Part shown: positions 1 through 48,554 of the stretch, one piece after another | Numbering within the stretch: position 1 is the stretch's first letter | Layout: every line of letters begins with the position of its first letter | Origin: Clostridiaceae bacterium | Lineage (GTDB): Bacteria > Bacillota > Clostridia > DSM-8532 | Assembly: GCA_012516065.1 (NCBI GenBank) | Contig: JAAYXD010000005.1 | Location: 1 to 48,554 of the forward strand | Direction of reading: 5' to 3' | Length of the DNA: 48,554 nt | Program-made: the position numbers and the translations under genes | Notes under the pieces: model-generated | The model's input: the letters and a program-made list of their open reading frames with translations, nothing else | Told to the model about the DNA's origin: nothing | The model's database searches: none

Positions 1-2
1 CT

Positions 3-2456
3 CTCCTATACGCACTTCGCGTTCTCTGGGGAGCATTAAAATTAATATTGATAATTTTTATAATGATCGGTTTTATCGGGGCCGGCCTTGGAACAGGCCT
101 TGTCTACGGATATATACAAACAACGCCCCAGCTTAATGCCGCGGATTTGCAGATAACGAAATACAATACGTTTATCTATGATGTTGAAGGAAATGTTCTC
201 GCGGAGCTTAAGCGGAATGAAAACAGGGTATGGATTGACTATGTGGAGATACCGAAAAACCTGATAAACGCGTTTATCGCCGTTGAAGACAAACGTTTCT
301 GGGAACATAAGGGCGTGGATTTCCTGAGATTTCTGAAATCAGCATATGTATCGGCCCGCGCAAAACTTACTGGTGAAGGTCAGATTGAAGGCGGAAGCAC
401 AATTACACAGCAGATGGTGAAAAACCTCACTGGTAAAAACGAGGTTACGATAAAACGCAAAATCCAGGAGGTCTGGCAGGCTTTAAAGCTTGAGCGTGAA
501 GGCCTGTCAAAAGAAGACATATTAACGCGTTATCTTAACACCGTGCCATTGGGCGGAACATTTTACGGAGTCGAAACTGCCGCGCAGGCCTATTATGGGA
601 AAGACGTCCGCGATTTGACTCTGGCCGAGTGCGCGAGTATGGCGGCTATTACGCAGTATCCTGACAGATACATGCCGCATACCGAAGAAAACAGGAAGAG
701 GAATGTCGAGCGGGCTCACCTGATCCTGAAGCTCATGCTCGAACAGGAAATGATAACACAGGAGGAATATGAACAGGCTATCCAGGAGGAAATTCATTTC
801 AGCTACAACCCCGGCGCGGGAAAAGTGACAAAAACGAGCATCCAATCGTATTTTGTCGACGAAGTAATAAAACAGGTAATGAAGGATTTAATGGAATACA
901 AAGGTGTCAGCAGTCAAACCGCCGAGGATATGATTTACAACTCGGGTCTTAAGATATACACGACCCTTGTTCCGAAAGTTCAGAATGCGCTTGATTACGT
1001 GTACATGGATAAGGATGTCGAAGAGACATTTTTCCCGAAAATTAACGAAGAAGCCGAGCGCAGGGGCGAAATCCCGCAATCGGCTATGGTTGTGCTTGAT
1101 CCGCAAACCGGCGCTGTCTGCGGATTATACGGCGGCTACGGCGAAAAAAAGGGCAGCGTGTTCAACCGGGCCACACAGATGGAACGATCCCCCGGTTCAA
1201 GCATAAAACCGCTGCTTGTATACGGACCCGGAATTGAAACCGGACACATAACAATGGCTACGCTTGTTGATGACGTGCCGCAGCATATGAGACTTTATGA
1301 CCCGTCAATCCCTGAAAAAGAGCGTCAGCAGATATATCCGAAAAACGTGGAAAACATAAACTTCGGGCTTACAACCGCACTGGAAGGGCTTGTAAAATCC
1401 CGCAACGTAGTCGCTGCGCTTTTACTGCGCGATTTTACCGGGTTCAATACGGGCCTTACTTATCTTGAAAGGGTTGGGCTTCCGCGCTGGGAAGACAACG
1501 GCAGGGTAGCGATAGCAATGGGAGGTTTTACTAACCGCATGAGCCCGCTTCAGATGGCGGCCGCATATTCGGTGTTCATGTATAAGGGAATGTACTGGGA
1601 ACCGTATTTTTACACCCATGTCGAGGACCATGAAGGCAATACGATACTTGAGAAAAAGCCCGAAGGCAGAAAAGTTTATTCCGAGCAAACGGCATTTATT
1701 ATGAATTATATGCTTCAGCAGGTTGTACAAAGAGGAACCGCCGCTGGTTACGGCGTGAAAAACAAAAACGGCGTGCCCATACCCACGGCGGGAAAAACCG
1801 GAACTTCCGATAAAAACCTTGATAAATGGTTCTGCGGCGGCACGCCTTATTATGTCGCCGTAACCTGGTATGGTTATGATAACAGGGAAGTGCCTATTTC
1901 GCTTAAAAACGCCGAATACACAAACGCGTTAAGGATATGGAACGCGGTAATGAATATGATACATGAGGATCTTGAACCTGTGGAATTCTACAGCACGATG
2001 CCGGCGAAGATTGTGAAGAGAGAGATATGCCTTGATTCGGGGCTTTTGCCTACAGATTACTGCAAACAGGATCCCAGAGGCTCGCGTATACAGGAAATGT
2101 ATTTTATCGAAGGTACGGAACCCGCTTACGGTGACGACTGCGATGTACATTACAAGGCAAAGGTTTGCACGGTCTGCAAAGACGAACACGGAAGGCCGAT
2201 GCTGGCCAACGAATTCTGCCCGCCCGAGCTGACAAAGGAACAGGTATTCATACGAAGGCCGAAAGAGTATAAACCGGCATTTCCGGGTGATCCGTACCCT
2301 GAAGACTGGAAATATGAAATATACGAAGGTGAATACTGCACAATCCACAACCGGTTTAACACGCAGGGCGGCGCTCCCGCAGCCGGCACACCCGATTCCG
2401 GGCAGCCTTCGGCAAGTCCGGGCGGCACTCAGTCGGATCCCGTCATTGGCTATTAA
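3..2456 (+). CDS. Class A penicillin-binding protein (PBP1A family), 5' end outside window
   Basis: Bifunctional cell-wall enzyme: a glycosyltransferase (GT51) polymerises lipid II and a transpeptidase crosslinks the stem peptides, outside the membrane. The frame is open from base 3 to the stop. A TTG at 48 would be a possible start, but the hydrophobic segment already begins upstream of it (LRVLWGALKLILIIFIMIG), so the true start lies before the window. Visible motifs: EDKRFWEHKGVD with the catalytic Glu, GGSTITQQMVKN, then in the transpeptidase SPGSSIKPL (SxxK), KSRN (SxN) and KTGTS. A Cys-containing segment (ICLDSG, DYCKQD, CTVCKDE, EFCPPE) follows the transpeptidase, and the protein ends in a Gly/Pro/Ser-rich tail. 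Recognition as a class A PBP is secure; which paralogue it is cannot be decided. Confidence 0.95.
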   Translation, partial: LLYALRVLWGALKLILIIFIMIGFIGAGLGTGLVYGYIQTTPQLNAADLQITKYNTFIYDVEGNVLAELKRNENRVWIDYVEIPKNLINAFIAVEDKRFWEHKGVDFLRFLKSAYVSARAKLTGEGQIEGGSTITQQMVKNLTGKNEVTIKRKIQEVWQALKLEREGLSKEDILTRYLNTVPLGGTFYGVETAAQAYYGKDVRDLTLAECASMAAITQYPDRYMPHTEENRKRNVERAHLILKLMLEQEMITQEEYEQAIQEEIHFSYNPGAGKVTKTSIQSYFVDEVIKQVMKDLMEYKGVSSQTAEDMIYNSGLKIYTTLVPKVQNALDYVYMDKDVEETFFPKINEEAERRGEIPQSAMVVLDPQTGAVCGLYGGYGEKKGSVFNRATQMERSPGSSIKPLLVYGPGIETGHITMATLVDDVPQHMRLYDPSIPEKERQQIYPKNVENINFGLTTALEGLVKSRNVVAALLLRDFTGFNTGLTYLERVGLPRWEDNGRVAIAMGGFTNRMSPLQMAAAYSVFMYKGMYWEPYFYTHVEDHEGNTILEKKPEGRKVYSEQTAFIMNYMLQQVVQRGTAAGYGVKNKNGVPIPTAGKTGTSDKNLDKWFCGGTPYYVAVTWYGYDNREVPISLKNAEYTNALRIWNAVMNMIHEDLEPVEFYSTMPAKIVKREICLDSGLLPTDYCKQDPRGSRIQEMYFIEGTEPAYGDDCDVHYKAKVCTVCKDEHGRPMLANEFCPPELTKEQVFIRRPKEYKPAFPGDPYPEDWKYEIYEGEYCTIHNRFNTQGGAPAAGTPDSGQPSASPGGTQSDPVIGY

Positions 2457-2484
2457 AAAAACCCCCAATCAAGGGGGTTTTTTT
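2455..2484. terminator. Bidirectional rho-independent terminator
   Basis: A7-C5 / AATCAA / G5-T7 forms a stem with a U-tract on either strand. It lies directly after the PBP stop codon (2454-2456) and about 80 bp beyond the end of the convergent RNA methyltransferase gene, so it can serve both transcripts. Confidence 0.9.
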
Positions 2485-2563
2485 ATTTATACAAATAATA
2501 ATCCGAGTTGGTGCATTGCTCCTTATCCGGCAGCCTGCCGGGGATTTGCGTTTTCATTCGGGT

Positions 2564-3745
2564 TCAGTTCCTTTTTGGAGGTTTAGGTCCGTAATACTGG
2601 TACAAATAGCACAGTATTCCGCCGTTATAGAGTTTCCTTTTTCTGTCGGCTTTTTGTCCGAAGTGTTTTTCGAAATCGATGTCGGAAGTAATTATAAAAT
2701 AAGACCATGTTCCAAGGTTTGTTTTAAAGGTTTTGCTCATATCACGGTAAAGCACCGCGTTTTCGTTTTTATTCCCGAGCCTGTCCCCGTACGGAGGGTT
2801 TGTGACGACAATACCGTATTCAAACCGGGAAGATGCCTGTCTCATATCCCTGACCTGAAAATGGAGCATTTCGCCGACCCCTGCTTCCTTCGCATGAAAA
2901 CGGCATGTTTCTATTGCCGTGCTATCTACATCATATCCGTATATTCTCAATTTTTTTCCGCTCTGCATTAAATCGCGGGCTTCTTCAACGGATTCATTCC
3001 AGAGCTTCAAATCTATTTCCGTCCAATTCATTGCGTCAAAGCGGCGGTTAATGCCCGGGGCAATGTTCAATCCCATCAAAGCGGCCTCTATCGGAATGGT
3101 ACCTGAGCCGCAAAACGGATCAATCAGCGGTTTTTCTTCTGACCAGCGGCTTATATACAAAAGAGCCGACGCGAGCGTTTCCTTGAGCGGCGCGGCGGTC
3201 GTCAGCCTGCGGTATCCCCTTTTGTGAAGCCCGTCGCCGGAAGTGTCAAGCGCCAGGATGACCCGATCCTTCAATATCCAGAAAACTATTTTATATCTGT
3301 GTCCCGTTTCGGGAAATATATTCAGCCTGTAACGCAGCTTAAGCCTTTCGACCACCGCTTTTTTTATAATCGACTGGCAGTCGGATATGCTCATCAGCTT
3401 CGAACGTATGCAGCTTCCGGTAACGGGGAATGCTGCGTCTTTCGGAATCCAGCGCTCCCATGCTATTGCTTTCGTTCCCTCAAATAACTGTTCGAAAGTT
3501 TCCGCATCAAACTCTCCCATTTTCAAAAATACCCTGTCCGCGCAGCGAAGCCATAAATTCGCCCTGCAGACGGCTGAAACGGGAGCTTCGAAAGTTACTT
3601 TACCGTCCTTTACATTTAAGTTATTATAACCGAGTTTCCTTAATTCCTCCGCGACAATCGCTTCAGTACCGAACGTAGAAGTAGCGATCAGACTTATTTT
3701 ATCTTCCAAAATAACAACCTTTCCCAAGTTTAGATTTTCCTGCAC
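2564..3745 (-). CDS. THUMP-domain class I RNA methyltransferase (RlmL/YpsC-like)
   Basis: Predicted S-adenosylmethionine-dependent guanine-N2 RNA methyltransferase acting on 23S rRNA. The N-terminal ~60 residues (ISLIATSTFGTEAIVAEEL) and the following THUMP region match the YpsC/RlmL family. The SAM-binding motif DPFCGSGT is near residue 208 and the catalytic NPPYG near residue 313; 393 residues is the usual family length. The longest start is GTG at 3745, directly after the TAA of the kinase gene. A TTG at 3709 has a better ribosome binding site (GGGAAAGG, 8 bp spacing) and would start the protein as LEDKISLIATS, so the first 12 residues may not be translated. It is the last gene of the thyA-folA-kinase cluster. 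Exact modified base not provable from sequence. Confidence 0.88.
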   Translation of the reverse strand: MQENLNLGKVVILEDKISLIATSTFGTEAIVAEELRKLGYNNLNVKDGKVTFEAPVSAVCRANLWLRCADRVFLKMGEFDAETFEQLFEGTKAIAWERWIPKDAAFPVTGSCIRSKLMSISDCQSIIKKAVVERLKLRYRLNIFPETGHRYKIVFWILKDRVILALDTSGDGLHKRGYRRLTTAAPLKETLASALLYISRWSEEKPLIDPFCGSGTIPIEAALMGLNIAPGINRRFDAMNWTEIDLKLWNESVEEARDLMQSGKKLRIYGYDVDSTAIETCRFHAKEAGVGEMLHFQVRDMRQASSRFEYGIVVTNPPYGDRLGNKNENAVLYRDMSKTFKTNLGTWSYFIITSDIDFEKHFGQKADRKRKLYNGGILCYLYQYYGPKPPKRN

Positions 3746-5401
3746 TTATTTAAAGCACGAGCCGCCGATAAACTCCCTCAGTATCGAATTAGGCGGTACC
3801 TCCTCGCAGCCTATGTTCACGAAATAGCTAAGGAATTCTATCAGCCTGCGGCTTTCCGAGTACTGCGGGAGATCGCGTCCGATTTTCTTCAGCAGCGGCA
3901 CTGCGTATGCCTTCAGAACTCCAAGCTCATAGATAAGCGAAGAGTTGAACATGATATCCGCTCTTTCCTGGAATGGGAATATGTTCTTTTCCTCCCCGTT
4001 TCTTACCGAAGGCCAGAGTTCTATTGTCCTTTCAGGCGGGCAGCCCCTGAACTGGTGATCCCTTACGATCCTTCTGATAAACCTTAAATCGGTCGTCGGA
4101 ATTCTGTTGTGCCTGTCAATTTTCATTGATGTAATAGCGCTGATATAAATTTTAAACTTTTTGTCTTCATCAACTTCGTCCGTAAGTCTTGGGTTCAACC
4201 CGTGAATTCCCTCAATTATAAGGATCTTGCCACCGTTCAGGTTAAGCTTGTTATTCCTGTATTCCCGTTTGCCTGTTAAAAAATTAAAGTACGGCACATG
4301 GACTTCTTCACCCCGGATCAGTTTGTTCAAATGCTCATTGAACAGCTTATGATCAACAGCGTCAAATGACTCGTAATCGGGTTTTCCGTCCTCATCAAGC
4401 GGTGTATTCTCTTTCTCCACAAAATAGTCATCGGTTGATATGTTTATCGGAACAAGGCCGTTTACACGAAGCTGGATCGACAGTCTCTGCGCAAATGTAG
4501 TTTTCCCTGACGAAGACGGGCCTGCAATAAGCACAACTTTTATCCTGTCCCTTTCTTCGTAAATCATATCGGCTATCTGGGCTATCTTTTTCTCATGGAG
4601 CGCCTCGGAAATCCTGATAAACTCGTTTATTTTCCCGGCTTCGACTATGTCGTTAAGCTTTCCGACACTATCAACGCCGAGAATATTGACCCATTTACGG
4701 TATTCGGTGAATATCTGGAACAGTTTTTCGGGTATTTCCCGCATTTCCAGCGTGTTCGGGCTTGATTTCCTCGGTGAGATAAGAACAATACCGCCGTTGT
4801 AATACTCGAGCTTAAACAGCGAAAGGTATCCCGTGCTTGGCACCATGTAACCGTAAAAATAATCCTCCGTGCCATCGAGAACATAATAACTTACGTACGG
4901 CTTTTCCCGGTATTTTATAGCGAAATACCGGTCGATCCTGTTATCCCGCAGGAACCTTTCCTTTGCCTGTTCGGTCGGCAGGGTTTCTTTCCTGAACGGG
5001 ATATCTTTTTCCACAATGCTTTTCATTCTCTTTTCAATTTTCTCAACATCCTCTTCGGTCAGCTTCATATCGACAGGCTCAAAAAAAAGGCCCCTGCTTA
5101 CCGAATGCCGGATCTCAATCTCCTTGTCCGGAAAAACATCGGTAAATGCCTTAACAAGCAGAAAAATAAGGCTTCGCTGGTAAATCCTTATACCGTCATC
5201 TGTTGTCATGTCAACAAAGGAAATATTGCAATTTTCGGTAACGGGATATGTCAATTCCCTTATTTCATTATTAACAATTCCTGCAACAATCAATGAAGTT
5301 TTTTTATGCTTAAAGTTTTTGCTGATATTTTCAAGCGTTGTCCCTTTTTCTATTCTTGTTTCCTGTCCTTCAACAACAGCGTCTATATATTCTTTTTGCA
5401 T
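3746..5401 (-). CDS. Nucleoside (uridine-type) kinase with N-terminal TGS/ThrRS-like region
   Basis: Large uridine-kinase family protein typical of Clostridia: an N-terminal TGS-like and threonyl-tRNA-synthetase-like editing region (residues ~1-230) fused to a P-loop phosphoribulokinase/uridine kinase domain. The Walker A motif GPSSSGKTTF lies near residue 291, followed by STDDYF and IIEGIHGLNP, as in Udk. It would phosphorylate a nucleoside, probably uridine or cytidine, with NTP. The gene starts 16 bp after folA and abuts the RNA methyltransferase gene, so the cluster is co-transcribed. The substrate of these long fused kinases is uncertain; the role of the N-terminal part (editing-like, RNA binding or regulation) is inference. 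Confidence 0.88.
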   Translation of the reverse strand: MQKEYIDAVVEGQETRIEKGTTLENISKNFKHKKTSLIVAGIVNNEIRELTYPVTENCNISFVDMTTDDGIRIYQRSLIFLLVKAFTDVFPDKEIEIRHSVSRGLFFEPVDMKLTEEDVEKIEKRMKSIVEKDIPFRKETLPTEQAKERFLRDNRIDRYFAIKYREKPYVSYYVLDGTEDYFYGYMVPSTGYLSLFKLEYYNGGIVLISPRKSSPNTLEMREIPEKLFQIFTEYRKWVNILGVDSVGKLNDIVEAGKINEFIRISEALHEKKIAQIADMIYEERDRIKVVLIAGPSSSGKTTFAQRLSIQLRVNGLVPINISTDDYFVEKENTPLDEDGKPDYESFDAVDHKLFNEHLNKLIRGEEVHVPYFNFLTGKREYRNNKLNLNGGKILIIEGIHGLNPRLTDEVDEDKKFKIYISAITSMKIDRHNRIPTTDLRFIRRIVRDHQFRGCPPERTIELWPSVRNGEEKNIFPFQERADIMFNSSLIYELGVLKAYAVPLLKKIGRDLPQYSESRRLIEFLSYFVNIGCEEVPPNSILREFIGGSCFK

Positions 5402-5417
5402 TCGGTTACCTCCAGTA

Positions 5418-5930
5418 TTATTTATTGTTATTCAATACCCTTTTATACTCGGTAAACTTATAGCAGATCCCTGTTTTGCTTGTCATCCATTCGCTTGAAT
5501 AAACCAATTCCCAATCATCCAGGCTGTCAAAACAGGGAAGGTACGTATCCGCAGGGAATTCGTGCCTGAACCTCGTAATATATGCCCGGGTGCAATACGG
5601 CAATAGCTGCGTGTAAACGCTTCCGCCGCCGAACACATATATTTCGCCCCGGTAATCCTTTAATTCCTCCATCAGTTCTTCAATACCGTGAACAACCAAC
5701 GCTCCCTCTACGGAATAATTCATGTCCCTTGTTAAAACAACATTCAGGCGATCCGGCAAAGGCTTGCCCGACGGAAAGGACTCAAGCGTTTTCCGCCCCA
5801 TAACGATTGCTTTCCCTTTTGTTTTTTCCGAAACGAACTTCATGTCTTCCGGAACCCTTGCAAGCAGACGGTTTTTATAGCCTATTCCCCAATTATTGTC
5901 CGCTGATGCTATTATTATCCACTCCTGCAT
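5418..5930 (-). CDS. folA: Dihydrofolate reductase
   Basis: Reduces dihydrofolate to tetrahydrofolate with NADPH, recycling the dihydrofolate made by thymidylate synthase. The 170-residue protein has the family pattern: IIASADNNWGIGYKNRLLARVPEDMKFV near the N-terminus (the equivalent of the NNxIGxxGxLPW loop), IVMGRKTLESFPSGKPLP, and YVFGGGSVYTQLLPYC. The loop has ARVPED where LPW.D is usual, so the tryptophan is replaced, while the acidic active-site residue (E/D) remains. The ribosome binding site is GGGAG, 5-6 bp before ATG. It lies 82 bp after thyA and 16 bp before the kinase gene: a dTMP/folate operon. Confidence 0.95.
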   Translation of the reverse strand: MQEWIIIASADNNWGIGYKNRLLARVPEDMKFVSEKTKGKAIVMGRKTLESFPSGKPLPDRLNVVLTRDMNYSVEGALVVHGIEELMEELKDYRGEIYVFGGGSVYTQLLPYCTRAYITRFRHEFPADTYLPCFDSLDDWELVYSSEWMTSKTGICYKFTEYKRVLNNNK

Positions 5931-6012
5931 TTTATCTCCCTTTATATTTTATTTGCCCGGTAATACTTTTACAACTCGGACTTCATGCGCACAGGGCCGG
6001 TTACTCCGTGTT

Positions 6013-6843
6013 CTAGACGGCCACGGGAATATTTTTTATCTGCGGGTGGGCTTGATAATTCTCCAGTACAAAATCCTCTACCCTGAAATCGTAAAAATTC
6101 CTGACATCCGGGTTAACAACCAGTTTCGGCGCAGGGAAAGGCTCCCTTTTAATCAATTCCTTCACAAGAGGTATATGCCTGTCATAAATATGCGCATCGG
6201 CTATCACATGCACAAGCTCGCCCGGAACAAATCCCGACACCTGCGCGAACATATGGATAAGAACCGCATACTGCGTTACATTCCAGTTGTTTGCAACGAG
6301 TACGTCCTGGGAACGCTGGTTAAGGATGGCATTCAATTTGTTCTCCGTTACATTGAATGTTATGCTGTATGCACACGGATACAGGTTCATCGCGTGCAAA
6401 TCAGAATGATTGTATAAATTCGTTATCATTCTCCTGCTGTACGGGTTGTGCTTAAGATCATACAAAACCCTGTCAACCTGATCAAACTCTCCTTCGGGAT
6501 ATTTATGCTTAATTCCCAACTGATAGCCGTAAGCCTTTCCTATTGTGCCATCCTCACCTGCCCACGCGTCCCATATCCTGCTGTTTAAATCCTGTATCCT
6601 GTTCGACTTTTTCTGCCATATCCATAATATTTCATCAATGGCAGCTTTTAGATTAGTCGGCCTTAAAGTTAATATCGGAAATTCTTCCGAAAGATCATAC
6701 CTGTTCACAACACCGAACTTTTTTATCGCGTGGGCCGGCGTCCCATCCTCCCACTTAGGCCTAACCGCCTGTCCTTCCGTGCTGAACCCGTTTTGAAGTA
6801 TATCACTGCACATTTCTATAAATATAATATCCGCTTTACTCAT
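6013..6843 (-). CDS. thyA: Thymidylate synthase, B. subtilis ThyA type
   Basis: Methylates dUMP to dTMP using methylene-tetrahydrofolate, producing dihydrofolate for FolA. With start ATG 6843 (GGAG eight bases upstream) the protein is 276 residues and aligns end-to-end with the B. subtilis/phage phi3T ThyA (WDGTPAH..., ILWIWQ.KSN, DAW..EDGTIG.AYG.QLG, C-terminal AV). The catalytic Cys is C157 in LYPCAYSITF. An upstream ATG at 6939 keeps the frame open (308 residues) and has AAGGA before it, but the added 32 residues look unrelated to the family, and 6939 would lie only about 10 bases from the predicted transcription start. Either a leader peptide or simple over-extension is possible. Confidence 0.95.
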   Translation of the reverse strand: MSKADIIFIEMCSDILQNGFSTEGQAVRPKWEDGTPAHAIKKFGVVNRYDLSEEFPILTLRPTNLKAAIDEILWIWQKKSNRIQDLNSRIWDAWAGEDGTIGKAYGYQLGIKHKYPEGEFDQVDRVLYDLKHNPYSRRMITNLYNHSDLHAMNLYPCAYSITFNVTENKLNAILNQRSQDVLVANNWNVTQYAVLIHMFAQVSGFVPGELVHVIADAHIYDRHIPLVKELIKREPFPAPKLVVNPDVRNFYDFRVEDFVLENYQAHPQIKNIPVAV

Positions 6844-6954
6844 CGCCACCACTCCGGAAGAAGTTATAATCACAACAATAAAAATCCTGCCGGATACTTC
6901 ATGCATACCGCTTTCGCAGATCACAAACTTCGGATGCATGAAATCCTTCTTTAT

Positions 6955-6983
6955 ACTATAACACGACTGAATTTTTTGCTCAA
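6955..6983 (-). promoter_or_regulatory. Sigma-A promoter of the thyA-folA operon
   Basis: On the minus strand, -35 TTGAGC, 17-bp spacer, -10 TATAGT. Transcription would start near 6948, about 100 bases before the preferred thyA start. Confidence 0.75.
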
Positions 6984-7011
6984 GCGAATAACATTCCGGT
7001 CGGTAACCCTT

Positions 7012-7026
7012 TTCATTAACAATGAA
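7012..7026. promoter_or_regulatory. Short perfect dyad upstream of the osmC-like gene
   Basis: TTCATT-AAC-AATGAA, 6-bp arms, lies between the divergent thyA promoter and the osmC-like gene, about 55 bp before its start. It could be an operator of a redox or stress regulator; no regulator is encoded nearby and the arms are short. Confidence 0.3.
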
Positions 7027-7079
7027 TTATGTAATAAACACCGGGCAAACTAATATAAAAATTTCATTGGAGGGTTATT

Positions 7080-7520
7080 ATGGGACAAATGGTATTCAAA
7101 GCATCCGCAAAACCTCAAAACGGCTTGACAATAGAATGCACCGTACGTAATTTCAAAATAATACTGGATGAACCCGAGTCTCTGGGAGGCAGCGATAAGG
7201 GTATGAACCCTGTGGAATGCCTGCTCTCAGCGCTCGGCGCATGCAAATGCATTGTTGCAAAAGCTTTTGCACAAAAGAACAGAATAAATCTTCAGGATAT
7301 ACGCATCGAACTGGAAGGCATATTGGACCCTGATGGTTTCCTGGGCAAAAACAAAGACGCTAAAATCGGATTTTCAAAAATCACTACCCGATTTTATATT
7401 AAATCCGATAACACAAAAGATGAAATTTAGAAATTCGTGGACTTCATTGAAAAACATTGCCCTGTACATGATACTATCGAAAACACACCGGTATTTTCAA
7501 CCGAGGTTTTTACAGAGTAA
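7080..7520 (+). pseudogene. OsmC/Ohr-family peroxiredoxin-like gene with in-frame TAG
   Basis: OsmC-family proteins reduce organic hydroperoxides through two cysteines. The frame starts at ATG 7080 (GGAGGGTTATT before it) and reads 116 residues with the first conserved Cys region (LGACKC, C55/C57). A TAG at 7428-7430 stops it. Reading on in the same frame gives 29 more residues to TAA at 7518-7520: KFVDFIEKHCPVHDTI, which is the standard C-terminal OsmC motif with the second redox Cys (C127) and its nearby His. One substitution (for example GAG or CAG to TAG) explains the break. The product as written would lack the second catalytic Cys. Either a recent nonsense mutation, a sequencing error, or suppression of the stop. 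A terminator follows the full-length frame, not the early stop. Confidence 0.85.
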
Positions 7521-7540
7521 TTTTAAAATCGTTTGCTGCA

Positions 7541-7567
7541 GCAGTCCGGAACCGGACTGCTTTTTTT
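7541..7567 (+). terminator. Rho-independent terminator after osmC-like gene
   Basis: GCAGTCCGG / AA / CCGGACTGC followed by T7; the innermost pair opens to form the loop. It ends the osmC-like transcript 20 bp after the full-length stop. Confidence 0.92.
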
Positions 7568-7583
7568 ATTGTCTTATAAAAAC

Positions 7584-7611
7584 TTGATTTCGCTGCCATT
7601 TGTGCTATAAT
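7584..7611 (+). promoter_or_regulatory. Sigma-A promoter of speD
   Basis: -35 TTGATT, 16-bp spacer, -10 TATAAT. It lies just after the previous terminator, giving a leader of about 85 bases before speD. Confidence 0.8.
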
Positions 7612-7705
7612 TGTTCTTGCTGCTTTTTGAGATATGAGATAAACCAAAACTCCACCTGCAGTGTTGGGGAATTACTTCAATATCGTTATAAAGGAGATGG
7701 GTGGA

Positions 7706-8509
7706 ATGGTTCAGAATCCAAAAAAACTCAAATTATACGGATTTAACAATCTTACCAAATCTCTTAGCTTCAATATTTACGATATTTGCTACGCGAAAAC
7801 GTCTGAGGATAAAAAGAAATACATTGAATATATCAATGAACAGTATAATTCCTCCAGGTTGACTGAAATCCTTATGAATGTAACTGAAATAATCGGCGCG
7901 AAAATCCTTAATATCGCTAAACAGGATTACGAACCCCAGGGTGCCAGCGTTACGTGTCTGATTTCTGAAAAAGAGGTGCCGGCCGACGCGCTTGATATTT
8001 CCTGTAACGGCGGTATTATTCCGGGTAAGGATTCGTTAGTCTGCCATCTCGATAAAAGCCATGTAACTGTGCATACATATCCTGAGAGCCATCCCGAAGA
8101 AGCAATCTCAACTTTCAGGGTTGATATTGACGTATCTACGTGCGGGCAGATATCACCGCTCAACGCGCTTGAATTCCTGATAAACAGTTTCGACTCGGAT
8201 ATAATTATAATGGACTACAGGGTACGCGGCTTTACGAGAGATGAAGACGGCCGGAAACATTTTATTGATCATTCGATAAACTCGATACAGAATTATATCC
8301 CGCAGAGTGTTATAAACCGCTATAACCTTATCGACGTAAACGTATACCAGGAAAACATATTCCATACGAAAATGCTTCTTAAGGAGATTAATCTTGACAA
8401 TTACCTTTTCGATATGGATGAAAAAGACCTGGACCCCGAAGAAAAAGAGTTTATTCGCGAAAAGCTGTGGAAAGAAATGCACGAAATTTTTTACGGCAAA
8501 AATTTTTAG
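7706..8509 (+). CDS. speD: S-adenosylmethionine decarboxylase proenzyme, long (E. coli) type
   Basis: Decarboxylates S-adenosylmethionine to supply aminopropyl groups for spermidine. The proenzyme self-cleaves to create a pyruvoyl cofactor; the cleavage site is Lys117-Ser118 in [17 protein letters not shown]. The rest closely follows E. coli Spe[23 protein letters not shown] equivalent ([14 protein letters not shown]), [24 protein letters not shown] and WKEM.EI.YG.N. Start ATG 7706 is preferred because AAGGAG lies nine bases upstream; earlier in-frame starts (7661, 7697) overlap or precede that site. 267 residues, the usual length for the proteobacterial-type form, which is also known in clostridia. 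Single-gene transcript between its own promoter and terminator; no speE (spermidine synthase) is present here. Confidence 0.96.
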
Positions 8510-8520
8510 CTGCTTCGTGA

Positions 8521-8563
8521 AAAATGACAGGAATTATCGGTTTGATAGCTCCTGTCATTTTTT
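8521..8563 (+). terminator. Rho-independent terminator after speD
   Basis: AAAATGACAGGA and TCCTGTCATTTT form a 12-bp stem around a 17-base loop, ending in a T-run. It starts 12 bp after the speD stop. Confidence 0.88.
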
Positions 8564-8621
8564 ATGTGTGAGTTCGGGCTGTAAACTGACAAAACATCAG
8601 GCCGTACCGCGGTATTTACCG

Positions 8622-10022
8622 CTAAAAGCCAAAATAGTTTTTCGCGTTGTAATAACAGATTTCCCGGACCATCGCACCGAGCATTTCGATATCCATCGGC
8701 ACTTCTCCGTCTTCGGCCCATCTTCCTATAAGATTGCACAATATCCGGCGGAAATATTCATGCCTTGTGTATGACAAGAAGCTCCTCGAATCGGTAAGCA
8801 TTCCTACAAACCTTCTAAGAAGGCCAAGATTGGCAAGCGCAATCATCTGTTTCTCCATCCCGTCTTTATGGTCATTGAACCACCAGGCCGTTCCGAACTG
8901 AATCTTTCCGGGAACCTCGGTCCCCTGGAAACAGCCTATTATACTTGCAATAACTTCATTATCGCAGGGATTCAGACAATATATGATTGTTTTTGGCAGT
9001 TCCCCCGTACTAAACAGATCATCAAGGAATCCTGCAAGCGATTTGGCCTGATGGAGATCGCCCATTGCGTCAAAACCGGTATCCGGGCCGATTAGTTTAA
9101 ACATCCGGGTGTTATTGTTGCGCATCGTTCCGAGATGAAGCTGCATAGCCCAGCCTCTTTTCGCGTATTCACGGCCAAGGAACAAAAGCATATGCGTTTT
9201 AAACCTGTCGGCCTCAAGCTGCTGCAGCGGCTGGCCTTTAAGACCTTTCCGGAAAATATTTTCAATTTCCGAAGCATCGGTTTTCTCGCAGACAGCATAA
9301 TCCATCCCGTGATCGGACAGCTTGCACCCGTTTTTATCAAAAAAGTCAAGCCTTTTTATCAGAGCTTCTTTCAAATCCGAAATGTTTGTAATATTTATCC
9401 CGGAAACTTCTCCGAGAACGCCGATATATTCCCTGAACCCGTCAAGGTGTATATTTAGCGCCTTATCCGGCCTGAAAGCCGGAAGAACCCTAACCGGAAA
9501 ACTTTCATCTTCCCTGATTGCCTTGTGGTATTCAAGATTGTCCGCGGGATCGTCGGTGGTACAGATGACCTCGACATTAGATTTCAGGATTAGTCCGCGT
9601 GCGGACAAATCGTCGCTTTTCAGCATCGCGTTGCATGTGTCCCATATTTCTTCCGCGGTTTCACGCGAAATAACCTTATCTATTCCGAAATACCGTTTAA
9701 GCTCAAGGTGAGTCCAGTGATAAATCGGGTTTCCAAGCAAGTACGGCATGGTTTCGGCGAATTTCATAAACTTTTCCTTTGGATCCGCCGTGCCTGTTAT
9801 ATATTTCTCATCGACGCCGTTGCTTCTGATTGCGCGCCATTTGTAATGATCGCCGCCGAGCCACAGTTCGGTAATATTTTCGTATTTTTTATTTTCAGCT
9901 ATCTCTTTCGGACTCAAATGACAGTGGTAATCGATGATAGGCATGTCCTTTGCATATATAAAGTACAGTGTTTTCGCCGTTTCATTCTGAAGCATGAAAT
10001 TTTCATCAATAAAATTACGCAT
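8622..10022 (-). CDS. uxaC: Glucuronate/galacturonate isomerase
   Basis: Isomerises D-glucuronate to D-fructuronate and D-galacturonate to D-tagaturonate, the entry step for pectin and xylan uronic acids. The 466-residue protein matches UxaC throughout: FMLQNETAKTLY, MPIIDYHCHLSPKEIAENK (metal-site HxH), ELWLGGDHYKWRAIRSNGV, PIYHWTHLELKRYF, TTDDPADNLEYH, VLPAFRPD, MQLHLGTMRNNN and the C-terminal MVREICYYNAKNYF. Ribosome binding site AAGGAGG is nine bases before ATG 10022. The downstream genes of the pathway (uxuB/uxaB, kdgK) are absent from the window. Its leader contains the first copy of the hairpin repeat element, starting 46 bp upstream of the start codon. Confidence 0.96.
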   Translation of the reverse strand: MRNFIDENFMLQNETAKTLYFIYAKDMPIIDYHCHLSPKEIAENKKYENITELWLGGDHYKWRAIRSNGVDEKYITGTADPKEKFMKFAETMPYLLGNPIYHWTHLELKRYFGIDKVISRETAEEIWDTCNAMLKSDDLSARGLILKSNVEVICTTDDPADNLEYHKAIREDESFPVRVLPAFRPDKALNIHLDGFREYIGVLGEVSGINITNISDLKEALIKRLDFFDKNGCKLSDHGMDYAVCEKTDASEIENIFRKGLKGQPLQQLEADRFKTHMLLFLGREYAKRGWAMQLHLGTMRNNNTRMFKLIGPDTGFDAMGDLHQAKSLAGFLDDLFSTGELPKTIIYCLNPCDNEVIASIIGCFQGTEVPGKIQFGTAWWFNDHKDGMEKQMIALANLGLLRRFVGMLTDSRSFLSYTRHEYFRRILCNLIGRWAEDGEVPMDIEMLGAMVREICYYNAKNYFGF

Positions 10023-10067
10023 TTTTCAATTCCTCCTTAATCCTGTATCTATGCCACGCATCATCAT

Positions 10068-10183
10068 CGAAAGCACCCGATCCGGAGCCGCGTACCTACC
10101 GGAACGCGGCAGCAGTGCCTCGACCCGTTAACCATCCGCTGCGTTATTGCTTTATTCCCGCGGGTCCTGGCTCGGGTGTTTCG
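10068..10183. repeat. 116-bp hairpin unit, left
   Basis: Ends are inverted: 5' CGAAAGCACCCGATCC pairs with 3' GGCTCGGGTGTTTCG through one bulged G and one mismatch. Inside is a second small hairpin, GCCGCG / TACCTACCGGAA / CGCGGC. Direct repeat of 10334-10449, offset 266 bp. Confidence 0.85.
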
Positions 10184-10333
10184 TTTCCTAGGGCGACAAA
10201 GCACATACCCAACAGCACGCTTCTGTTCCTGTACTGTTTTCACACAGCGGTCTCCATATTCCGGGCCGCACATTTGCCCGCTCTACAGTTACTGATACGC
10301 AGCAGGGCTTCGTAGCATGTCGCCCTTCGTCAC

Positions 10334-10449
10334 CGAAAGCACCCAAACCGGAGCCGCGTACCTACCGGAACGCGGCAGCAGTGCCTCGACCCGTTAACCG
10401 CCCGCTGCGTTATTGCTTTATTCCCGCGGATCCCGGTTATGGTATTTCG
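10334..10449. repeat. 116-bp hairpin unit, right
   Basis: Same length and order as the left unit. The central 80 or so bases are almost unchanged, while the outer arms differ (CCCAAACC with GGTTATGG), so the arms have drifted partly together. The unit ends just before the probable -10 of the uxaC promoter. Confidence 0.85.
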
Positions 10450-10464
10450 GCTTAAAAATAATAT

Positions 10465-10494
10465 AGCATAACAGGATCTTCCATAGAAGTTCAA
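10465..10494 (-). promoter_or_regulatory. Probable promoter reading through the repeat element into uxaC
   Basis: Minus strand: -35 TTGAAC, 18-bp spacer, -10 TATGCT. The transcript would carry the complete hairpin-core-hairpin element as a leader of about 430 bases before uxaC. The -10 is not consensus. Confidence 0.45.
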
Positions 10495-10599
10495 AATCAC
10501 TTTTTTTCTTGCATTTTATTTGTTTAGTCTTCGCCTTAAAAAAACAGGAGCAGGTTTATAAAACGCGTTTTGCGACAGGCGGCATTGTTGCCTGTTTAT

Positions 10600-10627
10600 T
10601 TGCGGATATTCCGTGGGAAAATATACT
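10600..10627 (+). promoter_or_regulatory. Probable ldh promoter
   Basis: -35 TTGCGG, 16-bp spacer, -10 TATACT; a second -10-like TATAAT sits at 10632-10637. The leader is short. No Rex-type TTGTTAA...TTAACAA palindrome was seen in this intergenic region. Confidence 0.5.
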
Positions 10628-10676
10628 ATATTATAATTGATGCTCGTAATTCTTATTGAAAGGGTGAGTTACGAAT

Positions 10677-11648
10677 ATGAGTAAGAAAGATGTCCACAAG
10701 GTAACAATTATAGGAACGGGATTAGTCGGTTCAACTACCGCCTATACGCTTATGACCAGCGGTTTGTTTTCGGAAATGGTATTAATTGACCTGAATGAAA
10801 AAAAGGCAAAAGGTGAAGTAATGGATTTGAATCACGGTATGCCGTTTGCTATGCCGGTTAAAATATACCAGGGATCTTATGAAGACAGCAAGGGCTCGGA
10901 TATAGTCATCATTTCGGCGGGCGCGAACCAGAAAGAGGGAGAAACAAGGCTCGATCTTGTACACAAGAATACCGAAATATTCAAAAGTATTGTTCCGCAG
11001 ATAGTAAAGTATAATTCCCCCGATGAAACTATTATACTTGTCGTAACAAACCCTGTCGACGTACTGACATATGTTGTCACGAAAATATCCGGCTGGCCTG
11101 TCGGGAAAGTAATAGGTTCCGGCACCGTACTGGATACCGCCAGGTTCCGTTATTTGATAGGGGAGCATGTCGGCGTTGATACGCGCAATATTCACGGTTA
11201 TATAATCGGAGAGCACGGCGATACGGAACTTCCCGTATGGAGCCTTACAACAATAGCCGGAATAAAGATGGAAAAATACTGCGAAATGTGCCAGTGCTGC
11301 ACGGGAGGTCAAAAGCGCAAGGAAATATTCAATAATGTCAAAAATGCCGCTTATGAAATAATAAACGCAAAAGGAGCTACTTACTATGCAGTAGCCCTTG
11401 CGGTTAAAAGAATCACCGAAGCAATAATGCGTGATGAATTTTCGATATTGACGGTGTCAAGCCTGCTTCAGGGGCAGTACAATATTTATGACGTGTGCCT
11501 CAGCGTCCCTACGGTAGTCGACAGAAACGGAGTTAACCGTATCCTTGAAATACCGTTAAGCAGCGAGGAGGAAGAAATGCTCAGGCGGTCGGCGGATACC
11601 CTGAAACAGGTGCAGGACAAACTGAACTTGAGCATCTCTCCGGCTTGA
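10677..11648 (+). CDS. ldh: L-lactate dehydrogenase
   Basis: Reduces pyruvate to L-lactate with NADH in fermentation. NAD-binding GTGLVGST at residues 13-20. The specificity loop [12 protein letters not shown] has Gln85 where malate dehydrogenases have Arg, so this is LDH rather than MDH. Catalytic residues are visible: R91, the D153/R156 region in VLDTARFR, and H180 in [12 protein letters not shown]. 323 residues, normal length. The segment CEMCQCC after residue 200 is an unusual Cys cluster for this family. ATG 10677 follows AAGGGTGAG. A GGAAAAC/GTTTTCC hairpin follows the stop (11653-11673) but without a T-run. Likely a single-gene transcript. Confidence 0.95.
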
Positions 11649-11730
11649 TACCGGAAAACAGTATGGGTTTTCCCGCAGTGCCTCACAGCGGCTTATTCAG
11701 GCAGTTCAATGAATTTTTCGGATATATTCA

Positions 11731-11886
11731 TTACCTCGTAAAAACCTTTTTGCCGCTGACAAGCCGTACAATAACGATTACTATCGCAATGACAAGAAGA
11801 ATGTGTATAAGCCCGTTCAGCGTATAAGCGGTCAGTACTCCCAGCAGCCACAAACCGAAAAGAACAGCGGCTATAATCCATAACAT
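11731..11886 (-). CDS. Lmo0937-family (DUF5670) mini membrane protein
   Basis: A 51-residue protein, MLWIIAAVLFGLWLLGVL followed by TAYTLNGLIHILLVIAIVIVIVRLVSGKKV: two membrane-spanning helices joined by a short turn with the family's T.YTL.G.IHILLV pattern and a basic C-terminal tail. Function of the family is unknown; relatives in Listeria and Bacillus are linked to general stress. ATG 11886 is chosen because AAAGGAG lies ten bases upstream; longer in-frame starts to 11940 would add a non-family extension. It is convergent with ldh and divergent from the lipoprotein gene. Confidence 0.85.
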   Translation of the reverse strand: MLWIIAAVLFGLWLLGVLTAYTLNGLIHILLVIAIVIVIVRLVSGKKVFTR

Positions 11887-12010
11887 GCTTATCAAACTCC
11901 TTTCGGTTTTATTCTGCCCGCAATCGAAACATTCATTCAAAAGAATTTTATGTTAATTTTAATCGGCTGCATTATTCGGGGCAGCGTTAATTTTATAAAA
12001 TTTTGTATAC

Positions 12011-12050
12011 AATTGGTTTCAATTCCGGCCGGCGTTGAACCAATTTTTTT
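12011..12050 (+). terminator. Hairpin with T-run upstream of lipoprotein gene (terminator or attenuator)
   Basis: AATTGGTTTCAA and TTGAACCAATT pair around a GC-rich loop (TTCCGGCCGGCG), followed by T7. It sits 65 bp before the lipoprotein start and 360 bp after ldh. It may stop read-through from ldh or, if a promoter around 11985-12010 is used (TATACA at about 12006), attenuate the lipoprotein gene. Confidence 0.65.
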
Positions 12051-12115
12051 ATTATTCCGGTAAACCCGTATAAGAAACCATTGAAAGGAAAAAAATAAAA
12101 GACGGGTGAAACGGT

Positions 12116-13216
12116 ATGTTCAAAAAGGGCATTTTATTTTTTATCATTCTTGTTCAGATTCTTGCGCTTTCCGGGTGTCCGGGTGAAGATAAATCGGCAA
12201 AGGAAGAAGAGACCGAGCAATTTCCAAATACAATGGAACAGGCGTACGAAGAACTTGATCAAATCGTCACATTACTTAATGGGCCAATATTCGGCAGCCG
12301 CGATATGGTAGAGCAGCTTAAAACGCAGCAGCTCCAGATGCTTACCGAAATAGCCGCGGGCCAGAACGGGAAGACGGATACTGAAAAGCAGGCAGGAAAT
12401 GGCGAATCAGCGAAAAAGGGACAGGAAAGCGAATCCGGAAGTGAAAAAATGGAGCAGGGCGAAAAAGAGGGTAAAAAGAGCGAAGAGCAGGAAAACAGCG
12501 GTTCCGGTGAAGAACAAGGAAGTAAAGAGCAGGGAAGCGAAGAAAAAGGAAATAAAGAGCAGGAAAGTGAACAGGATAAAAAACCGGAAGAAGAAAATGC
12601 CCAAAAAACCGGTGCCAAAGAAGCGGAAAAAACTTTCCGGCAGGAAGAAAGCCTGTTCGGTATTTCGCAGTGGAAAGAAGAGAACTGGAAGATGATAAAG
12701 GTTCTTACCGACAGCCTTTATTTCACCTGGAACGGCCTCCAGCCAGAGTTGGCAAAAAAAGGTATTTCGGCAAATCAGATAGGATATTTCAATACCGCGC
12801 TTGAAGACATGTCGAGGTTTATTACTGAAAAAAACATTGAAGATGCGCAGATTGCGGCATTCCGCATGGCAGAGGCGCTTGCCGCGTTTGCAAGCTATTA
12901 CAGGACAAAGGTTCCCGCGGAACTGAAACGTATAAAAAGCTTAACGGTGGGTATTCATTTTTTTGCGGGGCAGGGTGACTGGGAAAAGTCCCAGGAACTT
13001 GCCAACCAGCTTCAGCAGGAATTCTCAAAACTAAAACCGCTGATGCAAAATGAGCAATCCCAGTCACAAAGTTTCCAGATGCTTGAATTTTCACTGGCAG
13101 ACCTGAACAATTCAGTACAAAAGCAGGATTTAAACCTGCTTGTACTGAGAACAAACCTTGTCACATCCAACCTCCGGGAAATGGAAAACGAATTGTCACA
13201 GGGACAAAAACAATAG
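12116..13216 (+). CDS. Predicted lipoprotein with a highly charged low-complexity linker
   Basis: A 366-residue secreted lipoprotein of unknown function. The N-terminus is a lipoprotein signal peptide, MFKKGILFFIILVQILALSGC, with lipobox LSGC and Cys21 as the lipid anchor. Residues ~35-75 may be helical. Residues ~80-175 are a Glu/Lys/Gly/Ser/Gln-rich linker with loose repeats of the type EEQGSKEQGSEEKG. The C-terminal ~190 residues are predicted helical and rich in Gln and Leu, suggesting coiled coils, starting SLFGISQWKEENWKM. No known domain recognised. The design (anchor, flexible charged spacer, helical head) fits a cell-surface protein reaching through the wall. Its stop is three bases from the stop of the convergent purD, with no terminator between them. 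Confidence 0.8.
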   Translation: MFKKGILFFIILVQILALSGCPGEDKSAKEEETEQFPNTMEQAYEELDQIVTLLNGPIFGSRDMVEQLKTQQLQMLTEIAAGQNGKTDTEKQAGNGESAKKGQESESGSEKMEQGEKEGKKSEEQENSGSGEEQGSKEQGSEEKGNKEQESEQDKKPEEENAQKTGAKEAEKTFRQEESLFGISQWKEENWKMIKVLTDSLYFTWNGLQPELAKKGISANQIGYFNTALEDMSRFITEKNIEDAQIAAFRMAEALAAFASYYRTKVPAELKRIKSLTVGIHFFAGQGDWEKSQELANQLQQEFSKLKPLMQNEQSQSQSFQMLEFSLADLNNSVQKQDLNLLVLRTNLVTSNLREMENELSQGQKQ

Positions 13217-13219
13217 AAA

Positions 13220-14494
13220 TTATTTCAGGCGCGGAAGGTTCAGTCCGATATCTCTCCTGTAATGGGCTCCTTCAAAATGGATTTTTGATACGGCCTCATA
13301 CGCCCTTTCCCTTGCCTTGTCTATATTCATGCCGCATGCGGTAACGCCGATAACACGGCCGCCGTCGGTATAATACTGCCCGTCGGTTTTTCTCGTTCCG
13401 GCATGAAAAATAACGACATTCGGATCCTTCAACGCTTCATCCATCCCGGTTATTCTGAAACCTTTCCGGTACTCTCCGGGATATCCGCCCGACGCCATAA
13501 TAACACATACACAGGCTTCATCTTTCCATTCAATTTTTATATCATGCAGCCTGCCGTCAACAACAGCGTTAAAAATATCAACCAGATCATTTTTCAAAAG
13601 CGGGAGCAGCACCTGGGTTTCGGGATCACCAAACCTGGCGTTGTATTCAAGCACCTTCGGCCCCTTTTTCGTAAGAATAAGGCCAAAGTACAGCACGCCT
13701 TTAAAAGTCCTGCCTTCGTTGTTTAAAGCGTCAATTGTAGGCAGGAATATCTTTTCGGTGCATATCTTTTCGATATCGGGAGTATAAAAAGGGCTCGGTG
13801 AAAATGTTCCCATACCGCCCGTGTTTAAACCCTTATCACCGTCCAATGCCCGTTTGTGATCCTGGGAGCTTAACATCGGAACAACTGTTTTTCCGTCAGT
13901 GAAAGCTAATATCGAAACCTCTTTACCGTCAAGAAATTCTTCTATGACAACTTTGCTGCCGGAGTCCCCGAACTGTTTCTTTTCCATTATGTTCGTCACC
14001 GCTTCGGCGGCCTCATCGTAATTATTGCATATAATAACGCCTTTTCCCAAAGCGAGACCGTCGGCCTTAACAACAACGGGATATTCGGCGTCCTTAAGGT
14101 AAAGCTTCGCCTGCCTGCTGTCGTCAAATACCATGTATTCGGCAGTAGGGATGCCGTATTTTTTCATGAGGTTTTTTGAAAAGACCTTGCTGGCCTCAAT
14201 CAGCGCAGCTTCGCGCCTCGGACCGAAAGCCCTTATTCCGGCGTCTTCGAGCGCGTTAACCATTCCGTCCGCGAGCGGATTATCAGGGGCGACAACGACC
14301 AAATCTGCTTTTACCTGTTTAGCTGCTTCGACAATACCTTCAATATTATTTACGCATACGGGTATACATTCGGCAAGCTCGCTTATGCCGCCGTTTCCGG
14401 GCGCGCAGTATAACTTGCTCACACGGCTGCTCTGAGCCAATTTCCATATAATAGCGTGCTCCCTTCCGCCGGAACCGACTACAAGTATGTTCAT
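13220..14494 (-). CDS. purD: Phosphoribosylamine-glycine ligase (GARS)
   Basis: Second step of de novo purine synthesis: ATP-dependent joining of glycine to 5-phosphoribosylamine. ATP-grasp enzyme with N-terminal MNILVVGSGGREHAI, then VKADGLALGKGV, EEFLDGKEVS, SSQDHKRALDGDKGLNTGGMG and EYNARFGDPETQ, all diagnostic of PurD. Start ATG 14494 is preferred over 14539 because GGAGG lies six bases upstream; the 15 extra residues do not match the family. 424 residues. Last gene of the purE-M-N-H-D operon, about 100 bp after purH. Confidence 0.97.
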   Translation of the reverse strand: MNILVVGSGGREHAIIWKLAQSSRVSKLYCAPGNGGISELAECIPVCVNNIEGIVEAAKQVKADLVVVAPDNPLADGMVNALEDAGIRAFGPRREAALIEASKVFSKNLMKKYGIPTAEYMVFDDSRQAKLYLKDAEYPVVVKADGLALGKGVIICNNYDEAAEAVTNIMEKKQFGDSGSKVVIEEFLDGKEVSILAFTDGKTVVPMLSSQDHKRALDGDKGLNTGGMGTFSPSPFYTPDIEKICTEKIFLPTIDALNNEGRTFKGVLYFGLILTKKGPKVLEYNARFGDPETQVLLPLLKNDLVDIFNAVVDGRLHDIKIEWKDEACVCVIMASGGYPGEYRKGFRITGMDEALKDPNVVIFHAGTRKTDGQYYTDGGRVIGVTACGMNIDKARERAYEAVSKIHFEGAHYRRDIGLNLPRLK

Positions 14495-14592
14495 TTTCTT
14501 CCTCCATTTCGCATGGTTTATCGTCGTTTTCTGAGGCACCGGCCCCTAACAGGCCGGTGTCGAATGAATACGGTGTTTTTCAGGCAGCGGGT

Positions 14593-16137
14593 TTAATGCT
14601 TGAAATGCCTTATTCCCGTAAATACCATAGCTATTCCATATTTATTGCAGGCTTCGATAGATTCATTATCCCTTACCGAGCCACCCGGCTGTATTATTGC
14701 GGTGATTCCCGCCTCATGCGCAGCCTCAACACAGTCCGGGAACGGGAAAAAAGCGTCCGACGCCATAACCGCGCCTTTGCATTTTTCCTTTCCGTTTGCA
14801 ATCGCAATCCTTGCCGATGTTATGCGGTTCGCCTGGCCGGGCCCGATGCCGACCGTCTGCTTGCCTTTCGCGATAACAATCGCATTCGATTTCGTATGCT
14901 TTACGACTTTCATCGCGAATCTCATTGTTTCAAGTTCCTCCGCGGTAGGCTGTTTTTCGGTGACAACCTTAATATCCTCATCGCCATAAAGCACGTTGTT
15001 TATATTCTGTACAAGGAGCCCGCCTCCTACTTTTTTCATGTCATACGCGCCTTCGGGTATTTTCTGCGATATATTAGGCAGCTTCAGCAAGCGTATGTTC
15101 TTTTTATTCTTCAATATTTCAAGGGCCTCCTCCGTGAAAGAAGGAGCTATTACTATTTCAAGGAAAATTTTGTTCATTTCCTCCGCAGTTTTCGCGTCTA
15201 TCTCCCTGTTTGCCGCTACTATACCTCCGAATATCGAAACGGGATCAGCTTCATACGCCTTCATATATGCTTCATAGATCGTGTCGGCGCTGCCGACGCC
15301 GCACGGATTCGCATGCTTGACAGCCACAACCGTCGGCTCGTCAAACTCTTTCAACAATTCCAACGCGCCGTTCGCATCGTTAATGTTATTAAACGACAGC
15401 TCTTTTCCGTGAAGCTGTTCAGCTTCGGTAAGGCAGCCCACGCATGCGCCGATTTCCTTATAGAATACCGCTTTCTGATGCGGGTTCTCCCCATAGCGCA
15501 TGTCCTGCGCCTTTTCGAACGTTAGTGTAAGCGTTGCCGGGAAAAACACCTCGTCAAGCTTTGAACGCAGGTACTGCTGGATAAGCGTATCGTAATGGCT
15601 CGTGTGTTCAAATACCTTGTAGCTTAAGCGGAACTTTGTTTTAAGCGACACTTCCTGCGTCTGTTTCAGTTCGTTAAGCACAGGCTCGTAATCGGCCGGA
15701 TCCACGAGAACCACAACATCCTGGTAGTTCTTCGCGGCGGAACGGAGCATTGTCGGGCCTCCGATATCTATATTTTCAATAGCCTCTTCAAGAGCTACGT
15801 TTCCTTTAAGTATTGTCTGTTTAAATGGATATAGGTTTACGACTACCATATCTATCGGTTCGATTCCAAGCTCTTTGAGCTGTCTCATATGATCGGGATT
15901 GCTGCGTATTGCGAGCAAACCCCCGTGAACCTTCGGATGAAGAGTCTTTACCCTTCCGTCAAGACACTCTGGAAAACCTGTAATTTCCGATATCCCTATT
16001 ACCTTCACGCCGTTTTTTTCAAGCAAAGATGCAGTGCCTCCTGTCGAGATTATTTCTATTCCGAGGCTCTGCAGTTCCTTTGCGAATTCCACAATACCTG
16101 TCTTGTCGGAAACGCTAATCAATGCTCTTTTTAACAC
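14593..16137 (-). CDS. purH: Bifunctional AICAR transformylase / IMP cyclohydrolase
   Basis: Catalyses the last two steps to IMP: formylation of AICAR with 10-formyl-THF, then ring closure. The N-terminal cyclohydrolase domain is seen in [50 protein letters not shown] and NLYPF; the C-terminal transformylase in LRYGENPHQ equivalent ([14 protein letters not shown]), KHANPCGVG and SDAFFPFPD. Start is GTG 16137 with GGAG eight bases upstream; the TTG at 16155 lies upstream of that binding site. 514 residues, as in other bacteria. Confidence 0.97.
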
Positions 16138-16208
16138 AAAAACCACTCCAATCAAAAAATAAATCTATCAAATAAATCACTCAGGATTTAAAAATGCCAG
16201 GCATACAA

Positions 16209-16832
16209 CTACTTAATAACAACTTTGCGCCCTTCAACCGAAAGCCTTCCCTGTGAGAATAAACGTATCGCTTCGGGGAGGATCTTCCACTCACACTGCT
16301 CCATAACTCTCTTTTGCAGCGATTCGGGCGTATCGTCCGGTAAAACTTCTATTGCCTTCTGGAGTATTATAGGACCCGAATCATATTCCGCATCCACAAA
16401 ATGCACTGTTGCTCCCGTAATTTTTACCCCATATTCGAGCGCCTTCTGATGCGGTATAATGCCATAACAGCCTTTGCCGCAAAATGACGGGATAAGCGAC
16501 GGATGCACGTTTATAATTGAATTTTTATACTCCTGTACAAACCTTTCGCCAAGAAGGCTTAAAAAACCCGCAAGAACCACGAGTTCAACATTATGGCTTC
16601 GCATATGCCGTATAAGCGCCTGATCATATTCATCAATGCTGTTAAAGCTTTTCCTGGAAATTACGACTGTATTAATGCCGTGTTTTTTCGCGCGCTCAAG
16701 AGCATAGGCACCTTCCCTGCTTGAAACGACGGTAACAACCCGGCAATCGCTTAATGTCCCGTCGTCTATCCTGTCCAATATGGCCTGAAGGTTTGTACCT
16801 CCACCCGATACCATTACACCTATATTCAGCAT
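16209..16832 (-). CDS. purN: Phosphoribosylglycinamide formyltransferase (folate-dependent)
   Basis: Transfers formyl from 10-formyl-THF to GAR, the third purine step. [13 protein letters not shown] at the N-terminus binds the phosphate. Active-site residues are in place: N108 and H110 in [11 protein letters not shown] and the Asp in [17 protein letters not shown]. 207 residues, normal length. The start overlaps the end of purM by 7 bases, so the two are translationally coupled. The loop after IPSF reads CGKGCYG, where many PurN proteins have KGLHA: two cysteines and no obvious His, a minor lineage variant. Confidence 0.96.
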
Positions 16833-17848
16833 ATATGTATTTGCCCCTCGCCTTTTTCAATCTCACCTATCAAGTAGGCTTTTTCACCGATCCCGTTCAA
16901 ATATGCCGTCAATTCACAGCTGATCGCGCTGTCGGCAACAATAACCATTCCAATACCCATGTTGAACGTGTTATACATATCGGTCTCGGGTACGCTCCCG
17001 TAGTTCCTGATAAAATCGAAAACAGGAAGAACAGGCCAGGTACCCTTATTGATTACCGCCCTTAACCCTTCCGGGATTATTCTCGGAATATTTTCAATAA
17101 ATCCGCCGCCTGTAATATTTGCTATTCCATTTATCTTATATTTTTTCAGCGCGCTTTGTATCGCTTTTACGTATATCCGCGTCGGCTCAAGCAGTGTTTC
17201 TCCTATAACGGCGCCCAATTCACCGTTATACGAATCCAGCGACAGTTTATTGATATCAATTATTTTCCTTACAAGCGAAAAACCGTTGCTGTGTACGCCG
17301 CTCGATGCAAGGCCTATGATTTTGTCCCCTTCTTTTATCGAACTGCCGTCGATGATTTTATCCCGGTCCACAATCCCGACCGCAAAACCGGCAAGGTCAT
17401 ATTCGTCCTCGGAATAAAAGCCGGGCATTTCTGCGGTTTCCCCGCCAATCAATGCACACCCCGCCATTTGGCATCCGTCGGACACGCCTTTTACGATTTT
17501 TTCTATCTTTTCGGGAAAAATCCTGCCTGTTGCGATGTAGTCAAGAAAAAACAATGGCTGCGCGCCGCTGCATATAATATCGTTAACGCACATTGCCACA
17601 CAATCGATCCCGACGGTATCATGTTTATCCATTAAAAAAGCCAGTTTAAGTTTCGTTCCGACACCGTCGGTGCCTGAAACCAGAACCGGCTTTTTCATAT
17701 CAATGCTCTCGAGTGAGAATAACCCCCCAAAACCTCCGATGCCTGATATCACTTCAGGACGAACCGTCTTTTTCACGTGCTTTTTCATAAGCTCAACAGC
17801 CTTATACCCTGCAGTTACATCAACACCCGCATCTTTGTAACTTGTCAT
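16826..17848 (-). CDS. purM: Phosphoribosylformylglycinamidine cyclo-ligase (AIR synthetase)
   Basis: ATP-dependent ring closure of FGAM to AIR. Family motifs: [11 protein letters not shown] at the start, [73 protein letters not shown] and [14 protein letters not shown]. Start ATG 17848 is preferred; GGGAGGAG lies six bases upstream, and the longer start (17869) would place that binding site inside the coding region. 340 residues. It is followed by the overlapping purN and preceded by a 91-bp gap with a hairpin after purE. Confidence 0.97.
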
Positions 17849-17890
17849 TTTTTGCTCCTCCCGTTCCAATTATGTTAAAAACTTAAAAGC

Positions 17891-17922
17891 GGCCGGACGA
17901 CACCTCTCAATCCGACCCGGCC
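17891..17922 (-). other. Intercistronic hairpin between purE and purM
   Basis: GGCCGG and CCGGCC pair around a 20-base loop, extendable by two wobble pairs on the minus-strand RNA, followed by GCTTTTAAGTTTTT. It resembles a weak terminator or processing site that could set purE above the rest of the operon. Confidence 0.5.
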
Positions 17923-17939
17923 ATGAATTTCCGAATGCA

Positions 17940-18455
17940 TTATGCATAGTAATGTTCGTTTATTTTACTGTTTAGGCGTCTATCCTTTTCTTCAACCGAT
18001 TTTTTCATTTCCTCTTTGAATTGGCGGAGCTTTTCCCTCAATTCGGGATATTTGCCCGCGAGTATCTGGACCGCAAGCAAAGCGGCATTTTCACTGCCAT
18101 TGATAGCCACTGTCGCCACGGGAACCCCGGCGGGCATTTGAACGATGGATAAAAGAGAATCCAGCCCGTCAAGCGTTGATGATTTTATCGGCAAACCTAT
18201 AACGGGAAGTACCGTATATGCCGCAAGTATTCCCGGTAGATGCGCTGCTTTCCCGGCAGCTGCTATTATCGCGTCATAACCGTTTTCTTCTGCTTTTTTG
18301 GAAAATTCCGCGGCTTTGTCGGGTGTCCTGTGGGCAGAACATACCATTACCTTAAAATCAACCCCGAAATCCTTTAGAACTTTGATGCACCCTTCAACGA
18401 CAGGATAATCGGAATCACTGCCCATTATAACCGCTACCTTAGGATTGCTGAACAT
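17940..18455 (-). CDS. purE: N5-carboxyaminoimidazole ribonucleotide mutase
   Basis: Class I PurE, moves the carboxyl group of N5-CAIR to give CAIR. Motifs VAVIMGSDSDYPV (phosphate loop), VCSAHRTPDK (catalytic His), AAAGKAAHLPG and GLPI.S..LDGLDSLLSIVQMP.G.PV. The C-terminus has a short charged tail (EEKDRRLNSKINEHYYA). 171 residues. First gene of the operon with a consensus promoter. The partner purK and the genes purC, F, L, Q, S and B are not in the window, so the pathway is split between loci. Confidence 0.97.
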   Translation of the reverse strand: MFSNPKVAVIMGSDSDYPVVEGCIKVLKDFGVDFKVMVCSAHRTPDKAAEFSKKAEENGYDAIIAAAGKAAHLPGILAAYTVLPVIGLPIKSSTLDGLDSLLSIVQMPAGVPVATVAINGSENAALLAVQILAGKYPELREKLRQFKEEMKKSVEEKDRRLNSKINEHYYA

Positions 18456-18574
18456 CTGTTTTCCTCCGTTTTTCTTGCTTAAGAAATGGAAACAATAATA
18501 CTGAAACGGTGCGAAAAATTGTCTGGCAATTTCTTCCGTTATTTTGATACACCCGGGTTTATCATTACGTTATA

Positions 18575-18603
18575 TTTATAACAAAAGCCGCTATGCTTGT
18601 CAA
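18575..18603 (-). promoter_or_regulatory. Consensus promoter of the pur operon
   Basis: Minus strand: -35 TTGACA, 17-bp spacer, -10 TATAAA. The leader is about 110-120 bases and contains a small stem (AGAAATTG / CAATTTTT) that could act on read-through. No purine, ZTP or PRPP riboswitch core was seen in it. Confidence 0.85.
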
Positions 18604-18712
18604 TAAAATGCGGGCCGGGTTTCCGTTTTTTGGTTATTATTGTCCAGAGGCAAAAAAGAAATAAAGGAATACTTGTACAATATGTATAAAAACCAAATGC
18701 CGGAGACTACGC

Positions 18713-18985
18713 TCGAGCCACCGGCTGCATTATTGCATTATTCCCGCGGGGCCTGCCTCGGGTGTTTCGTTTCCTTGGTCGACAAAGCACATACGAATAG
18801 CATGCTTCCGTTCCCGTACTGTTTTCACACGGCGGTCTCCATATCTCGGGTCGCTCATGATCCCACTCCACAGTTGCTTATAGGCAGCAGGGCTTCGGAG
18901 CGTGTCGTCCATCGTCACCGAAAGCACCCGAGCCACCCGCTAGCTTGTGGCATAATTTCCGCGGGTACCGGTTCGGTTGCTTTCG
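18713..18985 (-). ncRNA. Hairpin-core-hairpin element, copy 2 (candidate structured RNA)
   Basis: Same order as copy 1: a hairpin unit truncated at its outer left arm (18713-18769), a 149-bp core (18770-18918) and a short hairpin unit (18919-18985) with arms CGAAAGCACCCGAGCC / GGTTCGGTTGCTTTCG and inner ACCCGC / GCGGGT. The core closing helix is UGGACGACA with UGUCGACCA (18903-18911 with 18776-18784), and the inner hairpin is CCGU...ACGG (18814-18832). Compared with copy 1, one A-U pair became U-A and one U-A pair became C-G. The right hairpin ends eight bases before the stop codon of the DUF2156 gene, so it may also stabilise or end that transcript. A 68-codon minus frame is open here but has stops in copy 1. 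Confidence 0.5.
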
Positions 18986-18993
18986 AAGCTAAC

Positions 18994-19923
18994 TTAATTG
19001 AATACGGGGCAGATGGTATATTTATAGACTCTCGAGATCGGCATATATGACATTTTTGCCTTTCTTAACCCGCTTTTCCCCATATCTTCCTCACGGTTTA
19101 TATATTTCGTATGCGGAAATGTTCTCGCGACAAATTCCCTGTTGATAACGGCATATATCCCGTGTATATCGGTATTCCCTTTTTCGATGTGAATGACAGC
19201 GGTATCTTCGTTCAACATTTCTCCGACAGTAAAAGCTTCAAACGAACCGTTTACCTTAATCAAAGCCCCTTTCAGCGTAGGAATGCGCTCCCAGTTGTCA
19301 AGCAGTTCAAAACACGCCCATCTCTCGCATTCGGGAGAATCTGTTTCGCAGTTACAGGCTTCGCTTGCTTCATTTTTTTCACACCACTTGTCAAAAATCC
19401 TCTTGCACTCATCAATATGTTCTTTTTTGAGTTCCACATACTCAAAGCCCCCATATTCCCTCATGAATCTGTTTATATGGTTCCGCTTTGAGCTTAGCTT
19501 TTTTCCGGCAAGAGTTATCAGGCTTTCGGTGCTGTAAATGTAGTCCGATATCGCATCAATTTTTTTAATTGTCAGTTTCGCGTCGAGATATTTCTTAAAT
19601 AACGGGACCATGTTCTCTTCAACACGCCCGAAAACAAGTTTCCATCCCCGGCTGTCAAAGTATTCCTTAAGTGTGTAGACAGCATTTACAAAGTCGTCGC
19701 CCCGGAACTCACCGACAGGCAAAGGGCAGAATGCAAACGGCGGAAACCTTTTGGGGTTCGATACCATCAAGAGCATATTGTTTGCTATCGTGAAGCGTGA
19801 GTTATAGCTTCTTCTCCACATAAACATGTTTGAAAAAACCATTTCGGACGCTTGCGAGTTTGTCTTCCTGTAAATCTTGTCAAGCAATTCCATGTCCGAT
19901 ATTTCTATTTCTTTCCACTGCAT
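18994..19923 (-). CDS. DUF2156 (phosphatidylglycerol lysyltransferase C-terminal-like) protein
   Basis: Soluble GNAT-fold protein related to the catalytic domain of MprF-type aminoacyl-phosphatidylglycerol synthases. Recognisable family features: SNMFMWRRSY near residue 31, FPPFAFCPLPVG, the SSKRNHINRFMREYGGFEYVEL segment near residue 145, and a C-terminal GIYAVINREFVARTFPHTKYINREEDMGKSGLRKAKMSY. 309 residues, full length for stand-alone DUF2156 proteins; no membrane segments, unlike MprF. Substrate unknown: it may transfer an amino acid or acyl group. The middle ACNCETDSPECERWACFE contains five Cys within about 20 residues, unusual and possibly metal-binding. Fourth gene of the cheX-trmL-pfk cluster, 44 bp after pfk. 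Confidence 0.85.
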   Translation of the reverse strand: MQWKEIEISDMELLDKIYRKTNSQASEMVFSNMFMWRRSYNSRFTIANNMLLMVSNPKRFPPFAFCPLPVGEFRGDDFVNAVYTLKEYFDSRGWKLVFGRVEENMVPLFKKYLDAKLTIKKIDAISDYIYSTESLITLAGKKLSSKRNHINRFMREYGGFEYVELKKEHIDECKRIFDKWCEKNEASEACNCETDSPECERWACFELLDNWERIPTLKGALIKVNGSFEAFTVGEMLNEDTAVIHIEKGNTDIHGIYAVINREFVARTFPHTKYINREEDMGKSGLRKAKMSYMPISRVYKYTICPVFN

Positions 19924-19967
19924 ATACCAGAAATGTTCACTCCTTATTTATCTTATGTCGTTATCGA

Positions 19968-21053
19968 TTAATCACCAAAAGAAACACCCATGTCCCTTGC
20001 TATTCGGACAAGTTCCTCGCTTTCTGATACAACGCGTGCCTTTCCGGCCGCTTCATCAAGCGGAACGGATCTGACCTGCTGATTTTTGATGCAGACCATC
20101 CGGTTATATTCACCTTTTTCAACCATTTTAACAGCCGATGTTCCGAAACGGGTCGCAAGAATCCTGTCATACGGGCATGGCTCTCCGCCGCGCTGCAAAT
20201 ACCCAAGCACGGTTATACGATGTTCTATCGAAGTCAGTTTTTCCAATTCGGTGCCAAGATGACTGCATTCCCCCTCATGGTAAAAACCGGTATTATCTGC
20301 TGTGCTGTTTTTTTCCGCTTCCGATCTTAATCTCGCCCCCGCTCCGGCTGCCGCCACAATTATGCTGAATCCTTTGCCGGCGTTTTTCCTCTCAAAAATA
20401 GCCCTTGCCACTTTATTGATGTCATAAGGGATCTCAGGTATCAGTATTACATCCGCTCCGCCCGCTATGCCGGACTCCAGCGCAATCCAGCCCGATATCC
20501 GACCCATAACTTCCAGAATCATTACCCTATGATTCGATTCCGCGGTGGAATGAAGTTTGTCGATTGCCTCGGTTGCGGTATTGACCGCGGTCATAAACCC
20601 GACTGTTATATCTGTTCCATACACATCGTTTTCGACTGTTTTCGGGATAGCGACAATCGGAATTCCTTTTTCAGCGAGCTTAGCCGCGTAACTTATGGTA
20701 GCACTGCCGCCGATAACCACGAGACAATCTATTTCGTGCATCGCGAGATTTTCCGTTATCCTGTCACTCATATCCGTTCCGGATTCATTTCCTTTTCCCG
20801 GCGGGACAACATTAAAAGGATCGTAACGGTTCGTCGTGCCGAGAATAGTGCCGCCCTTATCCAACAATCCTGAGACATCCGGCAGTTTCAGTTTATTAAA
20901 ACGGTTCTCCACAAGCCCTTTATATCCGTCACGGAATCCAATTACTTCATAACCATAATTATTTATCGCCGTTTTCACAACGGCGCGTATTGCCGCATTT
21001 AAACCGGGACCGTCTCCCCCGCTCGTTAAAACCGCTATCCGTTTTCTTTTCAT
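19968..21053 (-). CDS. 6-phosphofructokinase family protein with altered active-site residues
   Basis: PFK-fold protein of 361 residues. Start ATG 21053 has GGGAGGAGG seven to eight bases upstream; the longer start (21080) overlaps trmL. Matches: TSGGDGPGLNAAIRAVV (phosphate binding), NHRVMILEVMGR (substrate Arg and MGR), LGYLQRGGEPCPYDRILATRFG. Odd points: where E. coli PfkA has GGDGS (Asp103, Mg), this has GGSAT (S117, A118), and where it has TIDND with catalytic Asp127, this has TVEND (E141). PKT before it resembles PPi-dependent or group III enzymes. The magnesium-binding Asp is lost and the base is a Glu, so this may be a slow, specialised or regulatory paralogue. Family assignment is secure, activity is not. 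Confidence 0.88.
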   Translation of the reverse strand: MKRKRIAVLTSGGDGPGLNAAIRAVVKTAINNYGYEVIGFRDGYKGLVENRFNKLKLPDVSGLLDKGGTILGTTNRYDPFNVVPPGKGNESGTDMSDRITENLAMHEIDCLVVIGGSATISYAAKLAEKGIPIVAIPKTVENDVYGTDITVGFMTAVNTATEAIDKLHSTAESNHRVMILEVMGRISGWIALESGIAGGADVILIPEIPYDINKVARAIFERKNAGKGFSIIVAAAGAGARLRSEAEKNSTADNTGFYHEGECSHLGTELEKLTSIEHRITVLGYLQRGGEPCPYDRILATRFGTSAVKMVEKGEYNRMVCIKNQQVRSVPLDEAAGKARVVSESEELVRIARDMGVSFGD

Positions 21054-21076
21054 GGCAACCTCCTCCCTTCCGCTTA

Positions 21077-21565
21077 TCAATTTTCTTTTATAAATCCTCT
21101 TTTTTGAAAATTAACAAACCCCTTCTGGCGGAAAAACTCATAAGTTACAATCGCAACAGAATTTGAAAGGTTTAACGATCGAATGGATTCAAGCATCGGA
21201 ATTCTTATGCAGTGCTCATAATTCTCCTTAAGCAAACTTTCGGGCAGTCCCGCAGTTTCTTTTCCAAAAACAAAAAAGCATTCGTCAGGATAAGCAATAT
21301 CCGAATAAACATATTTTGCCTTTGTTGACACAAAATAAAACGGGACCCCGGGAAACCCGCTCTTCAATGAATCAAAATTTTTGTAATAATATATCCGGAC
21401 CTTGTGCCAGTAATCAAGACCGGCACGCTTTAAATATTTGTCTGAAACAGAAAAGCCAAGAGGCTCTACAAGATGAAGAACTGCCCCTGTGGCAGCACAC
21501 GTTCGGGCTATATTACCGGTGTTCTGCGGTATTTCAGGTTCAACTAGCACGATATTCAACTGCAT
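21077..21565 (-). CDS. trmL: tRNA (cytidine/uridine-34 2'-O)-methyltransferase
   Basis: SPOUT-fold enzyme that methylates the wobble ribose of tRNA-Leu isoacceptors. Diagnostic segments: LNIVLVEPEIPQNTGNIARTCAATGA at the N-terminus, RAGLDYWHKV, FVFGKETAGLPESLL and the knot motif RIPMLESIRSLNLSNSVAIVTYE. 162 residues, typical. It lies between cheX (31 bp upstream) and pfk (23 bp downstream). Confidence 0.95.
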   Translation of the reverse strand: MQLNIVLVEPEIPQNTGNIARTCAATGAVLHLVEPLGFSVSDKYLKRAGLDYWHKVRIYYYKNFDSLKSGFPGVPFYFVSTKAKYVYSDIAYPDECFFVFGKETAGLPESLLKENYEHCIRIPMLESIRSLNLSNSVAIVTYEFFRQKGFVNFQKRGFIKEN

Positions 21566-21596
21566 CTATAAACACTTCGCTTTTTTATTTTAGCGT

Positions 21597-22064
21597 TTAT
21601 TCGTTTTCCAATGAAATATCAATGGTTATTTTCCCGTTATCGCCCAGATTCAGCGGGACGCATATAGTCTTCATATTTGTCTGCGAAACCGTAATTTTCT
21701 CACCCATAAGCAGTGACGGGGGAGTTATTTCAATGCCTATCCCTTTTGTGAACAATATGGTAGCAGTATTCCCCATAATCATGTTTCCCAGTTCTGAAAT
21801 TGCGCTTTTCGGTATATCATCGAATACCTGCACCGGCATGCCTCCCATCATTATTGACGCAATCGACATTGCCGTTTCAATATTCAACGACATTATTACC
21901 TGCCCGCGCAGTTTGCCTGTCAAACCAACTATTACTGCAACAGAATCGCTTGGGTACGGTGAATTCTTAAGATAAACTTTCCCAAGGGTCGGTTTAATTC
22001 CTGTCACCATTTGAAATACCTGCTGGCTGGCTTCAATAAACGGGTTTATGTATTCTACGTTCAT
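21597..22064 (-). CDS. cheX: CheX-family CheY-P phosphatase
   Basis: Removes phosphate from CheY-P to end chemotaxis signals in bacteria lacking CheZ. The 155-residue protein starts MNVEYINPFIEASQQVFQMVTG, the normal CheX N-terminus, and carries the catalytic ExxN helix in SAISELGNMIMGN. The C-terminal beta region is present. Here it is a stand-alone gene at the head of a housekeeping cluster and not inside a che operon; a chemoreceptor gene lies about 8 kb away. The intergenic region upstream has a large inverted repeat. Confidence 0.92.
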   Translation of the reverse strand: MNVEYINPFIEASQQVFQMVTGIKPTLGKVYLKNSPYPSDSVAVIVGLTGKLRGQVIMSLNIETAMSIASIMMGGMPVQVFDDIPKSAISELGNMIMGNTATILFTKGIGIEITPPSLLMGEKITVSQTNMKTICVPLNLGDNGKITIDISLENE

Positions 22065-22109
22065 ACAACTCTCCTACGCTCGCTAATAATGTTCTGCTTA
22101 AATATTAAG

Positions 22110-22160
22110 GGGTATGTTTCATTTTCTGTATAATTTTTTCTGCCCCAAATAAACATACCC
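22110..22160. promoter_or_regulatory. Inverted repeat in the cheX upstream region
   Basis: GGGTATGTTT (22110-22119) and AAACATACCC (22151-22160) are perfect 10-bp arms 31 bp apart, bracketing a TATACA that could be the cheX -10 on the minus strand. It could be a pair of regulator half-sites or a hairpin. The 261-bp gap between cheX and the DUF362 gene holds nothing else clear. Confidence 0.45.
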
Positions 22161-22325
22161 ATATGTATATTAATATTAACATATATCGACAAATTTTGTA
22201 CACATTTTAAACATGCAAATCAGTCCGCTCACCCGCAAATCGCTGCAAAACCAGGCTTTTTCAGCTAATAAAATTCTTTATCCCGGCAGCTGCGGATGCA
22301 AGCATTTTTTGTGGTTTTTGTACTA

Positions 22326-23486
22326 TTATCGAAATCCTGAAAACCTTCTATCCGTCATTAACCTTGAAATAAAACCCCTGCGTATATCAACAGCTTTGTA
22401 ATCGCACAATTCATGGCAGCAAAAACAACCGATGCACTTATCATAATCAATTGACGGAATATTCCGGTCCTCAAAAACAAATGCCGAAGCAGGGCAAATT
22501 TTCACACAGTTTCCGCAGCGTACGCATTTTTCCGCGGATATTACGGGTTTCGGCCTTGACTGCTTTTTTAACAGGTTTAATAAGCCTCTTTTTAAAATAT
22601 TTTGACGTTTGGCGCCGTACAAAGCCGGGATGTAAAAATCATTGCATATAACACATTCAATATTCTCACCGATTATATGAATATTATTATCATCCACAAG
22701 GCAGCGTTTTTTTGCGTTTCTCAAGACCGGGACATTATCGGGCGAAAGCCTGATAATTCTCGCCGCGGCAACATCAAGCGCAAAGCCGCTGGCAGATGCG
22801 AGCAGCAGCCCGATATGCTTCGGCGTTCCCGCGCTCGGCCCGTACCCTTCCATGCCTTCAATCGCGTCCATAACGTTTATTGCCGGTTTCGTGCCGAGGT
22901 AAATATCAATCAGACTGTCCGCAAAGTCGTTGTAGTCCGGCATCCTCAGGTGCAAATCGGCTTTCGCCGTGCCCGCGATGGCTCCGAACATATTTTTTAC
23001 CGCCCCCGTATATACCATCATCGCATGAGTTTTCAGCTTCGGTATATTGACAATAACATCTGCATCGGCAAGCGGTTTCAGTATTTCGAAGCTTTTAACA
23101 TACTTTGACTCCGGGTTGTTAATCTTTGTAACTCTTAAATCATAGTTCAGTATGGCTCCGGTTTCATCGGCCACTTTCTCAATCCCGGTCGCCCTGTAGA
23201 CATAACGGAGCATTGACCTGCTGTACGGTCCTCCCGGGCTTTCCGCTATTATTACGTTTCCGCCCGCTTTCTGAATCTGCGATATAATCGCCTTAACAAC
23301 CGCAGGATGGGTTGTAGCAGCCTCTTCAGGCTTCTTATATCTTAAAAGATTCGGCTTTACCGCCACCCTGTCGCCGGGTTTTATAAAAGCTTTCCAGCCT
23401 CCAAGGTTGCCGATCAGCTTTTCCACGCAGTTATATACATTGCCATATTCATAATTTTCACAGCGTTCTATCGATACCTTATCCAT
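22326..23486 (-). CDS. DUF362 protein with C-terminal 2[4Fe-4S] ferredoxin domain
   Basis: 386-residue iron-sulfur protein of unknown function. The DUF362 domain fills residues ~1-300 (VAVKPNLLRYKKPEEAATTHPAVVKAII, AESPGGPYSRSMLRYVYRATGIEKVA, NIPKLKTHAMMVYTGAVKNMFGAIAG). Two ferredoxin clusters follow: CVRCGNCVKICPASAF and CIGCFCCHELCDYKAV. No signal peptide or Tat motif, so cytoplasmic. Relatives are common in strict anaerobes and are thought to be redox or cofactor-binding proteins; no partner enzyme is encoded next to it. ATG 23486 lacks a strong ribosome binding site (AGAGGCATGAA upstream). No clear terminator at its 3' end. Confidence 0.88.
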   Translation of the reverse strand: MDKVSIERCENYEYGNVYNCVEKLIGNLGGWKAFIKPGDRVAVKPNLLRYKKPEEAATTHPAVVKAIISQIQKAGGNVIIAESPGGPYSRSMLRYVYRATGIEKVADETGAILNYDLRVTKINNPESKYVKSFEILKPLADADVIVNIPKLKTHAMMVYTGAVKNMFGAIAGTAKADLHLRMPDYNDFADSLIDIYLGTKPAINVMDAIEGMEGYGPSAGTPKHIGLLLASASGFALDVAAARIIRLSPDNVPVLRNAKKRCLVDDNNIHIIGENIECVICNDFYIPALYGAKRQNILKRGLLNLLKKQSRPKPVISAEKCVRCGNCVKICPASAFVFEDRNIPSIDYDKCIGCFCCHELCDYKAVDIRRGFISRLMTDRRFSGFR

Positions 23487-23518
23487 TTCATGCCTCTTAT
23501 ACCAACAAATTTAGCAGT

Positions 23519-23755
23519 TTAAACGCACGGAACAGCAAAAATACTTCCTGCATCCGGTATGTAAAATCGAGCAGTGCGCCTGCAGCCAAATACAATGCAC
23601 CTGTTTATGATTATACCATAAACATGCTTTTTTGCCCGCTTTATTAATGCTTTTTCCCGCAGTAAAACCTGCGAACCGGAAATGGCATTTTCCACCGTAA
23701 ATAGTGATAAGGCTGCCAGGCTGATCACAAGAGGAATTATCAGGCATTTATGCAT
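23519..23755 (-). CDS. Possible small secreted or membrane-anchored peptide
   Basis: A 78-codon frame starting MHKCLIIPLVISLAALSLF, a hydrophobic N-terminus resembling a signal peptide, followed by a basic region. AGGA lies five bases before ATG 23755. No homologue recognised, and it lies on the strand opposite the opp promoter region. The frame may be fortuitous. Apart from this, the opp promoter and a leader reading frame, the 492-bp gap 23487-23978 is empty. Confidence 0.25.
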   Translation of the reverse strand: MHKCLIIPLVISLAALSLFTVENAISGSQVLLREKALIKRAKKHVYGIIINRCIVFGCRRTARFYIPDAGSIFAVPCV

Positions 23756-23788
23756 TATATTCCTATTCGTTTTATGCACATGCCTTGT

Positions 23789-23817
23789 TTGACAAATTCC
23801 TGATAACGCCGTATAAT
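23789..23817 (+). promoter_or_regulatory. Perfect consensus sigma-A promoter of the opp operon
   Basis: -35 TTGACA, exactly 17 bp, -10 TATAAT. Transcription would start near 23824, giving a leader of about 155 bases before oppB. Confidence 0.9.
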
Positions 23818-23875
23818 TAATCCGTTATAGTTTAAAATGCGGGGGATTCTATATTACATCTTCTGTGAGGAATAT

Positions 23876-23941
23876 ATGGTCGCCGCATATGAGGTAAGAG
23901 ACTTTATCAAGTATCGTTATATATTTAACAAATGGCATTGA
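23876..23941 (+). CDS. Candidate 21-residue leader peptide of the opp operon
   Basis: A short frame inside the opp leader with GAGG five bases before ATG. It encodes 21 residues: N-terminal MVAAYEVRDF and C-terminal KYRYIFNKWH, rich in Tyr, Phe and basic residues. It stops 37 bp before oppB. It could be a translated leader controlling oppB, or a chance frame. No homology recognised. Confidence 0.3.
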   Translation: MVAAYEVRDFIKYRYIFNKWH

Positions 23942-23978
23942 TTTTGCTAAAAGTAAGTCTGCACAGGGAGTGAAATAA

Positions 23979-24899
23979 ATGGGGGGTTATATCATCAAGA
24001 GGGTAGCATCTGCAATTGTTACAATCTTTGCCGTTGCGACCATTACTTTTTTTCTCATGTTTCTTGTTCCGGGCGGTCCTTTTCTTGCCGAAAAAGCGCC
24101 ATCACCTCAGACACTTGAAGCTCTTGAGAAAAAATACGGTTTGGATCAACCTGTTACGGTTCAATATATTAATTACATGAAACGCTTGGTATTAAAGCTT
24201 GATTTAGGTACTTCACTCAAGAAACGCGGACAGGAAGTAAATGATATTATACGCGTAAGGTTCCCCGTATCCGCAAAGCTGGGCGGAATAGCAGTTTTAA
24301 CGGCAGTCTGCCTTGGCATACCGCTGGGTTCAATAGCTGCACTGAACCGGGAAAAATGGCTCGATAGAACTATTATGGCGATAGCTACGGTCGGCAATGC
24401 GATACCATCGTTTGTCGTAGCTACGGTACTGATGTATGTCTGCGGAGTTGTACTGCGCATCTTGCCGACACTTGGACTTACTTCACCGGCACATTACGTT
24501 TTGCCGGTTATTTCGCTGTCATTTTATCCGACAGCTTATATTGCCCGGCTTACGCGGACCAGTATGCTGGATGTGCTCGGGCAGGATTATATGCGCACCG
24601 CGAAAGCAAAAGGGCTTTCCCGGTTTAAATCCTTGTTTAAGCATGCTCTGAGAAATGCGGTTTTGCCTGTTGTTACCTACCTCGGACCACTGCTTGCCTT
24701 TATTATGACAGGCAATTTTGTTGTGGAAAGAATATTCACAATACCCGGACTGGGCAGTGAATTTATAAGCTCAATAACCGATCGCGACTATCCGTTGATA
24801 ATGGGCACAACGATATTCCTTGCGACTTTATTGATTGTTCTTAATGTAATCGTGGATATTGCCTATAAAATCATAGATCCGCGTATTAAGCTGAAGTAG
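23979..24899 (+). CDS. oppB: Oligopeptide ABC transporter permease (OppB/DppB type)
   Basis: First membrane subunit of the peptide importer. 306 residues with about six transmembrane helices (first at residues ~7-30) and the N-terminal PGGPF...LGLDQP-type region (VPGGPFLAEKAPSPQTLEALEKKYGLDQPVTVQY is the family signature area). EAA loop near residue 205: DYMRTAKAKGLSRFKSLFKHALRNA. GGGAG precedes ATG. Followed by oppC after 14 bp. Confidence 0.95.
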   Translation: MGGYIIKRVASAIVTIFAVATITFFLMFLVPGGPFLAEKAPSPQTLEALEKKYGLDQPVTVQYINYMKRLVLKLDLGTSLKKRGQEVNDIIRVRFPVSAKLGGIAVLTAVCLGIPLGSIAALNREKWLDRTIMAIATVGNAIPSFVVATVLMYVCGVVLRILPTLGLTSPAHYVLPVISLSFYPTAYIARLTRTSMLDVLGQDYMRTAKAKGLSRFKSLFKHALRNAVLPVVTYLGPLLAFIMTGNFVVERIFTIPGLGSEFISSITDRDYPLIMGTTIFLATLLIVLNVIVDIAYKIIDPRIKLK

Positions 24900-24913
24900 G
24901 GGGTGGCACAGTT

Positions 24914-25963
24914 ATGAGCGATAAAAGAAATCCCCTCAGTTTTCAATTGGATGTATCGGATTTTCTGCCGGCTGACGAAAGCGAAAAGCAAAGCCTTGTC
25001 GTTATGCGGGAAAGTGTCAGCTTTTGGAAGGACGGATTTCGCAGGTTAAGAAAAAACAAGGTAGCAATGGTTTCGCTCGCGGTAATTATCTTTATAATGA
25101 TATTCGCGTTTATTTTGCCGGCGTTTTATCCCTATTCATATGAACAGCAGATCCGCGGCAGCGAAAACCTGGGGATTATGCAGTACTCTAAAGAAGAACT
25201 TGCCAGGAAGGCAGCGGGAGAAAAAGTATTTCCGCATTTTCTCGGAACCGACAGTCTGGGCAGGGATATTACGGTAAGATTAATGATGGGAAGCAGGATA
25301 TCTCTTCTCGTCGGCCTTGTCGCCAGCGCCATCATATTGGTTATTGGTTCGACCTACGGAGCCATTTCCGGTTACTTCGGCGGAAAAATAGATATGATAA
25401 TGATGCGTATTGTAGATATCATATATACTGTTCCTGACATCCTTATTATTATTCTGTTTTCGGTTACACTCAAATATCCGCTTAAGGATTTGGCGGCCAA
25501 TGTAAAGGGATTTGCGTGGATTGAGACGGTAGGAGTAGGACTAATAAGTATATTTATTGTTTTTTCACTGCTGTATTGGGTTGGCATGGCAAGAATTGTC
25601 CGCGGCCAGATCCTGTCATTGAAGGAACAGGATTATGTAACCGCCGCAAAAGCTCTGGGAGCTTCACACGGCAGGATTATAAGAAAACATCTTCTGACAA
25701 ACGCAATCGGGCCGCTGATAGTAACTACCACATTGCAAATACCATCGGCAATTTTTACCGAAAGTTTTTTAAGTTTTATCGGGCTTGGGGTATCTGCGCC
25801 GATGCCAAGTCTTGGGTCAATGGCTTCACAGGCGCTTAACGGGATTAGATCATACCCGCATCGATTGATGGCTCCCGCAATAATGATAAGCATAATAATC
25901 CTGTCATTCAATCTTCTAGGTGACGGACTGCGGGACGCTTTCGACCCAAAACTTAAAGATTAG
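24914..25963 (+). CDS. oppC: Oligopeptide ABC transporter permease (OppC/DppC type)
   Basis: Second membrane subunit. 349 residues; a cytoplasmic N-terminus (KDGFRRLRKNKVAMVSLAVIIF...) then six membrane helices. FLGTDSLGRDITVRLMMGSRISLLVG is the OppC signature, and the EAA loop DYVTAAKALGASHGRIIRKHLLTNA contacts the ATPases. The periplasmic-side loop after helix one is long, as usual in OppC. In frame with, and 13 bp before, oppD. Confidence 0.95.
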   Translation: MSDKRNPLSFQLDVSDFLPADESEKQSLVVMRESVSFWKDGFRRLRKNKVAMVSLAVIIFIMIFAFILPAFYPYSYEQQIRGSENLGIMQYSKEELARKAAGEKVFPHFLGTDSLGRDITVRLMMGSRISLLVGLVASAIILVIGSTYGAISGYFGGKIDMIMMRIVDIIYTVPDILIIILFSVTLKYPLKDLAANVKGFAWIETVGVGLISIFIVFSLLYWVGMARIVRGQILSLKEQDYVTAAKALGASHGRIIRKHLLTNAIGPLIVTTTLQIPSAIFTESFLSFIGLGVSAPMPSLGSMASQALNGIRSYPHRLMAPAIMISIIILSFNLLGDGLRDAFDPKLKD

Positions 25964-25976
25964 GCGGTATAAAATC

Positions 25977-26981
25977 ATGAGTAAAACACTGTTGGATATA
26001 AACAATTTAAAAGTATCATTTTTTACACCCGCCGGAGAGGTAAAAGCCATTAACGATATATCCATCCGGATGGAGGAAGGAGATGTCCTCGGCATCGTCG
26101 GTGAAAGCGGCAGCGGGAAATCCGTTACGGCTTATTCGATTATGGGTTTGATTCCGTATCCGGGTAGAATCGTATCCGGCACTATCGAATTTAACGGGCA
26201 CAAAATTCATGAAATGACTGAAAAAGAGCTGCAGGATATCCGCGGCAATGAAGTCAGCATTATATTCCAGGATCCGATGACCTCGCTGAACCCCGTTTAC
26301 ACTGTCGGAAATCAGATACAGGAAGTTCTTTTCCTGCATACAAAAATGGACAAGAAACAAGCATATGAAAGATCGCTTGAACTCCTGAGCCTTGTAGGGA
26401 TCAACGAACCCGAAAGACGCCTGAAGCAATACCCTCATGAGCTTTCCGGAGGGATGAGGCAAAGGGTGATGATTGCTATTGCGCTCGCATGTGAGCCGAA
26501 ACTTCTCATTGCGGACGAACCGACCACGGCACTGGACGTCACTATCCAGGCCCAAATATTAGAGCTGATGATGGAATTGAAAAAGAAAATCAATATGTCG
26601 ATTATTCTGATAACCCACGATCTTGGCATAGTAGCAAGCATGTGCGATAAAATCGCGGTTATGTATGCGGGTAAGATTGTAGAATCGGGAACAGCAGATG
26701 ATATTTTTTATAACCCGCAGCATGAATACACAAAAGGACTTTTGAAAAGTATTCCGAAACTGAATAAAAAAGAGCACGAAAAACTGGTTCCCATAAAAGG
26801 GGTTCCCGTGGATATGCTGAATCCGCCGGCAGGATGCCCGTTTGCACCGCGCTGCGACAGCTGCATGAAAATCTGTTTAAGAAAGATGCCGGAATACACA
26901 AATATTTCAGACAAACATATCTGCGCGTGCTGGCTCCTGCAGAAGAAAGGGTACGAAGCCGCAACAGGAGGTGATCGCTAA
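25977..26981 (+). CDS. oppD: Oligopeptide ABC transporter ATPase (OppD)
   Basis: ATP-hydrolysing subunit with Walker A GESGSGKSV, signature LSGGMRQRVMIAIAL, Walker B LLIADEPTTALDVT and a C-terminal peptide-transporter extension with CPFAPRCDSC and CLRKMP, the four-Cys motif that binds a [4Fe-4S] cluster in some DppD/OppD proteins. ATG 25977 is preferred over the earlier frame start at 25920, which would overlap oppC; a weak AGGCGG precedes it. 334 residues. Stop overlaps the start of oppF by one base. Confidence 0.95.
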   Translation: MSKTLLDINNLKVSFFTPAGEVKAINDISIRMEEGDVLGIVGESGSGKSVTAYSIMGLIPYPGRIVSGTIEFNGHKIHEMTEKELQDIRGNEVSIIFQDPMTSLNPVYTVGNQIQEVLFLHTKMDKKQAYERSLELLSLVGINEPERRLKQYPHELSGGMRQRVMIAIALACEPKLLIADEPTTALDVTIQAQILELMMELKKKINMSIILITHDLGIVASMCDKIAVMYAGKIVESGTADDIFYNPQHEYTKGLLKSIPKLNKKEHEKLVPIKGVPVDMLNPPAGCPFAPRCDSCMKICLRKMPEYTNISDKHICACWLLQKKGYEAATGGDR

Positions 26982-27967
26982 TGGCTGCGAATGATAATAA
27001 CATCCTGATTGAAGTAAAAAACCTGAAACAATATTTTCCTGTTGGAAGCGGCCTTTTTGCAAATAAATTTTTAAAAGCGGTGGATGATGTTTCTTTTTAT
27101 ATAGAAAAAGGAGAAACTCTCGGTCTTGTCGGTGAATCGGGATGCGGTAAGACTACGACAGGCCGGACGATTCTGCGTCTATATGAACCTACCGCGGGTA
27201 AAATAATATATGACGGGGTAGATATTACTCACGCCGACATGATGCCGTACCGGAGGAAAATGCAGATTGTTTTCCAGGACCCGTATTCTTCTCTCAATCC
27301 GAGAATGACGGTCGGAGATATAGTGGGCGAGCCGATTGATATCCATAAACTTGCCGGCACCAGGAAAGAAAGAACGGAAAAAATAATACAGTTACTGGAA
27401 TGCGTAGGCCTGAACAGTGAGCATGCGAACCGTTTCCCTCATGAGTTTTCCGGAGGACAGCGGCAGAGGATTGGTATTGCCCGCGCTCTTGCGGTTGATC
27501 CCGAGTTTATCGTATGCGATGAACCCGTATCGGCGCTTGATGTTTCAATACAGGCGCAGATTGTAAATATGTTTGAAGAACTGCAGGAAAAAATGGGCCT
27601 GACATACCTGTTTATCGCACATGATTTATCGGTAGTTAAGCATATAAGCAGGCGCATTGGCGTGATGTACCTCGGAAAGCTCGTGGAGCTTGCAGAAAGC
27701 TATGAACTTACTTTCCATAACGTACATCCATATACGCGTTCATTGATCTCCGCAATACCGATACCCGATCCAGCTGTAAGCCGCAAAAAGAAACGTATCG
27801 TACTTGAAGGCGACGTTCCAAGCCCTTTGAATCCGCCAAGCGGCTGCCGTTTCCGTACAAGATGTCCCTATGCGGACAAACTGTGCGCAGAACAGGAACC
27901 GGAACTCGTTGAAGTATCCAAAGGGCATTTTGCAGCCTGTCATCATCTGGACAGAGTGGCGGACTGA
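26981..27967 (+). CDS. oppF: Oligopeptide ABC transporter ATPase (OppF)
   Basis: Partner ATPase of OppD. Walker [11 protein letters not shown]-loop [19 protein letters not shown], signature [15 protein letters not shown], Walker [16 protein letters not shown]-terminal extension [14 protein letters not shown]. 328 residues. Ribosome binding site AGGAGGTGATC is a perfect match to the 16S rRNA 3' end and overlaps the oppD C-terminus, so translation is coupled yet strong. Confidence 0.96.
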
Positions 27968-28040
27968 ATATTAAGCAGAATTTTCATATTTCCCGTGAAC
28001 GATATTGATTTTAAACTCAATCTATACTAGGTATTCTGTT

Positions 28041-28060
28041 TATGATAATATGTTATCATA
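28041..28060. promoter_or_regulatory. Perfect dyad between oppF and oppA, candidate operator
   Basis: TATGATAA-TATG-TTATCATA, 8-bp arms, followed at once by CCAG-GTTTTT-CTGG. It lies in the 159-bp gap in front of oppA, near a possible promoter around 28005-28035 (TTGATT, TATTCT). It would fit separate control of the binding protein. Confidence 0.5.
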
Positions 28061-28126
28061 CCAGGTTTTTCTGGTTAAACATATTGCATTTATGCAAAAA
28101 ATAAATAAAAAAAGGAGAGGAAGAAC

Positions 28127-29719
28127 ATGAAAAAAATTGCTATTCTTTTGGCGGCAGTCATGCTTTTCGGAATTGCAGCGAGCGGCTGTACACCACAGAC
28201 AAAATCGATATCCGAACTTGCCGTGCATGTAGGTTCGGAACCGGACATTATCGACCCGGCTCTGAATTCCGCGGTTGATGGAGCCACACTCATCGTTCAC
28301 GCATTTGAAGGGCTATATACCCTCGACAAGGACGGGGTACCTGTCCCGGGCCAGGCTGAATCCTGTACCATCAGCGACGACGGGTTAACCTACACTTTCA
28401 AACTTCGTGACGGTTTGAAATGGAGTGATGGTAAGGAGCTTACGGCAGAAGATTTCGTATATTCGTGGAACAGGGCAATCGATCCCGAAACAGCGGCCGA
28501 CTATGAGTACATGTTTGAGTCGATTGCAGGCTACGAAGAAGGAAAACTTGAAGTATCGGCTCCCGACAGCAAAACGCTTGTAGTAAAACTTAAGGCTATT
28601 ACACCGTACTTCCTTGAATTATGCGCATTCCCGACATTCTATCCGGTCCGCAAGGACATAGTCGAAGCAAATCCCGATACGTGGACACTCGATCCGAAGA
28701 CTTACATCGGCAATGGACCGTATATGCTCGAAGAATGGGTGCATGATTCGCATATGATTTACAAAAAGAACCCGAATTACTGGAATGCTTCCAAAATAAC
28801 GGGACCTGATCGCATTAAATTTGTGCTTATGGATGACTCGAACGCTATTCTTGCTGCATTCGAGAACGAGGAAATCCTGTTTGCCGATGATATGCCAAAC
28901 GATGAAATCAATGCATGGAAAGACAGACCTGAATTCAATATCGAAGGGCAGCTGGGAACATATTATATCAGCTTTAACGTAAAAAAGCCGTACCTGGACA
29001 ACCCGAAGGTTCGTCAGGCACTGACGCTGGCAGTCGATCGCGATTATATCTGCGTGAACATCGGCCAGGCAGGGCAGCAGCCTGCAGGAGCGTTTGTCCC
29101 GATAGGTTTGTCGGATGCCGATCCGACGAAGGAATTCCGCGAGGTTGGCGGCGATTACTATGATCCTTCAAAAGAAGCTTATGAAAAGAATCTCGAAAAA
29201 GCGAAGCAGCTTCTTGCCGAAGCCGGGTATCCGAACGGAGAAGGCCTGCCTACTTTTGAATACCTGTATAACGAAAGCACCGGGCATCAAATGATCGGCG
29301 AAGCCCTGCAGGATATGTGGAAAAAGATAGGCGTTAATATTACACTCGTTTCACAGGAATGGAATACATTCCTTAATACCCGCAAGAACGGCGAATACGA
29401 AATCGCCCGCAACGGATGGCTCGGAGACTACAACGATCCCATTTCGTTCCTCGATATGTGGATAACCGGCAGTGGAAACAACGACGCGCAGTGGTCGAAT
29501 CCGAAATACGACGAAATAATCAGGAAGGTCAAGAGTTCATCCGACAGAGAGGAACGTATGAAGCTCATGCATCAGGCAGAAGACATACTGTTTGAGGAAT
29601 GGGTTCTCTGCCCGATCTACTATTACGTAGATATATATCTTAAGAGCGAGAAGCTTGATGGATTCTATTCATCACCTCTCGGCTACAAGTATTTTATGTA
29701 TACAACCTTAAAGGATTAA
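28127..29719 (+). CDS. oppA: Oligopeptide-binding lipoprotein (OppA/SBP family 5)
   Basis: Captures peptides outside the cell and delivers them to OppBCDF. Lipoprotein signal peptide with lipobox ASGC (Cys near residue 24). SBP_bac_5 features: EPDIIDPALNSAVDGATLIVHAFEGLY, GLTYTFKLRDGLKWSDGKELTAEDFVYSWNRAIDP, TYIGNGPYMLEEW, KVRQALTLAVDRDYI and the C-terminal RNGWLGDYNDPISFLDMW. 530 residues, normal length. AAGGAGAGGAAGAAC precedes ATG. Last gene of the locus, closed by a terminator. Confidence 0.95.
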   Translation: MKKIAILLAAVMLFGIAASGCTPQTKSISELAVHVGSEPDIIDPALNSAVDGATLIVHAFEGLYTLDKDGVPVPGQAESCTISDDGLTYTFKLRDGLKWSDGKELTAEDFVYSWNRAIDPETAADYEYMFESIAGYEEGKLEVSAPDSKTLVVKLKAITPYFLELCAFPTFYPVRKDIVEANPDTWTLDPKTYIGNGPYMLEEWVHDSHMIYKKNPNYWNASKITGPDRIKFVLMDDSNAILAAFENEEILFADDMPNDEINAWKDRPEFNIEGQLGTYYISFNVKKPYLDNPKVRQALTLAVDRDYICVNIGQAGQQPAGAFVPIGLSDADPTKEFREVGGDYYDPSKEAYEKNLEKAKQLLAEAGYPNGEGLPTFEYLYNESTGHQMIGEALQDMWKKIGVNITLVSQEWNTFLNTRKNGEYEIARNGWLGDYNDPISFLDMWITGSGNNDAQWSNPKYDEIIRKVKSSSDREERMKLMHQAEDILFEEWVLCPIYYYVDIYLKSEKLDGFYSSPLGYKYFMYTTLKD

Positions 29720-29754
29720 AATTTATTATGCCGCAGAAAAAGCGGAATAACATA

Positions 29755-29785
29755 AAAGGCGGAGTATAATGCTCCGCTTTTTTTT
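29755..29785 (+). terminator. Rho-independent terminator after oppA
   Basis: GGCGGAG and CTCCGC pair around TATAATG with A-rich and T-rich flanks, ending in T8 or more. About 36 bp after the oppA stop. Confidence 0.92.
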
Positions 29786-29834
29786 ATTTATTTCTTTACC
29801 ATTCTTTATAAATAAAGTTGACATAAAAACGCTA

Positions 29835-29862
29835 TAATCTCTGTTGCGTTTTTGCCCGATAT
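29835..29862 (+). promoter_or_regulatory. Possible sigma-28 (SigD-type) promoter of the chemoreceptor
   Basis: TAAT, 16 bp, CCCGATAT, compared with the motility consensus TAAA-N15-GCCGATAT. Seven of eight match in the -10. A sigma-A-like TTGACA (29818-29823) lies nearby but its spacing to TATAAT is wrong. Confidence 0.35.
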
Positions 29863-29916
29863 TACGAAAAAATACTATTTTTCTGTTTTTATTTTTATAT
29901 AAGGAGGGCTTTATAA

Positions 29917-31667
29917 ATGGCCAAATTCATTCGATTTCACAACATCCGGCTGCGCTACAAAATGTTTTTTCCGCTTGCGCTTTCATTAATTGCGCTATTA
30001 CTTGTTTCCATAACATCGATATCCTATTCGAAATCATTGATGGGCTTTCTTGTCACAAATTTGTATGATGAGTTTTATAAAAGCTCATATTGGCTGTTCA
30101 ATGCCGACAGGGATTTCTACCAGGCCCTTGTTGCTCAAAACAACCTTGAGAACGCGGTTACACAGGAAGAAAAAATGCCGCGAAAGATTCTTACAATGAA
30201 AATGTTTCACAGACACTTGAGCGGGTTAGCAATGCAAGAACCATTATCTTCGACAATATCTCCAAATTTGAGGGCTATCTTCACCCTGCCTCCCGGATGT
30301 CGCTGCCCGAACTGTTCGATCTTTTTGATAAAGACTTCAGATTGTGGCGGGAACAGTTTGACGAGGTAAGCCATACCGTAAAAAACAAAGCTGAAAGTCT
30401 TAAATACTTTGATTCGGCAAGGGAGGCAATCAATCAGATTGAGGAAATCCTTGACGAGTACAGCGTCGACATTCTTGAACAGAGCAGCGGGTTAATTGCC
30501 AGACTGCAATATACGCTTTTAGTTATTTCCGCTCTCGCTGTTGCGGTATCTCTGTTCTTTGGCATAATCACAATCATCGGTGTAAATAAAAGAACAAAAA
30601 CTACGGTCAGTTTTATAGAAAAAACGTCGAATTTAGACTTAACGAGTGACAGCGCTTATGAATCGATTATGAAAGATAAGGATGAATTCGGTATAATAAT
30701 CAACGCGGAGGCAATTGCGAGAAACGAATTCAGAAAACTGATCAAAGAGGTAAAAGATCAAATTTCGATGCTGAATGACGCAATCCTATTGACAAAAAAC
30801 AATATGAGCAAGTTAGGAGAGGCTATTGAAGACATTTCGGCCACCACGGAAGAATTGTCCGCAGGAACCGAAGAAACCGCCGCTTTTACGGAAGAAATGA
30901 ACGCAACGTCAAAAGAAATCGAAATGGCCGTTGAACAAATAAAAAACAAGGCTCAGGACGGCAATTATATTGCGGATGAAATCAGCACGCGGGCTGTTGA
31001 ACTTGGCAGGAATTTCAAGACTTCATATGAAAACGGCAACAAGGTATTCAACAGCGTGAAGCAGAAGCTTCAAAACGCTCTTGATGAGTCCAAAGCCATT
31101 GAGCAGGTTAATGTCCTTGCGGATACGATATTGCAGATAACGGCGCAGACAAACCTGCTGTCCCTGAACGCCGCCATTGAAGCCGCAAGGGCGGGTGAAG
31201 CGGGTAAAGGGTTTGCCGTTGTTGCGGAAGAAATCAGAAAGCTTGCCGATGATTCCAAAAACGCGGTTGCCGAAATACAGAAAGTAACCGAAAAAATAAT
31301 TGAAGCCGTTAATAATCTTGCCGAAACTTCGAATGATTTGCTTACATACGTTGATAAGGATATCCGGAATGATTATAACACAATGCTCACAACACTCGAG
31401 CAATATGAAGGCGATGCGGACAGGATAAACGTTATTATTTCCGACTTGAACTCAACCGCGCACGAGTTGCTCGAAGTAACCCGGAATATGACAAAAGCGA
31501 TAGATGAAGTTACCGCAGCGACAAACGAAGGGGCGTCAGGAACCACTAACATTGCAGAAAGAGCTGCCGCCGTTGCCGCTATGACAAGTGATGTCGTTGA
31601 AAGGATCAATTTCGCAAAAGAAGGTGCCGACCAGTTAATGAACAGCGTTATGAGATTCACAACATAA
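29917..31667 (+). pseudogene. Methyl-accepting chemotaxis protein, frameshifted in an A-run
   Basis: Membrane chemoreceptor signalling to CheA/CheW. The N-terminus (MAKFIRFHNIRLRYKMFFP, then a membrane helix) is in one frame; from about base 30176 homology continues in another. Adding one A to the six-A run at 30170-30175 joins them: [21 protein letters not shown]..., then [15 protein letters not shown]. Reconstructed length is about 583 residues: helix 1 (~18-40), extracellular four-helix-type sensor, helix 2 ([20 protein letters not shown]), HAMP-like stretch, and the signalling tip [48 protein letters not shown]-like region. The downstream part alone could start at ATG 30297 but lacks helix 1. 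Ribosome binding site AAGGAGGG precedes 29917. Confidence 0.85.
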
Positions 31668-31693
31668 TGATTTGAATCTGTACGGCAAACGGG

Positions 31694-31724
31694 TTGACAT
31701 TTTGACGCCGATATGATTTATAAT
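31694..31724 (+). promoter_or_regulatory. Promoter of the metal ABC transporter operon
   Basis: -35 TTGACA, 19-bp spacer, -10 TATAAT. The spacing is longer than ideal, which is common for regulated promoters. Confidence 0.6.
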
Positions 31725-31740
31725 GATATTGCCTAATATC
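31725..31740. promoter_or_regulatory. Dyad at the transcription start, candidate metalloregulator site
   Basis: GATATT-GCCT-AATATC, 6-bp arms, lies immediately after the -10 where a repressor would block initiation. Its sequence does not match the classical Zur or Fur consensus I know. Confidence 0.4.
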
Positions 31741-31760
31741 GTAGAATGCGAGGTGGGCAA

Positions 31761-32633
31761 ATGAAAACAGTATTTAGGCTTATTACTGCTTTGGTAATTA
31801 TTTTACAAATACTGCTTACAGTTTCATGCGCGTCCGGTACGGATAAAAAAGACGCCAGGTTTACGGTTGCCGTATCAATCGTCCCGCAGGAGACCTTTGT
31901 AAAAGAAGTTACCGGCGGCAGCATTGATATAGTCACGGCCATTCCTCCCGGCAAAAGCCCTGAAACTTATGCCCCGTCGCCCATTGAACTTGAAAAACTA
32001 AGCCGTTCTTCTATTTATTTTTCGATTGGTGTTCCCGCCGAAGTAGGCATACTTGACAAGCTTAAGGACATTAACGGAAACATAAAAATAGTGGATTTGG
32101 CCGGCAAGGTAAAAGAACATTATCCGGAAATCGAAATCGTGCCTGGTCATAGAGACCCGCACATATGGCTCTCACCCAAACGGGCTGCGGTAATGGTCGA
32201 CATAATCTCGCAGGAGCTGTCGGATATTGATAAAGACAACAGTGAAAAATACCGAGAAAACGCGCAAAAATATATTGAAAAGCTGATTGATCTCGATAAA
32301 AAAATAAGCAGGTTATTAAGCAATTATAGGAACAGGACCTTTATTGTATATCATCCTTCCCTTGGCTATTTTGCCGACGATTATGGGCTTAATATGGTTT
32401 CTATAGAGGAAGAAGGCAAGGAAGCCGCCCCGCTTAACCTTCAGAAAGTTATAGACATTGCGAGGGAACAGAATATAAAGACGGTTTTCTACCAATCCGA
32501 AATGGACAGCAAGCAGTCAAGGGTATTTGCCGATGAAATAGGAGGAAAGGCGGTTCAGGTAACTCCCCTCGCCCCCGATTATATCGACAATATTAAAAAA
32601 ATAGCCGCCGAACTGGTTAAGTCATTCGAATAG
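31761..32633 (+). CDS. Metal (zinc/manganese-type) ABC transporter substrate-binding lipoprotein
   Basis: Cluster A-I (ZnuA/TroA) binding protein. Signal peptide with lipobox near VSCASG. Start ATG 31761 follows GAGGTGGG; the longer start adds five residues. Ligand positions: the usual first His of DPHxYEP is Glu here (GKSPETYAPSP), the second His is in HRDPHIWLSP and the third in VYHPSLGYFADDYG. No His-rich loop. The ETY variant occurs in a branch of the family also seen in other anaerobes, so it is probably functional, but the metal preference may differ from zinc. First gene of a binding protein-ATPase-permease operon. Confidence 0.88.
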   Translation: MKTVFRLITALVIILQILLTVSCASGTDKKDARFTVAVSIVPQETFVKEVTGGSIDIVTAIPPGKSPETYAPSPIELEKLSRSSIYFSIGVPAEVGILDKLKDINGNIKIVDLAGKVKEHYPEIEIVPGHRDPHIWLSPKRAAVMVDIISQELSDIDKDNSEKYRENAQKYIEKLIDLDKKISRLLSNYRNRTFIVYHPSLGYFADDYGLNMVSIEEEGKEAAPLNLQKVIDIAREQNIKTVFYQSEMDSKQSRVFADEIGGKAVQVTPLAPDYIDNIKKIAAELVKSFE

Positions 32634-32654
32634 GCATGAAAAAAGGTGCAAGAA

Positions 32655-33413
32655 ATGAATTATGCGATAGAAATAAAAAACCTGACCGTTTTCTATAACA
32701 AAACATGTGCTTTATCGGACATTAATCTCACCGTAGCCGAAAAGGATTTTCTTGCAATCATCGGGCCGAACGGCGGAGGAAAAAGTACACTTGTCAAGTC
32801 GGTTCTCGGAATAGTCATGCCCCAGCACGGGGAAATCAGAATATTCGGCCGGGACCCGGAAAAATACGCCGATCCGATTGGTTATGTTCCTCAGTTTTCG
32901 CATTTTATTCACGATTTTCCGATCAGCGTTATCGATGTTATTTTAACTGGAAGGCTGCATGGACGGACAGGTTTATTCCACCGCTACTCAAAAAAAGATT
33001 ACGAAATAGCTGAAAGCATGCTTGACAGGCTTAATATAACCCATCTCAGAAACAGGCAGATTTCCCAATTATCCGGCGGGCAGTTTCAAAAGGTTATGAT
33101 TCTGAGAGCCCTTGCCACGGAACCTGAATTGCTGCTTTTGGATGAGCCTACCGCAAATGTTGATAATGACTCAAAAACACAGATTTATGAATTTTTAAAG
33201 GAGATTAACCGCTCGGTGACAATTATTCTTATCACGCATGACACCGCGGCGATATCATCATATGTTAAAAATGTTGCGTGCCTTAACAAAAGACTGTTTT
33301 ATCACGGTGAAATTGAGCTTGATAATGATATTATACAAAAAACTTTTGGGTGTCCCGTTGATTTGATTGCGCACGGTGTTCCCCATAGAGTTTTGCGTGA
33401 TCACGGGGAGTGA
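32655..33413 (+). CDS. Metal ABC transporter ATPase (ZnuC/MntB type)
   Basis: ATPase of the operon. Walker A IGPNGGGKSTLVKSVLGI, Q-loop GYVPQFSHF, signature LSGGQFQKVMILRALAT, Walker B LLLLDEPTANVDN, H-loop LITHDT. ATG 32655 is preferred over GTG 32646. 252 residues, normal for the family. Followed by the permease after four bases. Confidence 0.93.
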   Translation: MNYAIEIKNLTVFYNKTCALSDINLTVAEKDFLAIIGPNGGGKSTLVKSVLGIVMPQHGEIRIFGRDPEKYADPIGYVPQFSHFIHDFPISVIDVILTGRLHGRTGLFHRYSKKDYEIAESMLDRLNITHLRNRQISQLSGGQFQKVMILRALATEPELLLLDEPTANVDNDSKTQIYEFLKEINRSVTIILITHDTAAISSYVKNVACLNKRLFYHGEIELDNDIIQKTFGCPVDLIAHGVPHRVLRDHGE

Positions 33414-33417
33414 CGGT

Positions 33418-34260
33418 ATGTTAAAAGCGCTGTTTGAATACAATTTTCTTCAGAACGCGTTTCTTTGCTCAATACTTATAAGCATTGCATGCGGAATTAT
33501 CGGAACGGTTATAATTTTAAAAAGGCTTGTCATGATAAGCGGTGGTATATCGCATACCTCTTTCGGAGGCGTAGGATTAGGCTATTTCCTCGGAATCGAG
33601 CCTATTATCGGCGCTTTTGTCTTTGCCGTTGCAGCCGCGATAGGAATCGGTTATATCGGCAAAAAATCGCACCGAAATTCAGATATAGCAACCGGAATCT
33701 TCTGGTCTGCGGGAATGGCTTTGGGCATTCTCTTCATATCGTTTACTCCGGGTTATCCGCCCGATATTTCTTCATATTTGTTCGGTGATATCTTAACCGT
33801 ATCAAAAACCGATTTACTGCTTACCGTTATTCTTGATGCCGTTATAATTTTCTTTATCATCGCGTTCTATAACTATTTCAGGGCATATTTGTTTGATGAT
33901 GAATTCGCCGCCGTACTGAAAATCAATGTAAACCTGATAAACAATATTCTGCATGTGATAATAGCTTTGACAATAGTTATTCTGATACGCGCGGTCGGAA
34001 TCGTGCTCGTTCTCGCGTTATTAACCGCTCCTGCGGCTATTGCAAAGCTTTTCAGCGGTAATTTGAAATCAATCATGCTGTTATCGGTATTCATCAGTCT
34101 TGTATTGTGCTTTGCCGGACTATGGGCTTCATACCGCTTCAATATCGCTTCCGGCGCGTCAATAGCGCTGTTATCATCCTTGTTGTATTTTGCCGCGCAT
34201 CTTGTCAGGAAGATTTCGGATTATATAACAGACAGAAAAATGCAAAACCAGGGGAACTGA
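33418..34260 (+). CDS. Metal ABC transporter permease (ZnuB type)
   Basis: ABC-3 family membrane protein, 280 residues with about eight helices. MISGGISHTSFGGVGLGYFLGIEP is the ABC-3 signature, and VGIVLVLALLTAPAAIAKLFSGN lies near residue 200. Start ATG 33418, four bases after the ATPase stop, has GGGGAG upstream; the earlier frame start (33367) overlaps the ATPase. Convergent with the lpl-type permease gene; the 51-bp gap has no clear terminator. Confidence 0.92.
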   Translation: MLKALFEYNFLQNAFLCSILISIACGIIGTVIILKRLVMISGGISHTSFGGVGLGYFLGIEPIIGAFVFAVAAAIGIGYIGKKSHRNSDIATGIFWSAGMALGILFISFTPGYPPDISSYLFGDILTVSKTDLLLTVILDAVIIFFIIAFYNYFRAYLFDDEFAAVLKINVNLINNILHVIIALTIVILIRAVGIVLVLALLTAPAAIAKLFSGNLKSIMLLSVFISLVLCFAGLWASYRFNIASGASIALLSSLLYFAAHLVRKISDYITDRKMQNQGN

Positions 34261-34311
34261 TTCCAATATCCCCCGGCTGATATGATTACACGGAAAAACA
34301 GTATATATGAG

Positions 34312-35208
34312 TTAACCTTTCACACCGCCCAATGTAATACCCTTGACGTAGTACTTCTGAAAGAAAGGATAGATGAACAGCATTGGTACCACACCGACTA
34401 CCGCGATTGCCATTATAACGGAATCCGTCGGCATGGTTGCGAGCATTTCACCGGCCATATCCCCGAAAAAGCCGGACTTCAGATAACGGATATCCAGCAG
34501 AAGACGATTCAGTACATTTTGAACATTGTAATATTTTGTATCCGACAAATAATACAATCCGTTTAACCACGAGTTCCAGTAAGCCAATCCCTGCATTAAT
34601 CCGACAGTTGCCAAAATAGGACGGGACAGGGGCAGACAAATCTTAAAAAATATACGCCCCTCACTTGCGCCGTCTATGCGGGCCGCTTCATAGAGTTCCT
34701 GCGGAATGTTCGTTCTAAAATAGGACCTGAGCAGCATCACATTAAACCCATTTACCAGCAGGGATGGAAAAACCTGTGCCCAAATCGTATTCTTGATACG
34801 AAAAAGCTGAGTATACATCAAATAGGTAGGAACCAGGCCACCATTGAACAGGATTGTAAATAAAACCAAAAAGTTAAGTATTCTGCTCCCCTTCAGGTTA
34901 TTGTGCGCTAAACCATATGCAAGCATTGAAGAAATTAAAAGTCCTAAAGAGGTCCCAAACACTGTTGTAAAAACGGTCACCAGGTATGCGTTTACCATTG
35001 CTTCAAAATCTTTGCTCAAGTATACGTAAGCGGCTGCACTCCATTTCGACGGGAAAAAACTGTACCCTTCATTAATGATTACATTGTTATCGGTAAAAGA
35101 ACCGATCACCAGTAATAAAAACGGTATAATGCAGCAGATTGATATTATGGTAAGGATTACACACGCAACAAAAGTATTTATTCTGTTCTGCTTCAATTTA
35201 GACTTCAT
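34312..35208 (-). CDS. Carbohydrate ABC transporter permease (LplC/YtcP type)
   Basis: Inner-membrane subunit of a CUT1 sugar importer. 298 residues, six helices, and the EAA loop IPQELYEAARIDGASEGRIFFKICLPLSRPIL. The YVKGITLGGVKG C-terminus is the LplC hallmark. Start ATG 35208 (AAAGGG upstream) instead of 35238. Last gene of the locus operon. No ATPase in the operon, as is normal for Lpl-type systems. Confidence 0.93.
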   Translation of the reverse strand: MKSKLKQNRINTFVACVILTIISICCIIPFLLLVIGSFTDNNVIINEGYSFFPSKWSAAAYVYLSKDFEAMVNAYLVTVFTTVFGTSLGLLISSMLAYGLAHNNLKGSRILNFLVLFTILFNGGLVPTYLMYTQLFRIKNTIWAQVFPSLLVNGFNVMLLRSYFRTNIPQELYEAARIDGASEGRIFFKICLPLSRPILATVGLMQGLAYWNSWLNGLYYLSDTKYYNVQNVLNRLLLDIRYLKSGFFGDMAGEMLATMPTDSVIMAIAVVGVVPMLFIYPFFQKYYVKGITLGGVKG

Positions 35209-35243
35209 GATCCGATTACCCTTTCTTTCTGTAAACAAATACT

Positions 35244-36182
35244 TTAAAACAAGGCATTCTCTTTATTGAATTTCCGGATTATCAAATTGGAGATTACGAT
35301 CAGGACGAATCCGACGATCGACTGATAAAATCCGGCGGCTGCAGACATGCCGATATCCCCTAACTGAAGCAGTGCCCTGTATACATAGGTGTCTATAACA
35401 TTTGTTGTGCTGAACAATGCCCCTGAATTCATCGGCACCTGGAAAAACAGCCCGAAATCCGCATAGAAAATTCTCCCTACGTGTATGAGAAAAAGGGTTA
35501 CAATAGTAGGGACAAGCAAAGGCAGCGTGATATGAATAATCTGCTGGCCCCTTGAGGCGCCATCCAATGTGGCTGCTTCATAATATTCACTGTCTATTCC
35601 GACTATTGTTGCCAGGTAAATAATACTATTAAACCCTATAGTTTTCCATATCTGCATAATAGTAATAATAAACGGCCAGTATTTAGGCTCCGTGTACCAT
35701 GAAATTTCCTTCATTCCCAATAGAGGCAAAATTCGATTGTTAACCATGCCCTTGTCAATGCTTAATAAAGCATATACAAAATAGCTTACAACGATCCATG
35801 AAACCAACTGAGGCGAAAGAATAGCCGTCTGGTAAAACTTCAAAAGGCGCTTATTTGAAACCTCATTCATTAAAAGAGCGGCAATAACGCCAAACACGAT
35901 ACCTAACAAAATAAAAGCAGCATTGTACATCAAAGTATTTCTTGTAATAATCAGCGCATCTTTCGTTTTAAATAAATACTCAAAATTCCTAAAACCTATC
36001 CAGTCACTTTTCAGAATGCCCTTTCGAAAATCAATATCCTTGAAAGCAATAGCCAGGCCGGCAATCGGAATATAATTATTAAAGAATAAATATATAAATC
36101 CCGGAGCCATCATAAGATATATCGGAAACTTCCGCATTAATGATTTTGAAGACTTATTGGTTTTTGAAGAATTCGCCAGCAT
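35244..36182 (-). CDS. Carbohydrate ABC transporter permease (LplB/YtcQ-partner type)
   Basis: 312 residues with six helices: PIYLMMAPGFIYLFFNNYIPIAGLAIAF at the start, EAA loop EYYEAATLDGASRGQQIIHITLPLL, and a C-terminal NVIDTYVYRALLQLGDIGMSAAAGFYQSIVGF, the LplB signature. AAGGGG precedes the ATG. It starts 121 bp after the binding-protein gene; the gap holds a 17-bp stem-loop. Confidence 0.93.
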   Translation of the reverse strand: MLANSSKTNKSSKSLMRKFPIYLMMAPGFIYLFFNNYIPIAGLAIAFKDIDFRKGILKSDWIGFRNFEYLFKTKDALIITRNTLMYNAAFILLGIVFGVIAALLMNEVSNKRLLKFYQTAILSPQLVSWIVVSYFVYALLSIDKGMVNNRILPLLGMKEISWYTEPKYWPFIITIMQIWKTIGFNSIIYLATIVGIDSEYYEAATLDGASRGQQIIHITLPLLVPTIVTLFLIHVGRIFYADFGLFFQVPMNSGALFSTTNVIDTYVYRALLQLGDIGMSAAAGFYQSIVGFVLIVISNLIIRKFNKENALF

Positions 36183-36202
36183 AGTGATAACCCCTTTTTA
36201 GT

Positions 36203-36265
36203 AACAGTCGATCTGCAGTCTGAGTTAAAGCAATGCTGCCAGGGTAGAACTGCAGATCAACTGTT
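36203..36265 (-). other. Long stem-loop between binding-protein and permease genes
   Basis: Arms AACAGTCGATCTGCAGT (36203-36219) and ACTGCAGATCAACTGTT (36249-36265) pair over 17 bp with one wobble in minus-strand RNA, loop 29 bases. The minus strand has no U-tract after it, so it is not a simple terminator; it looks like an mRNA-stabilising or processing hairpin giving more binding protein than permease. Confidence 0.8.
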
Positions 36266-36303
36266 TTTCATATTTATAAATCTAAATCACGAAGCGGACA
36301 TTG

Positions 36304-37860
36304 TTACTTTTTAGCCAGCCATGCATCAAGCTGTGCCTGCTTTTCAGCTATAATCTTATCAACGCCGGCTTCCTTCATTTTGGCAACATATTCTTCAATA
36401 ATGCCGCTGTCAGGATCGGCCAGACCGCATTCGATAAGCATTCTGTACTGTGAACGTACGGAGTTGACAGCAGCCAGCTCTGTCTTTACGTTCTCGCTGT
36501 TAAATGTAAAACCAAGCGCTTTGGACCTTAATGCAGTATCATTATCTTTCTTCATCTGTTCCCACAGATTGGGCTGTTCGCCTCTCCACAGAGGAGAAAG
36601 GAACTGGTTGCCCATTGCATAACCCATGTTGAGCGTCCATCCGCTGCTATCTCCGTCAACACCTTCCGGATAATAAGCAAAACCGTCTTCATATATCTTA
36701 TAATGCTTGCCTTCAATACCCCAGCAAAGCAATGTAACAAGATCCTTGTCGGAGTACATCAGATTCAGATATTTGGTAGCGGCATCAGGATATTTACTTG
36801 TTACGGATATACCCCAGTTAACCTGGGTCACACTGGCGGTGTTTGCAATGGTAGGAGTCAGCGGTATTGTAAGGATCGGAGCACCGACATTCCTGGTAGC
36901 CTGTTCAGCATATCCTGCCTTGGCGCCATTCAGGTACGCAAATCCTTTTCCGGCTTTAAGCAAAGAGGAATATCCTTCCTGTGTAGTTGTTATGTCTCTC
37001 ATGATATAACCGGCCTCGTACCAGTCATGTACCAATTTAACCAGTTCACGGTATTCTTCTGTTTCTTCGTAAAGTACTACCTTAGTATTATCCAGTCCAT
37101 CGTTCAGCAATACGCCGATTGCATCACCCAGCGGGTCATATTTGACGTAATAGCTCAGAATTGATCTGCCGGCGGCGGCTGTTACCAGAGGATAAAAATC
37201 TGCTCCCTCGCCTTCCTTGACCTTTTTGAGGATAGGAGTCAGGTCATATATATCTTTTATGGCACTGGTATCAATGTTGTATTTGTCAACAAGGTCCTTG
37301 CGCATGTTTACCGCATAGTATTTTGCGAGGTCGCGTATGGTAGGAACGATATACAGTTTTCCGTCTATAGCGGTAGCGTCGAGATAATCTCCAAGTGCCT
37401 CACGGATGCCCGCTCCGTATTTGTCTATCAGCTCGTCCAGTTGAAGCAGTTGGTTTCTGCTTACATAAGAAGAATAATTGGCATTCGTTACGAAAATCAA
37501 ATCCAACGGTTCATTTCCCGACTGCATCAATGTAATCTGCTGATCATAGCTTGAGTACGGATAGAGCTGCAGTGACACCTTTGTATTGATCTTATTAAGA
37601 GTAATTTCATTAATCGCATCTTCAATCAGCGGAGCGTCTGCCGTACGCGGTGAATTGTCAGCGAGCAGAGCAAAAACTATCTCTGCCGGTTTTTCCTGCG
37701 TGGCAGGCGTGGTAGGCGTACCCGCGGTATTATCGGGTTTTGTCTGAGGTTCGTTAGTGCCCGGTGTTGTGCTGTTGCCGCATCCTGCTACGAGGACCAT
37801 CAACATTAACGTCGCCAAAACACATGTAAATATACGTTTGAAACCTGGTTTTCTTATCAT
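36304..37860 (-). CDS. Extracellular sugar-binding lipoprotein (LplA-type, family 1)
   Basis: Captures an oligosaccharide for the adjacent permeases. Start ATG 37860 gives MIRKPGFKRIFTCVLATLMLMVLVAGC, a lipoprotein signal with lipobox VAGC; the frame is open upstream to 38013 but that part is intergenic. A Thr/Pro/Gly-rich linker (TTPGTNEPQTKPDNTAGTPT) follows, as in surface lipoproteins. 518 residues. The Trp/Tyr-rich C-terminal half (WTLNMGYAMGNQFLSPLWRGEQPNLW) fits carbohydrate binding. GGGGG precedes the ATG. Substrate unknown. Confidence 0.92.
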   Translation of the reverse strand: MIRKPGFKRIFTCVLATLMLMVLVAGCGNSTTPGTNEPQTKPDNTAGTPTTPATQEKPAEIVFALLADNSPRTADAPLIEDAINEITLNKINTKVSLQLYPYSSYDQQITLMQSGNEPLDLIFVTNANYSSYVSRNQLLQLDELIDKYGAGIREALGDYLDATAIDGKLYIVPTIRDLAKYYAVNMRKDLVDKYNIDTSAIKDIYDLTPILKKVKEGEGADFYPLVTAAAGRSILSYYVKYDPLGDAIGVLLNDGLDNTKVVLYEETEEYRELVKLVHDWYEAGYIMRDITTTQEGYSSLLKAGKGFAYLNGAKAGYAEQATRNVGAPILTIPLTPTIANTASVTQVNWGISVTSKYPDAATKYLNLMYSDKDLVTLLCWGIEGKHYKIYEDGFAYYPEGVDGDSSGWTLNMGYAMGNQFLSPLWRGEQPNLWEQMKKDNDTALRSKALGFTFNSENVKTELAAVNSVRSQYRMLIECGLADPDSGIIEEYVAKMKEAGVDKIIAEKQAQLDAWLAKK

Positions 37861-37914
37861 TGTTTTTTCCCCCTTCATCATTATTACACTTTCCATCATC
37901 TTTTTTCCTTCCAA

Positions 37915-37960
37915 GTTTGCAAAGTAATGCAAACTCCGTGAATAGCCTTCAGGACTATTC
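37915..37960 (-). other. Tandem hairpins upstream of the binding-protein gene
   Basis: GTTTGCA / TGCAAAC (37915-37934) and GAATAG / CTATTC (37940-37960) lie in the 154-bp gap between the amidohydrolase and binding-protein genes. They could be part of an internal leader or processing site. No promoter was clear in the gap. Confidence 0.4.
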
Positions 37961-38014
37961 GTAAATTTATCTTTTATCTGGTTACACCCCCCTCCCGCAT
38001 TTGTTAAGTTCACT

Positions 38015-38773
38015 TCAAAAACCTAATGTCCTCAAAAGATTGCCCCCCATGATTTTTTCCTGATCATCGACCGGCAAATCTTCAATGAGCGCTTTGTATT
38101 TACCTACGCATGCATGCATGATGTCAAAAGGAGTATCGCTCCCATAACAGACCCTGTCCGCTCCCAATTGTTCGATCGCTTTCCATATCGCATTTGTCCT
38201 GACCATGCTGCCAATCAGCATAATATTCGGGCATTCCTGTGCGACTTCGATCATAGCATCCGTTAAATCGGCATGGCCGACGCCGCCCATGTGCGCCACC
38301 AATATTTTCATTTCAGGGTATTCCTTCGCGATTTTTCTTACGCGAAACGGATGCGTGAATTCAAATGCATCCGCTCCTACATGAAGAGCCAAAGCTTTTT
38401 TGGTTTTTGCAATCTCCTCAATTACCGGGGCATATTCGGGATTGTCAATATAGTAGCTGTTTTGTGCCCCATTCAGTTTCACGCCGTGAAAACCGTATTC
38501 GTATATGCACTTTTTCACCGAGTCGATTGCTTTATCAACTCCAAGATTCGGATCAGCCCAGCCGAATCCCAGGAAACGATCGGGATATTTCCGTGTCGCT
38601 TCATAGATGTAAGCATTCGAGTCGTCAATATGCCTCAGGTAGGGCGGGATTAACCATACCAATGCCTGGTCCACCTTTGCGCGGTCCATTTTCAATATGG
38701 TGGTTTCGATACTTGCGTCGATCCCCTGCTCCCTTATCGGTGCAAGATGTACATCAGCATCTATAATTCTCAT
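38015..38773 (-). CDS. Amidohydrolase-2 family metal-dependent hydrolase
   Basis: TIM-barrel protein of 252 residues. MRIIDADVHLAP places the first metal-binding pair, with His at residue 9. HGVKLNG, ALHVGADAFEF, VAHMGG and YGSDTPFD supply the strand-5, strand-6 and strand-8 ligands. Relatives are decarboxylases or lactonases of aromatic and sugar acids. Inside this sugar operon it may hydrolyse a lactone or remove a substituent from an imported oligosaccharide. The GH gene precedes it by 19 bp. Confidence 0.85.
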   Translation of the reverse strand: MRIIDADVHLAPIREQGIDASIETTILKMDRAKVDQALVWLIPPYLRHIDDSNAYIYEATRKYPDRFLGFGWADPNLGVDKAIDSVKKCIYEYGFHGVKLNGAQNSYYIDNPEYAPVIEEIAKTKKALALHVGADAFEFTHPFRVRKIAKEYPEMKILVAHMGGVGHADLTDAMIEVAQECPNIMLIGSMVRTNAIWKAIEQLGADRVCYGSDTPFDIMHACVGKYKALIEDLPVDDQEKIMGGNLLRTLGF

Positions 38774-38792
38774 TTATACCAGTCCCTTCCTG

Positions 38793-41273
38793 TTAAAATT
38801 TGAAATCATATATCCTGCCGGCTTCCGTATTAAAAACAAGCATATTGTCCTTTATTTCGAACGGAACAACGGCACCGTTTTCAGTAATAACGGGCTCCTT
38901 CTTTTCTGTCCACCTTATACGGCATTTTCCTCCTGCCGTACTTTCTATCTTTAATGCAATAAGCCCGTCTTTATCTTTTTCGGCCGATACAAAGAAACCA
39001 CCGCGGGCTCTGAGCCGCTCGAATTTCGCCGCTTTATTCTCAGGCCAGTAAGGGAACAGCCTTATTATATTACCTTGCGATTGCAGCAGCATTTCGGTTA
39101 TACACATAATACCCTGGAACTGATTTTCAACCATCCTCCAGTTATTGCTTACCCAGACCAGCAGCTGCCCTTCCGCATATGAAACCGAACAGTATAAACC
39201 ATTGTCAAAGCGATGGTTCAGCAAAGCGGTACGAATTTCATCGAATTTCTCTTTTAATCCGAGACGAACGAACGGCATCATCGCGGAAATCGCATGCAGC
39301 GGCGCCGGAGTAGCCGTACCTTTTGGACGCAGGATATTTGTTCTTCTCAGCATGTCACGAACTACTTCAGCAAGCCCCCCGTCTTCATCGCCGTCCAGGT
39401 ACTCACCGGGATACACGAGCCATCCGCCGCATCCCCAGCGATTAGTACGGGCATACTCCAGCCGCCACTCCATATCCGCAAATTCAGAGAGTCGTTTTCC
39501 GCGGATAACGGAATCGAATTTATCCCAATCCTTACAAAATGCATACCAGCCCTGGTTATCTTCTGTCCATCCATACTCGATTTCCGGTACTTTTTTAAGA
39601 GCCTGTGCCCAGTCTTCACGTTCTTCCTCATCAACCCCAAGTACTTCCGATGCGCTGATAGCGCACTCAAAGGCTTTCCTGAACATAACGATATCGGTCA
39701 CGTTGTTCCGGTTTCCTACGAAACCTTTGCACCATCCGGGTTCTTCCAGGCGCATAGACGGATAGATATCGCCGTCTTCCTTCTGGTATTTCTTCAAATA
39801 TTCGCTGTAAAAAACCGCAGCCTTTTTAATATAATCATATGCGTTCTTCCTCAACCATTCCGTATCATGCGTGAATTCCCAGTGCTGCCAAAGCATCAAA
39901 GAAAGCCAGCCGGTATGACACAGCGCGCGTCCCCATTTATTATTCACGATGGCACGATGTGGAGGAGCATAGGGAATACTGCTGAGATCGCAGTAAACTC
40001 CGCCCTTTATCCCGAATATCATTTCGGAAAAGTATTCAAATGTCGGCATATGCTGGCGTATAAGGTCCGCAAATACGTCATACCACTCCAGACGGTTCAC
40101 CGGCAGCGCAGCGGCGAACCATTTTTGCACATTATGATTCCATGTGTAGCGGGAATGGAAGTCGCAGTTATCGTCAATAGGGACATTTGCGCAGAGAGAA
40201 GGAGCCTGGGCCCCGCGTTTCATGTGGCAGGCAAAACCGTAAAGATTTCTGTACCAGACAGATTCAAGTTCCTTATCTTCTATTTCAATACTGGAAGATT
40301 CCCAGTATTTCTCCCAAAGCTTCTCACTTTCCGCAAGCAACCGGTTATAGCGCTCTATCGTATTCTCTCCCATGATTCGGATAGCCCGCTCCCGGGTATC
40401 CGGGTAGTTTTCACGGTCCGTTGAAATACCGGTAAACAATGTGATTTCGTTTCCGTCATTCAGGCGGAGAGACTGTGCAAGCGCGTAAGCCATATCGAGA
40501 ACCGGGATCTTGTCATTTGAGTTTTTATCAACAGTTTCCGGGAAGGACGACGCAATGCTCCAACTGAAATCCGGTGTATCGAATTTGCCCGGTATAAGCT
40601 GTGTTATCGTACCGCTGTGATCCGTAAGCAGTTCCACTTTCGGCAAAGGCATTGTCGGATCCGCATAATCCGGTTCCTTCTCGACAAATATCTGGATCGC
40701 GGTGGTATCGCCCTCAAGAGACATTTTCATTGCCAGCGTATTCAGTTCTTTATGTATAAAAGCGCTGAAATGCAGCTTGCTCCTGCCTAAATCAACCGTG
40801 GACTCCAACAAACCATTCTTTATATTTAGTTTAGCATAAATTTTCGTATTACTGAACCCGCAATGACGAATTCGAATACGCCCGGCTCTTCTCAGACCGA
40901 ATCCGCCGAACCATAAAACGAGTTTGCCGCATCGTTCCTTTTCCTCTGCAAGCGAACCAAAAACCACGTCGACGCCTTCCGGCTTACCCTCCCAGTTTGC
41001 AAACCGCGTCAGGATATTGTCGCAATTTTCCGGCCATTCAAATCCGTAATCCCTTTCATACCTGATCAGGTCATCCTGGGTTAATGTTTGATTTTTTGCA
41101 TTATTGTCTATCCTCGAATCCCAGATATCATTCTTACCGAGATACAGGATAATTTCATGGGACAAAAAAGTTACGTTTGCCGCGAAGTCGCCGTTGCCAA
41201 TGATCAGCCCTTCATGAGGGTTTGTCACAATCCTGTCCGTTATGATTGGATATTTTTCGGCGATATATTTCAT
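38793..41273 (-). CDS. GH95-like glycoside hydrolase (alpha-L-fucosidase/galactosidase superfamily)
   Basis: Large (alpha/alpha)6-barrel protein, 826 residues with start ATG 41273 (GGGGG upstream; the longer frame to 41408 runs through the promoter side). The N-terminal IIGNGDFAANVTFLSHEIILYLGKNDIWDS resembles the GH95/DUF5703 beta-sandwich, WNHNVQKWFAAALPVNRLEW is the barrel entry, and the C-terminus carries ITEMLLQSQGNIIRLFPYWP and LRARGGFFV, the GH95 signature. No signal peptide, so it acts inside the cell on imported oligosaccharides. Whether it is a fucosidase or a related activity cannot be decided. First gene of the minus-strand sugar operon. Confidence 0.8.
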   Translation of the reverse strand: MKYIAEKYPIITDRIVTNPHEGLIIGNGDFAANVTFLSHEIILYLGKNDIWDSRIDNNAKNQTLTQDDLIRYERDYGFEWPENCDNILTRFANWEGKPEGVDVVFGSLAEEKERCGKLVLWFGGFGLRRAGRIRIRHCGFSNTKIYAKLNIKNGLLESTVDLGRSKLHFSAFIHKELNTLAMKMSLEGDTTAIQIFVEKEPDYADPTMPLPKVELLTDHSGTITQLIPGKFDTPDFSWSIASSFPETVDKNSNDKIPVLDMAYALAQSLRLNDGNEITLFTGISTDRENYPDTRERAIRIMGENTIERYNRLLAESEKLWEKYWESSSIEIEDKELESVWYRNLYGFACHMKRGAQAPSLCANVPIDDNCDFHSRYTWNHNVQKWFAAALPVNRLEWYDVFADLIRQHMPTFEYFSEMIFGIKGGVYCDLSSIPYAPPHRAIVNNKWGRALCHTGWLSLMLWQHWEFTHDTEWLRKNAYDYIKKAAVFYSEYLKKYQKEDGDIYPSMRLEEPGWCKGFVGNRNNVTDIVMFRKAFECAISASEVLGVDEEEREDWAQALKKVPEIEYGWTEDNQGWYAFCKDWDKFDSVIRGKRLSEFADMEWRLEYARTNRWGCGGWLVYPGEYLDGDEDGGLAEVVRDMLRRTNILRPKGTATPAPLHAISAMMPFVRLGLKEKFDEIRTALLNHRFDNGLYCSVSYAEGQLLVWVSNNWRMVENQFQGIMCITEMLLQSQGNIIRLFPYWPENKAAKFERLRARGGFFVSAEKDKDGLIALKIESTAGGKCRIRWTEKKEPVITENGAVVPFEIKDNMLVFNTEAGRIYDFKF

Positions 41274-41427
41274 GTTATTCCCCCATTTCAGTTTCCGCTC
41301 TTTTTGATAGATATAGAGATGTCTGCTTTTTGACCTGTACATTTTGATTTTATGCCTCGCGCATTTATCCTTTCTATCACTTTTAAGACCTATAATTGTT
41401 ACTTTCAAGTCATTTTAGGAAGGTTAT

Positions 41428-41456
41428 TTGACAGGGAAATCGTTATAAAATAAAAT
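41428..41456 (+). promoter_or_regulatory. Promoter of the yesM-yesN-type pair
   Basis: -35 TTGACA, 17-bp spacer, -10 TAAAAT. The -10 overlaps the upstream ATG at 41455, which therefore cannot be the translation start; the TTG at 41506 is used. Confidence 0.75.
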
Positions 41457-41505
41457 GAAATTAGCATCTCCCGGACTTTTTCGGAAAATTAGGAGGGTAA
41501 ATTTT

Positions 41506-43227
41506 TTGAACTCAATCCGTACCAAGTTGATTCGCAGTTTTTTATGCTTCGCTGTTCCGATTGTCATTTTACTGGTATTAACAAACATTTATGCCGTTTA
41601 TCTTGTGCGTACCCAGGTATCGAAATCATATGAAAACATGGTTGCACTCTATTTGAACCAGGTTGATACCGCACTGACGGATATCGAACAGTACCTGAGC
41701 CTGACAATTTACTATGATGATAATCTCCAGGCAATTAAAAGAGATGAAACCGACATGACTTCCAACCTGGCGAGGATTTCTCTTAAGAACAAACTTGCAA
41801 ACGATATCCTCGTATATAAAACGGTTGATTGTTTTTTTGCATATCTTCCGGAAGCGGATACTTTCTTAAGTGTAAATAAAAACAGTATGGAATACAAAAA
41901 GCGGGATCAGATCAGCACATACATTCAAAATAACGCTGAAACCGATGCTGTCGACTTCTACAACTGGAAGGTCTATACGATAGAAGACTCTCATTACCTG
42001 ATGCGTATCATACAGTCAAATAACATGTATCTTGGAGCATGCATACAGATGGAAAGCCTTAAAACTCCGATGACGCTGGTTGACCTCGGGGAAAATATTT
42101 ATACTTTCTTCACGGATATAAACGGCACCGTATTGACGCCGCTGAACAACCTGGATCTTGATTCGATTCATGGCGAAAACAGCCTGGTTAAACTGACACA
42201 AAACGGAAAAAAAGCGAATTACCAATTTATCTCCCGCAGTTCTTCCAAAGGGGATTTCAGGCTGAATGTCCTTATACCGGAGAAAAATACGTTGAATTAT
42301 CTTCCGCATATCCTTCGTTTTTCTTTTGTTATTTTGTTCGTTCTCTGTTTTATCATCATCCCCGCTTACTTGATTTTTATCAATAAGGATATTTTGCTGC
42401 CGCTGAAAAGTTTAGTGGCTTCGATGAAGAAAGTAAAGAATGGAGATTTAAACGTAAGGATTAACTTAAAAACAACATCGGACGAGTTTGAAATAGTAAA
42501 AGAAACCTTCAATAATATGCTTACGCAGATCCAGGATCTGCAAATAAGCGTACAGCACGAAAAAAATACCGCGCTGAACGAGGAACTTTATCGTCTGCAA
42601 ATGCAGCAAAGCCCGCATTTTTTGATAAACTCCCTGAATATCTTATACAATCTTTCAGGATCAAAAGACAATAAACTGGTTGAAGAAATGACTCTCTGCA
42701 TGATCCGGTACTACCGGTTTATCTATACCAACCACTTCAACTTTGTCCTTTTAAAGGATGAGATCAGTCATTGTGAGGATTATTTGCGTATCCAGAAAAT
42801 GAGCCTGAAGGACAAGCTGACATATTCTTTTACAGTGCCTGACTTTCTTTATGATACGCCTGTTCCTCCGCTGATTGTCCAGACATTTTTGGAAAACGCG
42901 ATCAAGTATTCGGCATCTGAAGACGGATCGGTTACCATATCGGTGAATATTGATTTTGCCGAATATAAACAGGAAGATTGCATCAAAATCATAATAAAGG
43001 ACAACGGGAACGGTTTTCCGGAGGATTGTTTGCGTATGTTCCAAAGCACTGAAAATATTTTCCCTCAAAAGAAAAGCGAACACATGGGGATAATGAATAT
43101 TCAACGAAGAATAGCACTGCTTTACAAAGGAAAATCGGATATTCGTTTTTCCAATTCCAACGGGGCAAAAATTGAAATTTACTTACCGGTTTCTCCCGAT
43201 TTTAATATAATGCGAAATCTGTCATAG
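41506..43227 (+). CDS. YesM-type sensor histidine kinase
   Basis: Membrane histidine kinase of the LytS/YesM group. Start TTG 41506 has AGGAGGG eight bases upstream. Two membrane helices, one near residues 12-37 and another near 280-300 (LRFSFVILFVLCFIIIPAYLIFI), enclose an extracellular sensor of about 240 residues, followed by HAMP (LPLKSLVASMKKVKNGDLNVRI). The kinase has MQQSPHFLINSLNIL with the phospho-His, then ENAIKYS, DNGNGFP and GIMNIQRR. 573 residues. It sits divergent to the transporter/hydrolase operon, so it probably senses the same sugar. Confidence 0.93.
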   Translation: MNSIRTKLIRSFLCFAVPIVILLVLTNIYAVYLVRTQVSKSYENMVALYLNQVDTALTDIEQYLSLTIYYDDNLQAIKRDETDMTSNLARISLKNKLANDILVYKTVDCFFAYLPEADTFLSVNKNSMEYKKRDQISTYIQNNAETDAVDFYNWKVYTIEDSHYLMRIIQSNNMYLGACIQMESLKTPMTLVDLGENIYTFFTDINGTVLTPLNNLDLDSIHGENSLVKLTQNGKKANYQFISRSSSKGDFRLNVLIPEKNTLNYLPHILRFSFVILFVLCFIIIPAYLIFINKDILLPLKSLVASMKKVKNGDLNVRINLKTTSDEFEIVKETFNNMLTQIQDLQISVQHEKNTALNEELYRLQMQQSPHFLINSLNILYNLSGSKDNKLVEEMTLCMIRYYRFIYTNHFNFVLLKDEISHCEDYLRIQKMSLKDKLTYSFTVPDFLYDTPVPPLIVQTFLENAIKYSASEDGSVTISVNIDFAEYKQEDCIKIIIKDNGNGFPEDCLRMFQSTENIFPQKKSEHMGIMNIQRRIALLYKGKSDIRFSNSNGAKIEIYLPVSPDFNIMRNLS

Positions 43228-43242
43228 AAAAGGGGGGAAAAG

Positions 43243-44838
43243 GTGTATTCGATTCTGATTGTTGACGATGATAACCACGACATACAGAAAGTTAAGAACA
43301 TTATAGACAGTACCGGCATTCCGGTAGATGATCTTTTTACGGCAAATAATATCCATCAGGCTAAAGAGATTTTGTCGAGCAAAAAAATAGATATCCTGCT
43401 TTGTGATATCGAAATGCCGCAGGGAACCGGAATTGAACTGTTGGAATGGGGGCAGGAAAGAAGCCAGGATACCGTATCCGTTCTGCTTACATGCCACTCT
43501 GATTTTAAATACGCAAGACAGGCACTGCGGCTTGGATGTATTGATTATTTGCTGAAACCGGTAGATCCGGAAGAATTGAATTCCGTTTTAAAAAAAGCGG
43601 AAAATGTGCTGAAAAAGAAAACAGAGACACTTAGGATAAATGACTATCAGCAATTGTGGAAACGGATCACCCCTCTCGTAATGGAGAGCTTTTGGCTGAA
43701 CCTGATCAACAATATGGAGCTTTCATCCGGGGAAGCCATTAAATCAATGATTGAAGACATGAACATTCCGATCACGATGGATATGAAGTTCTTCCCAATC
43801 CTGCTGACAATTCAGCGGTATCAAAAAGAACTGAGCGCAAGGAATCAAAAAATCATTGAGCATGTGATTAAGCAGTCTATATACAGGATCTTTACGGAAG
43901 AAGAGTTTTCAACCCGGATTATCAAACTCAACAATACGGATTATATTATCATCCTTTCTTTTGAAAACCCGGAACACTTAATGAGGGAAACTTTAAGAGA
44001 ATATTGCGAAGAGCTGGTACGCACCTGCAATAAGGTTTACTGCGACGTATCATGCTTTATCGGCGAAATGTCGAGTGTTTCCGATTTTTCAAATGTGATA
44101 GCGGTTCTGAAAACATTGAAAAATGAAAATGTATTGCTGAACCAGGTTATAGAAATTCACGAAGCGATAAAAAAAGCCGAAGTAAATACTCCCAATATCG
44201 AGCTTTGGACGACACTGCTGAAGAAAGGCAAGGAAAAAGAAGCCATCGAAGAGATATTTGTATATTTTAAGGTGCTTTCCCGGACAGGGAATATCAATGC
44301 AAGCACGCTCAGGCAGTTCCGGCAGGACTTTCTTCAGATGATATATCTGCTTCTTAATCAAAATAATATTTCAGCAAGTGAAATTTTTAATGATGCTCTT
44401 ACTATCGAATTGGAGGATAAGGCCGTCAATTCCATAGAGGAGATGAACATATGGGTAAGGCATATCATCCGGAAAACAATGGAAAGGATCAATGCTGTCG
44501 AAAGACCTAACGATGTTGTGGAAACAGTAAAGGAATATATTGCGCTTCATCTGGACGAGGAAGATCTTTCACGGGAAACAATCGCGCAGTATACCTTTCT
44601 CAGTCCCGATTATCTTTCAAAAGTATTCAAAAAAAGGACAGGCTTCTCAATATCGGATTATCTGATCCAGGAACGGTTCAAAAAGGCAAGGGAACTGCTC
44701 GTTTCTACGGATCTCTCGGTCAGTGCTGTAGCATCGGCAGTAGGTTATTCCCATTTCTCGTATTTTTCAAAGATGTTTAAAAAAATTGCGGGCTGCACCC
44801 CGATAGAGTACCGGAAAAGGTACAAACCGCAATCATAA
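43243..44838 (+). CDS. YesN-type response regulator with AraC DNA-binding domain
   Basis: 531 residues: receiver domain (IVDDD at 5-9, phospho-Asp in DILLCDIEMP, switch Thr/Ser in LLTCHSDF, Lys in YLLKPVDP), a long middle region without known domain, and a C-terminal AraC HTH with QYTFLSPDYLSKVFKKRTGFSISDYL and VASAVGYSHFSYFSKMFKKIAGCTPIEYRKRY. Start GTG 43243, 15 bp after the kinase stop. It would activate the divergent hydrolase/transporter operon on phosphorylation. Confidence 0.94.
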   Translation: MYSILIVDDDNHDIQKVKNIIDSTGIPVDDLFTANNIHQAKEILSSKKIDILLCDIEMPQGTGIELLEWGQERSQDTVSVLLTCHSDFKYARQALRLGCIDYLLKPVDPEELNSVLKKAENVLKKKTETLRINDYQQLWKRITPLVMESFWLNLINNMELSSGEAIKSMIEDMNIPITMDMKFFPILLTIQRYQKELSARNQKIIEHVIKQSIYRIFTEEEFSTRIIKLNNTDYIIILSFENPEHLMRETLREYCEELVRTCNKVYCDVSCFIGEMSSVSDFSNVIAVLKTLKNENVLLNQVIEIHEAIKKAEVNTPNIELWTTLLKKGKEKEAIEEIFVYFKVLSRTGNINASTLRQFRQDFLQMIYLLLNQNNISASEIFNDALTIELEDKAVNSIEEMNIWVRHIIRKTMERINAVERPNDVVETVKEYIALHLDEEDLSRETIAQYTFLSPDYLSKVFKKRTGFSISDYLIQERFKKARELLVSTDLSVSAVASAVGYSHFSYFSKMFKKIAGCTPIEYRKRYKPQS

Positions 44839-44863
44839 ACCGCATAAAACAAAACGGTTTTTT
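44837..44863 (+). terminator. Weak terminator after the response regulator gene
   Basis: AAACCG / CATAAAACAAAA / CGGTTTTTT overlaps the stop codon; a 6-bp stem with a T-run. The small GC content makes it a weak terminator. Confidence 0.45.
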
Positions 44864-44926
44864 GTTCTGATCCGTGTTATTCTTTATTTTTTTAAAATAT
44901 ACGGAGTATATCACCCTCCTGGCATG

Positions 44927-45871
44927 TCAACCAAGAAGCGCCTCTTCCCTCTCCCTGAAATAAGTTACTGTCTGCATTACAAGCTTATCAAGGGAAGCCT
45001 TGTCAGGTTTTCCGTTCATTGCGGGATATGGGTCTCCGCCGGGCCCCAGGGGTTCCGGAGTTACAAACCTGTCTCCGTTATTGTAATCAATAAGGTATAA
45101 CGCCATTATTATAGTATCCAGATCAAGCGATCCTTCTCCCAAAGCGCATCTGTTGCTGTCGGCCATATGGAGGTTAACAAGCATTTCACCGGCATCAAGT
45201 ATTGCTTCACCAATATGTGACTCGCCGGACTGCATATGATAAACATCACCGTTTATATGCCGTACACCGGGATGATTAACCGCGGCAATATATTCCTTTG
45301 CTTCCGCTATTGTGTGAATGAAACTGACCTCTGCAGCTCTTATCGGTTCGATTGCAGCTTTGATATTGTATTTTACAAATAGATCTGCTACGAGGCCAAG
45401 TGTCTCCACGCTTCTTTCGAATTCGGTATTATCATAGGCCCCGGGCCTTCCGACAGCCCCCGGTACAATCAGCATATAGGAAGCGCCTACTTTTGCTCCG
45501 AATTCAAGCTCCCTTTTTATATAATCCACCGCGGCCTGCCTTTGCATAGGGCGGTTGCTTGATAGATCATTATCTGCGGAAAACATGCCGCAGATCCCCG
45601 AGACACTGATGCCGAAGTCATTAAGAACTTTCAGCGTTTCATCCGGCTTGTACCCAAGATCCGGTCCATAATGGTTGCCGTGAAGCTCGATGTATTTTAT
45701 TCCCGCCCGCTGCAGGCGCGCCGCGGATTCCGCAAGCGGTTCGAGACCGAATCCCCAGTTGCTCCATGATAGTTTTAGTCTGCTTTTTAATTTTTCCGGA
45801 TTGTTCCTTTTAAGTTCAAGAAATGCATTACGAATCTTCTCATTCTTAATTTCAAAGTTTTGCTTTGTCAT
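44927..45871 (-). CDS. Sugar phosphate isomerase/epimerase (AP endonuclease-2 TIM barrel)
   Basis: Xylose isomerase-like TIM barrel, 314 residues, related to ketose 3-epimerases. Start ATG 45871. Metal and acid-base residues can be placed: AAIEPIRAAEV (Glu), HINGDVYHMQSGES (Asp, His), NLHMADSNRCALGEG (His) and FVTPEPLGPGGDPYP (Glu). It converges on the response-regulator gene and probably acts on the sugar liberated by the neighbouring hydrolase, but the reaction (ketose 3-epimerase or aldose-ketose isomerase) is unresolved. G7 stretch lies before the ATG. Confidence 0.87.
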   Translation of the reverse strand: MTKQNFEIKNEKIRNAFLELKRNNPEKLKSRLKLSWSNWGFGLEPLAESAARLQRAGIKYIELHGNHYGPDLGYKPDETLKVLNDFGISVSGICGMFSADNDLSSNRPMQRQAAVDYIKRELEFGAKVGASYMLIVPGAVGRPGAYDNTEFERSVETLGLVADLFVKYNIKAAIEPIRAAEVSFIHTIAEAKEYIAAVNHPGVRHINGDVYHMQSGESHIGEAILDAGEMLVNLHMADSNRCALGEGSLDLDTIIMALYLIDYNNGDRFVTPEPLGPGGDPYPAMNGKPDKASLDKLVMQTVTYFREREEALLG

Positions 45872-46035
45872 TAACTGCCCCCCCATTTAAACAGCTCGCT
45901 TTCGAGTTGCACTGACTGGAAAATTAAACTTATAACTAACGAAACTATCAGATATGCATCCGAAAGGTATACATAACGTATTTTATTCTACATAATATTT
46001 TACTGCTTGTAAATGTTTTTACTGAATTAAAATTT

Positions 46036-46071
46036 TAGGGTTTGCATTCCGACTCCGGTTAGCAAACCCTA
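46036..46071. terminator. Hairpin after the truncated GyrI-like fragment
   Basis: TAGGGTTTGC (46036-46045) and GCAAACCCTA (46062-46071), 10-bp perfect arms, loop 16 bases. On the minus strand it is followed by AAATTTTAATT, so it may end the short transcript through the GyrI fragment. Confidence 0.6.
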
Positions 46072-46072
46072 A

Positions 46073-46174
46073 TCAAAACTTTGGAATTTCACTGGAAGCA
46101 GTTTCCGTATCAAAGCGTCTTGCTTTACCCATTACAGTAAACTGCGCCTTCTCGACAATTTTGTACTCCAGCAT
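46073..46174 (-). pseudogene. Truncated N-terminal fragment of a GyrI-like/effector-binding protein
   Basis: A 33-codon frame with GGAGG nine bases before ATG, starting MLEYKIVEKAQFTVMGKARR and ending EIPKF. This is the start of the GyrI-like (AraC effector-binding) fold, whose members begin with a similar Y.IVEK..F.V.GK.RRF.T...EIPKF and normally continue for another ~120 residues. Here a TGA follows at once, then a hairpin. It is a remnant, or a 3' deletion caused by rearrangement at the hairpin; expression as a micro-protein cannot be excluded. Confidence 0.7.
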
Positions 46175-46327
46175 AGTACCGCCCTCCAATATTAATTTAA
46201 TTTTTACCGGTGCAAAGGATTTTAAAAAAAGATTCAAGGGTGCCTGTCCTTCAGCAAAACATCAAAAACCCGGCAGTCTGCATAATCTTTAAGCAGTGAT
46301 CCGGGAATGGATAACAATTCATTATAC

Positions 46328-46356
46328 ATTATAGAACAGCCATGTTAATTATTGAA
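46328..46356 (-). promoter_or_regulatory. Possible promoter of the GyrI-like fragment
   Basis: Minus strand -35 TTCAAT, 17-bp spacer, -10 TATAAT. The about 140-base leader before the fragment contains a 31-codon frame (46234-46329) without a ribosome binding site; nothing else is clear there. Confidence 0.4.
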
Positions 46357-46412
46357 TAGTATCTTATATCTTTCAAATTCTTTCTTAACTCCGGTAAATT
46401 CAAATACCTTAT

Positions 46413-47339
46413 TTAGTACCTTTCAAACATTTTAAGCAGCCGTAAATAATGGTTCGCCTCACGCAGTACATGATCACCCAAAAGAGGTATAATAATCGAT
46501 CTTATCCTGCATGCAAGAATACCCCTCGTACCCTGAGCTTTAAAGTCCCGTAAATCCTCAGTTGCCTTTAAGCTTTTGACGGTAATTTTAGCCTGCTGCG
46601 GAGTGGTCCTGTCAATCGCAGCTTTTGCTTCTGCCGTCAATTTATCAAACTCTTTCCCAAAATCATTAGCTTGCTCGATAAGAGCATCTTCCGTAGGATC
46701 AAGCAGGCCACGGATAAACTTGGCATGTTCCGCCATCTGCCTGTTCCAGAAAAACTCCAGTTCCAATGCTTCCCTTCTCAGAATTATCTCTTCTCTCCTT
46801 TGAAGTCTCATAAGCTGTGAAAGATATAGTTCTGCCTCACGCATTATGTGTCTAATCAGCAGCGGATAATTAAATGTGAACATTTTGCAACTTAAAACAT
46901 TGGATAAAATATTCTTTTTAAACCGTATCAATGCAGCGGTTGCTTCTATTGCTCTTTGGTTAAGTTGGGCTACTTTCCGTTCAAGCCCGGATTTGGCTTT
47001 TTTAATATCATCGCCTATGAGATCCGCTTCCGCTTTTGTCAGTTGAGTCGGTATCTGTATTCCCGTGAAAAATATCGTAGCCTTTTCGGCATCCAATGTA
47101 AAAGGCGTTATTACCTCTCCGGACTGAAGAACCCTGGGACTGACAACACCGTTTGCAAGAGAAATGGCTTCTCCCAGGATACCGTCAAATTCCCTGCGAA
47201 AAGCGTCCGCGCGCTGTGTAAAATCTGCGTCCCTCGGCGTAAACCCTACTTCAAGGAAAAATGAGTGTTCTTTCATAATCCTTGCAAAAAACAGGTGCAA
47301 AGCCAGAGATTGTTTTATAAATTCAATGCTCGAGAGCAT
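46413..47339 (-). CDS. DUF2935 domain protein
   Basis: 308-residue helical protein made of two related halves, each with a four-helix ferritin-like layout: residues ~1-150 (LALHLFFARIMKEHSFFLEVGF) and ~160-308 (REALELEFFWNRQMAEHAKFIRGLL). Both halves contain conserved His/Glu at equivalent positions (MKEHSFFLE and MAEHAKFI), which suggests metal binding. Family common in Bacilli and Clostridia (sometimes spore-related) with unknown function. GGGAGG precedes ATG 47339. Single-gene transcript with its own promoter. Confidence 0.87.
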   Translation of the reverse strand: MLSSIEFIKQSLALHLFFARIMKEHSFFLEVGFTPRDADFTQRADAFRREFDGILGEAISLANGVVSPRVLQSGEVITPFTLDAEKATIFFTGIQIPTQLTKAEADLIGDDIKKAKSGLERKVAQLNQRAIEATAALIRFKKNILSNVLSCKMFTFNYPLLIRHIMREAELYLSQLMRLQRREEIILRREALELEFFWNRQMAEHAKFIRGLLDPTEDALIEQANDFGKEFDKLTAEAKAAIDRTTPQQAKITVKSLKATEDLRDFKAQGTRGILACRIRSIIIPLLGDHVLREANHYLRLLKMFERY

Positions 47340-47408
47340 TCTTCATTCCTCCCTGTATAAAGTTGTCTTATAGAATTATTTTATGTTAACACTATATTGG
47401 TTGTTACA

Positions 47409-47437
47409 GTATTATCTAATTTATTCTGTCAATTCAA
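47409..47437 (-). promoter_or_regulatory. Promoter of the DUF2935 gene
   Basis: Minus strand -35 TTGAAT, 17 bp, -10 TAATAC. Leader about 60 bases. Confidence 0.55.
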
Positions 47438-47464
47438 ATTCAGAGATAAATTTTGTAAAAAAAT

Positions 47465-47503
47465 AAACCCTCGATATGTTCCGAAAATACATATCAAGGG
47501 TTT
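47465..47503 (-). terminator. Terminator after the DUF3784 gene
   Basis: On the minus strand AAACCCTTGATATGT and ACATATCGAGGGTTT pair over 15 bp (one wobble) with a 9-base loop, followed by ATTTTTTT. Confidence 0.85.
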
Positions 47504-47557
47504 TATTCATCCATTAACAAGGGCTATGGATAAATCCTGCGCTCATTATCCGATATC

Positions 47558-48304
47558 CTAAGGTTTTTTTACCTTTCCAAGCATTTCCTCGTATATTTTC
47601 TTTGTTTCATCCTCATTACCCATATTGAAGATAGTAACCCCTTCATCCGTTTCAAGATATATAAAAGGGGGTTTTTCAGCGTTTACAAATAACTTCACTG
47701 TACCCAATTCTTTAGCCCTGAAATATCCCTTCAGGTTTGAACCTAAAGCTGAGCCGTTGGTTCTCCACTCAATAACAGGCAGCTCTTCCATCAGCCTGAC
47801 AGTCTTAATTGAATCCCAGACATAAATATCGCCATACATACCGTGGATTTGTATTCCATCATCAATAAAAGTCACGTTGGTCTGTTGAGAAGAGAAAAAC
47901 ATCAGTGCGATAACAAGAATTAATACGGCAGCGACAACACCGACAGGGAAAACAAATTGCTTCCATGCTCCCTTTCGCAGCTTTCCATTTTCATCATAAA
48001 TATTCCCATCATATTTTTGAGCTTTAATCAAAAGATAAACTGTCGAAATGCCAATAAATAAAAAAGCCGGTACCAGAGCCTGTTTAAGAAGACCTGAAGC
48101 TTTCAACACACCCATCGTGATTAAAACGCCGCCATTTATATAGGAATATATCCCTATCAGACGACTAAGGCCTTTTACGTCGACTTTCGCCTTTTTCTCT
48201 TTCGGCATCGTGTTATAACCCGAGATTAGGAAATACCATTTAAACACATGAACCGTCAACCCTACAAAGATAAAAAATACACCAGGTATTATATAAAACC
48301 ACAT
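47558..48304 (-). CDS. Membrane protein with DUF3784 and a C-terminal PH-like domain
   Basis: 248 residues. The N-terminal part has helices at ~2-21, ~50-70 and ~75-92 with the DUF3784 pattern [38 protein letters not shown] fourth helix follows ([21 protein letters not shown], ~115-138), then a beta-rich C-terminal domain resembling bacterial PH domains ([36 protein letters not shown]). Function unknown; such proteins occur in Firmicutes, often near transporters. GGAGG precedes ATG 48304. Confidence 0.85.
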
Positions 48305-48539
48305 GATAAACCTCCGCGCGTTACTTACCTTCTTTTATTGTACAAAAAATACAAGGAGTTTGGAGATATTTTTTATATTTTCCAAACAAGAACTACGCAG
48401 CATAATGGGAAAAATGCAAACTTAAAGCCCAATTCCGACACACTGCAATATGCACTGTATGTTTACCCCTGATTATAAGATTAGAAATAAAGGCTCAACG
48501 TCAAATGTTGGGGTTGAACCAAGTAAAATGGAGTAGCAT

Positions 48540-48554
48540 ATGAATTATTGGCAG
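48540..48554 (+). CDS. Start of a gene running off the window
   Basis: ATG with GGAG six bases upstream, first codons MNYWQ, then the window ends. The 235 bp before it (48305-48539) hold no other gene; an imperfect repeat GGCTCAAC / GTTGAACC is at 48492-48520. Confidence 0.35.

Follow-up and report, generated by a model that had tools for sequence, protein, structure and literature searches.

Does a phosphofructokinase (PFK) gene whose catalytic residues have been replaced still encode a working kinase, or does its product serve another purpose? This question was raised by a minus-strand open reading frame in the window, the whole stretch of 48,554 nucleotides that we analysed. We confirmed the coordinates of the frame, which starts with an ATG at 21053 and encodes 361 amino acids. 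The original prediction had read GGSAT (S117, A118) and TVEND (E141) at the sites of two PFK motifs, and had described a strong ribosome-binding site. Reading and alignment bore out the frame and both motifs, and the strong ribosome-binding site is in place (Table 1).

The window protein belongs to the PFK superfamily, scoring 340.6 bits against Pfam PF00365 (gathering score 30.9). It also scored above the curated cut-off of NCBIfam PRK03202 (NF002872, named ATP-dependent 6-phosphofructokinase; 383.7 bits, cut-off 253), a match that gives a subfamily name and says nothing on ATP use. Against TIGR02483 (PFK_mixed), it reached 397.2 bits, below the curated cut-off of 430.55. The same cut-off was failed by all four window-family members tested (the window protein, L008 with 417.2, L018 with 397.0 and L022 with 382.3 bits) and passed by all four near relatives tested (L120, L121, L123 and L026; 464.6-478.7 bits). 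The AlphaFold2 model (mean pLDDT 85.2, pTM 0.84; the five models span 64.0 to 85.2) has the PFK fold, and its closest PDB structure is 6pfk, with a TM-score of 0.83 by query and 0.94 by target. The search of solved structures returned none nearer than ordinary PFKs, and the same search with a relative carrying Gly at position 103 likewise returned only these. In plasmid records, all matches to the window protein were below 60% identity.

Table 1 Features of the locus, in window coordinates.
Feature	Position	Strand	Evidence or remark
LPG_synthase_C domain protein, downstream conserved neighbour	18994..19923	-	Profile and locus comparison
Degenerate mixed-type (clade-III-like) phosphofructokinase paralogue	19968..21053, stop included	-	PF00365; AlphaFold model
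Tyr285 codon	20199..20201	-	At place of His249 (F6P ligand); Tyr in 27/27 family orthologues
Ala236 codon	20346..20348	-	At place of Glu222 (F6P ligand)
Glu141 codon	20631..20633	-	At place of Asp127 (general base)
Ala118 codon	20700..20702	-	At place of Gly104 (ATP alpha-phosphate)
Ser117 codon	20703..20705	-	At place of Asp103 (alignment)
Ribosome-binding site GGGAGGAGG	21059..21067	-	Five bases 5' of the pfk paralogue ATG
SpoU-family methylase (trmL-like), upstream neighbour	21077..21565	-	23 bases lie between its stop and the pfk ATG
CheX-like chemotaxis phosphatase, conserved neighbour	21597..22064	-	Profile and locus comparison
DUF362 and 4Fe-4S ferredoxin protein	22326..23486	-	Beyond CheX

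To describe the active site we use E. coli PFK numbering, transferred through an alignment of the window protein to the G. stearothermophilus enzyme. PMC12203962 describes Asp127 as the general base and assigns GGDG to ATP enzymes and GGDD to PPi enzymes; the functions of positions 104, 127, 129, 187 and 249 are described in PMC10339645. The catalytic ATP-PFK motif (GGDG with D103 and Gly104, together with D127) is absent from the window protein, which has S117, A118 and E141 there, and so is the PPi-PFK motif (GGDD with Asp at 104, and PKTIDxD), with Ala at 104 and PKTVEND. D129 is retained. The claim that the fructose-6-phosphate residues remain holds for T125, R162, M169, G170, R171, R243 and R252, but fails at E222 and H249, which are Ala236 and Tyr285. 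Both other genomes of the window genus have Leu at R171.

We compared 32 genomes of the window family, by which we mean the bacterial family of the window genome, related to Thermoclostridium. With the window protein as query (E <= 1e-75), orthologues were found in 29 of the 32, and in 22 of the 24 good ones; none of the 29 matches has an internal stop, and one carrier is Thermoclostridium caenicola DSM 19027 (L040). One further genome of the same order (G025) gave no match at this threshold. The paralogue is cleanly lost from G045, where the LPG_synthase_C gene directly adjoins the trmL-like gene (L189, G045:C16). Two other genomes, G009 and G011, have neither the paralogue nor a good trmL match, so its absence there may reflect an assembly gap. 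Setting aside two partial orthologues at contig ends, L038 (GGGNT, KTIE) and L039, left 27 full-length sequences.

Across these 27, the catalytic positions vary widely. Position 103 takes seven residue types (D 9, I 7, T 6, N 2, S 1, G 1, Y 1), position 104 four (N 13, A 6, S 4, T 4, and Gly in none), position 125 three (T 16, N 6, A 5), position 171 five and position 222 three (E 22, A 4, D 1). Position 127 is acidic throughout (E 16, D 11) and position 249 is Tyr in every sequence. Each of positions 103, 104, 125, 127, 169, 171 and 222 differs among species of the window family. D103 and D127 never occur together: nine orthologues have D103 alone, 11 have D127 alone and seven have neither. 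G11, D129, R162, G170 and R252 are invariant, and R243 is kept in most. The Thermoclostridium-like genus g3 retains D103, T125 and R171, with E222 in three of its four sequences; the Thermoclostridium orthologue L008 reads GGDAT/TIEND.

For comparison, we assembled 152 mixed-type relatives from many phyla. They comprise 79 named loci from the best 80 of 588 matches (the 80th being T. caenicola, already among the 27), 13 loci, and 60 of 109 further matches, chosen by hand over the list, best scores first, from a search at E <= 1e-85 that covered 391 genomes of the class. The set excludes the G. stearothermophilus reference and the window genome's own canonical PFK, and two degenerate proteins from other families, L029 and L032, count towards neither the 27 family orthologues nor these relatives. 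T125, D127, D129, M169, G170, E222, R243 and R252 are each present in 152/152, and G104 in 150/152. Position 249 is H in 132 and Y in 20; position 103 is D in 104, N in 34, G in 11 and E in three. No large group of ordinary, active PFKs carrying GGSAT/TVEND turned up among the sequences compared, and position 127 was Asp in every one of the 152 outside the window family.

The statement that the first position is Asp or Glu in known enzymes does not extend to all mixed-type proteins, as 45 of the 152 relatives have Asn or Gly there. These 45 keep T125, D127 and E222, and we rejected loss of D103 alone as a sign of a dead enzyme: by itself, it is not diagnostic. The Asn/Gly103 proteins form a mixed-type subfamily spread over several phyla, in which N or G at 103 always accompanies His or Asn at 171 (45/45), while D or E at 103 always accompanies Arg (107/107). 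The subfamily includes L030, L031, L069, L090, L091, L093, L097, L098, L100, L101, L105, L106, L108, L110, L113, L114 and L117-L119, plus further rows of the 152, and two of its members also score below the TIGR02483 cut-off. This pairing of residues may be the mark of another way of handling the donor or the metal. Two proteins of the small-genome family f58, L232 (G232) and L243 (G402), have Ser at G104 and Tyr at H249 and keep all catalytic acids. Each is the single PF00365 match of its genome, and we therefore also rejected loss of G104 or H249 alone as a mark of inactivity.

The surroundings of the gene are conserved. We compared 14 family loci with the window: in all 14 pfk adjoins the LPG_synthase_C gene, and in 13 the trmL-like gene, with CheX following in 12; of the exceptions, L133 ends too soon to show the trmL-like gene and L142 is without CheX. 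Six near loci from five other families have a trmL-like gene near pfk in 6/6, CheX in 5/6 and LPG_synthase_C in 4/6, and their pfk retains GGDGT/TIDND. The predicted layout with trmL and cheX was thus recovered in the family and in the near loci, as a SpoU-family (trmL-like) methylase gene and CheX. A gene between trmL-like and pfk in L143 and L148, considered as a clue to function, encodes a peptidase (Pfam M20 in L143) and was uninformative. The DUF362 and ferredoxin protein occupies the same place in 10 of the 14 family loci and two of the six near loci.

In a tree built without the catalytic columns, which omits L029 and L032, the 27 family orthologues form one clade (100/99) and 12 near relatives another (100/96). 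Changes between D and not-D occurred at least two times at position 103 and at least three times at position 127. In a tree that includes no published clade-III reference, the window protein falls with near relatives that score above the PFK_mixed cut-off and have the same locus. We rejected horizontal replacement of the gene, since its locus and clade are those of near families whose residues are intact. Two other clostridial families have degenerate mixed-type PFKs of their own, L029 (G027), with GNAET/SVEND, and L032 (G037), with GGDTT and a broken TIDND loop. These are possibly independent losses; in an earlier tree, which warns that their long branches meet, they grouped beside the window family.

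We then asked where in the protein the changes fall. Among 53 columns with one residue in at least 98% of the 152 relatives, we called a column broken if it was changed in three or more of the 27. Broken columns make up 6/11 in the active site versus 2/42 elsewhere (Fisher p=0.0005; the alignment rows are related to each other, and p-values here and below are guides only). In the 12 near relatives, 16/21 active-site columns are invariant versus 124/328 of the remaining columns (p=0.0008), and in the window family 6/21 versus 84/328 (p=0.80). The effector pocket behaves differently from the rest of the family alignment, with 9/12 columns invariant (p=0.0006 versus the rest). Near relatives have 8/12 (p=0.07), about the same, so the pocket has been retained without coming under new constraint; a subunit interface could account for its invariance. 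In 500 random sets of 27 sequences drawn from the 152, nine to 12 active-site columns were invariant, and invariant columns overall averaged 52.9 versus 99 (of 361) in the family's 27. With active-site columns only average in the family, and the pocket and overall invariance kept, constraint has been lifted from the active site, whereas the fold remains under it. Ten columns are close to fixation in the family for a residue rare in relatives; Tyr249 is one of them, and two more correspond to positions 71 and 106, next to the nucleotide loop.

The paralogue is under purifying selection, relaxed in the window genus. Its dN/dS (YN00) over five pairs was 0.040-0.154. Within the window genus, we obtained 0.154, 0.133 and 0.088 for the paralogue, 0.048, 0.050 and 0.044 for the canonical PFK, and 0.045, 0.055 and 0.061 for the PPi type. 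The corresponding values were 0.075, 0.050 and 0.087 for a pair from genus g7, and 0.040, 0.040 and 0.043 for a pair from genus g2. Family paralogues evolve faster than near relatives (mean path 0.94 versus 0.54). The view that the gene does not look decayed agrees with its presence, free of internal stops, in 29 of 32 genomes, with dN/dS far below 1 and with the retained synteny. Catalytic residues are thus absent across orthologues that are under purifying selection, as is characteristic of a pseudoenzyme, and from these residues we infer that the window-family paralogue has lost catalysis.

The genome encodes two other PFKs. A search for the second, canonical pfk that had been suggested as a check recovered a 323-amino-acid ATP-type PFK (GGDGS, PGTIDND) on contig C142 of the window genome, plus a 416-amino-acid PPi-type PFK (GGNDS, PKTIDND) on contig C59. 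Matches of canonical type, as read from length and score, occur in 26 of the 29 paralogue carriers, so glycolysis should not need the paralogue; the three carriers without one are 86 to 91% complete genomes. The GGDGS/TIDND motif was checked in ten canonical-type matches, the window genome's included. Genus g2 has an apparent fourth PFK type, seen as open frames of 388-428 amino acids (G003:C80, G018:C69, G042:C94, G043:C56 and G044:C208).

Taken together, our best reading is that the paralogue is probably a family-wide pseudo-PFK with a sensing or regulatory role. A mixed-type, clade-III-like PFK would have been freed of constraint on phosphoryl transfer while keeping the PFK fold and effector pocket. 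Of the arginines that hold the sugar 6-phosphate, R162 and R252 are kept throughout and R243 in most sequences; such a protein would most likely bind a sugar phosphate, an effector resembling a nucleotide or PEP, or both. By analogy with eukaryotic PFK halves and subunits, it might act as a sensor or regulatory partner, plausibly by entering oligomers with one of the cell's active PFKs; its ligand, partner and regulatory role are guesses. Of the two readings first offered, a regulatory protein fits better than an enzyme with another donor or substrate, because conservation in the active site does not exceed that of the remaining columns, whereas conservation in the pocket does. Had the protein taken on a new activity, its active site should have become fixed in a new form, and the variable site counts against this.

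Some chemistry is nonetheless conceivable from the pattern of residues, with position 127 acidic in 27/27 and G11, D129, R162, G170 and R252 invariant. The paralogue could be a kinase that still works through an altered active site, using Glu127 as base, holding the metal through Asp129 and others, and acting on another sugar phosphate or donor. Sedoheptulose 7-phosphate (S7P) is a candidate because C. stercorarium is without a known transaldolase, and an S7P role has been proposed for one of its three Pfk in PMC4102724. R162 and R252 are kept in all 27, the ten family-specific columns could mean a re-shaped site, and H249Y, the fixed Tyr249 of the family, is noted in S7P-using PPi-PFKs in PMC10339645. 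However, positions 103, 104, 125, 171 and 222 have no fixed replacement, and PPi-PFK of related clostridia already handles S7P (PMC7029132 and PMC10339645), serving the pentose route (PMC7029132). We consider such a kinase unlikely. A redundant paralogue on its way out, its ancestral enzyme dispensable and erosion proceeding from the active site outwards, is less likely still. It would accommodate the clean loss in G045, the faster evolution, a window-genus dN/dS two to three times that of the ATP-type PFK (0.088-0.154 versus 0.044-0.050) and the degenerate copies in two other families; it has to contend with 29 matches free of internal stops, dN/dS far below 1, 99/361 columns invariant among 27 sequences and, if the third Pfk of C. 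stercorarium is the window-type gene, the peptides reported for all three in PMC4102724. A sequencing or assembly artefact might be suspected in a 328-contig assembly, but like substitutions occur in 27 open full-length orthologues from 27 genomes, T. caenicola DSM 19027 among them, and we rejected an artefact or frameshift as having next to no chance of being true.

Returning to the pseudo-PFK, a more specific form of it is that the stand-alone protein detects an effector by means of the retained pocket and controls the cell's active ATP- or PPi-PFK in mixed oligomers, as a prokaryotic counterpart of the degenerate eukaryotic halves and subunits. We offer this form tentatively, as a possibility that is more apt to be wrong than right. 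Eukaryotes are known to have degenerate PFK domains with regulatory roles. If the paralogue regulates glycolysis, it would be a missing control element in clostridia whose chemistry combines ATP, GTP and PPi, it would bear on the engineering of cellulolytic clostridia, and metabolic models in which the gene counts as an active PFK would be in error. The window family also presents a graded series of catalytic losses, on which one could test what a PFK keeps once catalysis goes.

Among the top-ranked titles of the open-access literature, with subscription papers mostly outside it, we found no report of a separate bacterial pseudo-PFK, and searches by motif, by Asp127 mutants and by Thermoclostridium stercorarium with phosphofructokinase found no work on the window paralogue. 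The nearest known group is PFK_mixed (TIGR02483, mixed-substrate group III), with which the window protein shares fold, length and Lys124 in the PKT loop, and whose near clostridial members have a locus in common with the window gene; unlike them, it falls below the cut-off and has lost D103, G104, D127 and E222. A close studied case is in the related clostridium Pseudoclostridium thermosuccinogenes, which has three PFKs, and whose clade-III CDQ83_10650 gave no activity with ATP, GTP or PPi according to PMC6543838. Like the window gene, CDQ83_10650 is a third PFK alongside an ATP/GTP enzyme and a PPi enzyme; unlike the window protein, it has Gly117 and Lys137 as published. Genome G245 has three PFK matches and Gly117/Lys137, a numbering shared by the five other near relatives checked. 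If the G245 protein is CDQ83_10650, ordinary PFK activity may have been lost before the residues changed, with poor expression in the assay as an alternative cause of that negative result. In C. stercorarium, three Pfk are annotated, each with some peptide coverage (PMC4102724). Further afield, catalysis has been lost from the C-terminal halves of PFKs in yeast and mammals, which contribute to stability and to regulation or allostery, as PMC12203962 describes; these halves are fused to an active half, whereas the window protein is a separate bacterial gene product. Plant PFP alpha, a regulatory subunit according to PMC3653104, is a separate regulatory homologue of its catalytic subunit, and by that description the window protein may resemble it.
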